A stretch of DNA of 64,000 bases, from positions 1-64,000 of the forward strand of contig NZ_JTFC01000007.1 in the NCBI RefSeq assembly GCF_003991225.1, read 5' to 3'. The notes below the pieces were generated by a model that saw only the letters and a program-made list of their open reading frames with translations, did not search any database and was not told where the DNA came from. The stretch is from Candidatus Kurthia intestinigallinarum (GTDB lineage: Bacteria; Bacillota; Bacilli; Bacillales_A; Planococcaceae). The position numbers were made by a program, and so were the translations under genes. Positions 1 through 64,000 of this stretch are shown here, piece after piece (position 1 is the stretch's first letter; every line of letters begins with the position of its first letter).

Positions 1-145
1 TGACGTAGAACCAGTTTTTGGATTTCTGAAGGCTAATTTAGGTTTCACTCGATTCTCCGTCCGAGGAAAATCGAAAGTAAAAAATGAAATTGGCCTCGCA
101 TTAATGGCGACAAACTTAAGAAAATACGCAATAAGGGAATGGTAA
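1..145 (+). pseudogene. IS1182-family transposase, C-terminal end (cut by window edge)
   Basis: Frame 2 reads 47 codons to a TAA at 143-145. The peptide begins DVEPVFGFLKANLGFTRF and continues with GKSKVKNEIGLALMATNLRKY, which matches the C-terminal end of IS1182-type DDE transposases (a VEP.FG..K...GF.RF block followed by an N-E-G-L...A-N-L block). The rest of the gene lies to the left of the window, so whether the transposase is intact cannot be judged; 'pseudogene' here means partial. The IS right end follows at about 242. The gene converges on the penicillin-binding protein gene. Confidence 0.8.
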
Positions 146-161
146 TTCCCAATTTGCGCAT

Positions 162-205
162 AAAAATAGAGAAGGTGATGTCAAATTCGACATCACCTTC
201 TCTAT
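162..205 (-). terminator. Strong hairpin terminator, minus strand
   Basis: A perfect 17-bp stem (ATAGAGAAGGTGATGTC at 166-182 with its complement at 189-205) and a 6-nt loop are followed on the minus strand by a short U run. It lies inside the IS end and could stop PBP transcripts entering the IS, or protect the transposase from outside transcription. Confidence 0.75.
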
Positions 206-263
206 TAAAGACTGGAATTTTTACTTATGTCCCAGCCTCTTTCATTAAATGAGCTTCCCATTA

Positions 264-2735
264 TTAGAAGCCGTTATCGGTTTGTGTTGTGCCTGTAGAA
301 TTTGTTGTTCCAGAAGACGTAGTACCGTTCGTATCAGTAGTACCGTTTGTACCAGTAGTACCGTTTGTACCAGTAGTATCGTTTGTACCAGTAGTATTTG
401 TTTCTTCGCTTTCTTTTTTAGGTCCATTTAAGGCCTCTGGATTGCCACCGAAAGGCTGTAAAATACTTGTTGGTGAGTACGTATTTAATGATAGGTTTGC
501 ATTTACAAGATCGCTTGAGCAACTATAACCTTGAATTGAACAAGTTGAACGTGTTACGACATCTGATGGACGACTGAAATAGTCGCCATTAGCCGTTGCT
601 AGATCTGGATTTGTATCGTAGATTGAGTTCATCAATTGACCCCATAGGCGGTTTACACGTTCAGATGGTTTACCGTAATAGCCTGAACCATAATCTAATG
701 TTTTAGGCATATCATAGCCTAACCAAACTCCTAATGAAATGTCTTTGTTATAACCCATAAACCATACATCGTTATAGTTTTGTGTTGTACCAGTTTTAGC
801 TGCAAAGTCCGCATTGAACTTTAATGTGCCATTTGCTTTTTTACCTGTTCCAGAATCTAAAACATCTCGTAGCATATCATTAATAATATAAGATGTAGCT
901 TGGGAGAATACTTTTTTAGATTTTGATTTATGTTTATAGATTGTTTTGCCATCCTTGTCAACAATTTTAGTAATCATATAAGCATCAACATATTTACCAC
1001 CATTAGCAAACGTTGCAAATGCATTGGTGTTTTCCTCTACAGTAGAACCAACTTGCAAGCCACCCAGTGCAGCAGAATAAGTTGTACGGTCTGTTTCTGT
1101 GATGTATTCAAAACCTAGTTTATCTAAGTAATTCATAGGTTTATTAGCAAAGTTTAAACCATATAAACGTACAGCGGGTAAGTTTAATGAGTTTTTCAAT
1201 GCGTAACGTGCAGAAACAATCCCTTTTGGTGTAGCACCGCCATAGTTTTCAAGAGGCTTAGCAGTTGACCAACCATGAGATGTTACTTCAACATCTGGCA
1301 GGGCACTACCGGCGCTAATAATTCCTTTTTCAATTGCTGGTCCATAAACAAGCAATGGTTTAATAGTAGAACCAGGCTGACGCTTAGACGATGTTGCATG
1401 ATTTAAATTTTCTAAATCATAGTCGCGACCACCAATGAAACTTTTGATTTTACCAGTAGAATTTTCAATTGCCATTGCACCTACTTGCACAGGGGCCTCA
1501 ACTGTTTTTGTTTCGCCGGTTTCTTTATCGGTTGTTTGTGTTGATAATGTTGTGCCATAACTTGAGAAATTCGTTTTAACATTATTCATCGCATCATACA
1601 TCTTTTTATCAACAGTCGAATAAATTTTATAACCTTTTGTACGTAATTCACGGTCAGCTAAAATTTCATATTTTTCACGAAGGCGTGCTTCTTCATCAAG
1701 ACGATTTGTATCAATACCATCTTTTTTTGCAAGGATTTTAGCCATTTCTTCTGTTGCACGTTTTTCAATTTCAGTTGTTACATAAGGGTATTTTTCCGTT
1801 GCGCGAGGTTCGCGTTCACGGAAATCTTTTTTTATGTTATATTTTAATGCTTTTTTATATTGTTTTGTTGTGATTTTATCAGTTTCATGCATACGATATA
1901 ACACAGTTTTCATACGGTTAATACCAATTTTTAATTGCTTATTATCTTTTAAAGCACCTGATTGCGTATAAGGTGTATAAGCATATGGAGATTGCGGAAT
2001 ACCAGCAATATATGCAGCTTGTGCTAGGTTTAAATCTTTTGCTTTGACGTTAAAAATACCTTCTGCTGCCGTCTCGACCCCAGCGATGTTTGTGCCCGTA
2101 GAGTTACGACCATAAGGGATAACATTTAAGTAGGCCTCTAAAATTTCATCTTTTGTCATGAATTTTTCCAAACGCTTTGCAAGTAATAATTCTTTTGCTT
2201 TACGTTCGTAAGATACTTCATTCGTTAAGATTTGGTTTTTAATTAATTGCTGTGTTAGCGTAGAACCCCCTGTTTGAGAGTCTGAATTTGAAATATCTTG
2301 GAATAAACCACGTAATACCGCTTTTGGCACGATACCATCGTGATTTTCAAAGTTTTCATCCTCAGTTGCGATTACAGCATTAATAAGATCTGGTGATACT
2401 TTATTTAGTGTAATTTCTGTACGTTCCAAATCTGTACGCATTTTCCCTAAGTATTGATTGCCCGCAAAGTATAGTTTACTCGTTTCTTCATAATTGTGAA
2501 CGGTAGAAACCATTTCTTGTTTTGAAACAAGTGGTTCTTCTTTTACGAGTGAGGCAAAATAACCTGCGCCAATCGACCCGACAAATACGATACCAAGAGC
2601 GATGATAAGAGCGAATAGTAGCAGAAGATTTCGCACAACGCTTGTCGTAATACGGAAATATTTCATCCAAGTTTTATTCGATAATTCATCGATTCGTGCA
2701 TCAAATTGGTCGACCCATTGTTTGATTTTATTCAC
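264..2735 (-). CDS. Class A penicillin-binding protein (PBP1A family)
   Basis: Bifunctional peptidoglycan synthase of 823 aa: the glycosyltransferase polymerises lipid II and the transpeptidase cross-links stem peptides outside the membrane. One membrane segment lies at about 35-61. The GT51 domain has ATEDENF (E125) and GGSTLTQQLIKN. The transpeptidase has S456-T-I-K459 (SxxK), S516-L-N (SxN) and K647-T-G. The C-terminus is a Thr/Asn/Gly-rich low-complexity tail with GTNGTT repeats, like the tail of some Bacillus PonA proteins. The start is GTG at 2735, directly after an in-frame TGA, and has no good Shine-Dalgarno. A strong SD-like AAAGGAGGAAGG lies about 56 nt upstream with no start codon at normal spacing. 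Class is certain; orthology to a named B. subtilis PBP is not. Confidence 0.93.
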   Translation of the reverse strand: MNKIKQWVDQFDARIDELSNKTWMKYFRITTSVVRNLLLLFALIIALGIVFVGSIGAGYFASLVKEEPLVSKQEMVSTVHNYEETSKLYFAGNQYLGKMRTDLERTEITLNKVSPDLINAVIATEDENFENHDGIVPKAVLRGLFQDISNSDSQTGGSTLTQQLIKNQILTNEVSYERKAKELLLAKRLEKFMTKDEILEAYLNVIPYGRNSTGTNIAGVETAAEGIFNVKAKDLNLAQAAYIAGIPQSPYAYTPYTQSGALKDNKQLKIGINRMKTVLYRMHETDKITTKQYKKALKYNIKKDFREREPRATEKYPYVTTEIEKRATEEMAKILAKKDGIDTNRLDEEARLREKYEILADRELRTKGYKIYSTVDKKMYDAMNNVKTNFSSYGTTLSTQTTDKETGETKTVEAPVQVGAMAIENSTGKIKSFIGGRDYDLENLNHATSSKRQPGSTIKPLLVYGPAIEKGIISAGSALPDVEVTSHGWSTAKPLENYGGATPKGIVSARYALKNSLNLPAVRLYGLNFANKPMNYLDKLGFEYITETDRTTYSAALGGLQVGSTVEENTNAFATFANGGKYVDAYMITKIVDKDGKTIYKHKSKSKKVFSQATSYIINDMLRDVLDSGTGKKANGTLKFNADFAAKTGTTQNYNDVWFMGYNKDISLGVWLGYDMPKTLDYGSGYYGKPSERVNRLWGQLMNSIYDTNPDLATANGDYFSRPSDVVTRSTCSIQGYSCSSDLVNANLSLNTYSPTSILQPFGGNPEALNGPKKESEETNTTGTNDTTGTNGTTGTNGTTDTNGTTSSGTTNSTGTTQTDNGF
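318..400. repeat. 18-bp minisatellite in the PBP C-terminal tail
   Basis: About four imperfect tandem copies of an 18-bp unit (on the plus strand, GTACCGTTTGTACCAGTA) encode GTNGTT-type hexapeptides. Because the unit is a multiple of three, copy-number change would lengthen or shorten the tail in frame. Confidence 0.85.
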
Positions 2736-2980
2736 TCACATGACGTTGCAAAAAGCTCACCAAGGCGTGATGTTGCTACTTTCTGAACGCCTTCCTCCTT
2801 TATGTTCTAAATTAAGGGACTACATTAGTGCAACGGCTAATATAGTTTTGAATGTTGTTGTCAAAATGTATTATGTATCATTTACTGATTCATACACTAC
2901 ATCTTACCCTAATACGTCATTAATATGCCACTCAAAATAATTGGCACCTATTAGTGTTTTATTTCACTAAAATCTCGTCT

Positions 2981-3012
2981 ATTATACCATATTCACGTTC
3001 TTTTATTGACAA
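2981..3012 (-). promoter_or_regulatory. Candidate promoter of the PBP gene
   Basis: On the minus strand a perfect TATAAT lies at 2986-2981. TTGTCA (3012-3007) is 20 bp upstream, and TCAATA is an alternative -35 at 17 bp. The -35 region overlaps that of the divergent tyrS promoter. The predicted leader is about 240 nt, in which I see no clear element. Confidence 0.55.
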
Positions 3013-3034
3013 TTGATTTTGGAACAGTGATAAT
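3006..3034 (+). promoter_or_regulatory. tyrS promoter
   Basis: TTGACA (3006-3011), a 17-bp spacer and GATAAT (3029-3034) lie just upstream of the T-box leader. Position, spacing and match are those of a sigma-A promoter. Confidence 0.7.
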
Positions 3035-3044
3035 AGCCTATATA

Positions 3045-3277
3045 TGATTCGAACGGTGATGAATGCGAAGTAATCAGTGGATTCCCTGTATAGAGAGCTA
3101 GCGGTTGGTGGAAGCTAGTCATAATGCATTGATGAATTACACATTCTGAGGGAGACGTATACGCTGCGATAAGGCGAAAAGAAGCGGGAGATTTTTTATC
3201 TCCAAGCCGGGTGGTACCGCGTTATACGTCCCTAACGTCCCTGCATCAATTTTTATTGATGGCAGGGACGTTTTTAT
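3045..3277 (+). promoter_or_regulatory. T-box riboswitch, tyrosine specific, with terminator
   Basis: The leader has a stem I with GGTTGGTGGAAGCTAG. The specifier TAC (Tyr codon, 3138-3140) is followed by ACATTCTGAG. The T-box core GGGTGGTACCGCG lies at 3209-3221. Its bulge TGGT would pair with an ACCA 3' end, that is, discriminator A. The terminator stem ACGTCCCTGCATCAA and its complement end in a T run at 3235-3277. Uncharged tRNA-Tyr should stabilise the antiterminator and let tyrS be transcribed. Confidence 0.93.
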
Positions 3278-3339
3278 TTTATACGTCATATAAAGAGGAA
3301 CGGATCGTACGTAGTTTTGTTCCCAAAAAAGACGCTTAA

Positions 3340-4626
<1,287 letters not shown>

Positions 4627-4628
4627 CT

Positions 4629-4671
4629 AAAAAAAGAGTTTCTCTCTAACTAATGGGAGAAACTCTTTTTT
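4629..4671. terminator. Bidirectional terminator between tyrS and the glutaredoxin-like gene
   Basis: The stem AAAAAGAGTTTCTC / GAGAAACTCTTTTT is flanked by A and T runs on both sides and serves two converging genes. Confidence 0.85.
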
Positions 4672-4906
4672 ATTTGCTAAGATGCTGAATAATTTTAGTT
4701 GCTTGATTAGGATCATAACCTAAAATCCAGTGCCCTTCAAGAAGTGTTTGAGGTGCCCCTAAACGTCCTGTTTGCGCCATTAAATATTGAGAAATTTCAG
4801 GTCCATCAATTAAAATTGTTTCAAATTCAATTTGTTGTTCCAGTAAAAATTTTTTCATTAATGTACAGTAACCACAGTTGGGCGTCGAATAAATAGTTGC
4901 TTTCAT
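4670..4906 (-). CDS. Glutaredoxin-like thiol-disulfide protein
   Basis: A 78-aa protein with a single thioredoxin-fold glutaredoxin domain. The N-terminal strand MKATIYSTP is followed by the redox motif NCGYCTLMKKF (CxxC, C11 and C14). The cis-Pro loop is seen in GRLGAPQTLLEGHWILG. It probably reduces disulfides or mixed thiols in the cytoplasm. The substrate is not evident, and these bacteria are expected to use bacillithiol rather than glutathione. It is a monocistronic gene convergent with tyrS and divergent from the rhodanese gene. Confidence 0.85.
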   Translation of the reverse strand: MKATIYSTPNCGYCTLMKKFLLEQQIEFETILIDGPEISQYLMAQTGRLGAPQTLLEGHWILGYDPNQATKIIQHLSK

Positions 4907-4976
4907 TTCATCACATGTCCTTTCATGTTAAGCTAACTATAGCGAATATTTTTAAAATACTCAAGGGAGGTACAGT

Positions 4977-5297
4977 ATGCAACATATTACAGCAGAAAAA
5001 GTACAACACTTGCTAGAAGAAGGAGAAACCTTGCATGTAGTTGATGTTAGGGAGGATTTTGAAGTAGCACATGGGATGATTCCGGAAGCTATTCATATAC
5101 CTCTAGGAGAGTTACCATATCGTATATCAGAGCTTGACCAAAGAGTTCCGTATATTTTTGTTTGCAAAGCAGGTGTACGTAGCTATAATGCAGCTACATA
5201 TATGGAAAGTATGGGGTTCGAAACGACAAATTTAAGTGATGGTATGCTTGGCTGGTTAGGTCCATTAACATTACTAGAAGTGGAGGGAAATAAATGA
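4977..5297 (+). CDS. Rhodanese-like domain protein
   Basis: A 106-aa single rhodanese domain (sulfur carrier or transferase). The conserved VDVREDFEVAHGMIPEAIHIP is followed by the active loop CKAGVRS with catalytic C63. GGGAGG precedes the ATG. The last four bases overlap the start of the next gene (ATGA), so the two are probably translationally coupled. The sulfur donor and acceptor are unknown. The opposite neighbour is a glutaredoxin-like protein, which suggests a loose thiol or sulfur theme, but this is inference. Confidence 0.88.
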   Translation: MQHITAEKVQHLLEEGETLHVVDVREDFEVAHGMIPEAIHIPLGELPYRISELDQRVPYIFVCKAGVRSYNAATYMESMGFETTNLSDGMLGWLGPLTLLEVEGNK

Positions 5298-5890
5298 ATT
5301 TAGAATTATTCAAGTTAGCTTGGAAAAGTCCCAGAGAAGCAGTTCATTATGTAAATAAAAATAATTTCTCAAAATATTGGTTTGTACTATTTTTAGCAGG
5401 TTTTGGTAATGTTATTTTTAGTAATATTGACGACAAAACATTTGAAATTACTTGGTTACAAGTATTAGTGTCAGTCATTTTAGCCATTCCAAGTGTCTGG
5501 CTAGGCGCGATTATTGCCGGTTTCTTTACTCACTTTATTGCAAAGTGGTTTTTCAAAGGAACAGGGACATTTAAAGAAATGCGAAAAGGTTATTATGTAT
5601 CGCTTTTACCTTATGTCATTGCTACACCAGTAGCATTGATTTATGTGATTTTATCAAAAGTAGCAGCGTTTAACTTAGAATATTTTGTTTTATTTATGAG
5701 TTTATTAATTGTTGTTATTGGGATTGTGACACTCGTCTTAGAAGTTATTGTTATTTCAGAGGTAGAAAAATTATCTATTGGACGTTCAATCGGTGTTATT
5801 ATCGTTATGATTATTTTTGGTATTATTCTAGTTTTCTTCATTGTATTTATCGTTGCGAGTATTTTACTGTTAATTGGTTTTGGGTCGTAA
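5294..5890 (+). CDS. YIP1-family-like integral membrane protein
   Basis: A 198-aa protein with about five hydrophobic helices (near 27-45, 55-80, 100-120, 128-152 and 168-196). The early soluble stretch NLELFKLAWKSPREAVHYV is typical of bacterial YIP1 or Yip1-like proteins. No catalytic motif is visible. It overlaps the rhodanese gene by 4 nt. The function is unknown; family placement rests on topology and the N-terminal pattern only. Confidence 0.7.
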   Translation: MNLELFKLAWKSPREAVHYVNKNNFSKYWFVLFLAGFGNVIFSNIDDKTFEITWLQVLVSVILAIPSVWLGAIIAGFFTHFIAKWFFKGTGTFKEMRKGYYVSLLPYVIATPVALIYVILSKVAAFNLEYFVLFMSLLIVVIGIVTLVLEVIVISEVEKLSIGRSIGVIIVMIIFGIILVFFIVFIVASILLLIGFGS

Positions 5891-5893
5891 TAA

Positions 5894-5934
5894 ATAAAAA
5901 AAGCAGATTGCCTTTTGGCAATCTGCTTTTTTAA
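5894..5934. terminator. Bidirectional terminator between YIP1 gene and rpsD
   Basis: The stem AAAAAAGCAGATTGCC / GGCAATCTGCTTTTTT with a 4-nt loop sits between two converging genes. Confidence 0.88.
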
Positions 5935-5942
5935 ATACGCTA

Positions 5943-6545
5943 CTAGCGAGAGTAGAACTCTACAATGTACGCTTCGTTGATTTCAGAAGATAATTCAGAA
6001 CGTTCTGGTAAACGTACGAAAGTACCTTCTTTTTTGTCAGCGTCGAAAGTTAAGTATTCAGGAACGAATGTGTTAACTTCGATAGCTTCGTTTACAGCAG
6101 TAAGGTTAAGAGATTTTTCACGAAGAGAAATAACTTGACCTGGTTTTACGCTGTAAGATGGGATATCAACGCGTTTACCATCAACTGTTACGTGGCCATG
6201 GTTTACTAATTGGCGAGCTGCACGACGAGTGCGAGCTAAACCTAAACGGTAAACTAAGTTGTCAAGGCGAGTTTCAAGTAAGATCATGAAGTTTTCACCG
6301 TGTACACCTTGTTGTTTGCCAGCTTTAACGAATACGTTGTGGAATTGACGTTCAGTCATACCATACATGTGGCGTAATTTTTGTTTTTCTTGTAATTGTA
6401 AACCGTACTCAGAGATTTTTTTGCGTTGAGTAGGGCCGTGTTGACCTGGAGCGTATGGACGTTTTTCGATTTCTTTACCAGTACCGCTTAAAGAAATGCC
6501 TAAACGACGAGATAGTTTCCAAGATGGACCTGTATATCGAGACAT
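5943..6545 (-). CDS. rpsD: 30S ribosomal protein S4
   Basis: A 200-aa protein of full family length that binds 16S rRNA early in 30S assembly. The N-terminal region reads [21 protein letters not shown]. The S4 RNA-binding domain starts near residue 90 with [20 protein letters not shown]. The zinc-ligand cysteines found in some S4 proteins are absent (C- form). GGAGGGAC lies upstream of ATG. In B. subtilis rpsD stands alone and S4 represses its own mRNA; the roughly 190-nt leader here would allow the same. Confidence 0.98.
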
Positions 6546-6768
6546 TTAAAGTCCCTCCTATGATTTTTATTTGGTATAAAACAAAAATCAGTCGTATTTA
6601 GTTATAACTGACATTTTGCTTTCATGTATGTTCGTTCATGCAGCCGACGAATTACTTATACACCATCTAGTTAAAAACTAGAGGAACAAACTGAACAGCT
6701 ATACCATACAACCGCTGCGTTTATTTTACACAAGAGCTATTGTACGGGAAGAGATAGTATAAAGTCAA
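6546..6768 (-). promoter_or_regulatory. rpsD promoter and long leader (possible S4 autoregulatory site)
   Basis: On the minus strand TTGACT (6768-6763), an 18-bp spacer and TACAAT (6744-6739) form a good sigma-A promoter. It leaves a leader of about 185 nt containing pairing segments such as CTCTAGTTTTTAACTAG. By analogy with B. subtilis this may bind S4. I could not verify the pseudoknot by eye. Confidence 0.6.
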
Positions 6769-6792
6769 GCGTAAAACAAAAGATGCTATATA

Positions 6793-7272
6793 CTATAAGT
6801 ATTTTTCAAGTGTGCGAGCAAATAACTCAATGCCTTCTTTATCTATTTCTGAAAAACGAGAAACTGTAGGGCTATCAATATCTAATACACCGTATAAAGA
6901 GCCATTTTTAGAAAGCGGAACGACGACTTCAGAATTCGTAGCGGCATCACAGGCGATATGACCAGGGAAGTCATGTACATCTGTTACTAGCTGTGTTTCC
7001 ATTGTTTTTGCGGCTGTACCACAAACACCTCGTCCAATTGCGATGTGTACACAAGCAGGCAAGCCTTGGAACGGACCAAGTAATAATTCGTCTTCTTTAT
7101 AAAGGTAGAAACCACACCAGTTGACATCGTCTAAAAACTGATTAAGTAATGCAGAAGCATTGCTTAAAATAGCGATTTGATCTTTTTCTCCTTCTAATAG
7201 TGCGGATAATTGTTTTGATAATAGTGTATATTGGGCAATTAAATCGCCATCGTATGCTTTTTTTTCGAACAT
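6793..7272 (-). CDS. msrC: GAF-domain free methionine-(R)-sulfoxide reductase (YtsP type)
   Basis: A 159-aa single GAF domain of the fRMsr family, which reduces free methionine-R-sulfoxide in the cytoplasm. Visible family marks are DDVNWCGFYLY, GPFQGLPACVHIAIGRGVCG and HIACDAATNSEVVVPL. These supply the three cysteines used for catalysis and resolution. It lies 14 nt downstream of hisJ on the same strand and is likely co-transcribed with it, as in B. subtilis (ytsP next to hisJ). Enzymatic activity is inferred from the conserved cysteines. Confidence 0.88.
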   Translation of the reverse strand: MFEKKAYDGDLIAQYTLLSKQLSALLEGEKDQIAILSNASALLNQFLDDVNWCGFYLYKEDELLLGPFQGLPACVHIAIGRGVCGTAAKTMETQLVTDVHDFPGHIACDAATNSEVVVPLSKNGSLYGVLDIDSPTVSRFSEIDKEGIELFARTLEKYL

Positions 7273-7286
7273 AATTGTTCCTCCAA

Positions 7287-8078
7287 TTATTTTATAATGT
7301 CAGTATAATATTTGTGTAAATCTGCTACTTGATGCGCATCGGAGCCAAATATCAGTGGTAAGCCAATATTTTTTGCGTAAGTAATATATGGTTTAGGTGG
7401 ATAGGGTTCTTTACAATATTTCTTAGAAAGGCCGGCACTATTCACATCCAATTCATAGCCATCTTCAAGCATCGTATCTAAAATATGATGTATATGTGCC
7501 TCATCATTAATTGTTTGGCCATGTGCGAGTTGGAATTTATGAATAAGTGTAGGGTGACCGATTCTTTTTGGTTTAAAGCGTCCTAGATCCGCTTTAATCG
7601 ATTGCATAACTGTATCGTAATACAATTTATAAACTGCAGCAACAGAACCTACCTCAGCTGCAAAGTTATTAAATACTTCAGTTGAAAAATCGATACACGT
7701 GTACTGTCCTTGATGTTTTAAAAAATGAACGGATAAGATAGCATCATCAAATAGATAGCCAAATTCATTTAAAAAATCGGTTGTTTGTTTTTCGAATCCG
7801 ACTATGTAATCTAACTCTACTCCTAAACGAATTTTAATTTTATTTGCATAATCCGTTTGAAGTTTTTGAATTTCGGAAACGTATTGATAAAAGGCTTTTT
7901 GCGTCATAAAGCTATCCTGATCAGGTGTGGGGTCGATAAATCCATTTGGAATGGGTGCATGCTCAGTAAAAGTAATATCACCGAATCCTTCGTTAATTGC
8001 TTTTTCAATATAGCTAATTAGTGTATCAGTTGAACCGTGTGGGCAATATGGTGAGTGAATATGGCCATCTCGTTTCAT
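7287..8078 (-). CDS. hisJ: Histidinol-phosphatase, PHP family
   Basis: A 263-aa PHP-type phosphatase that hydrolyses histidinol phosphate to histidinol in histidine synthesis. Metal ligands are visible in DGHIHSPYCPHGSTD (H6, H8), in FTEHAPIP, and near the end in IFGSDAHQVADL. As in B. subtilis, hisJ lies outside the his operon next to ezrA, from which it diverges. AGGGAATTC-type SD precedes ATG. It heads a two-gene unit with the fRMsr gene. Confidence 0.93.
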   Translation of the reverse strand: MKRDGHIHSPYCPHGSTDTLISYIEKAINEGFGDITFTEHAPIPNGFIDPTPDQDSFMTQKAFYQYVSEIQKLQTDYANKIKIRLGVELDYIVGFEKQTTDFLNEFGYLFDDAILSVHFLKHQGQYTCIDFSTEVFNNFAAEVGSVAAVYKLYYDTVMQSIKADLGRFKPKRIGHPTLIHKFQLAHGQTINDEAHIHHILDTMLEDGYELDVNSAGLSKKYCKEPYPPKPYITYAKNIGLPLIFGSDAHQVADLHKYYTDIIK

Positions 8079-8213
8079 AGAATTCCCTCCAATTTAGTGG
8101 AAAAATGATGAAAATGTATAGAAATCGATAAACAAAAGTAATAAAAACATGGTACTATTAAACATAATATAGAATAAGAAAAGTAAATAGTACAAGGACA
8201 AGGGGGACTTACG

Positions 8214-9914
8214 ATGATCAAATACATTATTCCAATCATCATCGTACTAATCGTAATTATAGCAGTCATCTTTGTTTTTCGTAACAAGCATCTAACAGAG
8301 ATGCGCCGACTGCAAGCGCTAAAAGATGATCTTCAGAAAAAACCAGTACAAGAAGAGCTAGCGAAAGTCAAAGGCTTAAATATGAACGGTCAAACAGAAG
8401 CAATGTTTGAGAGCTGGAAAAACAAGTGGGAAAATTTAGATGATCAAGAGTTCCCTAAAATCGACAACTTGTTACATGCATTACGTGGTAATGTTGATCG
8501 TTTCCAATTTGGGAAAGCAACGATTGTAGAACAAGAAATTGAATCACATATTCATGGGGCAGATAAAATAATTGATCAAATTTTAGAAGAGTTAGATCAT
8601 TTATTAAACAGCGAAAAACAAAGTAGCATTGAAATTGAACAACTTCAAGAGCAATATAAAACATCAAGAAAAACGCTACTAGCACATCAGTATTCATTTG
8701 GACCAGCGGCACGTCCCCTTGAAGAACGTCTAGAATTATTTAATCCACAATTTGAAGATTATCACCAGTTAACAGATGCCGGAGATTATTTGAAGGCACG
8801 TGAAATTGTGGAACATTTGAATCGTGAAGGGCAAGAAATTTTTAAATTAATTTCAACAATTCCAGGGTTACTTAGAGAAATCCAAAAACAAATTCCATCA
8901 GATTTACAGGAATTGCGTTTAGGTCATAATGAAATGGAAGAGACAGGGTTCTTTCTTAAGCATTTGGAAATTTTAGAATGGATTCAAGCGACCGAGCTAG
9001 AATTAACAGAGCTAAAAGATAAAATTGCGGAGTTAGATATTGGTACGGCAGAGCTTCGCGTTCAAGAAATTCGTGAAGACATCGAACATTATTTTGATTG
9101 TCTCGAAGCAGAATATAACTCGAAAAAATATGTTGATCAGTATGTAACACCTGTAGGTACACGTTTACATGAAGTGCTATCGTACACATTAGCTACTGCT
9201 CGTGAAACAGAAGAAGTGCAAAAGGGCTATCATTTAACGGGTGACGAAATTGCGACACCATTGAATTGTAAGCAAGAACTTGTAACCGTACAACAGCGCT
9301 ATGAGACAATTGTACATGAATTAGAGGAGCATCAAGCGGCTTATACAATGGTAGAAGGCGAACTAAAAGAAATTGCAAATGATGCAGAGCGTATTTTTGA
9401 AGAGCAAGATGCATTTTCGGATCGTTTAAAAAATTTACGTATTGACGAAAATAATGCGTCTGATACGTTGAAGCAATTAACCGCAACACTGCGAGAGACG
9501 GAACGTCGATTACATAAGGCAAATATTCCAGGTATTCCAGATGACATCGAGTCTCGTTTGTCAGAAGCAGATGAACAATTGTTTGTTGCAGATCAAAAAT
9601 TGAAAGCTGTACCACTTGATATGCCAGAAGTTTTTGAAGCAGTAAAAACTGCAGAATTAGCTGTTACAGAAACGACAAAGCATGTAGATAGCATGATTGA
9701 AGATGTGAAGTTAGTAGAGCTACTGATTCAATATGGTAATCGCTACCGTACAACAAAGCCTGGTATGAATGACAGCCTAGTTGAAGCAGAGGATGCATTC
9801 AATAATATGCGTTATTCAAAGGCGCTTGAAATTGTTGCAAAAGCGGTTGAGAAAGCAGAACCAGGGGCGCTTAAAAAGATGGAAGAGTTAGTTGATGAAG
9901 TATTAAGTAAATAA
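8214..9914 (+). CDS. ezrA: Septation ring formation regulator EzrA
   Basis: A 566-aa negative regulator of FtsZ ring assembly that also coordinates PBP movement to the division site. One N-terminal membrane anchor (about 3-22, IIPIIIVLIVIIAVIFVF) is followed by a long cytoplasmic run of spectrin-like coiled-coil repeats rich in E, L, K and Q. The length matches the roughly 562 aa of B. subtilis EzrA. AAGGGGGAC precedes ATG. It diverges from hisJ, as in B. subtilis, and a terminator follows at 9924. Confidence 0.97.
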   Translation: MIKYIIPIIIVLIVIIAVIFVFRNKHLTEMRRLQALKDDLQKKPVQEELAKVKGLNMNGQTEAMFESWKNKWENLDDQEFPKIDNLLHALRGNVDRFQFGKATIVEQEIESHIHGADKIIDQILEELDHLLNSEKQSSIEIEQLQEQYKTSRKTLLAHQYSFGPAARPLEERLELFNPQFEDYHQLTDAGDYLKAREIVEHLNREGQEIFKLISTIPGLLREIQKQIPSDLQELRLGHNEMEETGFFLKHLEILEWIQATELELTELKDKIAELDIGTAELRVQEIREDIEHYFDCLEAEYNSKKYVDQYVTPVGTRLHEVLSYTLATARETEEVQKGYHLTGDEIATPLNCKQELVTVQQRYETIVHELEEHQAAYTMVEGELKEIANDAERIFEEQDAFSDRLKNLRIDENNASDTLKQLTATLRETERRLHKANIPGIPDDIESRLSEADEQLFVADQKLKAVPLDMPEVFEAVKTAELAVTETTKHVDSMIEDVKLVELLIQYGNRYRTTKPGMNDSLVEAEDAFNNMRYSKALEIVAKAVEKAEPGALKKMEELVDEVLSK

Positions 9915-9923
9915 CCATTAATT

Positions 9924-9962
9924 AGTGCATCAGAATAAAAAATATCTGATGCACTTTTTTTA
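9924..9962 (+). terminator. ezrA terminator
   Basis: The stem AGTGCATCAGA / TCTGATGCACT is followed by seven T. Confidence 0.85.
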
Positions 9963-10055
9963 TTGGTTCAAATTCCTGTTAAAGCACATTTTTTGTTATA
10001 TAATATGTACTTAGCAAAAGACATATGTTTTTGTTAGAAGGAAGGAATTGACACA

Positions 10056-11213
10056 ATGATTTATCTTGATCACAGTGCAACAACGAAGCCAAGTGCTGAT
10101 GTCATGAAAGCATTCGTACAGGCAAATGAACGCTATTATGCCAATCCTGCGTCTCTTCATGAAATGGGCGTTGAAGTGAATATATTACTAAATCGTTCTC
10201 GTGAACAAATAGCAGGGCTTATTCATACAGAACCTGAACATGTTATTTTTACATCAGGTGGCTCAGAATCAAATAATTTTTTAATTAAGGGAATTGCACG
10301 CGCAAATACACATCGCGGAAAACATATTATCGTTTCAAGTATCGAGCATGCTTCTGTTTTAGAAACAGCTCGTGCATTAGAAAAAGAAGGATTTCATGTT
10401 GATTATGTTGATGTCGATAAGCACGGTATTGTTGATCTAAATAATTTAAAAGCAAAATTAACAAAAGATACAGTTGTCGTAAGTATTATGCATGTTAATA
10501 ATGAGATAGGTGCTATTCAACCAATTGAAGAAATTGCAAAAATTGTTCATGAGGGCAGTCGTGCATTTTATCATGTAGATGCTGTACAAAGCTTTGGTAA
10601 ATTGCCAGTTTACTTTAACGGTGAATTAGGTCCAGATGCGATTTCTGTTTCTGGCCATAAAATTAATGGGTTAAAAGGAACGGGGATTGCAGCACTTAGA
10701 AAACGTACAACAATCGAAGCAATTATTCACGGAGGAGGTCAAGAAATGGGCCTTCGTAGCGGTACGGTGGCTGTACCACAAGATGTTGCAATCGCAAAAG
10801 CAGCTCGTTTGGCGGAGCAGCATCGCACTGAAAATGTGCAACAGTATATAAAATGGCGCAATGCAATCCACACATTTTTAGATCCTATGGAAGATGTGTA
10901 TGTGCTTTCTTCAAATGAAGGAGCACCGCATATCGTATCATGCTCAATTCGTGGTATTAAAGGTGAAGTAATTGTAAATGCAATGCAACGTCAAGGCGTG
11001 ATTGTTTCAACTTCAAGCGCTTGTCACTCAAAAGACAATCAAATTAGCCATGTTGTACAAGCGGTCGGGGTTCCAGACGGATTTGCACGTGGTGTTATTC
11101 GTATAAGCTTTGGGCAAGGTTTAACAGACGCAGATATTGAAAAATTTAAAGAGGCATTTTCAAATGTCGTGAAACAAGTAAGAGGAGAGATTAAAACCCA
11201 TGAAATGGCATGA
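10056..11213 (+). CDS. nifZ: Cysteine desulfurase, NifZ/IscS type
   Basis: A 385-aa PLP enzyme that takes sulfur from cysteine as an enzyme persulfide. The PLP lysine lies in SGHKINGLKGTG and the catalytic cysteine in STSSACHSKDN near residue 325. The N-terminus MIYLDHSATTKPS is the usual class V aminotransferase start. It overlaps thiI by 14 nt. That fixed pairing indicates it is the dedicated sulfur donor for ThiI (NifZ in B. subtilis) rather than the general Fe-S assembly enzyme SufS. GAAGGAAGG precedes the ATG. Confidence 0.93.
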   Translation: MIYLDHSATTKPSADVMKAFVQANERYYANPASLHEMGVEVNILLNRSREQIAGLIHTEPEHVIFTSGGSESNNFLIKGIARANTHRGKHIIVSSIEHASVLETARALEKEGFHVDYVDVDKHGIVDLNNLKAKLTKDTVVVSIMHVNNEIGAIQPIEEIAKIVHEGSRAFYHVDAVQSFGKLPVYFNGELGPDAISVSGHKINGLKGTGIAALRKRTTIEAIIHGGGQEMGLRSGTVAVPQDVAIAKAARLAEQHRTENVQQYIKWRNAIHTFLDPMEDVYVLSSNEGAPHIVSCSIRGIKGEVIVNAMQRQGVIVSTSSACHSKDNQISHVVQAVGVPDGFARGVIRISFGQGLTDADIEKFKEAFSNVVKQVRGEIKTHEMA

Positions 11214-12405
11214 GATTTTAGTACGTTACGGTGAAATTACGACGAAAGGGCGTAACCGTAATCAATTTATTAATCGTCTACGCGATAATTTAAAAAGCAC
11301 GTTCAAAGATTTAGAAGGTATGAAAATTCGTTTAGAGCGAGATCGTCTGTATATTAACAGTCCATCAGATGACGATATGAATGCATTAATTGAACGCTTA
11401 CCAGATGTGTTCGGTATTCAATCATTTAGCCCCGTAGCAGAATGTGCAACGGATTTAGAAGCAATGAAAGCATTAGGTAAAGAAATTGTTGCAGATTTAA
11501 ACTATGAAGGAAAATCATTCAAAGTGAATGTGAAGCGCTCATATAAAAAATTTGAATTAGAAACATATGAATTAAATCGTGTAATCGCAAGCCATGTATT
11601 AAGTGAATTACCAGGTATGACTGTTGAAATGAAAAATCCAGATATCGAATTACGTGTAGAAGTACGTGAAGAAGCCACATATATGTCAGTAGATGTGATT
11701 CCTGGCGCTGCTGGCTTACCTGTAGGTTCAAATGGTAAAGCCTTATTACTATTATCTGGTGGTATTGATAGCCCAGTAGCAGCTTATTTAATGATGAAAC
11801 GTGGCGTAACAGTAGAAGCGATTCACTTCTTTAGTCCACCGTTTACAAGTGATCAATCGTTAGGGAAAGTAAAAGAATTATCTCAAATTGTAAGTAAATT
11901 TGGGGGTAAAATTCGTTTGCATGTTATTCCTTTTACAGAAATTCAACAAACGATTCAACAAGCGGTACCTAAAAATGTCACAATGACTACAACACGCCGA
12001 TTGATGATGCAAGTAGCAGATTTAGTACGGGAAGAGACAAAATGTAAAGCGCTTGTTACAGGTGAAAATTTAGGTCAAGTAGCTTCACAGACGTTGGATA
12101 GCTTAGCAGCGATTAACGCAGTAACAAATACACCGATTCTACGTCCATTGATTACGTATGATAAATTAGAGATTATCGATATTGCACAAAAAATTGGTAC
12201 GTATGAAACGTCGATTATTCCATTTGAAGATTGCTGTACAGTATTTACGCCGGCGAATCCAAAAACAAAACCTCGTATAGAAAAAATGGAATACTACGAA
12301 AGCTTTACAGATTTTGATGAAATGATTGCAAAAGCGGTGCGTAATCGTGAAATACATGATTTCCCTAAGAAAGAAGTCAAAGCAGACTTTGATGATTTAC
12401 TATAA
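11200..12405 (+). CDS. thiI: tRNA 4-thiouridine sulfurtransferase
   Basis: A 401-aa enzyme that adenylates and thiolates U8 of tRNA. Domain order is an N-terminal ferredoxin-like region, a THUMP domain (about 60-165) and a PP-loop ATPase with LLLSGGIDSPVAAYLMMKRG near 183. There is no C-terminal rhodanese domain, as in other Bacillales ThiI proteins, so sulfur must come from the upstream cysteine desulfurase. It overlaps nifZ by 14 nt, with AGAGGAGAG as ribosome site. A terminator follows. Confidence 0.97.
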   Translation: MKWHEILVRYGEITTKGRNRNQFINRLRDNLKSTFKDLEGMKIRLERDRLYINSPSDDDMNALIERLPDVFGIQSFSPVAECATDLEAMKALGKEIVADLNYEGKSFKVNVKRSYKKFELETYELNRVIASHVLSELPGMTVEMKNPDIELRVEVREEATYMSVDVIPGAAGLPVGSNGKALLLLSGGIDSPVAAYLMMKRGVTVEAIHFFSPPFTSDQSLGKVKELSQIVSKFGGKIRLHVIPFTEIQQTIQQAVPKNVTMTTTRRLMMQVADLVREETKCKALVTGENLGQVASQTLDSLAAINAVTNTPILRPLITYDKLEIIDIAQKIGTYETSIIPFEDCCTVFTPANPKTKPRIEKMEYYESFTDFDEMIAKAVRNREIHDFPKKEVKADFDDLL

Positions 12406-12420
12406 GAAAAAAACTTTTCT

Positions 12421-12456
12421 GGAATCTCTCGAATTTTTTCGAGAGATTTTTGTGTT
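12421..12456 (+). terminator. thiI terminator
   Basis: The stem AATCTCTCGAA / TTCGAGAGATT is followed by a T-rich run. Confidence 0.8.
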
Positions 12457-12622
12457 TTAAACAGAAAAAATATTCCTTTTTCGAGAAAATAAATGTAAAA
12501 TATAAATGTATAAAAATTCCAATGGTTTTTATATGACAAATGTTAGTACAAGGTACTAATGTTTAGTGTTAGTATGTGGTTAATTGATAAACGAATCGAG
12601 TTATTTATTAGGGGGAGTTCAT

Positions 12623-14194
12623 ATGGAACAAAAAGATCTTATCGCACCACAACGCTATAATTTAGCGGAGGAAATTCGTCGATTTGCAACTGGGGAAAAC
12701 CGTACGGCACTAATTTATGAAGATGAAGCGGGCAACAAAAATCAGATTTCATATGATGATTTAGTAAAACGCGCTAACAAGGTATCACATGCATTACAAG
12801 CACAGGGGTTACAAAAAGGTGATGTCATGCTTGTTATGGTACCAAGATTGATTCAGGCATATACAATTTACCTAGCTGCCATTCAAGCAGGCATTGTTGT
12901 AATTCCAAGCTCTGAAATGCTTCGTGCAAAAGACATTGATTATCGCATTACACATAGCCATGCAAAAGCAGTGGTTGCGTATGCGCCATTAATTGATGAG
13001 TTTGAATACGCTGAGCATGTGGAAGGCTTAAAAAAATTCACGATTGGTGAAGCAGAAGGATGGACAAATCTTTCAACGTTTGCCGATGACTTTAGCGAAG
13101 ACTTTGATGTGGCAGACACAAATAGCAAAGATACAGTCTTTCTTTCTTACACAAGTGGAACAACTGGTAACCCTAAGGCAGCAGTTCACACACATTCATG
13201 GGCATACGCGCATTTACGTACAGCATCACGTGCGTGGTTAGGTGCCGAAGAAGGTCGTATTGTTTGGGCAACAGCAAGTCCAGGCTGGCAAAAATGGATT
13301 TGGAGCCCGTTTTTATCTGTATTAGGAACAGGTGCAATTGGCTTTATTTATAATGGTCATTTTGAGCCGAATAAATATTTACAACTACTACAAGATTATA
13401 AAGTCGAAGCATTATGCTGCACACCAACGGAATATCGTATTATGTCAAAAATCGAAAATTTAAGTGACTATGATTTAAGTCAGCTTCAAAGTGCTGTTTC
13501 AGCAGGTGAACCACTAAATATTGAAGTAGTAGATACATTCTTACGTGAATTTAATCTACTTGTACGTGATGGCTATGGTCAAACAGAAAATACATTACTA
13601 GTTGGAACAATGTTAGGTATGGAGCCTCGTCCGGGCTCAATGGGACGTCCGACTCCTGGGAATATTGTTGATATTATTAATGAAGACGGTGAACCATGTT
13701 TACCAGGCGTTGTTGGGAATATTGCTGTCCATAAAACGACACCAGCATTATTTAAAGAATACTTTGAAGACCCAGAGCGTACAGCTAAACAATATATCGG
13801 TGATTACTACATTACGGGTGACCGTGCACGTAAAGATGAGGATGGTTATTTCTGGTTTGAAGGTAGACGTGATGATATCATCATTAGTTCTGGTTATACG
13901 ATTGGACCATTTGAAGTGGAAGATGCGCTTATAAAACACCCTTCTATCTCAGAATGTGCAGTTGTCGCAAGTCCACATGAATTACGTGGTGCGATTGTAA
14001 AAGCATTTGTTGTATTAAAAGATACAGCTCGCCGCGAAGACCCCACGTTTGTTAAAGAACTACAAAACTTTGTTAAAGAGCATACAGCACCATATAAATA
14101 TCCTCGCGCTATTGAATTTTTAGATGAATTACCAAAGACAGCATCTGGTAAAATTCGTCGTATTGAATTGCGTGAAGCAGAATATCAAAAATAG
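12623..14194 (+). CDS. Acyl-CoA synthetase, AMP-forming (YtcI/MbcS type)
   Basis: A 523-aa ANL-superfamily enzyme that activates a carboxylic acid to acyl-CoA through an acyl-adenylate. The AMP signature SYTSGTTGNPKAAVHTH and the motif YGQTEN are present. The C-terminal hinge region has TGDRARKDEDGYFWFEGR and the catalytic lysine motif PKTASGKIRR. The ATG at 12623 follows GGGGGAG by 6 nt, so it is preferred over the in-frame ATG at 12584. B. subtilis has a similar gene (ytcI) beside thiI, assigned to medium or branched-chain acids; the substrate here is inferred from that. Confidence 0.88.
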   Translation: MEQKDLIAPQRYNLAEEIRRFATGENRTALIYEDEAGNKNQISYDDLVKRANKVSHALQAQGLQKGDVMLVMVPRLIQAYTIYLAAIQAGIVVIPSSEMLRAKDIDYRITHSHAKAVVAYAPLIDEFEYAEHVEGLKKFTIGEAEGWTNLSTFADDFSEDFDVADTNSKDTVFLSYTSGTTGNPKAAVHTHSWAYAHLRTASRAWLGAEEGRIVWATASPGWQKWIWSPFLSVLGTGAIGFIYNGHFEPNKYLQLLQDYKVEALCCTPTEYRIMSKIENLSDYDLSQLQSAVSAGEPLNIEVVDTFLREFNLLVRDGYGQTENTLLVGTMLGMEPRPGSMGRPTPGNIVDIINEDGEPCLPGVVGNIAVHKTTPALFKEYFEDPERTAKQYIGDYYITGDRARKDEDGYFWFEGRRDDIIISSGYTIGPFEVEDALIKHPSISECAVVASPHELRGAIVKAFVVLKDTARREDPTFVKELQNFVKEHTAPYKYPRAIEFLDELPKTASGKIRRIELREAEYQK

Positions 14195-14201
14195 TAACGA
14201 C

Positions 14202-14246
14202 TAGAAAAGCAGGTTTGTGTTCTCTCACACATAAACCTGCTTTTTG
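14202..14246 (+). terminator. Terminator after acyl-CoA synthetase
   Basis: The stem AAAAGCAGGTTTGTGT / ACACATAAACCTGCTTTTT has one bulge. Confidence 0.85.
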
Positions 14247-14310
14247 CTATTTACTTTTGTGAAACCAACTCCCTATAATAAACACATTGATTTAAAAAGG
14301 GGATGCTTGA

Positions 14311-15204
14311 ATGCAATATGATAAACAAGGAATGATTGCGGCATTTATTGCGTATGTTTTATGGGGGCTATTCCCACTGTATTGGAAAGCATTAACATAT
14401 GTAGATAGTGCAGAAATTTTAGCGAGTCGCGTTATTTGGAGTTTTATTCTAACGCTTATTTTTGTTGTGATTTTACGAAAAGGCCATCAGTTAATTCGTG
14501 ATGTGAAGGAGCTATGGCAGCATCAAAAAACATTTTGGACATTGGCTGTAGCAGCTTATTTAGTAACATTGAATTGGTTTTTATACATTTGGGCAGTCAA
14601 TCATAATCACATTTTGGAAACAAGCCTAGGCTATTATTTAAACCCAATTGTTTCTATATTACTAGGCATCATTTTCTTAAAGGAGCGTTTAGCAAAAGCA
14701 CAATTGGTTGGTGTCATAATAGCCGTTATTGGTGTTGCTATTATGATTATTAATTATGGTACGATCCCATATGTTTCATTTGGTTTGGCGCTATCATTTG
14801 GTTTTTATGGCTTATTGAAAAAGCGTATCCAATTAGATGCTACACGTGGTTTAGTTATTGAAACAGCATTTGTGTTACCTATCGCATTACTGTATTATGC
14901 TTATTTAGCAATTGAAGGAAAAATGTCATTTGGTATGGTAGACTTAAATACAACTGTACTTTTAATTGGCGGAGGCGCTGTAACAGCTATTCCACTTATT
15001 TTATTTGCAGTGGGTGCGCAAAAAATCCCGCTTTATCTTGTTGGGTTTATTCAATATGTCGCACCTACCATGACGTTGTTATTAGGCGTCTTTGTATATG
15101 GTGAATCATTTGGTTCTGTAGAGATGCTGTCATTTGGCTTTATATGGCTAGCATTAATTATTTTCTCTGTATCAACAATTGTAGAGGTACGGAAGCATCA
15201 TTAA
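14311..15204 (+). CDS. rarD: EamA-family transporter RarD
   Basis: A 297-aa integral membrane protein with about ten helices in two EamA halves. The N-terminal KQGMIAAFIAYVLWGLFPLY and ILASRVIWSF are hallmark RarD sequence, and GYYLNPIVSILLG closes the first half. It belongs to the drug/metabolite transporter superfamily. The transported compound is not known; the name comes from a chloramphenicol-sensitivity family and does not prove drug export. AAAGGGGATG spacing supports the ATG. sppA follows closely on the same strand. Confidence 0.9.
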   Translation: MQYDKQGMIAAFIAYVLWGLFPLYWKALTYVDSAEILASRVIWSFILTLIFVVILRKGHQLIRDVKELWQHQKTFWTLAVAAYLVTLNWFLYIWAVNHNHILETSLGYYLNPIVSILLGIIFLKERLAKAQLVGVIIAVIGVAIMIINYGTIPYVSFGLALSFGFYGLLKKRIQLDATRGLVIETAFVLPIALLYYAYLAIEGKMSFGMVDLNTTVLLIGGGAVTAIPLILFAVGAQKIPLYLVGFIQYVAPTMTLLLGVFVYGESFGSVEMLSFGFIWLALIIFSVSTIVEVRKHH

Positions 15205-15224
15205 TTGAGAGGGGTTTATTGAAT

Positions 15225-16247
15225 ATGAATGCAAAACGTTGGTGGGCAATCGGGATTGCAATTTTCCTATTTGTTGCTTCAACTGGTATTACAGCGATGA
15301 AATCACTTATGGCTCAAGATTTTAGTGGGCAGTTGACATCATTGTTAGATGAATCAGAAGAGGAAACATTATTTGAAGAAAAAACAGTAGCATCGGGTAA
15401 TTTAGATTCTCGTATTGCTATATTAACAGTAGACGGTACAATTCAAGATACAGGAGATTCTGCATCTCTTTTATCTTCAGAAACATATAACCATCAAGCA
15501 TTTTTAGAGCAACTTCAACAAGTGAAAGATGACGAAACTGTAAAAGGTATTATTTTAAAGGTTAATTCACCAGGTGGTGGAGTCATCGAATCAAAGCAAA
15601 TTTATGAAGCAATTAAAGCAATTCAAAAAGATCGTAAAATCCCTGTGTATTCTTCAATGGGCTCAATGGCTGCGTCTGGCGGTTATTATATTTCAGCACC
15701 TGCAGATAAAATCTTTGCAGATGAAGAAACAATGACCGGTTCAATTGGAGTTATTATGCAAGGTGTTAATTATTCAAAATTAGCCGAAAAATATGGTATT
15801 GAATTTGAAACAATTAAAACAGGTCCATATAAAGATATTATGAGTGGCTCACGTGAAATGACAAAGGATGAGCGTAAAATTTTACAAGATATGGTCAATG
15901 AATCATACAACCGTTTCTTAAATGTCATTGCAGATGGCCGTGATATGTCAAAAGCAGATGTGAAAAAATTGGCAGACGGTCGTATTTATAGTGGTTCACA
16001 AGCTAAAAAAGTAGGTTTAGTAGATGAGTTAGGCTATGAGGAAGATGCGATTGCTTCAATGAAAAAAGACTATGATTTAAAAAATGCAGAAGTATTTGAA
16101 TACACAGCGAGCTCAGATTGGACATCGATGTTTGCAGTGAAAGTAAACTCCATTTTATCAGGTTCAGCTGATTCGCAAATAATCGGGAAATTATTAGCAA
16201 ACTACAACAGTGCACCACGTATGATGTACTTATATGGTGAAGAGTAG
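15225..16247 (+). CDS. sppA: Signal peptide peptidase SppA
   Basis: A 340-aa membrane-anchored serine protease that degrades leftover signal peptides in the membrane. An N-terminal helix lies at about 5-24 (WWAIGIAIFLFVASTGITA). The catalytic Ser lies in SMAASGGYYISAPADKIFA and the general-base Lys in TGPYKDIMSG, the short Gram-positive form. The ATG at 15225 follows GAGAGGGG at 10 nt; an in-frame ATG at 15144 lies inside rarD and is rejected. The RDD gene follows after 11 nt, probably in one operon. Confidence 0.95.
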   Translation: MNAKRWWAIGIAIFLFVASTGITAMKSLMAQDFSGQLTSLLDESEEETLFEEKTVASGNLDSRIAILTVDGTIQDTGDSASLLSSETYNHQAFLEQLQQVKDDETVKGIILKVNSPGGGVIESKQIYEAIKAIQKDRKIPVYSSMGSMAASGGYYISAPADKIFADEETMTGSIGVIMQGVNYSKLAEKYGIEFETIKTGPYKDIMSGSREMTKDERKILQDMVNESYNRFLNVIADGRDMSKADVKKLADGRIYSGSQAKKVGLVDELGYEEDAIASMKKDYDLKNAEVFEYTASSDWTSMFAVKVNSILSGSADSQIIGKLLANYNSAPRMMYLYGEE

Positions 16248-16258
16248 GAGGGCGAATC

Positions 16259-16777
16259 ATGGAGCAAACTTACGATACAACCTATGAAGCGAAGGTAGCG
16301 GGGTTTTGGATTCGTTTTTGTGCATATCTTGTGGACATTTTAATTGTTTGGGCTGTGTTGAAACTATTAATCGTACACAATTTATTTAGTATCACAGGTC
16401 TTGATAGTGTCACAGTGTGGGTATTTCATTTAGAAGATATTGTAGCAGGTCTGTTATTTTATTTATATTTTGTCATCATGACAAAAATAAACGGTCAAAC
16501 ACTTGGAAAAATGATATTTGGGTTAAAGGTTGTTACGGATACAGGATTACCATTAACTTGGACGACTGTTATTGTACGAGAATGGTTTGGCCGCTATATT
16601 TCAGCCACGATTCAGCTACTTTATCTCATTGTGGCTATCACACCACAGCATAAAGCAGTGCATGATTATTTAGCTGATACGCATGTTGTTCATGAAAATA
16701 CATTTAAATTAGTGAAAAAGAAGCAACTTCCTCCATTTACTGAAGTGAAAGAGTTGCAAGGTGAAGGGCAAGTTTAG
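16259..16777 (+). CDS. RDD family membrane protein
   Basis: A 172-aa protein with an RDD domain: [19 protein letters not shown] (the R/D pair in helix 1), a second helix near 60-78, and a third near 115-130 after the conserved [14 protein letters not shown]. The C-terminal tail is soluble. It follows sppA directly, as in several Bacillales (yteJ next to sppA in B. subtilis). Function unknown. It may assist SppA in the membrane, but only context suggests this. Confidence 0.85.
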
Positions 16778-16814
16778 TAAAATTGGGATAGATTATTTAG
16801 GAGGCGTTGTGAAC

Positions 16815-17315
16815 ATGGTACAAGTAACATTCGGTAATAACCCAGTCACTCTAGTTGGACAAGAAATTAAAGTAGGCGACAAAGCACCTGATTTTAAAGT
16901 GCTTGATAATGCGCGTGCTGAAAAAACATTAGCAGATTACGCAGGTAAAAAACTTTTAATTAGCGTAGTGCCTTCATTAGACACAGGCGTTTGTGATCAA
17001 CAAACACGTAAATTTAACGAAGCTGCTAGTGAACTAGGTGAAGACTACAAAGTTTTAACAGTTTCTGTAGACCTACCATTCGCTCAAAAACGTTGGTGCG
17101 GTAATGCAGGCGTTGAAAACGTTGAAACATTATCAGACCATTATGCAGTATCATTTGGTGATGCATATGGCGTACACATGAAAGAACACCGCTTACTAGC
17201 TCGCTCAATCTTCGTAATTAACGAAGCAGGCGAAGTGACATATGTGGAATATGTATCTGAAGGTACAAACCACCCAGATTACGATAAAGCGTTAGAAGCA
17301 TTAAAAGCACTTTAA
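16815..17315 (+). CDS. tpx: Thiol peroxidase (2-Cys peroxiredoxin)
   Basis: A 166-aa atypical 2-Cys peroxiredoxin that reduces hydroperoxides with electrons from thioredoxin. The peroxidatic C60 is in [14 protein letters not shown] and the resolving C95 in [10 protein letters not shown], the spacing of Tpx. The ATG at 16815 follows TAGGAGGCG; the earlier in-frame ATG at 16761 overlaps the RDD gene and lacks support. tpx-ytxK adjacency is as in B. subtilis, but ackA does not follow. Confidence 0.96.
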
Positions 17316-17340
17316 TCGTTATTACTTACGTTTTGAACGA

Positions 17341-17378
17341 GATGTCCTCTTGCATTTTTGGATGAGGACATCTTTTTC
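17341..17378 (+). terminator. tpx terminator
   Basis: The stem GATGTCCTC / GAGGACATC has a 14-nt loop and is followed by five T. Confidence 0.8.
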
Positions 17379-17404
17379 ACGTTTAAAGGAGAACTTACTT
17401 AAAA

Positions 17405-18343
17405 ATGGAAAAAATAGAACAATTATTTACGTTTATCGATAGCACAGCAGGGAGTGTACAAGAGGCTAAAAATGTATCTTATTTAGAAGGTGTATTAGCC
17501 GCATTAAATGGCTGGTTAGATGGTGAAAACGTACCAGAAGGCGAATGGGAACGCAATGACATTCGTAAAGGAATTCAATTATCCTTATTAAAAGGTATGC
17601 GAGAAAGTGCGCAAGTCAATCATCAAATGACACCGGATTCTCTAGGATTACTAGTAGGTTATTTAGTGGAACAATTCTTTGAAGAACAATTAACGAAAAA
17701 AGAAATAATTACAATGCTTGACCCAGCTGTTGGGACAGGGAACTTATTACTAACGGTTATGAATTTAATTGGTGATCAAGTAACAGGGGCGGGTATCGAA
17801 TTAGATGATTTATTGATTCAACTTGCAGCAGCTTCTGCAGATTTACAACAGCAGCCAGTGGCGTTGTACCACCAAAATGCTTTAATGCCCTTATTAATTG
17901 ACCCAGTAGATGCAGTTGTTTGTGACGTGCCGGTTGGTTACTATCCAGACGAAGAGTATGCAAACGCGAATTATACAATTCATGCAGAAGAAGGCATGAC
18001 GTATGCGCATCATTTATTCATTGAAAAATCAATCAATCAATTACGTGACGGCGGCTATGCATTCTTCTTAGTGCCAAGTATGATTTTTGAATCTGAGCAA
18101 GCACGTCAGCTATTTACGTATATTAAAACAAATACGTGGATTCAAGCGGTTATTCAGTTACCTAGCACATTATTTAAAAAAGAACAAATGGCAAAAAGTA
18201 TTTTTGTTGTGCAGAAGAAATCAGCTACAGAAAAACCTGTAAAAGATGTGTTATTAGCAAAAGTGCCGAGCCTATCAAACCCACAAGCATTAGAGCAATT
18301 TTTCGCTCGTGTGCGTCAGTGGAAAAAGGACGAAGAAAAATAA
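17405..18343 (+). CDS. ytxK: Class I SAM-dependent methyltransferase (YtxK family)
   Basis: A 312-aa protein resembling adenine-specific DNA methyltransferases. The SAM motif is MLDPAVGTGNLLLTVMN (near 101-118), followed by GAGIELDDLLIQLA. Where N6-adenine enzymes have NPPY, this protein has CDVPVGYYPDEEY, so the catalytic motif is altered. DNA methylation is therefore doubtful. It lies after tpx as in B. subtilis. Substrate unknown. Confidence 0.85.
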   Translation: MEKIEQLFTFIDSTAGSVQEAKNVSYLEGVLAALNGWLDGENVPEGEWERNDIRKGIQLSLLKGMRESAQVNHQMTPDSLGLLVGYLVEQFFEEQLTKKEIITMLDPAVGTGNLLLTVMNLIGDQVTGAGIELDDLLIQLAAASADLQQQPVALYHQNALMPLLIDPVDAVVCDVPVGYYPDEEYANANYTIHAEEGMTYAHHLFIEKSINQLRDGGYAFFLVPSMIFESEQARQLFTYIKTNTWIQAVIQLPSTLFKKEQMAKSIFVVQKKSATEKPVKDVLLAKVPSLSNPQALEQFFARVRQWKKDEEK

Positions 18344-18345
18344 TA

Positions 18346-18380
18346 AAAGAGGATGCCATCCCCGGCATCCTCTTTTTTTG
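18346..18380. terminator. Bidirectional terminator between ytxK and the usp gene
   Basis: The stem AAAGAGGATGCC / GGCATCCTCTTT has A and T runs on the two sides and lies between converging genes. Confidence 0.88.
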
Positions 18381-18397
18381 TAGCTTTAAGGCAATTA

Positions 18398-18847
18398 TTA
18401 AGCGTCTAATTCGCTTGGTGTACGAACAACTAATACGTCGCATTTTGCTGAGCGTACGATGTTAGCTGATACAGAACCGATTAGGAAACGTTCTACTGCG
18501 TTAAGACCAGTTGCACCACAAATAATTAAATCTGCTTCTGTTTTTTGAGAGATTTCTTTTGTAATCATTGTTTTAGGAGAACCGTATTCGATTACAGCTT
18601 CAGCTTTAACACCAGCTTGTTCTGCTTCAGCTTTGTATTCGCTTAATTTTTCTTCAGCAAATTCTTTCGCACGTTCTTGGATTGAACGGTCGTATGCTTC
18701 GATTGCAGCGAATGAACGTGTATCAATGATATTTACTAAGTGTAATGTTGCATCATTACGTTTTGCTACTTCCACTGCTTTGTGAAATGCATATTTCGCT
18801 TCATCTGAACCATCTACTGCTACTACGATATTATTATAAGTTGCCAT
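18398..18847 (-). CDS. Universal stress protein, UspA family
   Basis: A 149-aa cytoplasmic Usp domain of full length. The start MATYNNIVVAVDGSDEAKYAF carries the conserved VAVDGS. The ATP-binding loop is ICGATGLNAVERFLIGSVS (G-2x-G-9x-GS), so it is probably an ATP-binding Usp. The role is unspecified stress or energy sensing. AGGAGGG precedes ATG. It is transcribed divergently from ald. Confidence 0.92.
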   Translation of the reverse strand: MATYNNIVVAVDGSDEAKYAFHKAVEVAKRNDATLHLVNIIDTRSFAAIEAYDRSIQERAKEFAEEKLSEYKAEAEQAGVKAEAVIEYGSPKTMITKEISQKTEADLIICGATGLNAVERFLIGSVSANIVRSAKCDVLVVRTPSELDA

Positions 18848-19127
18848 AACTAAATTCCTCCCTACTCGTTATATCCACATTATAACATTTTCTTTTGTAA
18901 AAGATAGGCTAAAAATTAACAGATAATTGAAGAAATATTGAACTTTATTGGTGATAATATTTTAATGCTATAGTAAATAGGAAATAGAAATAACTAAAAC
19001 TTCTTTCAACCATTATTTTGAAATAGTTGATTAAAAAGGATGTACAAAAAAACACCACATGTTACAATGGAATTGCTTAACCACTATGGAAGCGCTTACT
19101 AAAGAAATTATTGGAGGCTTGACGCAA
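18848..19127. other. Divergent intergenic region usp/ald
   Basis: This 280-bp AT-rich stretch must hold both promoters. TTGAAC at about 18939 and AT-rich -10 candidates downstream could serve ald, but no pair is convincing. No repeat, RNA structure or small gene was recognised. Confidence 0.5.
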
Positions 19128-20246
19128 ATGATTATTGGTGTACCTAAAGAAGTTAAAAACAACGAAAATCGTGTAGCAATGACGCCTGCGGGGGTAGTTC
19201 ACTTAACAACATTCGGACATGAGGTTGTCGTGGAAACAAATGCCGGTGCTGGTTCAGCGTTTACAGATGAAGAGTATGTAGCAGCAGGGGCACGTATTGT
19301 TGATACGGCAGCAGATGCATGGAATGTTGATATGGTCATGAAAGTAAAAGAACCGATTGAGCAAGAGTTTGGTTTCTTTAGCGAAGGATTAATTTTATTT
19401 ACGTATTTACATTTAGCTCCAGAACCTGAGTTAACAAAAGCATTAGTTGATAGTAAAGTGACAGCCATTGCATACGAAACAGTGCAGTTAGCGGATGGCT
19501 CACTACCACTATTAACACCAATGAGTGAAGTGGCTGGTCGTATGGCAACACAAATTGGTGCTCAGTATTTAGAAAAAATTCATGGTGGTAAAGGGATTTT
19601 ATTAAGCGGTGTCCCGGGTGTTGAACGTGGAAAAGTAACAATTATTGGTGGCGGTCAAGCTGGTGAAAATGCGGCGAAAATTGCTGTAGGTATGGGGGCT
19701 AAGGTAACAATCTTAGACATTAATCCAGCTCGTTTACGCGAATTAGATTTAATTTTTGGTAGTGATGTACAAACATTAATGTCCAATCCATTTAATATTG
19801 CACAATCTGTAGCACAAGCTGATTTAGTTGTTGGTGCTGTATTAATTCCTGGAGCAAAAGCACCAACGCTTGTAAGTGAAGAAATGATTCAAGCGATGAC
19901 ACCAGGCTCAGTTATTGTCGATATTGCGATTGATCAAGGTGGTATTTTTGCGACAACGGATCGTGTGACAACACATGATGACCCTACGTATGTAAAACAT
20001 GGGGTTGTTCATTATGCGGTAGCGAATATGCCAGGTGCAGTACCTCGTACATCAACAATTGCATTAACAAATGATACAATACCGTATGCGGTGCAAATTG
20101 CGAATAAAGGATATGAACAAGCACTGCTTGATAATGAAGCATTGAAAAAGGGCTTAAACGTAGCAAATGGTTATGTAACGTTTGAAGCGGTAGCAGAAGC
20201 ACTTGGCTATGATTATATTTCAGCAGATGTTGTATTAAATCATTAA
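19128..20246 (+). CDS. ald: Alanine dehydrogenase
   Basis: A 372-aa cytoplasmic enzyme that interconverts L-alanine and pyruvate plus ammonia with NAD. It begins [20 protein letters not shown], typical of the family. The NAD-binding motif is [20 protein letters not shown] (near 172), and active-site residues are expected in [11 protein letters not shown] and in the block around [16 protein letters not shown]. The ATG at 19128 follows TTGGAGGC; in-frame ATGs upstream (19059, 19089) lack an SD. In B. subtilis ald is alanine-induced; no regulator gene is adjacent here. Confidence 0.97.
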
Positions 20247-20263
20247 TATAAAAGAATAATTAT

Positions 20264-20305
20264 AAAAAAAGAAGGACTTGCGCGTTGGGGCAAGTCCTTC
20301 TTTTT
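20264..20305. terminator. Bidirectional terminator between ald and pepQ
   Basis: The stem AAAAGAAGGACTTGC / GCAAGTCCTTCTTTT is flanked by A and T runs. Confidence 0.88.
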
Positions 20306-20347
20306 GTTGGAAAATAATAATGGAAGTAAGGTCAGGTGTTTATTTCA

Positions 20348-21448
20348 TTATTTTGGTTCGATGATTTGTAATTCTTTCGGGAATGATGTTAATACGTCTA
20401 CACCATCAGCTGTTACATAAACGTCATCTTCAATACGTACGCCAGCTGCATCGCCTTTGTAAATGCCTGGTTCGATTGTGAAGACCATGCCTTCAACAAC
20501 CTCTTTTTCATTTGCACCGTGCATTGAGGGTTCTTCATGTACGCTAATACCTAAGCCATGGCCCATACGGTGTGTATAATATTCGCCGTAACCAGCATTT
20601 TCGATAACATCGCGAGACGTTTTATCTAAATCCATTGCGCGAACACCTGGTTTAACCGCATTGATTGCTGCTTCATTTGAGGCACGTACTGCTTCATAAA
20701 TTGCGCGTTGTTCATCATTACGTGGTTCGCCAAATGCGACTGTACGCGTGATATCAGAACAATATCCTTCATAGATAACACCTAAATCAAATAATACTAA
20801 ATCACCTTTTTGGATTTTTGTATTACCTGGTGTGCCATGTGGAGAAGCAGCATTAAGACCTGTTAATACCATTGTATCAAATGACATGTAGTAGCCCTTT
20901 TTCAAAATTGCTGTTTCGATTGCAGATAAAACTTCGATTTCTGTTTTACCTTCTGCTAATTCATCACAACCAACTTGAATGGCATAGTCTGCTAATTTGG
21001 CAGCTTCACGCATTTTTTCAAGTTCGTCAGCAGATTTTACAAGGCGCATACCTGCAATTTTGGCATCTAAACCGCTAATTGTTACGCCAGAGAAAATCGC
21101 TTCTAATAATTCTAAACGTTCTACAGTTACGTGTGATTTCTCAATTGCTAAAGTTTGAACTGTTGCGTATTGGGCTGCTGTATTCTTTAAGATTTCCCAA
21201 GCATTTTCTTTGTCATCATGACCTACCGCTTTAAAGTTCCAACCAGTTGCTAATGCATCAGGTACTTCCATTTTAGGGCAAATCATAAATGGATCTGCAT
21301 CTTTAAACACCATTACACCAAGTAAGCGCTCATGTGGATCGCTTTTAAAGCCTGATAAATAAAATACGTTATCTGGTGTTGTGATGAATGCTGCATCGAT
21401 ATTTTGTTCTTTTAAATAAGTTTGAATCATTTCTACTTTAGTAGCCAA
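20348..21448 (-). CDS. pepQ: Xaa-Pro dipeptidase/aminopeptidase, M24 family
   Basis: A 366-aa dinuclear metallopeptidase. Domains are a creatinase N-terminal domain (1-130, with DNVFYLSGFKSDPHERLLG) and the pita-bread M24 domain. Metal ligands are visible in LVLFDLGVIYEGYCSDITRT (two Asp), HRMGHGLGISVHEEP (His), TIEPGIY (Glu) and GVRIEDDV (Glu). It should cleave imidodipeptides or N-terminal Xaa-Pro bonds in the cytoplasm; dipeptidase versus aminopeptidase cannot be decided by eye. AAGGAGGG precedes ATG. It diverges from ytkL. Confidence 0.93.
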   Translation of the reverse strand: MATKVEMIQTYLKEQNIDAAFITTPDNVFYLSGFKSDPHERLLGVMVFKDADPFMICPKMEVPDALATGWNFKAVGHDDKENAWEILKNTAAQYATVQTLAIEKSHVTVERLELLEAIFSGVTISGLDAKIAGMRLVKSADELEKMREAAKLADYAIQVGCDELAEGKTEIEVLSAIETAILKKGYYMSFDTMVLTGLNAASPHGTPGNTKIQKGDLVLFDLGVIYEGYCSDITRTVAFGEPRNDEQRAIYEAVRASNEAAINAVKPGVRAMDLDKTSRDVIENAGYGEYYTHRMGHGLGISVHEEPSMHGANEKEVVEGMVFTIEPGIYKGDAAGVRIEDDVYVTADGVDVLTSFPKELQIIEPK

Positions 21449-21648
21449 TGAAAAACCCTCCTTATGAAAATTGAGTTGTCCTCACACATAATGGGTATAA
21501 GGTAAAAGGACCGTTTTGTTCTGACCTTTTATGTTATATACAAAATGCTCACTTCATAGTGTATCAAAAAAAAGGAAAAATGAATAACGGCAACGAATTA
21601 AATATAGTAATGAAGGTATTAAAAAAAGTTTTACTAGGAGGCATAAAA

Positions 21649-22329
21649 ATGAAAGTAAGTTATCATGGACATTCAGTAGTAAAAATTGAGACAAATGGCA
21701 AGACAATTTTAATTGACCCATTTATTAACGGCAATGATCTAACCGATTTAAAGGTGGCTGATCAAAAACCGGACGTTATTATTTTATCTCATGGCCATAA
21801 TGATCATGTTGGCGATACGGTTGAAATTGCAAAAGCGAATGATTCACTTATTATTGCACCAGATGAATTATGTACATTTTTATCTTGGAAAGGCTTAAAA
21901 ACACATCCGCTACATATTGGTGGCGCCGCGCAGTTTGATTTTGGTAAAGTGAAGCTGACACAAGCATTCCATGGCTCCTCTTATACAACAGAAGATCAGC
22001 AAATTGTTTACACAGGGATGCCAGCAGGGATTTTATTATTTATTGAAGATAAAACGATTTATCATGCAGGCGATACGGCTTTATTTAGCGATATGAAGTT
22101 AATTGGAGAACGTCATCCAATCGATTTAGCTTTTTTACCGATTGGGGATAATTTTACAATGGGACCTGAAGATGCGGCGACAGCAGTTGAATTTTTGAAA
22201 CCAAAAACAGTTGTGCCAATTCACTACAATACGTTCCCATATATTAAACAAGATCCACAACAATTTGTAGAGTTAGTTCATTCTTCGGAAGTGAAAGTGC
22301 TTTCAGCTGGAGATGAAGTAGAACTATAA
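21649..22329 (+). CDS. ytkL: Metallo-beta-lactamase-fold hydrolase (UPF0173, YtkL)
   Basis: A 226-aa metal-dependent hydrolase of unknown substrate. The metal motif [11 protein letters not shown] (HxHxDH) lies near residue 50. Further ligands are in [11 protein letters not shown] and near [14 protein letters not shown]. The start [14 protein letters not shown] is standard for UPF0173. The ATG at 21649 follows TAGGAGGC; a longer frame from 21559 has no ribosome site. It precedes ytoI on the same strand, as in B. subtilis. Confidence 0.92.
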
Positions 22330-22434
22330 CAGAAAATCAGCGGAATTACAGCTTTTTCGCTGCCAAAACTACGTGATTGTTGTTAAGTTATGGTACACTA
22401 AAAGGTAGAAAGACGTTGGAAATTAGGTGATTTT

Positions 22435-23745
22435 TTGGTTACAAAACATGAGAAAATTATTCAGTACATCGAATCTCTACCAGTAGGTGACAAGATTTCA
22501 GTACGTCAAATCGCAAAAGACATGGCTGTAAGCGAAGGAACAGCATATCGCGCGATCAAAGAGGCGGAAAATAGAAGACTTGTTAGTACGATTGAGCGTG
22601 TAGGAACGATTCGTATTGAAAAGAAGAAAAAAGAAAATATTGAACGGTTAACGATGGCGGAAATTGTTAATATTGTGGATGGACAAGTTCTTGGTGGCAA
22701 GGGCGGTCTACACAAAACATTAACGAAATTCGTTATTGGTGCCATGAAAATGGACGATATGATGCGTTATACAGATGCCGGGAGTTTATTAATTGTCGGT
22801 AACCGTAGTGATACGCATGAAGCGGCATTAAAAGCTGGCGCAGCTGTATTAATTACAGGTGGCTTTGATGCATCGGAAAGTACAAAACAATTAGCAGATG
22901 AATTAGAATTACCGATTATTTCATCAAGTTATGACACGTTTACAGTTGCTACAATGATTAATCGAGCCATCTATGATCAATTAATCAAAAAAGAAATTCT
23001 GTTAATTGAAGATATTGTCGTAGCCATTCAAGATACCTCTTATTTAAAGGTAAATGCGACGGTTGAAGATTTCAATGAATTGAATTCAAAAACAACGCAT
23101 GGTGGTTATCCAGTCGTTGATAAGCATCAAAAAATCGTGGGGATTGTGACGTCAAAAGACGTAATTGGTAAGCAAGAAAATGAATCAATTGACCGTTTAA
23201 TGACGCGTAATCCGATTACAGTTACAATGAAAACAAGTGTCGCAACAGCTGGTCACCGTATGATTTGGGAAGGCATTGATTTATTACCAGTTGCAGATGA
23301 GCATGGTGTTTTACAAGGTGTTGTCAGCCGTCAAGATGTTTTGAAAGCATTGCAAATGGCACAGCGTCAGCCACAACATGGTGAAACAATCGATGATTTA
23401 GTGAAAAATGAAATTCAAATGTCTGAAGATTTCATGGATACAGTTGTTGATTTTACGGTGACACCACAAATGACGAATCAGTTTGGTGCCATTTCAAATG
23501 GTGCATTTACAACACTATTAGTAGAAGCAGGTGCGCAGGCGTTGAAAAAAACGAAGCGTGGTGAAAGTCTCGTTGAAAATATGACGATTTACTTCATGAA
23601 ACCTGTTCAAATGGAAAAACAAGTACGTGTCGTACCACGTATTCTGAATTTGAGCCGTAAAGTGGTTAAAATGGATTTTGAAGCATTTTCTGATGATGTA
23701 CTTGTCGCAAAAGCAATGATTACATTCCAATTGTTAGAACGCTAA
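22435..23745 (+). CDS. ytoI: HTH-DRTGG-CBS-hotdog protein YtoI
   Basis: A 436-aa multidomain protein of unknown function. The order is an N-terminal winged helix (about 1-65, KISVRQIAKDMAVSEGTAYRAIKEA), a DRTGG domain (about 75-190), a CBS pair (about 195-310, with GGYPVVDKHQKIVGIVTSKD and LLPVADEHGVLQGVVSRQD), and a C-terminal hotdog-fold domain (about 330-436, QFGAISNGAFTTLLVEAGA). It starts with TTG at 22435 after TTAGGTGA. The CBS pair suggests nucleotide or c-di-AMP sensing and the HTH suggests DNA binding; both are inference. Confidence 0.93.
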   Translation: MVTKHEKIIQYIESLPVGDKISVRQIAKDMAVSEGTAYRAIKEAENRRLVSTIERVGTIRIEKKKKENIERLTMAEIVNIVDGQVLGGKGGLHKTLTKFVIGAMKMDDMMRYTDAGSLLIVGNRSDTHEAALKAGAAVLITGGFDASESTKQLADELELPIISSSYDTFTVATMINRAIYDQLIKKEILLIEDIVVAIQDTSYLKVNATVEDFNELNSKTTHGGYPVVDKHQKIVGIVTSKDVIGKQENESIDRLMTRNPITVTMKTSVATAGHRMIWEGIDLLPVADEHGVLQGVVSRQDVLKALQMAQRQPQHGETIDDLVKNEIQMSEDFMDTVVDFTVTPQMTNQFGAISNGAFTTLLVEAGAQALKKTKRGESLVENMTIYFMKPVQMEKQVRVVPRILNLSRKVVKMDFEAFSDDVLVAKAMITFQLLER

Positions 23746-23750
23746 AACAT

Positions 23751-23794
23751 AAAAAAGTAGGCAATTTCGACTTTATCGAGGTTGCCTACTTTTT
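23751..23794 (+). terminator. ytoI terminator
   Basis: The stem AAAAAGTAGGCAA / TTGCCTACTTTTT has an 18-nt loop containing a small inner pairing. Confidence 0.82.
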
Positions 23795-23848
23795 AATACC
23801 AAGGTTTTCCTTTAAAATGAAAGAAAAAGATGTTAGGGAGATGATTTT

Positions 23849-24778
23849 ATGAAGCAAGAGATTATCGGGAAAATTGAACAATATGATACGATTATTATTC
23901 ATCGTCATGTACGTCCAGATGAAGATGCATATGGCTCACAATTAGGATTAGCATCATTATTACGCACGAACTATCCACATAAAATGATTTATACGACAGG
24001 CTTACATAGTGCACCGCTTGATTATTTAGGGAAACCAACAGGCGTAGATGATACGGCATATGAGGGAGCATTAGTTATCGTAACGGATACAGCGAATACA
24101 GACCGTGTAGACGATCACCGTTATACAACGGGTGCTTATTTAATTAAGATTGATCATCATCCAAATGAAGATAAGTATGGTGATATGCGCTGGGTGAATA
24201 TGGATGCGAGCTCATGTTCAGAAATGATTTTTGATTTGGCTAAAACAGCTGAATGGACATTAACCGCTGAATCAGCACGTTATTTATTCGCCGGAATTGT
24301 AGGGGATACAGGGCGTTTCCAATATCCAAGTACAACTGAATTAACATTTAATACAGTTGCAGAATTAATTGACTATGATTTTGATCGCTCGGCATTATTT
24401 AATGGCATGTATGAAGTATCATGCAATGTATTACAACTACAAGGTTATATTTATCAAAACTTTTCAATGGACGAAAATGGTGCAGGATACATCAAGCTAA
24501 CGAAGGAGCTATTAGCGCAGTTTGATGTAACGGTTGAGGAAACCAATAATCTTGTCCCTTCACTAGGAAATGCAAAAGGTATTGTTGCATGGGCAATGTT
24601 TGTAGAGGAGGACGATCAAATTCGTATTCGTTTACGTTCAAAAGGCCCAGTAATCAACACAATTGCGAAACAGTTCCGCGGAGGTGGTCACCCTGTAGCA
24701 GCGGGAGCGACGATTTATGATTGGTCAGAAGCGGATGATGTTATTCAAGCGATTGAAGCGTTATGTAAACAGCAGTAA
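23849..24778 (+). CDS. nrnA: Bifunctional nanoRNase / pAp phosphatase
   Basis: A 309-aa DHH-DHHA1 phosphoesterase. It degrades 2-5 nt RNA fragments and dephosphorylates 3'-phosphoadenosine 5'-phosphate, per the B. subtilis NrnA family. Motifs are RHVRPDEDAYGSQ, VTDTANTDR, IKIDHHPNED (DHH) and the C-terminal FRGGGHPVAAGA. Length and start (MKQEIIGKIEQYD) are typical. TTAGGGAG precedes ATG. dnaE follows after 19 nt. Confidence 0.95.
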   Translation: MKQEIIGKIEQYDTIIIHRHVRPDEDAYGSQLGLASLLRTNYPHKMIYTTGLHSAPLDYLGKPTGVDDTAYEGALVIVTDTANTDRVDDHRYTTGAYLIKIDHHPNEDKYGDMRWVNMDASSCSEMIFDLAKTAEWTLTAESARYLFAGIVGDTGRFQYPSTTELTFNTVAELIDYDFDRSALFNGMYEVSCNVLQLQGYIYQNFSMDENGAGYIKLTKELLAQFDVTVEETNNLVPSLGNAKGIVAWAMFVEEDDQIRIRLRSKGPVINTIAKQFRGGGHPVAAGATIYDWSEADDVIQAIEALCKQQ

Positions 24779-24797
24779 AAGAAAAGAGGTTGATACG

Positions 24798-27700
24798 ATG
24801 AACGTCGTCTATACAGAAATAGTTACGGCCGCGGATATGTTACAAAGTACGATTCGTATCGATGAATTGACACAAAAAATGACACAGCAACAGGTCCAAT
24901 TGGCAGCAATCACCAATTCAAAGCTTTATGGTGTGCTGCCTTTTTGGCATGCGTTAAAAAATGCAGGTTTGTCGCCGGTTATTGGCTTAACATTGCATGT
25001 AACAGTGTCACAACATAGAAGACAGCTCATTGTTTATGCGAAAGATGTCCAAGGTTATGGGCAATTATTAAAATTATCATCTGCTAGTTCGTTACGTGAA
25101 CATGGAGATATTCCACTTAAATGGCTACAAGGCTACCGAGTAGGATTAAAAGCAATGATACCATTATGCGATGCAACATGGTTAAGTGACCCGAAAGAAG
25201 ATTTAGCAACGTTAAAAGCTTTATGGCTAGAAGATTGCATTGCTGGAGTCGCGCGTCCTGGGGGGCATAAATCGATAGAAGAAACGTATTACGAGGAACT
25301 TTGTAGTAATTTGAATTTACCGATAGGTGCGACCCATAGAAGCACATTTTTAGAAGAAGAAGATGTATTGGCATTTGAAATTGCGCAGGCAATTGAAAGT
25401 GGTCAAAAGTTAAATGAGCGAGAAGCATTGGAAGAAACCGCTCGTTATCAATATGTACCAACGGCGCAGCAACTAACGGAATGGTTTATAGATCGCCCCA
25501 TGTGGCAAACACAAATTTATGATTTTTTAGCAGATTGCCAATTAGAGTTGCCGACTGTGACATTTCATATGCCTAAATTCCCATTAGCTGAAGCGGAAAC
25601 CGCGGAAAGTCGCTTAAAACAGCAATGTGAAGCGGGCCTTGTCAAACGCTTTGGACAAATTACAGCGGATTATGCGGAGCGACTACGCTATGAATTATCA
25701 ACTATTAATAAAATGGGCTATGCAGATTACTTTTTAATTGTGGCTGATTATATTGAGTATGCGAGAAAGCGCGGGATTTTAACAGGACCCGGTCGTGGGT
25801 CATCAGCAAGCTCCCTTGTTGCGTATGCAATGCGAATTACAGATATTGATCCATTAAAATATGGCTTATTATTTGAGCGATTTTTAAATCCAGAGCGTGT
25901 GACGCTACCGGATATTGATGTCGATTTCGCCGATCATCGTCGACAAGAAGTTATTCACTATGTAGCTGAAAAATATGGCGCAAATTATGTATCGCAAATC
26001 ATTACATTTGGTACATTGTCTGCAAAAGCAGTGTTACGTGATGTAGGGCGGATGTTTGGCTTAACAATGGAAGAATTATCACACTTATCTTCTCTTGTAC
26101 CATCTAAGCCAGGTTCTACCCTTAAACAGGCATTAGCAGAAGGCGGTCTTAGACAGTGGCGTGAGCAAAGTCCACAGCATGACAGCATCGTTTCGGTAGC
26201 ACTTCGTTTAGAGGGACTACCACGAAATGCTTCTACTCATGCGGCAGGTGTCGTATTGTCACCGGAGCCACTTGTTGAAACAGTGCCAATCGAAAAAGGG
26301 CATGAAGGATTGTATTTGACGCAGTGGCCAATGCAAGAAGTAGAGCAAGTAGGCTTATTAAAAATGGACTTTTTAGGCTTGCGTAATTTAACAACCCTTG
26401 AAATGATTCGAAATATGATTTTTGCGGACACTAGGAAAACATTAAAATTCGAAAAAATCCCATTACATGATGCTAAAACATTTGAATTGCTACGTCGTGG
26501 CGACACATTAGGTGTATTCCAGTTAGAGTCGACTGGTATGCGAGAGGCATTACGGGAAATCGCACCAACGCAGTTTACAGATATTATTGCAATCAATGCA
26601 TTATATCGTCCAGGGCCAATGGATTTTATTCCGGTTTATGCACGTCGTAAGCATGGTATAGAAACGGCCGAAATGCCACATGAAGCATTGCGTCCTATTT
26701 TAGCTGAAACGTATGGTGTCATCGTGTATCAGGAGCAAATTTTACAAATTGCCAGCCGCTTTGCTGGTTTTACCATGGGCGAAGCGGATTTATTACGCCG
26801 AGCAGTTAGTAAGAAGAAACGTGAAACATTAGATCAAGAGCGTGCACATTTCGTTAAAGGAGCTTTAAAGCAAGGCTTTGATCAAGATATTGCAAATAAT
26901 ATCTATGATTTAATCGTTCGTTTTGCGGATTATGGGTTCCCAAAATCCCATTCTGCTGCCTATAGTGTAATCACATATCAAATGGCCTATTTGAAAGCGA
27001 ATTTTGCACCATACTTTTATGCAGCCTTACTGTCTTCGGTTCTTGGAGATAAAGACAAAACAACAGCTTTTATGCAAGAGATGAAGGAGCGTGGCATTAA
27101 GCTATTACCACCATCGATTACGAAAAGTGGCAAGGGATTCCATGTTGAAAATGGGGATGTTCGCTTTGCATTAGGCGCGATACGGGGCGTGCCTAATGCA
27201 TTTTTAGAGGAACTAAATTATTTGCGGAAAAACGAGCGTGCTACATGGACCAATTTATATGCGATGGCTGCAGATTTTCCAGCAAAACAATTTAAAGAAG
27301 CAGCGCTTGAGCCATTAATTAAAGCGGGCGCATTCGATGAATTTGGAAAAGACCGCGCCGTACTTTTAGCATCGATTAAAGGGGCCATTGCACAAGCTAC
27401 TTTACAGTCAGATTTAGCAGATGAGAGTGAAGATTTTCAAGATATTGCTTTATTTGGAACACCTAAGTACGCAAAAGCAGAAGCCATGACAGAAAAACAA
27501 AAGCTAGAATACGAAAAAGAAGTGCTCGGGTTTTATTTATCACCACATCCTATTATGTCGTTAAAAAAATCGCTTAGTATTGATAGTGTAACGACAAAAG
27601 ATATTAGTTATGCAAATGCAGATTCTCATGTTCAATTGATTGCACTTATACAAAGTAAAAAACAGATTCGTACAAAAAAGGGAGAGCCAATGGCCTTTTT

Positions 27701-27875
27701 GCAATTAGAAGATGAAGAAGGAAGTATCTCATCAACACTATTCCCACGCGATTATGCAGCGGTGATGTCATGGGTTGAAGAAGAGATGACGGTTATTGTA
27801 CGTGGTAAAGTAGAACGACGTAATGGTAAGAGCCAACTCATTATCAAACAAATTGAACGTATTTTAGAAGTTTAA
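24798..27875 (+). CDS. dnaE: DNA polymerase III alpha subunit, DnaE type
   Basis: A 1025-aa replicative polymerase thought to extend primers on the lagging strand before PolC. Catalytic aspartates lie in PDIDVDF (D372, D374, D376) after GPGRGSSASSLVAYA. A helix-hairpin-helix region and an OB fold near the C-terminus (IALIQSKKQIRTKKG) are present. The N-terminal PHP domain is degenerate: the HLHVHS-like metal motif is replaced by VYTEIVTAADM and the following TDH-type motif by AITNSKLYGVLP. The protein is shorter than the roughly 1115 aa I recall for B. subtilis DnaE and ends soon after the OB fold. The ATG at 24798 follows AGAGGTTG; the frame from 24717 overlaps nrnA. Confidence 0.95.
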   Translation: MNVVYTEIVTAADMLQSTIRIDELTQKMTQQQVQLAAITNSKLYGVLPFWHALKNAGLSPVIGLTLHVTVSQHRRQLIVYAKDVQGYGQLLKLSSASSLREHGDIPLKWLQGYRVGLKAMIPLCDATWLSDPKEDLATLKALWLEDCIAGVARPGGHKSIEETYYEELCSNLNLPIGATHRSTFLEEEDVLAFEIAQAIESGQKLNEREALEETARYQYVPTAQQLTEWFIDRPMWQTQIYDFLADCQLELPTVTFHMPKFPLAEAETAESRLKQQCEAGLVKRFGQITADYAERLRYELSTINKMGYADYFLIVADYIEYARKRGILTGPGRGSSASSLVAYAMRITDIDPLKYGLLFERFLNPERVTLPDIDVDFADHRRQEVIHYVAEKYGANYVSQIITFGTLSAKAVLRDVGRMFGLTMEELSHLSSLVPSKPGSTLKQALAEGGLRQWREQSPQHDSIVSVALRLEGLPRNASTHAAGVVLSPEPLVETVPIEKGHEGLYLTQWPMQEVEQVGLLKMDFLGLRNLTTLEMIRNMIFADTRKTLKFEKIPLHDAKTFELLRRGDTLGVFQLESTGMREALREIAPTQFTDIIAINALYRPGPMDFIPVYARRKHGIETAEMPHEALRPILAETYGVIVYQEQILQIASRFAGFTMGEADLLRRAVSKKKRETLDQERAHFVKGALKQGFDQDIANNIYDLIVRFADYGFPKSHSAAYSVITYQMAYLKANFAPYFYAALLSSVLGDKDKTTAFMQEMKERGIKLLPPSITKSGKGFHVENGDVRFALGAIRGVPNAFLEELNYLRKNERATWTNLYAMAADFPAKQFKEAALEPLIKAGAFDEFGKDRAVLLASIKGAIAQATLQSDLADESEDFQDIALFGTPKYAKAEAMTEKQKLEYEKEVLGFYLSPHPIMSLKKSLSIDSVTTKDISYANADSHVQLIALIQSKKQIRTKKGEPMAFLQLEDEEGSISSTLFPRDYAAVMSWVEEEMTVIVRGKVERRNGKSQLIIKQIERILEV

Positions 27876-27889
27876 ATTACTACTAGGTA

Positions 27890-27921
27890 TTAAAAACTGT
27901 GCTTTTGGCACAGTTTTTTCT
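27890..27921 (+). terminator. dnaE terminator
   Basis: The stem AAAACTGTGC / GCACAGTTTT is followed by a T run. Confidence 0.85.
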
Positions 27922-27949
27922 TTACGAATGGAATATTTTTCGGTATGCT
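27921..27949 (+). promoter_or_regulatory. Promoter of the regulator-accD-accA operon
   Basis: TTTACG (27921-27926), a 17-bp spacer and TATGCT (27944-27949) come immediately before a perfect palindrome. Confidence 0.65.
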
Positions 27950-27953
27950 AATA

Positions 27954-27974
27954 AAAAGTGGTCAGACCACTTTT
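27954..27974. promoter_or_regulatory. FadR/GntR-type operator over the transcription start
   Basis: A perfect 21-bp palindrome centred on 27964 has core GTGGTCAGACCAC. The TGGTC-N-GACCA pattern is the operator type of FadR-subfamily GntR regulators such as PdhR and LldR. It starts 5 bp after the -10 and lies 29 bp before the gene of such a regulator, so autorepression of the whole operon is likely. Confidence 0.82.
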
Positions 27975-28002
27975 GTTAGCTATTTGCTAAGGAGAGATCG
28001 GG

Positions 28003-28647
28003 ATGACAGAAAATCAATCAAAATCAAAAGTGTTTATTGAAACAGTGAATGACTTAAAAGGAATTATTCAAGAAGAAGGAATTAAACCAGGTGATAAATT
28101 ACCTTCAGAGCGTGTGTTAGCGGAACGACTAGGTGTGGGGCGTTCGTCGGTTCGTGAGGCACTGCGTAGTATGGAATTACTTGGCTTAATTCAAACGCGC
28201 CAGGGTGGAGGCACCTATTTATCGGATTATCGTAATCACCAACTTGTTGAAGTGCTTGCACAGTTTATTTTGCCAGATGAAGCTGGAAGTGGTTATGTTT
28301 TTTCAACACAGCGCATTTTAGAGCGTGATGCTATTTGTATGGTAGCGCTGGATGAAAACCTATGTAAATCGCCGGTATGGGAAAGTCTTTTACATAATGT
28401 AATCGAAGGTCAAACGGTCATGCGTGAAGATATTATTCGCGAAATGATTGTGGCGACGAACAATCGTCTTGTTTATAAAATTTGGTTATTGCTAAATCAA
28501 TATGCACTTCGTCCGTATCAAGGTACTACGACGGAGAACGAAAAAGTTCATTTAGAGCGATTTTTAAGCAATTTACGAATGGGCCAACCTGCCTTAGCGC
28601 TTGAAGCGTATGAGGAATGGATAGACACATTAGCGAAGGAGCGATAG
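28003..28647 (+). CDS. FadR-subfamily GntR transcriptional regulator
   Basis: A 214-aa DNA-binding regulator. The N-terminal winged helix (about 8-75) has the GntR pattern GIKPGDKLPSERVLAERLGV followed by SSVREALRSMELLGLI. The helical C-terminal effector domain (about 95-210) resembles FCD, but I do not see the usual set of metal-binding His and Asp. The gene is 3 nt from accD and has a matching palindrome on its own promoter. It probably controls acetyl-CoA carboxylase supply in response to a carboxylate or acyl-CoA; the ligand is unknown. Similar regulator genes precede accD in other Bacillales. Confidence 0.88.
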   Translation: MTENQSKSKVFIETVNDLKGIIQEEGIKPGDKLPSERVLAERLGVGRSSVREALRSMELLGLIQTRQGGGTYLSDYRNHQLVEVLAQFILPDEAGSGYVFSTQRILERDAICMVALDENLCKSPVWESLLHNVIEGQTVMREDIIREMIVATNNRLVYKIWLLLNQYALRPYQGTTTENEKVHLERFLSNLRMGQPALALEAYEEWIDTLAKER

Positions 28648-28650
28648 TTT

Positions 28651-29514
28651 ATGAATATTCGAGAGATTTTTAAAAAAGGCAAAAAGAAAAAACATTTTGC
28701 AATGCCGCATGATGACGCGCGTTTAACGGAAGATTTGTTAAACTGTGAAAAATGTAATCATGTAATGAAAAAAGCAGATTTTACGGAAGTATTTGGGGTA
28801 TGCGACCGTTGTGGCCATCATCATAAAATGCATGCACAAGATCGCTTGGCAATTACGCTAGATGAAGGCTCATTTGTGGAGTTAGATGCTGCGTTAGATT
28901 CAGCCAATCCATTAGAATTTCCGGGTTATCTTGAAAAAGTAAAAGCTGATCAACAAAAAACAGGCTTAACAGAAGCGATTGTTACAGGAAAAGGTAGAAT
29001 TGGCGGCGAACAAGTAGTTGTTGCTGTAATGGATGCTCATTTTCGCATGGGATCGATGGGATCAGTTGTAGGGGAGAAAATTACACGTGCAGTGGAAACA
29101 GCAACGGAACTTGGGGTACCGTTTATTATTTTCACAGCAAGTGGTGGCGCACGTATGCAAGAAGGGGTATTGTCATTAATGCAAATGGCAAAAACAAGTG
29201 TTGCGCTTAAACGTCATGCGGATAAAGGGTTATTATTTATTTCAGTAATGACGCATCCAACAACAGGTGGTGTGTCAGCAAGTTTTGCATCAGTAGGAGA
29301 TATCAATTTAGCAGAACCACAAGCTTTAATTGGCTTTGCAGGTCGTCGAGTGATTGAACAAACGGTACGCGAGAAATTACCAGATGATTTCCAAACAGCA
29401 GAGTTTTTATTAGAGCATGGCCAACTAGATGCCATTATCGAACGTAAAAATATGCGTCAAACATTAAGCACATTTGTGAAATTACATACGAAAGGGGCAG
29501 CACATCATGGCTAA
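28651..29514 (+). CDS. accD: Acetyl-CoA carboxylase carboxyltransferase subunit beta
   Basis: A 287-aa subunit that, with AccA, transfers the carboxyl group from biotin to acetyl-CoA to make malonyl-CoA. The N-terminal zinc ribbon has [13 protein letters not shown] and [11 protein letters not shown] (four Cys). The crotonase-like core has the oxyanion-hole pattern [18 protein letters not shown]. It overlaps accA by 8 nt. The expected partner genes accB and accC are not in the window. Confidence 0.97.
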
Positions 29515-30463
29515 GCAACCGCTATCATTTGAAAAACCATTAATTGAGCTACGTGCCAAAATTGATGAATTAAAAAAATTAACGACAACAGAAGCGCTAG
29601 ATTTTAGCGAAGAGATTGCACAGCTAGAACAGCGCTTCAGCGTTCTTGAGAAAAATATTTACACAAACTTAAAACCTTGGGACCGTGTGCAAGTAGCACG
29701 TATGGCAGATCGTCCAACAACGCTTGAGTATGTGGAATTTATTTTTGATGATTTCATTGAGCTACATGGTGATCGTCAGTTTGGCGATGATGCAGCAATC
29801 GTTAGTGGGATTGCGACATTGAACGATGTGCCTGTTACAATTATTGGTCATCAACGTGGCCGTGATACAAAAGAAAATGTCCGTCGTAACTTTGGGATGC
29901 CACACCCAGAAGGCTATCGCAAAGCACTACGCTTAATGAAACAAGCAGAGAAATTTAATCGTCCAATTGTGTGCTTTATTGATACAAAAGGCGCTTATCC
30001 AGGTAGTCAAGCTGAAATGCGTGGGCAAAGTGAAGCAATTGCACGTAATTTAGTCGAAATGGCGGGCTTAACTGTACCGGTAATTAGTATTGTCATTGGT
30101 GAAGGGGGAAGTGGTGGCGCACTAGCATTAGGTGTTGCCAACCGTCTGCATATGTTGACGAATTCAACATTTTCTGTTATTTCACCAGAGGGGGCAGCTT
30201 CTATTTTGTGGCGTGATGGCTCAAAGGCACAGCAAGCCGCAGAGGCAATGCGTATTACAGCGCCCGATTTAAAAGATATGCATATTATCGATGAAATTAT
30301 TCCAGAAGTATTAGGTGGGGCACAAAAAGACCCGAAACAGCAAGCTACATTTGTGAAAGAAACGCTCGAAAAGTCCTTAACAGAGCTGTTAGCGCTTTCA
30401 AAAGAAGAATTAATTGAGGACCGATATAAAAAATATCGAGAAATCGGTATTTTTACACAATAA
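29507..30463 (+). CDS. accA: Acetyl-CoA carboxylase carboxyltransferase subunit alpha
   Basis: A 318-aa partner of AccD in the carboxyltransferase. Family marks are the N-terminal helical [20 protein letters not shown], the core [19 protein letters not shown] and [20 protein letters not shown]. The start ATG lies within the last codons of accD, which suggests translational coupling and balanced subunit output. No strong terminator is seen directly after it, and pfkA has its own promoter. Confidence 0.97.
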
Positions 30464-30469
30464 TTATTT

Positions 30470-31595
<1,126 letters not shown>

Positions 31596-31615
31596 CTTAC
31601 GGGAGTGTTCAACGA

Positions 31616-33373
31616 ATGAGAAAAACAAAAATTGTATGTACAATCGGTCCAGCAAGTGAATCACATGAAACGTTAGTAAGCTTAATTGAATCAGGTATGA
31701 ATGTTGCACGTTTAAACTTTTCACATGGTTCTCATGAGGAGCATGCGGCACGTATTCAAGCCATTCGTCAAGCCGCAAAAGAAACAGGCAAAATTGTCGG
31801 TATTTTATTAGATACGAAGGGTCCAGAAATTCGTACAAATAATATGGAAAATGACGCGATTGAACTTGTAACAGGTCAAACAATTGATATTTCAATGACA
31901 GAAGTGCTTGGCACAACAGAAGTATTTTCAATCACATATGAAAAATTAATTGAGGATGTTCACGAAGGTTCTGTCATTCTATTAGACGATGGTTTAATCG
32001 AATTACACGTAACAGGAACTGACAAAGAAAAAGGCTTAATTCACACAACAGTTGAAAATGCTGGAACATTAAAAAATAAAAAAGGTGTAAACGTACCAGG
32101 TGTATCTGTTCAACTTCCAGGGATTACAGAAAAAGATGCGGCAGATATCGAATTTGGTATTGAACAAGGCGTTGATTTTATCGCAGCTTCATTCGTTCGT
32201 CGTCCATCAGATGTATTAGAAATTCGCGAATTATTAGAACGTCATGATGCACATATTCGTATCATTCCAAAAATCGAAAATCAAGAGGGTGTCGATAATA
32301 TTGATGGCATCTTAAAAGTTTCAGATGGTTTAATGGTAGCACGTGGCGACTTAGGTGTAGAAATTCCTGCAGAAGAAGTACCAGTCGTGCAAAAAAGCTT
32401 GATTCAAAAATGTAATAAACTAGGGAAACCAGTCATTACAGCAACACAAATGTTAGATTCAATGCAACGCAATCCTCGTCCAACACGTGCAGAAGCAAGT
32501 GATGTGGCAAATGCAATTTTAGATGGGACAGATGCAATTATGCTATCTGGTGAAACAGCTGCTGGTTTATACCCTGTAGAGTCTGTTCAAACAATGCATA
32601 AAATTGCATCACGTATTGAAGATACATTAAATCACAAAGAAATCGTACGTGCGCGTAGCAAACAAAATGGTGCAACAATGACAGAAGCAATTGCACAATC
32701 AGTTGCGTATACATCATTAAACTTACAAGTGTCAGCTATTTTAGCGCCGACAGAAAGTGGTGCAACAGCACGTGCTATCGCGAAATATCGTCCTGGTGTG
32801 CCAGTTGTTGCGGTAACTTCATCTGATGTGACGAGCCGTCAATTGACACTTGTTTGGGGTGTACAACCATTAACAGCGCCAAAAGTTACGTCTACCGATG
32901 AAGTCTTAGAATTAGCTGTACAGAAAGCACTTGAAAGTGATGTTGTAAAATATGGTGATTTAGTTGTTATTACAGCAGGTGTACCAGTTGGTGAAGCGGG
33001 TACGACGAACTTAATGAAAGTGCATATGATTGGCGATAAACTCACAAAAGGTCAAGGGATTGGTCGTGCTGCAACAAACGGTAAAGCACTTGTAGTGAAA
33101 AACGCAGCAGAAGCTTTAACCGAAGATGCGACTGGTCGAATTATTGTAACGATTGGTTCAGATCGAGAAATGATGCCAGCAGTTGAAAAATGTGCCGGAT
33201 TAATTACAGAAGAGGGCGGTTTAACATCTCATGCAGCAGTTGTTGGTTTATCATTAGGTATACCAGTAATTGTGGGTGTAAAGAACGCAACAACTGTTAT
33301 TGAACAGGGCCAAGAAATTTCTATGGATGCAACTTCAGGTGTTATTTACAAAGGGTATTCAAGTATTCTATAA
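31616..33373 (+). CDS. pyk: Pyruvate kinase with C-terminal PEP-mobile domain
   Basis: A 585-aa enzyme that transfers phosphate from PEP to ADP. The barrel starts [16 protein letters not shown]. The substrate and metal region is [18 protein letters not shown] and [12 protein letters not shown], with the signature near [13 protein letters not shown]. Residues about 475-585 form the extra C-terminal domain typical of Bacillus/Geobacillus enzymes, related to the PEP-synthase mobile domain, with [19 protein letters not shown]. There the swivelling His is kept in TSHAA. A terminator follows. Confidence 0.98.
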
Positions 33374-33391
33374 CAACCAAAATATTATAAT

Positions 33392-33429
33392 AAAAAAGCG
33401 AATGGTCAAAAAAGATCATTCGCTTTTTT
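33392..33429 (+). terminator. pyk terminator
   Basis: The near-perfect stem AAAAAAGCGAATGGTC / GATCATTCGCTTTTTT has a 6-nt loop. Confidence 0.9.
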
Positions 33430-33615
33430 GCTGGATTTTAAACGTAGAACGACTAGGAAAAAAGTGGACAATCGAGCAACAATAATGTTTATAACAGCAT
33501 ATAAAAACATTTATAGATGACGTAATAAGCAAGGTATATAGTGTGTGAAAAGTTACTTTTTATATAAAAAATTACATTAAAACCCATTTGAGTTTTATAT
33601 AACCATCTTGAAATT

Positions 33616-33641
33616 TACGATTTTTTCTAGAAAAAATCGTA
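33616..33641. promoter_or_regulatory. 26-bp perfect palindrome upstream of the citZ promoter
   Basis: The arm TACGATTTTTTCT is repeated as its exact complement with no spacer (33616-33641). It lies 45 bp upstream of the citZ -35. It could be an operator or a cruciform/terminator-like element. Confidence 0.6.
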
Positions 33642-33685
33642 TTTCTCTACTAAAAACGCCAAATTTATTAAATGATTAGTTTTAA

Positions 33686-33735
33686 TTCACAAAGCCGTCA
33701 AAATTGATTATAATAATTCATGTAAGCGATTTACT
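33686..33735 (+). promoter_or_regulatory. citZ promoter with cre-like site
   Basis: TTCACA (33686-33691), a 17-bp spacer and a perfect TATAAT (33709-33714) are followed at 33721-33734 by TGTAAGCGATTTAC. This resembles a catabolite-responsive element (TGNAARCG half intact, 3' half imperfect). CcpA repression of citZ is known in B. subtilis; CcpA binding here is inferred. Confidence 0.6.
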
Positions 33736-33818
33736 TATAGAATCATATAATTTTTTTGGGGTAATAAGTGGGAACATTTATTACAAATACTTATGATATG
33801 AATAGGAGCGATATTACT

Positions 33819-34934
33819 ATGGCATCAACAAAAGGTTTAGAAGGTATCGTAGCAGCAGAAACAAAAGTAAGTTCAATCATTGATGATAAATTAACATACG
33901 TTGGTTACAGCATCGACGATTTAGCTGAAAATGCATCATTTGAAGAAGTGGTATTCTTACTTTGGAACACTCGTCTTCCAAATGCTCAAGAATTAGCAGA
34001 ATTAAAACAACAATTAGCAGACAACATGGAAATCCCAACTGCAATCGTTGATTTATTCAAATCTATGCCACTTGATCAAGTGCATCCAATGGCTGCTCTA
34101 CGTACAGCGATTTCAATGTTAGGAACATTCGATAAAGAAGCAGACGTTATGGAAACAGAAGCAAACTACCGTAAAGCAATTCGTTTACAAGCGAAAATTG
34201 GTACAGTAGTTACTACTTTTGCACGTGTGCGTAACGGTCAAGAACCAATTGCACCTAAAAAAGACCTTAGCTATGCAGCTAACTTCTTATACATGCTAAA
34301 AGGTACTGAACCTGAAGCTATCGAAATCGAAGCATTCAACAAAGCGTTAGTTCTTCACGCTGACCACGAATTAAATGCATCAACTTTCACTGCACGCGTA
34401 TGTGTAGCTACTTTATCTGATATTTACTCAGGTATCACTGCTGCAATCGGCGCATTAAAAGGTCCATTACACGGTGGCGCTAACGAGCAAGTTATGAAAA
34501 TGTTATCTGAAATTGGTTCAGTAGACAATGTTGAATCTTACATTCAAGATAAATTAGATAACAAAGTTAAAATCATGGGATTCGGTCACCGCGTATACCG
34601 TTCTGGTGATCCTCGTGCACCACACTTACGTAAAATGTCTGAAAAACTTACTAAATTAACTGGTAAACCAGAACTTTACGATATGTCAGTGAAAATCCAT
34701 GACATGATCTGGGAACAAAAACACTTACCTGCAAACGTTGACTTCTTCTCAGCATCAGTTTACGATTCATTGGAAATCGAACATGATTTATTCACACCAG
34801 TATTCGCTGTATCACGTACAGCTGGTTGGTCTGCACATATTTTAGAACAATATGCAAACAACCGTTTAATCCGTCCACGTGCTGAGTACGTAGGACCTGG
34901 TTTACAAAAGTACGTTCCAGTTGAAGAACGCTAA
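33819..34934 (+). CDS. citZ: Citrate synthase
   Basis: A 371-aa TCA-cycle enzyme that condenses oxaloacetate and acetyl-CoA. Catalytic residues lie in LHADHELNASTFTAR (His), in GFGHRVYRSGDPRAPHLR (His) and in NVDFFSASVYDSL (Asp). The start at 33819 (MASTKGLEGIVA) matches family starts and follows ATAGGAGCG; a 17-codon upstream extension is unlikely. The gene is rich in the codons of highly expressed genes. citZ-icd-mdh order is as in B. subtilis, but icd has a separate 132-bp upstream region here. Confidence 0.97.
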   Translation: MASTKGLEGIVAAETKVSSIIDDKLTYVGYSIDDLAENASFEEVVFLLWNTRLPNAQELAELKQQLADNMEIPTAIVDLFKSMPLDQVHPMAALRTAISMLGTFDKEADVMETEANYRKAIRLQAKIGTVVTTFARVRNGQEPIAPKKDLSYAANFLYMLKGTEPEAIEIEAFNKALVLHADHELNASTFTARVCVATLSDIYSGITAAIGALKGPLHGGANEQVMKMLSEIGSVDNVESYIQDKLDNKVKIMGFGHRVYRSGDPRAPHLRKMSEKLTKLTGKPELYDMSVKIHDMIWEQKHLPANVDFFSASVYDSLEIEHDLFTPVFAVSRTAGWSAHILEQYANNRLIRPRAEYVGPGLQKYVPVEER

Positions 34935-34974
34935 TAACTTAGCGAATTTTCGCTCAAATGCGAAATGCTTCAAA

Positions 34975-35040
34975 TAGAACTGTATGATATAATGTAATAG
35001 TCAGTGGGCTTGTTCCTTATTGGACCAAGCCCATGATTAT
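34975..35040 (+). promoter_or_regulatory. icd upstream region: TATAAT box and leader hairpin
   Basis: A TATAAT lies at about 34988-34993 with only a weak -35. A perfect 8-bp stem TGGGCTTG / CAAGCCCA (35005-35033) comes in the leader before AGGAGG. The stem has no T run, so an mRNA 5' stabiliser or protein site is likelier than a terminator. Confidence 0.5.
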
Positions 35041-35066
35041 GATTAACTTTAGGAGGCGCAATTTAC

Positions 35067-36329
35067 ATGGCAAAAATTACTATGGAAAACAACGGTGTGT
35101 TAAACGTACCGAACAACCCAACAATCCCATTCATCATCGGTGACGGTATCGGTCCTGATATCTGGCACGCAGCTTCACGCGTTATTGACGCAGCTGTTAA
35201 AAATGTTTACAATGGCGAAAAATCAATCGAATGGTTAGAAGTTTTAGCTGGTGAAAAAGCATTCAACGCTACAGGCGAATGGTTACCACAAGAAACTTTA
35301 GACAAAATCAACGAATACTTAATCGCTATCAAAGGACCTCTTACAACTCCAATCGGTGGCGGTATCCGTTCACTAAACGTAGCATTACGTCAAACTCTTG
35401 ACTTATATGTATGCTTACGTCCAGTACGTCACTTCGAAGGTGTTCCTTCTCCAGTTAAAAAACCAGAAGACGTTGACATGGTAATCTTCCGTGAAAACAC
35501 TGAAGATATCTACGCTGGTATCGAATACAAAGCTGGTTCAGACGAACAAAAGAAGTTATTAAACTTCTTACAAACTGAACTAGGTGTTAACAAAATTCGC
35601 TTCCCAGAAACTTCAGGTTTAGGTATTAAACCAGTTTCTAAAGAAGGTACAGAACGTCTAGTACGCGCTGCTATCAATTATGCAATCGATAACAACAAAC
35701 CAACTGTTACTTTAGTACACAAAGGTAACATCATGAAATTCACTGAAGGTGGATTCAAACAATGGGGTTACGATTTAGCTGCAAACGAATTCGGCGATAA
35801 AGTATTCACTTGGGCTCAATATGATGCAATCGTTGAAGCTGAAGGTACTGAAGCTGCAAACGCTGCACAAGCTAAAGCTGAAGCTGAAGGCAAAATCATC
35901 GTAAAAGATTCTATCGCTGATATCTTCTTACAACAAATCTTAACTCGCCCTAAAGAGTTCGACGTAGTAGCTACAATGAACTTAAACGGCGACTACATCT
36001 CTGATGCATTAGCTGCACAAGTTGGTGGTATTGGTATCGCTCCAGGCGCTAACATTAACTACGTAACTGGTCACGCTATCTTTGAAGCTACTCACGGTAC
36101 TGCTCCAAAATATGCTGGTCAAGACAAAGTTAACCCATCATCAGTATTACTTTCAGGCGTATTAATGCTTGAACACTTAGGCTGGCAAGAAGCTGCTGAC
36201 GCTATTACAGCATCAGTAGAAAAAACAATCGCTTCTAAAGTTGTAACTTACGACTTCGCACGTCTAATGGATGGCGCTACTGAAGTGAAATGCTCAGAAT
36301 TCGCTGACGAATTAATCAAAAACCTTTAA
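35067..36329 (+). CDS. icd: Isocitrate dehydrogenase (NADP)
   Basis: A 420-aa enzyme that oxidatively decarboxylates isocitrate to 2-oxoglutarate. The start [18 protein letters not shown] leads into [12 protein letters not shown]. The substrate loop is [15 protein letters not shown], with the phosphorylatable serine position of E. coli IDH conserved in sequence. [13 protein letters not shown] and [14 protein letters not shown] mark the metal and cofactor sites. AGGAGGCG precedes ATG. High-expression codon use and a terminator at 36343 are seen. Confidence 0.97.
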
Positions 36330-36342
36330 TCCTTAAGGGTTA

Positions 36343-36375
36343 TAAGAGGTGAAGCTTGCTTCATCTCTTTTTTTA
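36343..36375 (+). terminator. icd terminator
   Basis: The stem AAGAGGTGAAGC / GCTTCATCTCTT with a 2-nt loop region is followed by T. Confidence 0.85.
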
Positions 36376-36416
36376 TACTCAATTACCATTTTATTGTAGA
36401 ATAGGAGGATTTTAAT

Positions 36417-37355
36417 ATGTCTCATAAACGTAAAAAGATTTCTATTATCGGTAGCGGGTTTACCGGATCTACAGCTGCTTTTTTAGTAGCGCAAAAAGAA
36501 CTTGGTGATGTGGTGCTAGTCGATATTCCACAAGCAGAAAATCCAACAAAAGGAAAAGCGCTTGATATGGCAGAGGCTGCACCAATTTTAAGTTTTGATT
36601 CACAAGTAACAGGAACAGCTAATTATGAAGATACAGCAGATTCAGATGTTGTCATCATTACAGCAGGGATTGCTCGTAAGCCCGGAATGAGTCGTGATGA
36701 CCTTGTGAAAACAAATCAACGTGTCATGGAATCGGTAGCAAAAGAAGTGGCTAATTATTCGCCAAATGCCATTTTATTAGTATTAACGAATCCAGTGGAT
36801 GCGATGACCTATACGGTTTATAAGGCATCTGGTTTTCCTAAAAACCGAGTGATTGGACAATCGGGTATTTTAGATACGGCTCGTTTTCGTACCTTTGTAG
36901 CAGAGGAGCTAAATATATCGGTGAAAGATATTTCAGGCTTTGTTTTAGGTGGGCACGGAGATACGATGGTACCGCTTGTTCGTTATTCTTATGCCGGTGG
37001 TGTACCACTGGAATTATTAATCGATAAAGAGCGACTAGACGCTATCGTGCGACGTACACGTGTCGGTGGTGGTGAAATTGTTAACCTCTTAGGTAATGGT
37101 TCTGCTTACTATGCACCTGCTGCCGCGATGGTAGAAATGGCAGAAGCCATTTTGAAGGACCAACGCCGCATTTTACCGACAATTGCTTATTTAGAAGGTG
37201 AATATGGACAATCAGGTATTTATTTAGGTGTACCGACAATTTTAGGTGCAGAAGGCATCGAAGAAATCATTGAACTACCACTGACAGATGAAGAGCAGCA
37301 GGCATTGAATTATTCAGCAGATGCAGTAAAAGATGTTATGCAGGCATTAGATTAA
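36417..37355 (+). CDS. mdh: Malate dehydrogenase
   Basis: A 312-aa LDH-like NAD-dependent malate dehydrogenase (oxaloacetate/malate). The NAD motif is [19 protein letters not shown]. The substrate-binding arginine loop is [16 protein letters not shown], and the catalytic pair lies in the [14 protein letters not shown] to [13 protein letters not shown] region (His of GGHGD). The length fits the MDH3 group found in Bacillus. TAGGAGG precedes ATG. It completes the citZ-icd-mdh block, with a terminator before and after it. Confidence 0.97.
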
Positions 37356-37360
37356 GTAGC

Positions 37361-37394
37361 AAAAAAGGTTGGGCCGCCTGCTCGACCTTTTTTG
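37361..37394 (+). terminator. mdh terminator
   Basis: The stem AAAAAAGGT / ACCTTTTTT has a GC-rich loop that may extend the pairing. Confidence 0.75.
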
Positions 37395-37497
37395 TTGGCC
37401 TAAATGTTAGAAAGTAAGTAATGCAACACTTGTGCTCGATTTTTCATCCTATAACTGATACTATAAAAACAGAGTAGGAGAGAGGAGGCTGGATACT

Positions 37498-37938
37498 ATG
37501 TTATTAGGTAAAAATAACCGCATTGGTAAAACATTTGAGCAAGTAGAGGTTGGCGATTCTATTCAAATTACAGAAAAAATTGAAGACCAGCAATTACTGC
37601 TCTATTTAGGGTTAACAAATGATAGCAATCCGTTATTTATTCAACATGATTACGCAAGTCGAACGGAATTTGGACGTCCAATTGTACCGACTGTCCTATT
37701 AAATGGCATTATTACGTCAACAATATCAAAATATTTGCCAGGTCCAGGCTCGCGAATTATGGAGCTTGCACTACAGTTTCCCGGTATCCTCTATCATTAC
37801 GAAACGATTCATATCGTCTTAAACGTCATCGATAAGCGGGAATCGATTCAAGGAATTATGATTCATGTTGAAGGACGTAACCTATCGACAGATGAATTAA
37901 TTGTGACTGGAACGGTAATCGCAATACCACCTAAATGA
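37498..37938 (+). CDS. MaoC-like hotdog-fold protein
   Basis: A 146-aa MaoC/R-hydratase-type domain: NRIGKTFEQVEVGDSIQITEKI at the start and the hydratase-like DSNPLFIQHDYASRTEFGRPIVP, in which the usual D...N.H is partly kept (D49, N51, H57). Such proteins hydrate enoyl-thioesters, but activity here is uncertain. A gene of this type sits between mdh and phoP in many Bacillales. GAGAGGAGG lies before ATG. phoP follows after 49 bp. Confidence 0.8.
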   Translation: MLLGKNNRIGKTFEQVEVGDSIQITEKIEDQQLLLYLGLTNDSNPLFIQHDYASRTEFGRPIVPTVLLNGIITSTISKYLPGPGSRIMELALQFPGILYHYETIHIVLNVIDKRESIQGIMIHVEGRNLSTDELIVTGTVIAIPPK

Positions 37939-37987
37939 GTGAATTTGAGATGGGGGTTTCAAACGAACATTTTGGAGGCAAACAAAC

Positions 37988-38695
37988 ATGACAAATAAAA
38001 TTTTAGTAGTAGAAGACGAATTAGCAATTTCAACATTATTACAATACAACTTGAAACAAGCAGGTTATGAAGTCATTCAAGCTTTTGATGGACAAGAGGG
38101 CCTTAATAGAGCAGTGGCAGAATTACCTGATTTAATTTTGCTTGATTTAATGCTTCCTAAAAAAGATGGTATGGAAGTATGCAAAGAATTACGCATTCAA
38201 AAAATTGGTACACCTATTATTATGCTAACAGCAAAAGACGATGAGTTTGATAAAGTGTTAGGACTCGAATTAGGCGCGGATGATTATATGACAAAGCCAT
38301 TTAGTCCACGAGAAGTAGTAGCGCGTGTAAAAGCGGTGCTACGTCGCTCAAAAGTGCAGGAACAAACGACAGAAGTTGAACGTGAAAAGACGTATCATAT
38401 TGGTGCGTTAAGTGTTTATCCAGACCGCTTTGAAGTAACATTAGATGGTAAGGAATTAGAGTTTACGCCAAAAGAATTCGAGTTACTTGTTTATTTGTTA
38501 GATAATAAAAATCGTGTATTGACGCGAGACCAATTACTAAGTGCAGTATGGCACTATGATTTTGCGGGCGATACACGTATTGTAGATGTACATATTAGCC
38601 ATTTGCGTGATCAAATTGAAGAAAACAGCCGTAAGCCTAAATTTATTAAAACGATTCGTGGGTTGGGCTATAAATTTGAGGAGCCCAAAGGATAA
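37988..38695 (+). CDS. phoP: Response regulator PhoP (OmpR family)
   Basis: A 235-aa phosphate-starvation response regulator. The receiver domain (1-120) has D10, the phospho-acceptor D53 in LILLDLMLPKKDG and K103 in YMTKPFSP. The C-terminal OmpR winged helix (about 133-235) contains FTPKEFELLVYLLDNKNRVLT and DTRIVDVHISHLRDQI. Position between mdh and polA and the coupled kinase identify it as PhoP. Its last base overlaps the phoR start (TAATG). AAATTTTGGAGG precedes ATG. Confidence 0.95.
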   Translation: MTNKILVVEDELAISTLLQYNLKQAGYEVIQAFDGQEGLNRAVAELPDLILLDLMLPKKDGMEVCKELRIQKIGTPIIMLTAKDDEFDKVLGLELGADDYMTKPFSPREVVARVKAVLRRSKVQEQTTEVEREKTYHIGALSVYPDRFEVTLDGKELEFTPKEFELLVYLLDNKNRVLTRDQLLSAVWHYDFAGDTRIVDVHISHLRDQIEENSRKPKFIKTIRGLGYKFEEPKG

Positions 38696-40158
38696 TGAAA
38701 TCAATGCGAGTACGCTTATTAACAGCGTTTGGTTTCTTGTACGCAGCTGTGTTAGCAAGCCTAGGTTTTGGTATCGGTCAATTATTACCTGCTTATATTG
38801 ATACGACAATTGAAAAGCGCCTTTCTGCAAGTGATGCGCTATCACAGGCTACTAATCGCCAAGTCCATGATGCATTATCATTTTGGCTTGTGTTAATTGG
38901 TGCGCTCATTGTAGCATTTATTGTACTAATGCTACTTAGCAATCGTATTTTGCATAATGTGACGTCTTCTGTCGACCATGTGACGAATACAGCTTTAGAA
39001 TTAGCAAAAGGAAATTACCGTGCGCGTGCTTATGAATCTGCAGAAGCACCGACTGCTTCATTAAGTAGCTCCATTAATGTGCTAGCCCGAAATTTACAAG
39101 ATATGATGATGACGCGTGAGATTGAACAAGAGCGTTTAAAAACACTGATTGAAAATATGGGCAGTTCGTTGATTATGATTGGACGCGAGGGCGATATTTC
39201 TGTCGTCAATCGTGTGTTTTTAAAGCTATTTGAAAAAGAATATGATGAAGTGACTGAGCATGTATTCCGGGATTTAGGTATGCCACTTGAGCTCGAAGAA
39301 TTTGTTGACCATGTCTTTATGACAGAAGAAGCGTATCGCCAACAAATTCAGATTCCGCTTGATGGTGGAATGCGTCATATGGAAGTGTATGGTGCGCCAG
39401 TAATTGGGGAGCATGGGCACTGGCTAGGTGTGGTCATTGTCATGCATGATATTACAGAGCTTAAAAAGCTAGAACAGGTTCGTAAAGATTTTGTTGCCAA
39501 TGTCTCACATGAATTACGCACACCGATTACGTCGATGAAAGGCTTCTCCGAAACATTGCTTGACGGCGCATATAAGGATGAAGAAACATTACTAACATTC
39601 CTTGAGATTATGAATCAGGAAAGCAATCGTCTTCAAATGCTTGTCAATGATTTACTAGAGCTTTCGAAGCTTGAAAAACATGGCTTTCAGCTAGATTTAT
39701 TGCCGACAAGTTTGAATGATTTAGTGAAGCGAGCAGCAGAGATGTCTGCACAGCATCTTGAAGAAAAGGAAATGATACTACAGGTTGAAGCACCCGATGA
39801 CATTGTTATATTAGGTGATGCGAATCGTTTGATGCAAGTTATTGTGAATTTATTATTTAATGCCATTAACTACTCGCCTGAGCACACGACGATAACGATG
39901 CGACTAAGTGACAATTCGAAATTTGGCATTTTAGAAGTGAAAGATGAAGGGATTGGGATTGCGAAAGAAGAAATTCCGCGCGTCTTTGAACGCTTTTATC
40001 GTGTTGATCGTGCGCGTAGTCGAAATTCAGGTGGTACAGGTCTGGGCCTGGCGATTGTGAAGCATTTAATTGAAATTCATCACGGTAAAATCCAGGTTGA
40101 AAGTGAAGTAGGCCAGGGTACAACGATGCGTGTTATGCTACCGAAAATACCATCTTAA
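38695..40158 (+). CDS. phoR: Sensor histidine kinase PhoR
   Basis: A 487-aa membrane kinase for PhoP. TM1 lies at about 7-29 and TM2 at about 62-82. A HAMP-like segment (about 83-135), a cytoplasmic PAS domain (about 145-255), HisKA with FVANVSHELRTPITS, and HATPase with NLLFNAINYSPEH, DEGIGIAKEEIPRVFERFYRVD and SGGTGLGLAIVKHL follow. The loop outside the membrane is only about 32 residues, so the extracytoplasmic PAS domain of B. subtilis PhoR (about 579 aa by recall) is missing. Its stop codon lies inside the first repeat of the Pho box. Confidence 0.94.
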   Translation: MKSMRVRLLTAFGFLYAAVLASLGFGIGQLLPAYIDTTIEKRLSASDALSQATNRQVHDALSFWLVLIGALIVAFIVLMLLSNRILHNVTSSVDHVTNTALELAKGNYRARAYESAEAPTASLSSSINVLARNLQDMMMTREIEQERLKTLIENMGSSLIMIGREGDISVVNRVFLKLFEKEYDEVTEHVFRDLGMPLELEEFVDHVFMTEEAYRQQIQIPLDGGMRHMEVYGAPVIGEHGHWLGVVIVMHDITELKKLEQVRKDFVANVSHELRTPITSMKGFSETLLDGAYKDEETLLTFLEIMNQESNRLQMLVNDLLELSKLEKHGFQLDLLPTSLNDLVKRAAEMSAQHLEEKEMILQVEAPDDIVILGDANRLMQVIVNLLFNAINYSPEHTTITMRLSDNSKFGILEVKDEGIGIAKEEIPRVFERFYRVDRARSRNSGGTGLGLAIVKHLIEIHHGKIQVESEVGQGTTMRVMLPKIPS

Positions 40159-40193
40159 CAATATCTTTACAATTCGTTTATAAAGTCTTCAAA
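40155..40193 (+). promoter_or_regulatory. Pho box: four PhoP repeats at 11-bp period
   Basis: TTAACA (40155), TTTACA (40166), TTTATA (40177) and TTCAAA (40188) follow each other at exactly 11 bp with 5-bp spacers. This is the arrangement known for PhoP-P sites in Bacillus (TTAACA-N5 repeats). The first repeat overlaps the phoR stop codon. Confidence 0.85.
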
Positions 40194-40205
40194 GAGTATT
40201 GGTAC

Positions 40206-40211
40206 TATAAA
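40206..40211 (+). promoter_or_regulatory. -10 element of the Pho-boxed promoter
   Basis: TATAAA lies 12 bp after the last Pho repeat. No consensus -35 is present, and the repeats occupy its place, as expected of a PhoP-activated promoter. Transcription would start near 40218. Confidence 0.6.
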
Positions 40212-40217
40212 TAGCGA

Positions 40218-40419
40218 AGGCCCCCTTCAAATTCCCTTTTATTCAGACGATCCCCTTGTTGCCAATTGGTAATTTTGCGTCTGGAGCTACTTGTGTGTGG
40301 CGAAAATCGTGACGAAATCGCAGACGGACAGAAACGAGGGTGTTCTGTGACGAGAACGGCTGCTATTTTTTCACCATTTGACCGGTAGAAGTAACCGAGA
40401 CTTCTACCGGTCTTTTTTT
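40218..40419 (+). ncRNA. Candidate PhoP-controlled small RNA (or polA leader)
   Basis: This is a roughly 200-nt interval without a convincing coding frame between the Pho-boxed promoter and a strong terminator (40380-40419). It carries C-rich stretches GGCCCCCTTC (40219-40228) and GATCCCCTTG (40249-40258), which are complementary to Shine-Dalgarno sequences. CGTCTG (40278-40283) can pair with CAGACG at 40244-40249 or with CAGACG at 40321-40326, but not with both. ACAGAA/TTCTGT forms a further stem (40328-40348). It matches no RNA family I recognise. Since polA lies just downstream, it could instead be a terminated leader. Confidence 0.6.
40380..40419 (+). terminator. Strong terminator upstream of polA
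   Basis: The perfect 12-bp stem GACCGGTAGAAG / CTTCTACCGGTC with a 9-nt loop is followed by seven T. Confidence 0.92.
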
Positions 40420-40503
40420 GCGTTAAAAAGAACGTGTGTGCGACGATTTGTTGCTGGCATGGTAAGATAGAAGAGATAAGTTTACTAGGAAGGGAATGTA
40501 ACG

Positions 40504-43131
40504 ATGACAAAAGAAAAGTTACTATTATTAGATGGCAACAGTTTAGCCTATCGCGCATTTTTTGCGTTACCACTTTTAACAAATGAGCAAGGCATTCATA
40601 CAAATGCCGTATATGGCTTTACGACGATGCTACAAAAGATTTTAGGAGAAGAAAATCCAACGCGCATTTTAGTCGCCTTTGATGCAGGGAAAACGACATT
40701 CCGCCATAGCACATTTAAAGACTATAAAGGAGGTCGTCAAAAGACACCGCCTGAGCTGTCAGAACAATTCCCGTATTTACGAAAATTATTAGATGCGTAT
40801 AATATGAAGCGCTATGAATTAGAAATGTATGAGGCGGATGATATTATTGGAACATTGAGCCGTCAAGCAGATGAACAAGGCCTTGAAACGATTATTATTT
40901 CAGGTGATAAGGATTTAACACAATTAGCATCGGATAATACAACAGTTTATATTACGCGTAAAGGCATGACCGATATTGAGCACTATACACCGGCACATAT
41001 TCAGGAAAAATACGGTTTAACACCGCTGCAAATTATTGATATGAAAGGCTTAATGGGCGATTCATCAGATAATATTCCAGGTGTCCCAGGGGTTGGTGAA
41101 AAAACGGCCATTAAATTATTAACGCAGCATCCGACCGTTGAAGAAATTTATGCACATCTTGAGGACGTCAAAGGTGCAAAATTAAAAGAGAAACTTATGG
41201 CGAATGAGGAGCAAGCTTTAATGAGTAAAGAGCTTGCGACAATTAACCGTGATGTACCACTTGAGTTATCGATTGATGATTTGGCATGGAGTGCACCAGA
41301 TACAGAAGCGTTATTTGGTATTTGGCGTGAGCTGTCATTTAAATCATTAATTGAAAAAAGTGATTTAGCTGTTGAGGAAACGACAGAGAAAAAAGATATC
41401 GCGTGGGAAATCGTCGATGATATGACGGATAAATTAACGGACACAATGGCTGTGCATGTCGAGCTAGAGGATGAGCATTATCATAGCTGTGCGATTTTAG
41501 GTGTTGGTTTTACGGCTGGTGAAGCTTCTTACTATATGCCATTTGAAGCGGTACAGCAATCTGAAGTAGTCAAAGCATATTTAGCAGATGATACGAAAAT
41601 AAAATATGTTTATGATGTGAAGGCACAACGAGCTGCACTTCACCGCTTTGGTATCGCATTAAATGGTGTCAAAGCCGATATGCTATTAGCTGCCTATATT
41701 GATGAAGCAGGTCAAAACTTAGACGATGTGGCTACGGTTGCGAAAAGCTATGGCTATTATGATGTGCAAGTAGCGGAGCAAGTCTATGGTAAGGGCGCAA
41801 AACGTGCTATACCAGAGCAAGTCGTACTAGCAGAGCATGTAGCACGTAAAGCATTAGCTGTTTGGCATGCGCTTCCGACGATTGAGAAAGCATTACAAGT
41901 TAAAGAGCAATTTGAATTATACAAAACGATTGAGTTACCACTAGCACTTATTTTATGTGACATGGAATGTGCTGGGGTTGTTGTAAATGAGCAACGTCTA
42001 ATCGAAATGGGTGAGGAGCTTACATTAAAATTAGATGCGATTGAGCAAAAAATCTACGCATTAGCAGGAACAGAATTTAATATTAATTCACCGAAACAAC
42101 TAGGCGTTGTTCTATTTGAAAAACTGGAACTTCCTATTATTAAAAAGACAAAAACCGGTTATTCAACAGCAGCGGATGTGCTTGAAAAGCTACAACCTGA
42201 GCATGACATTATTGATTACATTCTAGAGTTTCGTCAGCTTGGAAAGTTAAAATCAACGTATATCGAAGGCTTATTAAAGGTCGTACATGAAAAGGATCAT
42301 AAAATTCATACACGTTATCAGCAAGCATTAACTGCTACAGGACGTCTAAGCTCGATTGACCCGAACTTGCAAAACATTCCAGTCCGCTTAGAGGAAGGGC
42401 GTAAAATTCGTCAAGCATTTGTACCAAGTCATGAGGGCTGGAAGTTGTTTTCTGCCGATTACTCACAAATTGAATTACGTGTATTAGCGGATATGGCAGA
42501 TGAAGCGAACTTAATCGATGCTTTCAAGCATGATTTAGATATTCATACGAAAACAGCAATGGATGTGTTTGGTGTAGCGAAAGAAGATGTGACATCAAAT
42601 ATGCGTCGCCAAGCAAAAGCTGTAAATTTTGGTATTGTATACGGTATCAGTGATTATGGATTATCACAAAACTTGGGTATTACGCGTAAAGAAGCGGCCA
42701 AATTTATTGAACGCTATTTTGAAAGTTACCCAGGCGTACAGGGCTATATGAGCTCGATTGTTGAACAAGCGAAAAAGGACGGTTATGTTACAACGCTACT
42801 AAATCGTCGTCGTTATTTACCGGATTTAAAGAGCCGTAACTTTAATGTACGTAGCTTTGCAGAACGTACAGCAATGAATACACCAATCCAAGGGACAGCA
42901 GCAGATATTATAAAAAAAGCAATGATTGATATGGCGGCTGCACTAAAAGCGAAAAATTTACAAGCAAAAATGCTTCTACAAGTACATGATGAGTTGATTT
43001 TTGAAGCACCACCTGAAGAATTAGCTATTTTAGAAGAGCTTGTGCCGGCTGTGATGGAAGCAGCTGTTAAATTAAAAGTACCATTAAAAGCAGATGCTGC
43101 ATCTGGTAATACATGGTACGACGCGAAATAG
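40504..43131 (+). CDS. polA: DNA polymerase I
   Basis: An 875-aa repair and Okazaki-fragment polymerase. Order: 5'-3' exonuclease (1-290, LLLDGNSLAYRAFFALP, MKGLMGDSSDNIPGVPGVGEKTA); a 3'-5' exonuclease-like domain lacking its acidic metal ligands (AVHVELEDEHYH region), so proofreading is probably absent as in other Bacillus Pol I; and the polymerase domain (about 460-875) with FSADYSQIELRVLADM (motif A), RRQAKAVNFGIVYGISDYG (motif B) and LLQVHDELIFEAP (motif C). AGGAAGGGA precedes ATG. mutM and coaE follow as one operon. Confidence 0.98.
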   Translation: MTKEKLLLLDGNSLAYRAFFALPLLTNEQGIHTNAVYGFTTMLQKILGEENPTRILVAFDAGKTTFRHSTFKDYKGGRQKTPPELSEQFPYLRKLLDAYNMKRYELEMYEADDIIGTLSRQADEQGLETIIISGDKDLTQLASDNTTVYITRKGMTDIEHYTPAHIQEKYGLTPLQIIDMKGLMGDSSDNIPGVPGVGEKTAIKLLTQHPTVEEIYAHLEDVKGAKLKEKLMANEEQALMSKELATINRDVPLELSIDDLAWSAPDTEALFGIWRELSFKSLIEKSDLAVEETTEKKDIAWEIVDDMTDKLTDTMAVHVELEDEHYHSCAILGVGFTAGEASYYMPFEAVQQSEVVKAYLADDTKIKYVYDVKAQRAALHRFGIALNGVKADMLLAAYIDEAGQNLDDVATVAKSYGYYDVQVAEQVYGKGAKRAIPEQVVLAEHVARKALAVWHALPTIEKALQVKEQFELYKTIELPLALILCDMECAGVVVNEQRLIEMGEELTLKLDAIEQKIYALAGTEFNINSPKQLGVVLFEKLELPIIKKTKTGYSTAADVLEKLQPEHDIIDYILEFRQLGKLKSTYIEGLLKVVHEKDHKIHTRYQQALTATGRLSSIDPNLQNIPVRLEEGRKIRQAFVPSHEGWKLFSADYSQIELRVLADMADEANLIDAFKHDLDIHTKTAMDVFGVAKEDVTSNMRRQAKAVNFGIVYGISDYGLSQNLGITRKEAAKFIERYFESYPGVQGYMSSIVEQAKKDGYVTTLLNRRRYLPDLKSRNFNVRSFAERTAMNTPIQGTAADIIKKAMIDMAAALKAKNLQAKMLLQVHDELIFEAPPEELAILEELVPAVMEAAVKLKVPLKADAASGNTWYDAK

Positions 43132-43142
43132 GAGGAGAGATT

Positions 43143-44015
43143 TTGCCTGAATTACCAGAAGTAGAAGGTGTTGTTCGTATGCTGAAACCAGCTGTTGAAC
43201 ATAAAACAATTCAACGTGTCATCGTGTCTCCGGTTATTTACGCATCAAAAGCGGCTGGAAAAGAAGCAATTATTAAAGGCCAAACACCAGAAGCATTTAT
43301 TGCAGCAGTAGAAGGAATGACGATTGAACATATTGAACGACATGCAAAATATATTTTCTTTACGATGTCGAAAAACGGCGGGCAACAATTAATCGTCAAT
43401 CATTTAGGGATGTCAGGAGCATGGTTTCATGTTGCACATCCGGATGATGTGACAGAAGGGAAATTTCACAAGCATATGCATGTGATGTGGCAGTTAGCAG
43501 CGGAAGAATGGTTAATTTATGCGGATATTCGTCGCTTTGGCGAATTACGCTTATTGCGAGAAGTTGCGGATTATCCGCCGCTACTTGCAATGGCACCTGA
43601 ACCGTTTGACGACGTTGCAATGGATTATTTTCTAGAAAAATGTACGCAGAGAAAGTACAATAATAAAGCCATCAAAGCTGTTATTATGGACGGACAAGTC
43701 GTAAGCGGCTGTGGGAATATCTACGCAACCGAAGCACTATTTAGAACAAAAATACATCCGGGACGAAAAGTGTCCCAAATAGATAAAGCCCAATTACGAC
43801 AGTTATTTCAAGAAATTGTTGCAGTTTTGACAGAAAGCATCGCATTTGGTGGCTCTTCTATCTCAGATTATCGAAATATTAACGGTGAAGCAGGAGGCAT
43901 GCAACACCATTTGCAAATGTATGGGATGAAAAAATGCCCAATGTGTCATACTAATACAGAGCAACAAATTATCGCTGGACGAAACTCCTTTTATTGTCCA
44001 AACTGTCAACGCTAG
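43143..44015 (+). CDS. mutM: Formamidopyrimidine-DNA glycosylase
   Basis: A 290-aa base-excision enzyme that removes 8-oxoguanine and cleaves the abasic site. Start: TTG at 43143 after AGGAGGAGAG, which gives the N-terminal PELPEVEGVV with the catalytic proline as residue 2 and E3. Longer frames would bury the proline and are rejected. The C-terminal zinc finger has CPMC and CPNC (KKCPMCHTNTEQQI ... FYCPNCQR). It begins 11 nt after polA and ends 11 nt before coaE. Confidence 0.97.
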   Translation: MPELPEVEGVVRMLKPAVEHKTIQRVIVSPVIYASKAAGKEAIIKGQTPEAFIAAVEGMTIEHIERHAKYIFFTMSKNGGQQLIVNHLGMSGAWFHVAHPDDVTEGKFHKHMHVMWQLAAEEWLIYADIRRFGELRLLREVADYPPLLAMAPEPFDDVAMDYFLEKCTQRKYNNKAIKAVIMDGQVVSGCGNIYATEALFRTKIHPGRKVSQIDKAQLRQLFQEIVAVLTESIAFGGSSISDYRNINGEAGGMQHHLQMYGMKKCPMCHTNTEQQIIAGRNSFYCPNCQR

Positions 44016-44026
44016 GGGGAAGAAAA

Positions 44027-44629
44027 ATGATTATCGGTTTAACAGGAAGTATTGCAAGTGGAAAAAGTACGGTCGCAAAAATGTTTGAGGATTTAAAGAT
44101 TCCAATCGTTGATGCGGATAAAGTAGCACGTGTTGTAGTCGAACCAGGTCGTGAAACATTACAGCAAATTGCGGCTCAGTTTGGCGACGATGTCATTTTA
44201 GAAGATGGCCATATGAATCGTAAAAAAGTAGGAGATTTGATTTTTCATGACCCAACAAAGCGAAAACAATTGAATGAGATTATTCATCCGGCGATTCGAA
44301 AAGAAATGCTTCGACAACGCGACAAACACTTGTCTGACGGGCATCCACACGTTGTTATGGATATTCCGTTATTGTTTGAAAGTGGTCTTCAAAGTTATGT
44401 CGAGAATATTCTTGTCGTTTCTGTTTCAGAGGAAAATCAATTAAAACGCTTGATGGCTCGAAATGATTTAACCGAGCAAGAGGCACGCGCACGCATTAGC
44501 TCACAACTGCCGATTTCAGTAAAAGAAAAAGGAGCAGATGCGGTTATTTATAACAATGATTCGGTTGCATCAACAAAAGAACAATTACATTATATTTTAA
44601 AAAAATGGGGTGTTCTACAAGAGCTGTAA
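44027..44629 (+). CDS. coaE: Dephospho-CoA kinase
   Basis: A 200-aa last enzyme of coenzyme A synthesis, which phosphorylates the ribose 3'-OH of dephospho-CoA. The P-loop is GLTGSIASGKSTVAKMF. VDADKVARVVVEPG and the DIPLLFESGL core are family marks. The ATG at 44027 follows TAGGGGGAAG; the frame from 43994 overlaps mutM. The stop codon sits in the loop of the terminator hairpin. Confidence 0.97.
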   Translation: MIIGLTGSIASGKSTVAKMFEDLKIPIVDADKVARVVVEPGRETLQQIAAQFGDDVILEDGHMNRKKVGDLIFHDPTKRKQLNEIIHPAIRKEMLRQRDKHLSDGHPHVVMDIPLLFESGLQSYVENILVVSVSEENQLKRLMARNDLTEQEARARISSQLPISVKEKGADAVIYNNDSVASTKEQLHYILKKWGVLQEL

Positions 44630-44647
44630 AAAGCTCTTGTTTTTTTG
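44617..44647 (+). terminator. coaE terminator overlapping the stop codon
   Basis: The stem ACAAGAGCT / AGCTCTTGT is followed by seven T. The coaE TAA lies in its loop. Confidence 0.88.
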
Positions 44648-44714
44648 TTTATTAAATTGTCAGAAAATAAAATCTTTAAAATTTAAGTGAAAAAAGGTTT
44701 TCCTTTTCGTTTAA

Positions 44715-44725
44715 TGTGCTATACT
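44715..44725 (+). promoter_or_regulatory. gapB -10 region with CcpN-like operator
   Basis: TGTGCTATACT fits TRTGHYATAYW, the CcpN consensus as I remember it from B. subtilis gapB and pckA, at every position. It contains the -10 TATACT (44720-44725). The -35 is weak. Confidence 0.7.
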
Positions 44726-44778
44726 AATTGCAAATAAGATGTTCAATTCAAACACAACCACATAGGAGGATTTATATA

Positions 44779-45798
44779 ATGACAGTTTCAATTGCGATTA
44801 ACGGATTTGGCCGCATCGGTCGTATGGTATTTAGAAAGGCTATGGCAGAGGATTTAAATATTGTAGCAATCAATGCTAGCTATCCTTCAGAAACTTTAGC
44901 TCACTTAATTAAATATGACACGACACATGGTCGTTTCGATGGTTCTGTTGAAGCCGGTGAAGATTTCTTAGTTGTAAATGGTAAGCGCATACAATTAGTA
45001 GCTGAGCGTAACCCACTTTTATTACCTTGGAAAGAAATGAACGTAGATATCGTGATCGAAGCAACTGGTAAATTCAATGAACGTTCAAAAGCTGCACAGC
45101 ATTTAGAAGCCGGTGCCAAAAAAGTAATCTTAACAGCACCTGGTAAAAATGAAGACGTAACAATTGTGATGGGTGTAAATGATGATAAATTAGATTTATC
45201 AAAACATGATGTCATTTCAAATGCATCATGCACAACAAACTGCTTAGCGCCAGTAGCAAAAGTCTTAAATGACACATTTGGTATCGACAACGGTTTAATG
45301 ACAACTGTGCACTCATACACAAATGATCAAAAAAATATCGATAACCCACATAAAGATTTACGTCGTGCACGTTCTTGCGCAGAATCAATCATTCCAACTT
45401 CTACAGGTGCTGCAAAAGCATTAACACTTGTATTACCGGAATTACAAGGTAAATTACATGGTATGGCTTTACGCGTTCCAACACCGAATGTGTCATTAGT
45501 AGATTTAGTTGTTGATTTAAATGAAACAGTAACGGTTGAACAAGTAAATAATGCATTCAAGAAAGCTTCTCAAGGCGCATTAAAAGGTATCTTAGATTAC
45601 ACAGAAGAGCCACTTGTATCAAGCGACTTCAACACAAATCCTGCATCAGCAACAATTGATGGCCTAACAACCATGGTTATGGGCGATAAAAAGGTAAAAG
45701 TACTTGCATGGTATGATAATGAGTGGGGTTATTCTTCACGTGTTGTTGATTTAACGAAAAAAGTAATCGCTGGTTTAGCAACAGCAGTTAACGCTTAA
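44779..45798 (+). CDS. gapB: Glyceraldehyde-3-phosphate dehydrogenase, gluconeogenic GapB type
   Basis: A 339-aa enzyme. The NAD(P) motif is INGFGRIGRMVFRKA, the active-site cysteine lies in SNASCTTNCLAP, and the phosphate site is in TGAAKALTLVLP. GapB enzymes prefer NADP and work toward gluconeogenesis. The assignment rests on the coaE-gapB-nrdR context, residue patterns after the first beta strand (NASYPSETLAHL, as in GapB), and the CcpN-like box. The ATG at 44779 follows TAGGAGG. speD, next in B. subtilis, is absent. Confidence 0.92.
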   Translation: MTVSIAINGFGRIGRMVFRKAMAEDLNIVAINASYPSETLAHLIKYDTTHGRFDGSVEAGEDFLVVNGKRIQLVAERNPLLLPWKEMNVDIVIEATGKFNERSKAAQHLEAGAKKVILTAPGKNEDVTIVMGVNDDKLDLSKHDVISNASCTTNCLAPVAKVLNDTFGIDNGLMTTVHSYTNDQKNIDNPHKDLRRARSCAESIIPTSTGAAKALTLVLPELQGKLHGMALRVPTPNVSLVDLVVDLNETVTVEQVNNAFKKASQGALKGILDYTEEPLVSSDFNTNPASATIDGLTTMVMGDKKVKVLAWYDNEWGYSSRVVDLTKKVIAGLATAVNA

Positions 45799-45835
45799 TT
45801 TAAACCCTAAAAAAATCCTAATTCATATGTATTGA

Positions 45836-45866
45836 AAAAGACCGAGAATGCCACTCGGTCTTTTTG
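45836..45866 (+). terminator. gapB terminator
   Basis: The stem AAAAAGACCGAG / CTCGGTCTTTTT has a 7-nt loop. Confidence 0.88.
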
Positions 45867-45987
45867 CGTTTTAAAACGGAAGAAAGTCAGACTTTTCTTT
45901 AGAAATAACGACATCTATTCGATTTTTAATGTGGTTTTTTGATATAATAAGTAAACTATAAGATATATATCAGGAGAGTAGAAAACT

Positions 45988-46473
45988 ATGAGATGTCCAA
46001 CGTGTCAATATAACGGAACAAAAGTAATTGATAGTCGCCCTGTAGATGACAATAAGGCAATTCGCCGCCGTCGTGAATGCGAATCATGTGGCTTCCGTTT
46101 TACAACATTTGAAAAAGTAGAAGAAATGCCATTGATCGTTGTGAAAAAAGATGGTTCTCGTGAAGAATTTAGCCATGAAAAAGTGCTGCGAGGGTTAATT
46201 CGTGCGTGTGAGAAGCGCCCGGTTGCATTGTCTGTACTCGAAGAAATTGTTTTTAATATTGAAAAAGAATTACGACGACAAGGTAATGCAGAAGTAAAAT
46301 CAGAAGATGTTGGGGAAATGGTTATGGAGCGCCTTGCAAAAATTGATGAGGTATCTTATGTGCGTTTTGCATCTGTTTATCGTCAATTTAAAGATATTTC
46401 GGTGTTCTTGGAGGAAATGCGTGATTTGCTGGAAAAGCAAACGAAGGAAAAAGAGCAATCGAATGATGAATAG
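45988..46473 (+). CDS. nrdR: Transcriptional repressor NrdR
   Basis: A 161-aa repressor of ribonucleotide reductase genes. The N-terminal zinc ribbon has CPTC and CESC ([32 protein letters not shown]). The ATP-cone domain (about 49-139) starts [20 protein letters not shown]. The length is typical. AGGAGAG precedes ATG and a TATAAT lies at about 45943. It leads into dnaB-dnaI as in B. subtilis. Confidence 0.97.
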
Positions 46474-46503
46474 GAAACAAGGGCAATAAGGAGGCGCATT
46501 ACA

Positions 46504-48291
46504 GTGGTAAATTTATATCGAGAATTACAGCCAGTAGACCGACTGTCGATTCGTATTCCTTTCCCATTATCAAGCTATGAACGAAAATTAATTACATTAC
46601 TTTATCAACCATTAATCGGTCCCGATGCTGTTAGCTTATATTTTATGCTATGGGCTGAGGGTGAGGATATGATCGAAACAAATCTGTCGCATTATCATTT
46701 AATGAATGCGCTTGATATGCCGATTGCACAAGTGTTTGAATCACGTATTGCATTAGAAGCGATAGGATTATTACGTAGCTGGCGTCGTGAGGAAGATACG
46801 ATGCGATCCTTTATTTATGATGTCATGCCACCGCTTGATGCGAAATTATTTTTTGATGACCCTATTTTATCGATGTTTTTATATAGCAAGATTGGGGAGC
46901 ATGCGTATCGTTTATTAAGACAGCGCTTTATTGTGAAAGGGTCGACAACGGCAGGTTATAGTGATGTGTCGCGCTCATTTATGGATGTCTATCAGCCGGT
47001 GCAGCAACATATGCCACCAAATGACTTGCAGATGTCTACAGGTGTAGAGAAGCCAAAAGACATCCCATTTGATACACATGATTTTGACTTTGAGGCACTA
47101 CGTCAAGGATTGTCAGAGCAATTAGTGCCGCAGTCTGTTTTGACACCGGAAATGAAAGTGCTAATTGCAAAAACGGCCTTTTTATATCATTTATCACCGA
47201 AAGATATGCAGCAAATTATTATGATGGCTTTAGATGAAACGATGCACATTAATGAAGCAAAATTAAAAAAATCAGCATCCAGCTATTATAAGATGACGAT
47301 TTCTACAGAGCCACCGACAATGAAAAAATTTGTGAAGGTGGAAGAAAAGATACAAACTGAAGAGCCACAAAAAGAAAGTAAGACGAAAAAGGATGGCGTG
47401 ATTGAAAACTTCAATGCATTGTCACCAATTGAAACGCTAAGTGCGCTTGCAGGAGATAGACCACCTTTTCCAAAAGATATTGAGTTAGTAGAAGAATTAG
47501 TTATGTCGTATGATATGCCAATGCCTGTCGTGAATGTATTGATTCATTATACGTGCTTACGAAATAATGGTCGCTTGAATAAAAATTATATGCATGCAAT
47601 CGCGAGTGCTTGGCGCTACTCAGGTGCTGAAACAGCAGAAGAAGCGATGAAGATGGCACGTGACTTTGAGCATAAAAAGCAAGTGAAGGAAGAGCCGAAG
47701 ACATTAGTAGCAAGTGATGCGATGCATGAGCAATATAAAGTGCTACGTGCAGCGGCGGGCGCTTTTTATCAAATCGAAGTGGCAAAAGATGGTGCGTATT
47801 CAGAAACGGAATTGAAAACGAAAACGATTGAGCTTTTTGAGCAAACAGAGCCCATGACCTTCCTTCAAATGTTGAATGACGGTAAAGAACCATTTTCTAA
47901 TGATGTAAAAGTGATTCAAAAAGCGCTGGAATCATTTGATATGCCACAAGAAGTGTTTAATGCATTGATTCATTACGCTTATTTTGTGAGCACGAATTCA
48001 ATTAATCTGAATTTCTTAGAGGCCATTGCAGGGAGCTGGCGTAAGGAAAATATTGCGACTGCTGAAGCAGCACTTGATTATGCAAAGGCGTACCAGCAAT
48101 CAAAATCAACGAAATATTATAAAACATCCTATACGAAACAACCACAAGTAGATGAAACAAAACTACCGGGCTGGTTTAAAGATGGTCAGCATAAAAAACA
48201 TGTGGAAGAACAATCTGAACAGACGACCGAAAAAGATTTTGAGGCGGAACGTCGGAAAATATTAGAAGAACTCGGCCTTGATGAAGGGTAG
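46504..48291 (+). CDS. dnaB: Replication initiation and membrane attachment protein DnaB
   Basis: A 595-aa primosomal protein of the DnaB/DnaD family that recruits DnaD/DnaI-loaded helicase at oriC. It has an N-terminal winged helix (about 10-110) and two DDBH2-type helical domains (about 310-400 and 435-530). Each of those contains the YxxxIxxxW-like block, seen as NKNYMHAIASAWRYSGAET and NLNFLEAIAGSWRKENIATAE. A charged tail follows. It is longer than the roughly 472 aa I recall for B. subtilis because the linkers (EEKIQTEEPQKESKTKKDG region) are extended. GTG start after AAGGAGGCG. dnaI follows directly. Confidence 0.93.
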   Translation: MVNLYRELQPVDRLSIRIPFPLSSYERKLITLLYQPLIGPDAVSLYFMLWAEGEDMIETNLSHYHLMNALDMPIAQVFESRIALEAIGLLRSWRREEDTMRSFIYDVMPPLDAKLFFDDPILSMFLYSKIGEHAYRLLRQRFIVKGSTTAGYSDVSRSFMDVYQPVQQHMPPNDLQMSTGVEKPKDIPFDTHDFDFEALRQGLSEQLVPQSVLTPEMKVLIAKTAFLYHLSPKDMQQIIMMALDETMHINEAKLKKSASSYYKMTISTEPPTMKKFVKVEEKIQTEEPQKESKTKKDGVIENFNALSPIETLSALAGDRPPFPKDIELVEELVMSYDMPMPVVNVLIHYTCLRNNGRLNKNYMHAIASAWRYSGAETAEEAMKMARDFEHKKQVKEEPKTLVASDAMHEQYKVLRAAAGAFYQIEVAKDGAYSETELKTKTIELFEQTEPMTFLQMLNDGKEPFSNDVKVIQKALESFDMPQEVFNALIHYAYFVSTNSINLNFLEAIAGSWRKENIATAEAALDYAKAYQQSKSTKYYKTSYTKQPQVDETKLPGWFKDGQHKKHVEEQSEQTTEKDFEAERRKILEELGLDEG

Positions 48292-48300
48292 GTGAACGCC

Positions 48301-49233
48301 GTGGAACCGATAAAAAATCAAATCCAAAAGAAAATGGATGGCGCATTTGAAGAACGTTTAGCGAAGATGCAACAAGGTGTGCTGGCACATCCAGCGATTC
48401 AGGCGTTTATTCAGCAACATCAGTTATCAAAAACAACAATAGAACGTGGTATGAATAAGTTATTTGAATACACATCACAACAACATGACTGTAGTCAATG
48501 CGAGTCGGTGGCGCTGTGTAAAAATCCAATTAATGGCCTTGTACCGCAACTAATTGTAGAACGTGGCAATATCGATTTAGAGTATGTACCATGTGAGACG
48601 AAACGCATAGAGGATGACCGCCGTAAAACGGCTTCAATGATTTCGAGTATGCACATGCCTCGTGAAGTAATGAAGGCGACACTTGAAGATATTAAAGTCG
48701 ATAGTGAACAGCGTCTTAATGCGTATAAAGAAGCAATGGCCTTTATTAGCCAAACGAAAAAAGATCCGGAGCATTTGCCACATATTGGTCTTTATTTACA
48801 CGGGAGTTTTGGTGTCGGAAAATCCTTTGTGCTAGCAGCGATTGCAAATGAGCTTGCATCGATGCAAGTACGTACGATTTTAGTGTATGTGCCAGAATTT
48901 TTACGTGAGCTAAAAAGTGCAATTGGTGAAAATTCGTTAGAAGAAAAGATTGATTTCGTTAAAAAAGCACCTGTTTTAATGCTAGATGATTTAGGTGCGG
49001 AAACATTGACAGCGTGGACGCGTGATGAAATTTTGGGAACGATTCTCCATTATCGTATGGCGGAGAGCCTGCCTACATTTATTTCATCGAATTTAAATTA
49101 TGAAGAGCTTGAGCAGCATTTGGCACGAACAAAAGGGGATATTGACCCTGTCAAAGCAGGCCGAATTATGGAGCGTATTCGCACAATTACAAAATCTGTT
49201 GATATGACAGGTGAAAATCGTCGTAGCTTTTAA
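48301..49233 (+). CDS. dnaI: Primosomal protein DnaI (helicase loader)
   Basis: A 310-aa AAA+ loader of the replicative helicase. The N-terminal zinc-binding domain has CSQCESVALC. The ATPase has Walker A HGSFGVGKSFVLAAIANELA and Walker B VLMLDDLGAE, with the sensor region ISSNLNYEEL. The GTG at 48301 (EPIKNQ) matches the MEPI start of B. subtilis DnaI and has AGGTGA 5 nt upstream; a GTG at 48292, three codons earlier, is the alternative. It is co-transcribed with dnaB. Confidence 0.95.
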   Translation: MEPIKNQIQKKMDGAFEERLAKMQQGVLAHPAIQAFIQQHQLSKTTIERGMNKLFEYTSQQHDCSQCESVALCKNPINGLVPQLIVERGNIDLEYVPCETKRIEDDRRKTASMISSMHMPREVMKATLEDIKVDSEQRLNAYKEAMAFISQTKKDPEHLPHIGLYLHGSFGVGKSFVLAAIANELASMQVRTILVYVPEFLRELKSAIGENSLEEKIDFVKKAPVLMLDDLGAETLTAWTRDEILGTILHYRMAESLPTFISSNLNYEELEQHLARTKGDIDPVKAGRIMERIRTITKSVDMTGENRRSF

Positions 49234-49294
49234 TCATCACCTCTTGAAGTTTTATAAAAAAACGTATATAATTTGTTTCATAAAATGAATAAAT

Positions 49295-49540
49295 GCAACG
49301 AAAAGGACAACAATGATTTGTACGACTTTCAGAGAGAGAAGTATTAGGTGCGAGCTTCTTAGTACGGCAAATGATTTACCACCTTGGAGCAGCGGCAGTG
49401 AAGTATGAGTAATTGTCGACGGTAGCGGCCCGTTAGCCGATCGAGAGCTTCGTCTTTGTACGCCACTAGTGGGTACATGGAAGGAAGAAGGGTGGAACCA
49501 CGAGTATACATCTCGTCCCTTTGCGGACGGGATTTTTTTT
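49295..49540 (+). promoter_or_regulatory. T-box riboswitch, threonine specific, with terminator
   Basis: Leader upstream of thrS: stem I ends with the specifier ACC (Thr codon, 49378-49380) followed by ACCTTGGAGC. The T-box core is GGGTGGAACCACG (about 49490-49502), with bulge TGGA expected to pair with a UCCA acceptor end. The terminator stem CTCGTCC / GGACGGG with eight T ends at 49540. Confidence 0.92.
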
Positions 49541-49604
49541 ATGCAAAAAATCTCCAGCTTGTGGCCTAGAGCGCTCGAAACATACCAAAGGAGAGAATTT
49601 TAAA

Positions 49605-51536
49605 ATGGCAGACATGATTAACTTAACATTCCCTGATGGCTCTGTAAAAGAGTTTGAAAAAGGGATCACTACAGATGCAGTAGCAGCGGCAATTAGTCCA
49701 GGATTACGCAAAAAAGCACTTGTTGGTAAATTCAACGGAGAACTAGTTGATACAAAAACACCACTTGAAAAAGACGGTACAATCGCCATCTTAACACAGC
49801 AAGATGACGAATCACTTGATGTTATGCGTCACTCAACTGCGCACCTTTTAGCGCAAGCATTAAAACGTCTATATCCTGGCATTAAATTAGGTATCGGACC
49901 AACAATTGAAAATGGTTTCTACTATGATGTTGATTCTGAAACACCAATTACTGCTGAAGATTTCCCGGCAATTGAAAAAGAAATGAAACGCATCGTTGCA
50001 GAAAACTTAGATATCGTACGTCATGACGTATCTCGTGCAGACGCACAAGCGAAATTTGAAGAAATTGATGATGAATATAAATTAGAACTTCTTGAAGCAA
50101 TTCCTGAAGACGAACAAGTATCAATCTATTCACAAGGCGAATTCTTCGACCTTTGCCGTGGTATCCACGTACCATCAACAGGTAAAATTAAAGAATTCAA
50201 ATTATTGTCAGTAGCAGGTGCGTACTGGCGCGGAGATTCTAAAAACAAAATGTTACAACGCGTATACGGTACTGCATTCTTCGATAAAAAAGATTTAAAA
50301 GCACATCTTCAAATGCTTGAAGAAGCAAAAGAACGTGACCACCGTAAACTAGGTAAAGAATTAGAATTATTCACTACAAATAAATTAGTAGGTCAAGGTT
50401 TACCATTATGGTTACCAAACGGCGCAACAATCCGTCGTACAATTGAACGCTACATCGTTGATAAAGAAGTTTCACTAGGCTACAAACATGTTTACACTCC
50501 AGTAATGGGCTCTAAAGATTTATACGTAACTTCTGGTCACTGGGATCACTACCAAGAAGATATGTTCCCACCAATGGAAATGGATAACGAAACATTAGTA
50601 TTACGTCCAATGAACTGCCCTCACCATATGATGGTATACAAATCAGCAATGCGCTCATACCGTGACTTACCACTTCGTATCGCAGAGCTTGGTATGATGC
50701 ACCGTTATGAAATGTCAGGTGCTGTATCAGGGTTACAACGTGTACGTGGGATGACTTTAAACGATGCCCACCTTTTCGTACGTCCGGATCAAATTAAAGA
50801 AGAATTCAAAAAAGTAGTTGAATTAATCTTAGCTGTGTATAAAGACTTCGATTTAAATGACTACGAATTCCGTTTATCTTACCGTGACCCTCAAGATACT
50901 GAAAAATACTTCGATGACGATGCGATGTGGGAAAAAGCACAAAGCATGTTAAAAGAAGCAATGGATGACCTTGGCTTAGATTACTACGAGGCTGAAGGCG
51001 AAGCAGCGTTCTATGGTCCAAAATTAGACGTTCAAGTAAAAACTGCTATCGGTAAACAAGAAACATTATCTACAGTACAACTTGACTTTTTATTACCAGA
51101 ACGCTTCGACCTTGGCTATGTAGGTACAGATGGTGAATTACACCGTCCAGTTGTTATTCACCGTGGTGTTGTATCAACAATGGAACGTTTCGTAGCCTTC
51201 TTAATCGAAGAATACAAAGGTGCATTCCCAACTTGGTTAGCTCCTGTACAAGTTCAAGTAATCCCAGTATCAAATGACGTTCACTTCGACTACGCGAAAA
51301 AAGTAGAAGAACAACTTCAAGCTGCTGGTATTCGCGTAGAAATGGATTACCGTGAAGAAAAACTTGGTTATAAAATCCGTGAAGCACAAATGAAAAAAAT
51401 TCCGTACATGTTAGTACTAGGGGATAAAGAAGTAGAATCTGACAGCGTAAACGTACGTAAATATGGCTCTAAAGATTCTGAAACAGTAGCGTTTGCTGAG
51501 TTCTTAGAAAAATTAGTGGCAGAAGCAAATCGCTAA
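49605..51536 (+). CDS. thrS: Threonyl-tRNA synthetase
   Basis: A 643-aa class II synthetase. Domains: TGS (1-62), the SAD editing domain with [16 protein letters not shown] and the zinc-site cysteine in [10 protein letters not shown], the catalytic core with [11 protein letters not shown] and [18 protein letters not shown], and the anticodon-binding domain from about 540. The ATG at 49605 follows AAAGGAGAG; a frame opening at 49521 runs through the T-box terminator and is rejected. High-expression codon use. Confidence 0.98.
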
Positions 51537-51545
51537 ATTTTATAA

Positions 51546-51680
51546 AAAGAGACTGTGACAAAACACGTCATTTTCCTTTTTAGCATTCGCAACGAAAAAC
51601 CGGAACCGCGCCCCAGCGCGATTCCGGTTTTTTTATGCTCATAGAAGCGGTTGTTTTTACACATATGTCAAAGCCTCTTT
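51546..51680. repeat. 135-bp MITE-like repeat, copy 1 (acts as thrS terminator)
   Basis: It is nearly identical to 55968-56102. The ends are imperfect inverted repeats (AAAGAGACTGTGACA on the left; the right end read in reverse is AAAGAGGCTTTGACATA). The centre is a long hairpin around AACCGGAACCGCGC / GCGCGATTCCGGTT with A and T runs on both sides, so it would terminate transcription in either direction. It begins 10 bp after thrS. Confidence 0.88.
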
Positions 51681-51843
51681 CTTTTATGCGATTTTTTCTG
51701 CTTTTTTTGATGTCATTTGTAACATTTACATAAAAAATAATACAAATGTATGATTTATTGTTTGTTTGTGCATATTTTTGTGAAAATAGAGGAATGTAGA
51801 AGGATATAGATAAAGTACAGAATTTAACTGAAAGAGGGATTTT
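51681..51843 (+). promoter_or_regulatory. Upstream region of the glucosaminidase gene
   Basis: This AT-rich stretch (163 bp) holds several possible -35/-10 pairs, none convincing. No WalR box was found. AAGAGGGA precedes the start. Confidence 0.4.
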
Positions 51844-52572
51844 ATGAAAAAAATATGGAAACGAGCCGCTACCGCTGTGGCTTTTACAGGAATATTATCA
51901 GCGGGAGTAATGGACGCACATGCAGATTATAAATCAGATTTTGTTTATACATATGCTGGCAGTGCCCAAACACTTGCGAATCAAATGAATTTATATCCAT
52001 CTGTTATGATTGCGCAAATGGCTTTAGAAAGTAATTACGGTACGAGTGGACTAACGCAATCAGCAAATAATTTATTTGGTGTCAAAGGTAGTTATGGCGG
52101 TAAATCAATTGTGCTTAAAACACAGGAGCAAAAAGGGAAGAAGCTCGTAACAATTAAAGATCATTTCCGTTCATATCCATCTAAATGGGCATCAATGGTT
52201 GATTACACGAAAGTGATGCAAGGCAGCCACTTAAGCGGCGCTTGGGTATCAAATACATCAAACTACCGCCAAGCAACGCGTGCACTACAAGGGGTTTATG
52301 CAACAGATCGTTATTATAGCTCGAAATTAAATGCCATTATTGCACAATATGGCTTAACACGTTATGATACAAAGCAAGCGAAAACAACGAAAGTAAGCTA
52401 CAAGGTGAAATCTACTTCAACATCAGGCCGTATTACACATACAGTTCGTGCTGGTGAGACATTATCGAGTATTGCGGTGAAATATGGTGTGCCAGAACGT
52501 ACCATTGCAGCTAGAAGCGGCTTAGCGAATACCAATCATTTAGTAGCGGGGAAACGATTAGTTATTAAATAG
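51844..52572 (+). CDS. Secreted N-acetylglucosaminidase (GH73) with LysM domain
   Basis: A 242-aa exported peptidoglycan hydrolase. The signal peptide is about 1-27 (cleavage after DAHA). The GH73/FlgJ-like glucosaminidase domain (about 30-175) has the catalytic Glu62 in MIAQMALESNYGTS and NLFGVKGSYGG. A LysM wall-binding domain (about 197-242) reads THTVRAGETLSSIAVKYGV. It may act as an autolysin in cell separation or growth. It is monocistronic, and its terminator overlaps the infC promoter. Confidence 0.92.
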   Translation: MKKIWKRAATAVAFTGILSAGVMDAHADYKSDFVYTYAGSAQTLANQMNLYPSVMIAQMALESNYGTSGLTQSANNLFGVKGSYGGKSIVLKTQEQKGKKLVTIKDHFRSYPSKWASMVDYTKVMQGSHLSGAWVSNTSNYRQATRALQGVYATDRYYSSKLNAIIAQYGLTRYDTKQAKTTKVSYKVKSTSTSGRITHTVRAGETLSSIAVKYGVPERTIAARSGLANTNHLVAGKRLVIK

Positions 52573-52574
52573 TA

Positions 52575-52627
52575 GAAAAAAAGGGATGTGAAACTTTTAT
52601 TGAAAATAAGTTTGACACCCCTTTTTC
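52575..52627 (+). terminator. Terminator of the glucosaminidase gene
   Basis: AAAAAAAGGG.TGT pairs with ACACCCCTTTTT across a 24-nt loop. The right arm is also the infC -35 region. Confidence 0.65.
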
Positions 52628-52640
52628 TATGTGATAATAT
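52612..52640 (+). promoter_or_regulatory. infC operon promoter
   Basis: A perfect TTGACA (52612-52617), a 17-bp spacer and TAATAT (52635-52640). Confidence 0.82.
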
Positions 52641-52644
52641 AAGT

Positions 52645-52817
52645 GAGGTTAATGAATACAATAGTTTGAGGTTAAGAAGAGGCTGCCCGCTTCTCACCTA
52701 GTTCTCGTCTTTAATTAGTACGAGCGGGTTATGAAAACAAATCGCACATGCGCATTTCGCATGAACATATATATTGCGGGCGGACATTTCGAATTTCGAC
52801 TATGTCCGCCTTTTTTT
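52645..52817 (+). promoter_or_regulatory. L20-type ribosomal leader with terminator
   Basis: The roughly 170-nt leader before infC-rpmI-rplT contains GAGGTTAAGAAGAGGCTGCCCGC and pairing segments. It ends in the terminator stem GGCGGACAT / ATGTCCGCC with seven T (52778-52817). Position and layout match the B. subtilis leader where L20 binding favours termination. Confidence 0.8.
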
Positions 52818-52898
52818 GTGGACATCGAAATACCGACCGATTTTCGGGCAATCAAGCCCAAACACTGTATTCGCGACACTACTTGGAGGTGGATTATC

Positions 52899-53417
52899 AT
52901 TAGCAAAGACATGTATGTAAACGACGGTATCCGTGCCCGTGAACTTCGTGTTATCGACCAAAATGGTGAACAGCTAGGAGTTAAAACACGTAATGATGCT
53001 TTGAAAATTGCAGAACGTGCAAACTTGGATTTAGTCCTTGTGGCTCCACAAGCTAAGCCACCGGTTGCTCGTATTATGGACCATGGTAAGTTCAAATTCG
53101 AACAACAAAAGAAAGATCGCGAAGTACGTAAAAACCAAAAAGTAATCGTATTAAAAGAAGTACGTTTAAGTCCTACTATCGATGAACACGATTATCAAAC
53201 AAAATTACGTAACGGGATTAAATTCCTTGAAAAGGGAGACAAAGTTAAAGCGTCTATTCGCTTTAAAGGTCGTGCAATTACGCACAAAGAAATCGGTCAA
53301 CGTGTATTAGACCGTTTCGCTGAAGACTGTAAAGAAGTAGCAACCGTTGAACAACGTGCGAAAATGGAAGGTCGCAGCATGTTCTTAGTATTACAACCTA
53401 AGAACGAAAAAAAATAA
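52899..53417 (+). CDS. infC: Translation initiation factor IF-3, ATT start
   Basis: A 172-aa factor that binds the 30S subunit and checks start-codon pairing. Counting from ATT at 52899 the protein reads (M)[16 protein letters not shown], matching the MSKD start of Geobacillus IF-3, which is known to use AUU. GGAGGTGG lies 6 nt before this ATT. ATG at 52911 would leave a 19-nt gap. A frame from 52731 runs back through the terminator. The N-domain, linker and C-domain ([21 protein letters not shown]) are complete. It is first of the infC-rpmI-rplT operon. Confidence 0.95.
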
Positions 53418-53451
53418 CTTTTTAGTTGAACAAGCTTAGGAGGAATTCGAA

Positions 53452-53649
53452 ATGCCAAAAATGAAAACTCACCGTGGCGCTGCTAAACGTTTCAAAAAAA
53501 CTGGTAGCGGTAAATTAAAATTTGACCGTGCTTACGGAAGCCACTTATTCGCAAACAAATCTACAAAACAAAAACGTCACCTACGTAAAGCTGGTATCGT
53601 ATCAGCAGGCGACTACAAACGCATCAAATCTTTATTAGCTTACAAATAA
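53452..53649 (+). CDS. rpmI: 50S ribosomal protein L35
   Basis: A 65-aa basic protein of full length: [20 protein letters not shown] at the N-terminus and [10 protein letters not shown] in the middle. AGGAGGAA precedes ATG. It is second gene of the infC operon, 34 nt after infC. Confidence 0.98.
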
Positions 53650-53727
53650 TCATTTAGATCGTTCAAACAACATAAAAAATATAGAATATTCATCTTACAT
53701 AGAGATGAATAGCAGGAGGTAATTAGT

Positions 53728-54087
53728 ATGCCACGCGTAAAAGGCGGTACAGTAACACGCGCACGTCGCAAAAAAGTTTTAAAATTAGCTAAAGGTTACT
53801 TTGGTTCTAAACACACATTATACAAAGTAGCTAACCAAGCAGTAATGAAGTCAGGTCAATATGCATACCGTGACCGTCGTCAAAAGAAACGTGATTTCCG
53901 TAAATTATGGATCACTCGTATCAACGCAGCTGCACGCATCAACGGTTTATCTTACAGCCGTTTAATGCACGGTTTAAAACTTGCTAACATCGACGTTAAC
54001 CGTAAAATGTTAGCTGAATTAGCAGTATCTGATGCTGCTGCATTCGCTCAATTAGCTGAAGCTGCAAAAGCTCAATTAGCTAAATAA
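53728..54087 (+). CDS. rplT: 50S ribosomal protein L20
   Basis: A 119-aa protein needed for early 50S assembly, which in B. subtilis also represses this operon through the leader. [20 protein letters not shown] and [20 protein letters not shown] are canonical. AGGAGGTAATT precedes ATG. A terminator follows. Confidence 0.98.
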
Positions 54088-54110
54088 TTAGAAGCACCGA
54101 TGCTTCTTTA

Positions 54111-54142
54111 AAAGGCGCAATCTTAGGATTGTGTCTTTTTTT
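54111..54142 (+). terminator. rplT terminator
   Basis: The stem GGCGCAATC / GATTGTGTC with a 5-nt loop is followed by seven T. Confidence 0.8.
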
Positions 54143-54145
54143 GCG

Positions 54146-54183
54146 TAAAAAAAGACTTAAGCACATGGCTTAAGTCCTTTCAT
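54146..54183 (-). terminator. nsrR terminator (minus strand)
   Basis: The stem GGACTTAAGC / GCTTAAGTC reads into a seven-U run on the minus strand just after the nsrR stop. Confidence 0.82.
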
Positions 54184-54633
54184 TTACTCATTGAATAATA
54201 ATGCGGCAATTTCCTGTTTATTATGAAGAAAATCACTTAGCTTATATTCATCAAGTACCGTTATATATGCGTGAAGTGCCTTATTTAAAGCACCTTTTAA
54301 ATTACAGACTGGAGAGATTACGCACCCGATTGATTCGGGATTAAAACAATCGACTAAATAGAAATCTTCCTCTGTTTGACGGACGACTTCGCCTATTCCA
54401 ATTTCTTCTGGGCGTTTTGCAAGACGAATACCACCGCCACGACCTCGAATCGTTTCGACATAGCCCATCTTACCAAGCTCATGCGATACTTTCATTAAAT
54501 GGTTTTTTGAAATACCATACGCATCTGAAATTTCTTTAATTGTTGATAAAGCGTCAGGCTCTTTAGCACCAAGAAATAAAAGAACTCGCAATGAATAGTC
54601 TGTGTACAATGTTAATCGCACTTGATTCACCAC
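54184..54633 (-). CDS. nsrR: Nitric-oxide-sensing Rrf2 repressor NsrR
   Basis: A 149-aa Rrf2-family repressor. The winged helix (about 8-70) includes ISKNHLMKVSHELGKMGYV and the wing RGRGGGIRLA. The Fe-S ligands are C96, C104 and C110 (VDCFNPESIGCVISPVCNL), the same spacing I recall for B. subtilis NsrR (92, 100, 106). NO damages the cluster and releases DNA. It is divergent from hmp, with two palindromic sites between the genes. Confidence 0.95.
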   Translation of the reverse strand: MVNQVRLTLYTDYSLRVLLFLGAKEPDALSTIKEISDAYGISKNHLMKVSHELGKMGYVETIRGRGGGIRLAKRPEEIGIGEVVRQTEEDFYLVDCFNPESIGCVISPVCNLKGALNKALHAYITVLDEYKLSDFLHNKQEIAALLFNE

Positions 54634-54680
54634 CTATTCATAGATAGTATAACAGAGCAATGAAAAAGAGTCTTGTATTT

Positions 54681-54705
54681 AAAGATGTATTTAAAATATG
54701 TCTTT
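54681..54705. promoter_or_regulatory. NsrR operator, distal
   Basis: A 25-bp dyad with arms AAAGATGTATTT and AATATGTCTTT around the centre. It is 31 bp from the second copy, three helical turns, so both face the same side of the DNA. Confidence 0.82.
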
Positions 54706-54711
54706 TCTGTT

Positions 54712-54736
54712 AAAGATGTATTTTATATATTGCTTT
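54712..54736. promoter_or_regulatory. NsrR operator, proximal, overlapping hmp -35
   Basis: A 25-bp dyad with arms AAAGATGTATT and ATATTGCTTT. Its right arm contains TTGCTT, the hmp -35. Confidence 0.85.
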
Positions 54737-54758
54737 TAAAATTTTAGCGGAGTATATT
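54730..54758 (+). promoter_or_regulatory. hmp promoter
   Basis: TTGCTT (54730-54735), a 17-bp spacer and TATATT (54753-54758). Confidence 0.72.
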
Positions 54759-54791
54759 AAAGGTGTTAAAAGAAGAGAGGACGTGTCGAAC

Positions 54792-55958
54792 ATGTTATCA
54801 CAACAAACAATGAACGTTATTAAATCAACTGCTCCAGTATTAGAAGTACATGGTGTTACTATTACAAAAACATTTTATAAAAATTTATTTGAAGCACATC
54901 CTGAACTATTAAATATTTTCAACCATACAAATCAATCAAAAGGGCGTCAACAAACAGCTTTAGCAAATACAGTTTATGCTGCAGCAGTCAATATTGAAAA
55001 CTTAGAAGCTATCCTACCAGTTGTTCATCAAATCGGCCAAAAACACCGCTCATTAGGAATTTTACCGGAACATTATCCAATCGTTGGACAATTTTTACTT
55101 GCAGCAATTAAAGAAGTTTTAGGTGATGCCGCAACGGATGAAATCTTAGGCGCATGGGGCGAAGCATATGGGGTAATCGCAGATGCATTCATTCAAACAG
55201 AAGAGGTCTTATATCAAGAGGCAGAGCAAAAAGATGGTGGCTATCGCGGCTTCAAACCATTTAAAGTAACGAAAAAAGTGGTGGAAAATGAATTAATTAC
55301 ATCATTTTACTTAGTACCAGCAGATGGTGCGGCATTACCAGAATATTTGCCAGGTCAATACATCTCTGTACAAGTAAATATTCCGGGGCATCCATATACA
55401 CACAACCGCCAATATTCATTATCACAAGCGTATAACGGTCAAGAATACCGTATTTCTGTAAAAGCTGAAAAACAAGCGACACCAGCTGGCGTCGTCTCAA
55501 ATTACTTACACGCAAATTTAAATGTGGGTGATGAATTAATGGTATCTGTACCAGCAGGTGATTTCGTTTACAATACAGCAAAAGGAACACCTGTAACATT
55601 TTTAGCAGCAGGTGTTGGTGCTACACCACTTGTAGCAATGTATCAAGCTGCAGTAAAAGAAAATGATGCAAAAGTGAAATTCATTCATAGTGCATCTCAT
55701 ATTCCATTACACCCATTCGAACGCGAATTATTAGGCATTGCATTCCCAAGTAAAAATGCGACATACGTTCCTGTAACAACAGCAGCATCAGGCCATATCG
55801 ACCAAGACTTCTTAGCTGCACAAGTTGATTTAACTGGCGAAGTATACTTATGTGGTCCGGTTGGCTTCATGGAAGCGATGATTCAACACTTAACAGCATT
55901 AGGTATGTCAAAAGAAAATATTCATTTTGAATTTTTTGGTCCAGCAACGGCGCTATAA
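54792..55958 (+). CDS. hmp: Flavohemoglobin (nitric oxide dioxygenase)
   Basis: A 388-aa enzyme that oxidises NO to nitrate using O2 and NAD(P)H. The globin domain (1-138) has the proximal His in [17 protein letters not shown]. The FAD-binding barrel (about 150-255) has [20 protein letters not shown]. The NAD domain (about 260-388) has [16 protein letters not shown] and [20 protein letters not shown] at 54792 is 11 nt after AGAGAGG; GTG at 54783 is only 2 nt from it and is less likely. The divergent NsrR gene and its two sites indicate NO induction. Confidence 0.96.
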
Positions 55959-55967
55959 AAACAAAAG

Positions 55968-56102
55968 AAGAGGCTGGGACAAAACACGTCATTTTCCTTT
56001 TTTAGCGTTCGCAACGAAAAACCGGAACCGCGCTACAGCGCGATTCCGGTTTTTTTATGCTCATATGAACGGTTGTTTTTATACGTATATCAAAGCCTCT
56101 TT
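55968..56102. repeat. 135-bp MITE-like repeat, copy 2 (acts as hmp terminator)
   Basis: Second copy of the 51546 element, with the same central hairpin (AACCGGAACCGCGC / GCGCGATTCCGGTT). The left end AAGAGGCTGGGACA is identical to the IS end at 242-229. It begins 10 bp after the hmp stop. Confidence 0.88.
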
Positions 56103-56187
56103 GCGTGGCAAAAATCCTGTGCATTCTCCAATGTTTCTACTAACTATGTTATAATGTGGAATTAGTTGTTAGCTATTGTAATAAATT

Positions 56188-56204
56188 TGTAACCATTTTG
56201 TTAA
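56188..56204 (+). promoter_or_regulatory. WalR box upstream of the GH25 lysozyme
   Basis: TGTAAC, 5 bp, TGTTAA: an exact match to the WalR (YycF) pattern TGTWAH-N5-TGTWAH. It lies 86 bp before the start of a wall hydrolase gene, a typical WalR target class. No clear -35 follows; TATAAA (about 56218) and TATATT (about 56230) are -10 candidates. Confidence 0.72.
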
Positions 56205-56289
56205 AGTAAAAAAAGAGTATAAATGGTACTATATTATTAATAGTTTTAAGTCATTTATACTAAATTGTTTCGAGGAAGGAAAGTGTAAT

Positions 56290-58017
56290 ATGGGAAAAGT
56301 GAAGTATTTTGTTGTGTGCTTAATTATTGCTGCAATTTCTTTTATTGGATATGAGCAAGCTGCTGCAAAAACATTAACAGCAGAAAATGATGGGCATGTA
56401 AACACAGCAAAACCAGAAAGTACAGTGCCTTGGGAGTATGGTCCGGAGACACCGAAATCTGCTATTCAGCCATTATCAACAAGTCCTGTCATTGCAGATA
56501 TTTCAAAGTGGCAAGGAAATATTGATTGGTCAAAAGCATCTAAATCTTTAGACTTAGTTATTATTCGTACACAGTATGGTTCAGGCATGGAAGATTATAT
56601 GCATGATTCGTATGAAAAGAGTGCAATAAAGTATGATGTGCCATTTGGTGTTTACTCATATGTATTAGCTAGTACACCCGCAAGTGCACGTGCAGAGGCG
56701 CGTAATTTTTATAATCGTGCTTCAAAAAACACAAAATTTTATGTGTTAGATGTAGAGGAATTTACAAATGAGCGCACACCATACACAATGCGTGCAATTG
56801 TTGAGGCTTATGTAGATGAATTACGAAGCTTATCAAATAAAAAAGTTGGCTTATATGTAGCCAATCACTTATATAGTAAATTAAATTTAAAGACGTCAGA
56901 TTTCGATTTTGTTTGGATCCCGCGTTATAGTTCACAGAAACCTAGTCATGCGCATCATTTATGGCAGTATACAGATAGTGGTCGTGTGCCGGGGATTTCA
57001 GGTGGCGTTGATTTAAATCGTCTTGCATCAGGCGTGTCACTAAGCTTCTTTACAGGCGAATCGGTGACACAAGTAAGCAAGCCGACAACAACGACTTATT
57101 ACAACACGAACCCAGGTAAAATTGTGACAAAGCAGTCCATTCCACAGTTTACAACAACGGCATTAAAAACGAAAAAAGGTACACTTAAAAAAGGTGACAT
57201 TGTGAAAGTAAAACGTGTAGTGAAGACAGCTAATGGGACACCACGTTTACAACTCTCAAATGGACGCTATATTACAGCAAACAAGAAATATGTTTTAAAA
57301 GTAAATCCAGCGATTGATGTGGATGATTATTACACAGCAAAAGATAAGGTGAACTATGCATTATTAAAAAAATCGAATGCGACATTTACAAGTGTTGAAT
57401 TCACAGATTCAAAAAAAGCAGATTCGATTGAAAAAGGCAAAGCTGTTAAAGTAAATGATATTTCCTATACAGCTGGTGGTACACCACGTTTAAAACTTTC
57501 AAATGGTCGTTATGTGACGGCAAAGAAAACAGTTGTTCAAAAAGTAAAAGATTCTGCGACACCAGTAAACTATTATACATCTGTAGATCATGTCAATGCA
57601 GTATTAGTGAAGCAAGATGAGTATAAATACAAAACAATGGCATTTAGTACATCTACACGTGGTGAAGCCGTTCCAAAAAATAAAATTATTAAAGTAGCTG
57701 CTGTGACTTATTCAAGTGGTGGGGTACCACGTTTGAAATTAACGAGTGGGCAGTATATGACAGCGAAAAAAACAATTATGCAAAAAGTGGCATCGAATAT
57801 TAATGAGTTCTATACAGAGATTCCAGAGCAAGTTGTAACGAAGTCACCAACATATGCCTATGATGGTTTATACTTTGGTAAGGCATCAATCACAAATACA
57901 ATTGCAGCAAACACATCACTTGCTGTGAAAAGGATTGTGTACACATCAAATGGCTATCCGAAATTTGTGTTAGCGGATCATTCAATTGTTGGGGCAGAAA
58001 AAGCACTTTATTATTAA
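56290..58017 (+). CDS. Secreted GH25 lysozyme with four C-terminal wall-binding-type repeats
   Basis: A 575-aa exported muramidase that should cleave the MurNAc-GlcNAc bond. The signal peptide is about 1-26 (ends AAAA-like EQAAA). The GH25 domain (about 66-255) has D70 in [14 protein letters not shown] and the catalytic D153/E155 in [11 protein letters not shown]. Four repeats of about 70-75 aa follow (near 268, 344, 424 and 503), each ending in a block like [17 protein letters not shown]; they resemble DUF5776 repeats. The last repeat is divergent. GGAAGGAAAG precedes ATG. Endogenous autolysin is likelier than phage lysin, since no phage genes are near and a WalR box lies upstream. Confidence 0.9.
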
Positions 58018-58021
58018 AACG

Positions 58022-58057
58022 AAGGACTGTACTTAAAAAGGTGCAGTCTTTTTTTAT
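58022..58057 (+). terminator. Lysozyme gene terminator
   Basis: GGACTGTAC pairs with GTGCAGTC, followed by eight T. Confidence 0.8.
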
Positions 58058-58115
58058 TCAAGTCTTTTTCTTTTCATCGAATTTCGTTACGATAAAGGGG
58101 ATAGGAGTGAAGACA

Positions 58116-58550
58116 GTGACAACGTTTAAAGTAGAAAAATTAACGGAAGATGCCATTCTTCCGTATAAGGCACATGCAAGTGATGCGGGTTTTGACGTAT
58201 TTGCAAATGAAGAAGTAGTAATTCCAGCAGGTGAATCACGTGGCATCGCTACAGGAATTCGTATGGAATTGCCTGAATGGACAGAGGCGCAAGTACGTCC
58301 ACGTAGCGGTTTAGCACTGAAGCATGCTGTGACAGTATTAAATGCACCAGGTACAATTGATGCAGGGTACCGCGGCGAAGTGAAGATTATTTTAATCAAC
58401 CACGGGAAAGAACAATTTATCGTCGAAAAAGGCATGAAAATGGCTCAAATGGTCATTGCACCTGTCATGAATATTACGATGGAAGAAGGCCCTGTAAATT
58501 TAGAGTCAGATCGTAAGGAAGCAGGCTTTGGTTCAAGCGGCAAATTTTAA
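58116..58550 (+). CDS. dut: dUTP diphosphatase
   Basis: A 144-aa trimeric dUTPase that hydrolyses dUTP to dUMP. All five motifs are present: [47 protein letters not shown] and the C-terminal [12 protein letters not shown]. The start is taken as GTG at 58116 (TTFKVEKL) with GGAG 8 nt upstream; GTG at 58107 three codons earlier is almost as good. An ATG at 58041 lies in the preceding terminator. dUTPases of this trimeric form are often phage-borne, but no phage genes are near. Confidence 0.94.
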
Positions 58551-58555
58551 TCGAA

Positions 58556-58590
58556 TGCGACTCGGTTAGTAATACTGAGTCGTTTTTTTA
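58556..58590 (+). terminator. dut terminator
   Basis: The stem CGACTC / GAGTCG has a weakly paired inner part and is followed by seven T. Confidence 0.8.
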
Positions 58591-58654
58591 ATGTGATAGT
58601 TCGGACTTCGTAGTATAATTAGTAAGAATGAGTAAAAATAAAGGGGATGCGAAG

Positions 58655-59746
58655 ATGACACAACAAGTAGATGAAACATTGCACATGCTAAAAGAGTTAA
58701 CAGATGCACGCGCCATTGCGGGAAATGAAAAAGAATCACGTGAGGTTATGGAAAAATACATTACACCTTATGCGGATGAAATCGATCATGATAATTTAGG
58801 CTCAGTTATCGCGAAGAAGGTCGGCGATGCCAATGGTCCGAAAATTATGGTGGCTGGACATTTAGATGAAGTCGGCTTTATGGTAACGCAAATTACAGAA
58901 AAAGGCTTTATTAAATTTCAAACGGTAGGCGGCTGGTGGGGTCAAGTCATGCTTGCACAACGTGTTCAAATTGTGACATCAAAAGGGGAAACAATTGTCG
59001 GTGTTATCGGTTCAAAACCACCACATATTTTACCGGCAGCACAGCGCTCAAAAACATATGAAATTAAAGACATGTTTATTGATGTAGGTGCCACATCAGA
59101 TGAAGAAGTAAAAGAATGGGGTATTCGTCCAGGGGATATGATTGCACCATACTTCGAATTTACTGTCATGAAAAATGATAAACATTTATTAGCAAAAGCA
59201 TGGGATAACCGTATTGGTTGTGCGATTGCAATTGAAGTATTAAAACGCTTAAAAGATGAACAGCATCCAAATGTAGTGTATGGCTGTGGTGTTGTACAAG
59301 AAGAAGTTGGTTTACGTGGCTCAAAAACAGCGACACATAAAATTAATCCAGATATCGGTTTTGCGGTTGATGTTGGTATTGCAGGCGATACACCGGGAAT
59401 TTCGAAATCAGAAGCAGCAAGTGAAATTGGTAAAGGACCACAAATTATCGTTTATGACGGCTCAATGGTGTCACACCGCGGTCTACGTGAATTAGTTGTA
59501 GAGACAGCGGAAGAAAATGATATTCCATACCAATACGAGGCCATTCCTGGCGGTGGTACGGATGCAGGATCAATTCATTTAACGATGAATGGTGTACCCG
59601 CATTATCAATCGGCATCGCAACACGCTATATTCACTCACATGCAGGTATTTTACATCGTGATGACTTCGATAATACGGTGGATTTAGTTGTAGCCGTTAT
59701 TAAAAAATTAGATGCAGACACAGTAAAACACATTACATTTGATTAA
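58655..59746 (+). CDS. ytoP: M42-family aminopeptidase (YtoP type)
   Basis: A 363-aa cobalt- or zinc-dependent aminopeptidase related to glutamyl aminopeptidases and once annotated as endoglucanase. Metal ligands are in [12 protein letters not shown] (HxD), [18 protein letters not shown] (Asp), [15 protein letters not shown] (catalytic EE), [13 protein letters not shown] (Asp) and THYIHSHAG-type [11 protein letters not shown] (His). ATG at 58655 follows AAGGGGA; ATG at 58628 has no SD. Monocistronic. Confidence 0.93.
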
Positions 59747-59753
59747 TTAGAAC

Positions 59754-59783
59754 AAGAGCTAGCTTCAAGCTAGTTCTTTTTTT
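59754..59783 (+). terminator. ytoP terminator
   Basis: The stem AAGAGCTAGC / GCTAGTTCTT is followed by T. Confidence 0.8.
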
Positions 59784-59793
59784 GTGGTAAAAT
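59764..59793 (+). promoter_or_regulatory. Candidate promoter of the LytTR/ABC cassette
   Basis: TTCAAG (59764-59769), an 18-bp spacer and TAAAAT (59788-59793). The -35 lies in the loop and right arm of the ytoP terminator. Confidence 0.45.
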
Positions 59794-59816
59794 ATTGAAA
59801 AAGAAAGGAGCCATCA

Positions 59817-60731
59817 ATGAATATTCCAGCAGTGATTCAACATCAAAAAATCATTTATCCAGCATTTCATTTACCACTAAAACGGGGACTTATCGGCATT
59901 CATGCGAATGTTGCCTGCAAAAAAAGCTTGTTGCAGCAATTAGCCAATAGAGAAGGCTATATTTTCACAGCGAATCAGGGAGACTATGAGCGCCTAACGG
60001 TTCGTGAGACAGTACGGTTTTTATGCCAATTGAGCACGACGAAGCAACAGGACAAAGAATGGCTAAAGCGTTATCAACTAGAAGAAATAAAACGCATGAA
60101 GGTAGGCTCACTATCAGAAAGTGAACGAGCCTTTTTAAAGTTGCTACGCATAGGCTTTGCCGAACAGCAATTAATTGTTGTAGAAGAACCTTTTTTAGAA
60201 TTAATGGATGCAGAACGACAAAAAGGACTTCAATTGTTTGAGGATTTACAACATAAAAACATAGTGATTTTATCGGCTAATTTAGAGGATTTATTGTCTT
60301 GTGACGAAATTTATCGTTTAGATGAGACAGGATTACATAGTATGGATATTTCGGATGACGCGGATGAGGTAGTTGAAGAAAATTCAAAGCCACTTGTTGT
60401 CGAGAAAATTAAGACGAAGAAAAATGATAAAGTTATTTTATTTAATCCACCTGAAATTGATTTTATTGAGAGTATTGAAGGTGTTGTACATGTCCATGTG
60501 GCGGGTGAGAGCTACATATGCCAAATGACGCTGACAGAAATGGAAGCAAAATTGCAGACCTATGGCTTTTATCGTTGTCATCGCTCGTATATTGTCAACT
60601 TGCAGAAAATACGTGAGATTATTACGTGGACAAAAAATAGCTATAGCTTACGCTTATCAACAGGGAAAGAAGCTGTTGTGCCATTATCAAGAGCAAAGCT
60701 GCAAGAGTTAAAAGAATTGCTACATATTTAA
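59817..60731 (+). CDS. LytTR DNA-binding regulator with degenerate ABC-ATPase domain
   Basis: A 304-aa protein in two parts. Residues about 1-175 follow the outline of an ABC ATPase: ERLTVRETVRFLCQL (59-73), a signature-like VGSLSESERAFLKLLR and a Walker B-like QLIVVEEPF. The key residues are changed: the P-loop reads NVACKKSLL (glycines lost, K35 kept), LSGGQ is LSESE (99-103), the Walker B Asp is E123, and the H-loop His is N155. Residues about 206-304 are a LytTR domain with FYRCHRSYIVNLQKI. No kinase or receiver domain is present. It probably regulates the adjacent ABC transporter, with the pseudo-ATPase contacting the transporter or another signal. AAAGGAG precedes ATG. Confidence 0.85.
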   Translation: MNIPAVIQHQKIIYPAFHLPLKRGLIGIHANVACKKSLLQQLANREGYIFTANQGDYERLTVRETVRFLCQLSTTKQQDKEWLKRYQLEEIKRMKVGSLSESERAFLKLLRIGFAEQQLIVVEEPFLELMDAERQKGLQLFEDLQHKNIVILSANLEDLLSCDEIYRLDETGLHSMDISDDADEVVEENSKPLVVEKIKTKKNDKVILFNPPEIDFIESIEGVVHVHVAGESYICQMTLTEMEAKLQTYGFYRCHRSYIVNLQKIREIITWTKNSYSLRLSTGKEAVVPLSRAKLQELKELLHI

Positions 60732-60764
60732 TTTCCCGGGAAACTTTTTTACGGAAAAATAAGT

Positions 60765-60794
60765 ACCATTCAGCCGGTATTTGCTACTGTTAAG
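60765..60794 (+). promoter_or_regulatory. LytTR-type direct repeat upstream of the ABC ATPase gene
   Basis: ACCATTCAG (60765-60773) and ACTGTTAAG (60786-60794) are 9-mers 21 bp apart (12-bp spacer), two helical turns. This is the layout and sequence type of LytTR-family sites such as those of AgrA (ACAGTTAAG) and ComE. Confidence 0.6.
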
Positions 60795-60864
60795 CAAAAA
60801 ACAGCAGTCAGATGGGCTTTTGTTGCGTATTGTTGAGGTACAAACGATACAAGGAGTGAGCGAC

Positions 60865-61713
60865 ATGCTAGCAGTCGATGTACAGCATATTCAAAAGCAT
60901 TTTAAGCAGCAAACCGCATTAAATGATGTAACCTTCTCGATTAAAGAACGTGAAATTTTTGGTTTTCTTGGTCCAAGTGGCGCAGGAAAAACGACGTTAA
61001 TTAAATTATTAACGGGACAACTTAGTCCAGATGCAGGGACTGGGGCGTTACTAGGACATTCGTTAAAAGATATGACGAAGCCTGCGATGCGTCAAGAAAT
61101 CGGTGTGCTATCAGATAATAGTGGTCTATATGAACGGTTGACGATTCAAGAAAATTTAGTGTTATACCGGGATTTATATAATTTGCCGAAGGAAGCGGTG
61201 GACGAGGCACTTGCTTTTGTTAATTTATCAGAGCATCGAAAAAAACGTGTCACGCACTTATCAAAAGGGATGCGTCAGCGTGTAACATTGGCCCGCACCA
61301 TTATGCATAAGCCAAAAATTCTTTTTTTAGATGAGCCGACTTCAGCATTAGATCCAGCGAATACGGCACATATTTATCGTGGATTACGTGCGTTAAATGA
61401 GCAGGGCACGACCATTTTCTTAACGACACATGATATGGCTGAAGCCGAAAATTTATGTGACCGTGTAGCCTTTTTACATGATGGTATGATTCAAGCGATT
61501 GGTACCGTAGAGGAACTAAAGGCACAGTACCGCGAGGAATTGATGATTGTTGAGTTAGAAGGTGGCGCTTCACATGAGTTAGCTTTAAATGGTGAAGAAA
61601 CAGCTACAAAGGTAAGTGAGTGGATGCGTCAGGGAATGATTCAGCGTATTTTAACGAAGGAACCGACGCTAGGTGATATTTTTATGAAAGTAACGGGGAG
61701 TGATTTAATATGA
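60865..61713 (+). CDS. ABC transporter ATP-binding protein
   Basis: A 282-aa intact nucleotide-binding subunit. Walker A is GPSGAGKTT, Q-loop region LYERLTIQENLVLYRDLY, signature LSKGMRQRVTLA, Walker B ILFLDEPTSALDP and H-loop TTHDM. The C-terminal extension (about 225-282) is typical of drug/bacteriocin exporters paired with ABC-2 permeases. ATG at 60865 follows AAGGAGTGAG; a frame from 60781 runs across the LytTR repeat. It ends 4 nt inside the permease start (ATGA). The substrate is unknown. Confidence 0.92.
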   Translation: MLAVDVQHIQKHFKQQTALNDVTFSIKEREIFGFLGPSGAGKTTLIKLLTGQLSPDAGTGALLGHSLKDMTKPAMRQEIGVLSDNSGLYERLTIQENLVLYRDLYNLPKEAVDEALAFVNLSEHRKKRVTHLSKGMRQRVTLARTIMHKPKILFLDEPTSALDPANTAHIYRGLRALNEQGTTIFLTTHDMAEAENLCDRVAFLHDGMIQAIGTVEELKAQYREELMIVELEGGASHELALNGEETATKVSEWMRQGMIQRILTKEPTLGDIFMKVTGSDLI

Positions 61714-62378
61714 ATCTATCGATAAGACGAATACAGGCTATTTTTATGAAGGATTATAAAGAGTTTACACGTAATTATGCGATTTCGATTATGTTATTGG
61801 CACCGATTATTTTTGCCGCCATGTTTGAAAAAGAATTGATTATTGTCGTATTAAACTTAACATTTGGTATGTTGACAGCGTTTGTTCAGGCAACGTTAAT
61901 TGCGGAGGAAAAAGAGCGCAATACCTTGCGTTCACTGACCTTAACTCCGGCATCGCCACTAGATATTTTAATTGGTAAAAGCAGTTTAGTATTTGTGATG
62001 ACGGCATTTATTATTGCAGTAGTTGCCTTTGTGATGGATTTTGTACCGGATGCACCGATGACAATAGCCCTTATTTTGATGACGATTTTATTTATTGCGC
62101 TTGGTACAATTTGTGGTCTGTATGCGAAATCAGTAATGGAAGCAACATTGACAGTATTACCTGTACTATTTATTTTCTCATTAGGTAGTATGCTAAGCAG
62201 CTTTGCTGACCGTTTTCCATTTTTAAAAGTAGCGGATTATTTACCGAGTGCACAGCTACTACTACTTGATTTAGGTGAAAAAGGTGCGCCAGCTGTTATT
62301 ATGAACATTTCGATTTGGACGATTATTGCCTGTATCGCCGCGTATCTATTGTATGTGAAACGCCTGAAAGATGAATAA
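61710..62378 (+). CDS. ABC-2 type transporter permease
   Basis: A 222-aa membrane subunit with six predicted helices (about 22-38, 44-62, 90-108, 118-138, 143-165 and 195-215). LIAEEKERNTLRSLTLTPASP between helices 2 and 3 is the conserved ABC-2 coupling segment (EKERGTLE.L..tP). It is short for the class, so it probably works as a dimer. It is translationally coupled to the ATPase gene. Similar small permeases export peptides or drugs; no substrate gene, immunity gene or precursor peptide is visible nearby. Confidence 0.88.
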   Translation: MNLSIRRIQAIFMKDYKEFTRNYAISIMLLAPIIFAAMFEKELIIVVLNLTFGMLTAFVQATLIAEEKERNTLRSLTLTPASPLDILIGKSSLVFVMTAFIIAVVAFVMDFVPDAPMTIALILMTILFIALGTICGLYAKSVMEATLTVLPVLFIFSLGSMLSSFADRFPFLKVADYLPSAQLLLLDLGEKGAPAVIMNISIWTIIACIAAYLLYVKRLKDE

Positions 62379-62457
62379 TATACAAAATAAAGTGTATAAA
62401 CAGTATATTTTGCATAATGAAATTTGAAATTTGAAAATAAAAAAGAAAAATAATAAG

Positions 62458-62500
62458 CGCTGTAAATATTGTTAAATCAATGTTTATAGCGTTTTTAAAA
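62458..62500 (+). terminator. Terminator of the LytTR/ABC cassette
   Basis: The stem CGCTGTAAATATTG / CAATGTTTATAGCG with a 6-nt loop is followed by five T. Confidence 0.8.
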
Positions 62501-62528
62501 TGCAAAAATTAAAATTTTTTAGAAAAAA

Positions 62529-62560
62529 CATAAAAATGCAGTTGACTTCATAAATATACA
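62529..62560 (+). promoter_or_regulatory. Tandem ARG boxes upstream of argF
   Basis: CATAAAAATGCA (62529-62540) and CATAAATATACA (62549-62560) are 20 bp apart and match at 10 of 12 positions. They resemble the ARG box half-pattern bound by ArgR/AhrC. The second lies between -35 and -10. Confidence 0.72.
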
Positions 62561-62570
62561 GTTGTATGAT
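62542..62570 (+). promoter_or_regulatory. argF promoter
   Basis: TTGACT (62542-62547), a 17-bp spacer and TATGAT (62565-62570). Confidence 0.82.
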
Positions 62571-62606
62571 AGGTACATAAAGTTAAACGTTTAGGAGCGA
62601 TGACAA

Positions 62607-63578
62607 ATGAAATTACTAGAAGAAATTGAATTACAACCCGTTCATACATTAAAGGGCAAACACTTATTGTCATTAGTTGATTACACAAGCGATGAAATCA
62701 AACAGCTTGTCGAATTAGCTATCAAAATGAAAATTGTCACAAAAGAATCAGGTTCACCTAAATTATTAGAAGGTAAAACATTAGCGATGATCTTTGAAAA
62801 GAACTCAACTCGTACACGTGTTTCTTTTGAAGTCGGTATGCACCAACTAGGTGGTAAAGGCATGTACATGAATGCCCGCGACTTACAAATCGGCCGTGGC
62901 GAAACAGTTCACGATACAGCGCTTGTACTATCAGGCTATGTAGATGGCATCATGATTCGCGCAAACGAACATACAATGGTACAAGAATTAGCACAGTATT
63001 CAAAAGTACCAGTAATCAATGGCTTAACAGATGTGTCACATCCATGCCAAGCATTAGCTGACCTTGAAACAATTGCTGAAGTAAAAGGCTCATTTGAAGG
63101 CTTAAAAGTTGCGTATATCGGTGACGGTAACAACGTAGCGCATTCATTAGTAGCTGCTTGTGCACATGTTGGTATGGATTCAGTTATTGCTGCACCAGTT
63201 GGCTATGAACCAGATCCAGCAGTAATCGCTAAAGTACAACAAATTGCCGCAAGCAATGGCTGTACCGTAACGGTGACAACAGATCCTGTTGAAGCCGTAA
63301 AAGATGCAGATGTTATTTACTCAGATGTGTGGACATCAATGGGTCAAGAAGAAGAAGCAGCGAAACGTTTAAAAGACTTCGAAGGCTATCAAATTAACGA
63401 GGAATTAGTAGCACATGCAAAACCAGGTTATATGTTCCTACACTGCTTACCAGCACATCGCGAGGAAGAAGTAACAGCTGCAGTTATTGATAACCCAGAG
63501 CATTCATACATTTTCCATCAAGCTGAAAACCGCATGCACGCTCAAAAAGCTGTACTTGTGTCACTTTTAGCAGACTAA
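62607..63578 (+). CDS. argF: Ornithine carbamoyltransferase
   Basis: A 323-aa enzyme that makes citrulline from ornithine and carbamoyl phosphate. The carbamoyl phosphate site is FEKNSTRTRVSFEVGM (STRTR). HPCQALADL, the ornithine site DVWTSMGQEEE and the catalytic loop HCLPAHREEE are all intact. TAGGAGCG precedes ATG. It stands alone rather than in an arg operon in this window. ARG boxes on its promoter suggest a biosynthetic, arginine-repressed role rather than the catabolic arcB; the upstream region does not support arc genes. Confidence 0.95.
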   Translation: MKLLEEIELQPVHTLKGKHLLSLVDYTSDEIKQLVELAIKMKIVTKESGSPKLLEGKTLAMIFEKNSTRTRVSFEVGMHQLGGKGMYMNARDLQIGRGETVHDTALVLSGYVDGIMIRANEHTMVQELAQYSKVPVINGLTDVSHPCQALADLETIAEVKGSFEGLKVAYIGDGNNVAHSLVAACAHVGMDSVIAAPVGYEPDPAVIAKVQQIAASNGCTVTVTTDPVEAVKDADVIYSDVWTSMGQEEEAAKRLKDFEGYQINEELVAHAKPGYMFLHCLPAHREEEVTAAVIDNPEHSYIFHQAENRMHAQKAVLVSLLAD

Positions 63579-63589
63579 TAAATACGAAC

Positions 63590-63728
63590 AATCATTAAAA
63601 GGCGTCAGAGAACGTCAATGATAGCTAATAGGGAGTTCACTGAGTCGTAATCCACAGAGGGGGATGAACACTCAGCCGCTATTATACCCGGACCAACTTG
63701 GCAGAGGACAAGTTGGTCTTTTTTTTAT
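63590..63728 (+). ncRNA. Structured RNA with terminator downstream of argF (unidentified)
   Basis: Nested pairings are visible: ATCATT/AATGAT (about 63592-63623), TAATAG/CTATTA (about 63628-63685) enclosing CTGAGT/ACTCAG and ATCC/GGAT. A strong terminator GACCAACTTG / CAAGTTGGTC with nine T (63691-63727) follows. It could be a 3' regulatory element of argF, an independent RNA or a leader for a gene beyond the window. It matches no riboswitch I recognise, and no promoter was identified. Confidence 0.5.
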
Positions 63729-64000
63729 TTAAGTGATGAATCGACTCGTTCAGATTCGAAGGGCAAATAAAGCTTCTGACAAGCGGTGTCTAGCCGCGTA
63801 GGAAGAAGTGATTTGACCCAAGAATCTAGTCGATGAATCCGGATAAGTTCGCTGGACGCTTATCTTCCTTGAGAAAATAAAGCAAGTGACGATCTATGTC
63901 ACGTAAAAGAGTGCGAAACAGCCCAAAGAGTTAGCGCTTGCATTCGGATAAATCTAAGTGATGAATCGAATCTAGTCGATGAATCCGGATAAGTTCGCTG
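63729..64000. repeat. Non-coding repeat region at the right edge
   Basis: This 272-bp stretch has no convincing gene. A perfect 33-bp direct repeat lies at 63822-63854 and 63968-64000 (starts GAATCTAGTCGATGAATCCG; the second copy is cut by the window edge). A 14-bp repeat AAGTGATGAATCGA lies at 63731-63744 and 63956-63969. Hairpins are GATAAG/CTTATC after the first copy, GTGAC/GTCAC, and an outer GCAAG/CTTGC. The region may be transcribed as RNA or be a dispersed repeat family. Confidence 0.6.

Follow-up and report, generated by a model that had tools for sequence, protein, structure and literature searches.

The regulator encoded at positions 59817..60731 of the window, i.e. the whole stretch of 64,000 nucleotides that was analysed, consists of an ABC-ATPase fold joined to a LytTR domain, and it belongs to a real, seemingly undescribed regulator family (REG), the logic of which is akin to that of the LytTR Regulatory Systems (LRS) and of transporter-coupled sensing. 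REG is linked to an ABC-2 permease in a near-obligate manner, sometimes without the usual motor of the transporter, suggesting that the transporter itself acts as sensor. The best explanation, to which we give an even chance, is that REG is a one-component activator that uses the permease as its input. The open-access literature searched contains no recognisable study of an ABC-LytTR regulator and does not name PIRSF036612 / IPR012046, which we take to be an ABC-LytTR class.

The locus comprises three genes on the forward strand: REG (304 aa; ORF list, Pfam, profile match and predicted fold), an intact DrrA-like ABC ATPase with an LSKGM signature (60865..61713; Pfam and motif comparison), and an ABC-2-type permease of 222 aa (61710..62378), which was assigned by family alignment as its ABC-2 Pfam matches are all below the cut-offs. 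The ATPase gene has an ATG start at 60865, the mechanical ORF beginning at TTG 60781. The gene order and coordinates given in the initial annotation are borne out by the ORF list, as is its statement that kinase and receiver are missing, since inspection of the ORFs at 55-64 kb by eye showed neither; Pfam finds no receiver domain in REG either. A terminator-like hairpin matching the consensus (59754..59778, forward strand) follows the upstream M42-peptidase gene, so that REG probably begins its own transcription unit; the underlying scan yielded 3 hairpins vs 2.4 expected in shuffled sequences and is weak by itself.

The two halves of REG can be recognized separately. The LytTR DNA-binding domain (residues 204-302, 60426..60722, forward strand) matches PF04397 with 97.2 bits (cut-off 22.6), and in this part the AlphaFold model (pLDDT 91.9) superimposes on LytTR structure 3d6w with an rmsd of 1.8 and a TM score of 0.87. 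The pseudo-nucleotide-binding domain (residues 1-180, 59817..60356, forward strand), modelled confidently over residues 1-170, reaches 20.5 bits on its own, i.e. it stays under the Pfam cut-off of 25. Its ABC nature emerges from profiles and fold: in profile-profile comparison REG matches the neighbouring ATPase with a probability of 99.6 (E 5e-25, 137 columns) when the window serves as reference and 99.9 (E 4e-35, 209 columns) with locus L090 as reference. Moreover, the A2 profile matched 444 distinct PDB sequences (E <= 0.001), the best being ABCA3 (2.8e-20), and the 60 matches listed are all ABC proteins except one LytTR entry; the model also aligns with LptB (6mbn; rmsd 3.5, TM 0.59 by target). 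Both the fusion proposed in the initial annotation and the ABC-likeness of the N-terminal domain, which it had set out as refutable, are thus upheld. In a tree with the ATPases and only 8 outgroups REG forms a single clade (bootstrap 100), and neither the ATPases nor the outgroups are monophyletic, so that descent of the N-domain from a copy of the adjacent ATPase is no more than a possibility. Conservation of the EIITWTKN stretch is biased, as the loci were found partly through this very stretch.

The ABC fold of REG is kept and its ATP site is lost. Each of 51 REG representatives retains 0-3 of ten nucleotide-handling residues, and the neighbouring ATPases retain 10/10 in 50 of 50 cases. REG thereby lacks the intact Walker A, signature, Walker B Asp and H-loop of a functional ABC ATPase. 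In the window P-loop, LSGGQ and H-loop His are gone and the Walker B Asp is replaced by Glu, just as had been claimed, while the catalytic-Glu position is retained. The degenerate Walker A region reads GIHANVACKKS (59895..59927, forward strand; motif alignment); with positions that depend on the alignment, the three glycines are found in 0, 1 and 0 of the 51 representatives and the lysine in 5, glycines and lysine never occurring together. One block following the Q-loop, Y-E-R-L-T in the window (59985..59999, forward strand), is mostly kept according to residue counts, its Y, R and L being present in 42, 45 and 45 of 51 representatives, respectively. Y-x-R-L is also found in 8/8 REGs compared from loci that have only REG and permease, as well as in L216. 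In ABC proteins this block belongs to the permease-facing surface, although its retention may perhaps just reflect fold stability.

The linkage holds in both directions. Among 398 genomes of the class, 63 contain REG places of at least 140 bits, and all 65 of these places have a permease gene downstream; conversely, 63 of 64 permease matches of at least 200 bits are accompanied by REG. The 161 loci collected divide into 154 with all three genes, six with REG and permease and one that is truncated where its contig ends; because eight sequences are represented by two entries each, three genes are present in 146 of 153 distinct loci. The co-occurrence of REG homologues with the ABC pair, on which the initial annotation depended, is hence confirmed. 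The family extends to Clostridia (record L225, read by eye) and to plasmids. The linkage alone would also be expected if REG did no more than control the permease.

The gap between REG and the ATPase gene contains a conserved operator-like arrangement. Pattern scan and matrix identify a distal putative LytTR half-site, AGTACCATTCAGC (60762..60774), and 21 bp further on a proximal one, GCTACTGTTAAGC (60783..60795), both on the forward strand. At a 99% threshold such tandem half-sites occur in this gap in 45 of 50 representatives, in 0/150 coding windows and in 1/50 representatives upstream of REG. A pair of short direct repeats, spaced by about two turns of the helix, is what the target promoter of a LytTR regulator is expected to contain. 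The same matrix and threshold gave 4, 6, 32, 16, 11, 6 and 11 of 50 for spacings of 18, 19, 20, 22, 23, 24 and 30, and matrices retrained on ten shuffled sets placed 7-20 of 50 above score 10 vs 45 observed. A -10-like box, TATTGT (60828..60833, forward strand), starts 43 bp on from T 60785 of the proximal half-site; it was picked out by a spacing count, TAnnnT being present 42-44 bp on from the proximal half-site in 29/45 loci and in 1-5 at seven control offsets, and is not among the sites of a general promoter scan. Given the location of the half-sites between the two genes, REG probably activates the ATPase-permease pair, and, with the operator 3' of its own gene, it seemingly does not control itself in three-gene loci. 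A strict half-site pattern, used to find further regulon sites in the same genome, matched the window only, and the reversed control also gave one match. Directly 3' of the REG stop codon lies a palindrome, TTTCCCGGGAAA (60732..60743), which is conserved in place in 18/50 representatives (0 in ten shuffled sets); its pattern matched the window site and one other, inside a photolyase-like reading frame.

Ten loci consist of REG and permease with the usual ATPase gene missing, and in 8/10 the same operator, detected with a matrix trained on three-gene loci only, lies 3' of the permease gene and 5' of a different gene; it was not found at L204 and L205. The gene behind the operator varies (a PF06695 protein, a YfzA-like protein or another ABC ATPase), and L214 and L215 carry sites also upstream of the regulator's own operon. 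As the permease gene precedes the operator beside REG and the gene after it is variable, the permease seems to belong to the sensor and is favoured as the input of REG. These loci represent few lineages, nine of them being from seven genomes of one family and three being close relatives. Three of the ten (L214, L215, L197) have, at a greater distance downstream, a gene for a different type of ABC ATPase, which might work with the permease; for the remaining loci the sequence mostly covers about 1.5 kb after REG. Additionally, five different internal deletions in the ATPase gene leave the region of the operator untouched and the permease sequence largely so; the sparing of REG at these loci is biased, as they were found through REG. 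Permease dN/dS at ATPase-lesion loci is 0.26-0.69 (n=6) and thus exceeds the median of 0.22 at intact loci (range 0.11-1.01, n=30), so that these copies may be decaying.

Based on these findings we propose that the dead ABC domain of REG has kept the surface that holds the permease while having become unable to run an ATP cycle, so that REG may dock on the permease or compete with the true ATPase for it. The dead domain would then report the state or the free amount of the permease to the fused LytTR domain, and released or rearranged REG would bind the 21-bp tandem half-sites at 60762-60795, raising ATPase-permease transcription from a promoter whose -10-like box starts at 60828. The substrate of the transporter may be an antimicrobial peptide or another membrane-active compound. 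Of the proposal in the initial annotation that the regulator senses the transporter, pairing with the permease is favoured by linkage, the kept Y-x-R-L and the two-gene loci, whereas the true ATPase as essential partner has lost ground.

Pseudo-ATPase and true ATPase might instead form a mixed dimer that senses the ATP or hydrolysis state of the true ATPase, the permease being a mere third operon member. ABC domains naturally dimerise, homology between the REG N-domain and the ATPase is clear, all three genes are present at 154 of 161 loci, and three two-gene loci do have another ABC ATPase gene downstream. However, the ten loci without the usual ATPase gene, eight of them with operator, lower the case for such a dimer as the essential contact, REG is spared in the five ATPase-gene deletions (at loci found via REG), and the dimer-forming signature and Walker faces are precisely those that have degenerated, making this arrangement quite improbable. 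Somewhat better placed, though still unlikely, is that the pseudo-ATPase responds to a cytoplasmic signal (nucleotide, peptide or substrate) as a domain for ligand binding or dimerisation, with the permease as linked target gene only: most one-component regulators bind a ligand, and substitutes at the catalytic positions are common (Walker B D to E in 31/51, E at the catalytic-Glu position in 45/51), but the position of the permease gene before the operator in two-gene loci speaks against it. That REG is a plain constitutive LytTR activator carrying a decaying relic of an ATPase as its other half would agree with the N-domain being less conserved than the LytTR domain; yet the single REG clade, a median dN/dS of 0.178 for the whole gene (30 of 58 intact named loci) and the confident model of residues 1-170 render it highly implausible.

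An activator that reads a transporter has a precedent in MalK-MalT, where the ABC ATPase subunit contacts the transcription activator and reports transport; MalK, however, is a working ATPase separate from the activator, whereas REG is a dead one fused to a DNA-binding domain. Like REG, the LRS HdrRM and BrsRM are described as combining a LytTR regulator without kinase with a linked membrane protein, and some LRS operons contain ABC transporter genes (PMC6193735). Their direct repeats are reported 11-12 bp apart and 4-11 bp upstream of the -35 region (PMC6193735), a distance that would amount to about 9-11 bp in the window with a -35 box placed 17 bp 5' of the -10-like box. REG differs from the LRS as described there in its pseudo-ABC domain, in having an ABC-2 permease as membrane partner and in an operator located 3' of its gene (1/50 upstream), autoregulatory repeats being absent in the window; the LRS order of regulator and membrane protein recurs in two-gene loci, whereas the ATPase gene intervenes in the window. 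In the LRS the regulator is inhibited by its membrane protein. In BceRS-BceAB flux-sensing modules the ABC transporter is described as the sensor for a resistance response (PMC7828314), but these rely on a cognate kinase and response regulator; here neither was seen, the proposed link being the fused pseudo-ATPase. CoxC and RcoM, one-component LytTR regulators controlling carbon monoxide metabolism, share with REG an N-terminal input domain and a C-terminal LytTR domain; CoxC represses and senses CO through its MHYT domain, and both use three direct repeats, at intervals of 18-21 bp for CoxC, while the part of that account cited here describes no ABC domain for either (PMC11347149).

Tentatively, as an idea that we regard as rather more apt to fail than to hold, REG may represent a kinase-free sensory class in which ABC-2 permeases are read by a motor-turned-receiver, i.e. 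a pseudo-ATPase fused to LytTR, and in which the permease of two-gene loci, its motor lost, has become a membrane receptor switching on a separate export or stress gene. If REG does read the permease, the route from transporter to promoter would be very short, with one protein fitting both the motor socket and DNA, and transporter-based sensing as in Bce modules would extend to kinase-free systems. It would also provide a reason why selection keeps dead ABC domains, and two genes plus a reporter would allow a direct test of which state of an ABC permease is signalled.

In the window, the pseudo-ABC-ATPase-LytTR regulator gene, REG (59817-60731, + strand), is the first of three genes; on the same strand, an ABC ATPase gene (60865-61713) comes next, and the last gene (61710-62378) encodes an ABC-2 permease. 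The initial annotation had described REG as an ABC-ATPase-shaped domain fused to LytTR, and this architecture is confirmed by profile alignments, PDB matches and the predicted structure. Pfam recognizes a clear LytTR domain at the C-terminal end, and residues 1-180 reach an ABC score of 20.5 bits, slightly below the cut-off of 25. Aligned with the neighboring ATPase, the REG family profile covers 137 columns when the window REG is the reference (E 5e-25) and 209 when the longer REG of locus L090 is (E 4e-35). It matches 444 distinct PDB sequences (E <= 0.001), and of the 60 matches listed, one is a LytTR entry and the rest are ABC proteins. The AlphaFold2 model, built from 61 sequences, reaches a mean pLDDT of 91.9, dropping to low confidence at the hinge 181-192, and Foldseek relates it to ABC subunits, e.g. 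LptB (6mbn; rmsd 3.5, TM 0.59 by target), and to the LytTR domain 3d6w (rmsd 1.8, TM 0.87).

Degeneration of the ATP site is a family-wide trait of REG, which forms one clade (bootstrap 100). Ten nucleotide-handling positions were scored in 51 representatives (155 loci clustered at 70% identity to 50, with L129 added): REG keeps none of them in 5 sequences, one in 13, two in 29 and three in 4, whereas all ten are kept in 50/50 neighboring ATPases. The Walker A glycines, at alignment-dependent positions, are kept in 0, 1 and 0 of 51 REGs and the lysine in 5/51, never together; the Walker B Asp position holds Glu in 31/51 and Asp in 1/51, the H-loop His is present in 1/51, and the catalytic-Glu position still holds Glu in 45/51. 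The block after the Q-loop, which in ABC transporters faces the coupling helix of the permease, is mostly retained (Tyr 42/51, Arg 45/51, Leu 45/51), with the same residues as in true ATPases.

REG and the permease are tightly linked. The first set of loci, from a pattern-based scan of named genomes, comprised 69, mostly from Paenibacillus, but also from Kurthia, Lysinibacillus, Metasolibacillus, Jeotgalibacillus and others. When 398 genomes of the class were searched with a REG profile, 133 had matches (E <= 1e-20), many of which are LytTR-only. A score of >= 140 bits is reached at 65 places in 63 genomes, and 65/65 are followed on the same strand, at most 3 kb downstream, by a permease gene. 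In the reverse direction, REG is present at 63/64 permease matches of >= 200 bits, the exception being a broken second copy. Below that score, the comparison covered all but the 14 weakest permease places, and 15 of the places it covered lack REG. Seven REG-less places were inspected: L166, L167, L168 and L171 are other ATPase-permease pairs, L169 and L170 are permease remnants beside an intact triple, and in L165 transposase-like reading frames separate the pair from a weak REG-like frame. The copies in L169 (9782-10492; genome G239) and L170 (10239-10751; G016), each ~6 kb from the intact triple, are decayed duplicates with no REG or ATPase matches alongside. Among 118 genomes of the Paenibacillus-like family, REG occurs in 28 and the permease in the same 28 (E <= 1e-40; 30 places each); the sole REG lacking a permease match at this threshold adjoins a diverged permease, and the sole permease lacking REG has it as a split remnant. 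Co-occurrence of REG homologues with the ABC pair, for which the initial annotation had proposed a neighborhood survey, thus holds: 154 of 161 loci contain all three genes, a few with lesions, six contain REG and permease only (in L046 following a rearrangement) and one is cut by a contig end; as eight pairs are identical sequences fetched twice, the distinct three-gene loci number 146/153.

Priestia plasmids and one Clostridia record carry the family as well, and in the window's own genus its distribution is patchy (2/8 genomes listed). There, REG is identical in sequence between locus L103 (G454) and L024 (Candidatus Kurthia equi), and the region after REG in L102, from another genus, is nearly identical to theirs; as G454 has 8% contamination, this sharing may reflect contamination or recent transfer. 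In G459, a separate 289-aa pseudo-ABC ORF without P-loop (L142 4873-5739, - strand) lies upstream of REG; it may have arisen as a tandem copy of REG and been truncated, or may be a free pseudo-ATPase.

The region after REG contains an operator-like element. With a half-site matrix trained on this region and a 99% threshold set from shuffles, two 13-bp half-sites 21 bp apart are found in 45/50 representatives, as compared to 7-20 of 50 for matrices retrained on ten shuffled sets and 4-32 of 50 for other spacings (maximum at 20 bp). At threshold 9 the tandem site occurs in 1/50 regions upstream of REG and 0/150 windows within REG, and a prior-free self-comparison likewise peaks at lag 21. A TAnnnT box starts 42-44 bp past the proximal half-site in 29/45 loci versus 1-5 at seven control offsets. 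In the window, matrix matches place the putative distal and proximal LytTR half-sites at 60762-60774 and 60783-60795, with a -10-like box, TATTGT, at 60828-60833; its matching -35 position is poor, and this promoter is absent from the sites of the general promoter scan. A palindrome, TTTCC(NN)GGAAA, lies at 60732-60743, directly after the REG stop codon and upstream of the half-sites; it recurs directly after or within ~20 nt of the stop in 18/50 representatives (none in ten shuffled sets). As it has no loop, protein binding is a likelier role for it than termination. The half-sites would lie just upstream of the -35 position, which is where a report on LytTR Regulatory Systems (LRS; HdrRM, BrsRM) places the repeats of activators (PMC6193735), whereas overlapping repeats accompany repression by the CO sensor CoxC (PMC11347149). 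From this likeness we infer that REG would activate its target operon.

In some loci REG and the permease occur without the usual ATPase gene. L129 contains no ATPase within its 7 kb; compared to L197, from another family of bacteria, its REG is 44% and its permease 29% identical. In L129's family, 14 of the 29 genomes searched gave matches. Ten two-gene loci were counted: L197 and nine loci spread over seven of the 14 genomes; for most of them the sequence covers only ~1.5 kb past REG. The count leaves out the broken L220 and also L213 (G575), where the permease gene comes second and an ATPase-like gene third, the reverse of the usual order. REG is followed by the permease after ~8-20 nt (overlapping by longest frame in L214) and then by another gene; further downstream, L214, L215 and L197 encode an ABC ATPase of a different type. 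Eight two-gene REGs form a clade (support 0.992, tree without L201 and L216), all 8/8 retaining Y-x-R-L, as does L216. Scanned with the matrix trained solely on three-gene loci (spacings 20-22), 8/10 have a tandem site in the interval that separates the permease gene from its downstream neighbor (L200, L201, L202, L203, L214, L215, L216, L197; window fraction <= 0.048, shuffle fraction <= 0.030), the independent count being below 8 as L200-L202 are close relatives; none was found there in L204 and L205. In L214 and L215 a further site precedes REG (shuffle fraction 0.005 for each). The gene after the operator encodes a PF06695 'small multi-drug export' protein in the three loci tested, L200 (3393-3887), L203 (3280-3783) and L216 (2664-3215), which are candidate targets, a YfzA-like protein in L197 (in L205 one lies further on) and another ABC ATPase in L214. 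With the operator after the permease gene and the next gene varying, the permease appears to be a fixed component of the regulatory unit, the presumed target being what changes.

Loss of the ATPase in three-gene loci carries little weight as evidence that REG reads the permease. Five of the 69 named loci (L019, L030, L063, L068, L031) have different internal ATPase-gene deletions that spare the operator region and most permease sequence, the permease frame of L063 being broken, and L010 has ATPase frame damage; G551, very probably L030, was counted once. As these loci were found via REG, loss of REG would escape notice. REG dN/dS in the six (0.11-0.28) is like that of intact loci (median 0.178, 30 loci); permease dN/dS (0.26-0.69) is above the intact median of 0.221 and within the intact range of 0.11-1.01, and some of these loci may be decaying.

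The matches of the ATPase are to drug and lantibiotic exporters, at scores below family cut-offs. On the Priestia megaterium plasmid pPmT-2 (L224 785-1189 and 3851-6705), the triple lies ~2.7 kb from two mersacidin-family lantibiotic genes, a hint at peptide export or immunity. From both, it is reasonable to guess that the substrate is a membrane-active compound.

We found no recognisable study of an ABC-LytTR regulator among the open-access papers searched. Since protein databases presumably list an ABC-LytTR class, the architecture is probably already catalogued; the mechanism, the linkage rule, the operator and the two-gene subfamily appear undescribed in the open-access literature searched. 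Taken together, the reading best supported is that of REG as a kinase-free LytTR activator whose pseudo-ATPase would dock on the permease and read it, with REG itself predicted to bind DNA and to activate, which would place the system between LRS and transporter-coupled sensing.
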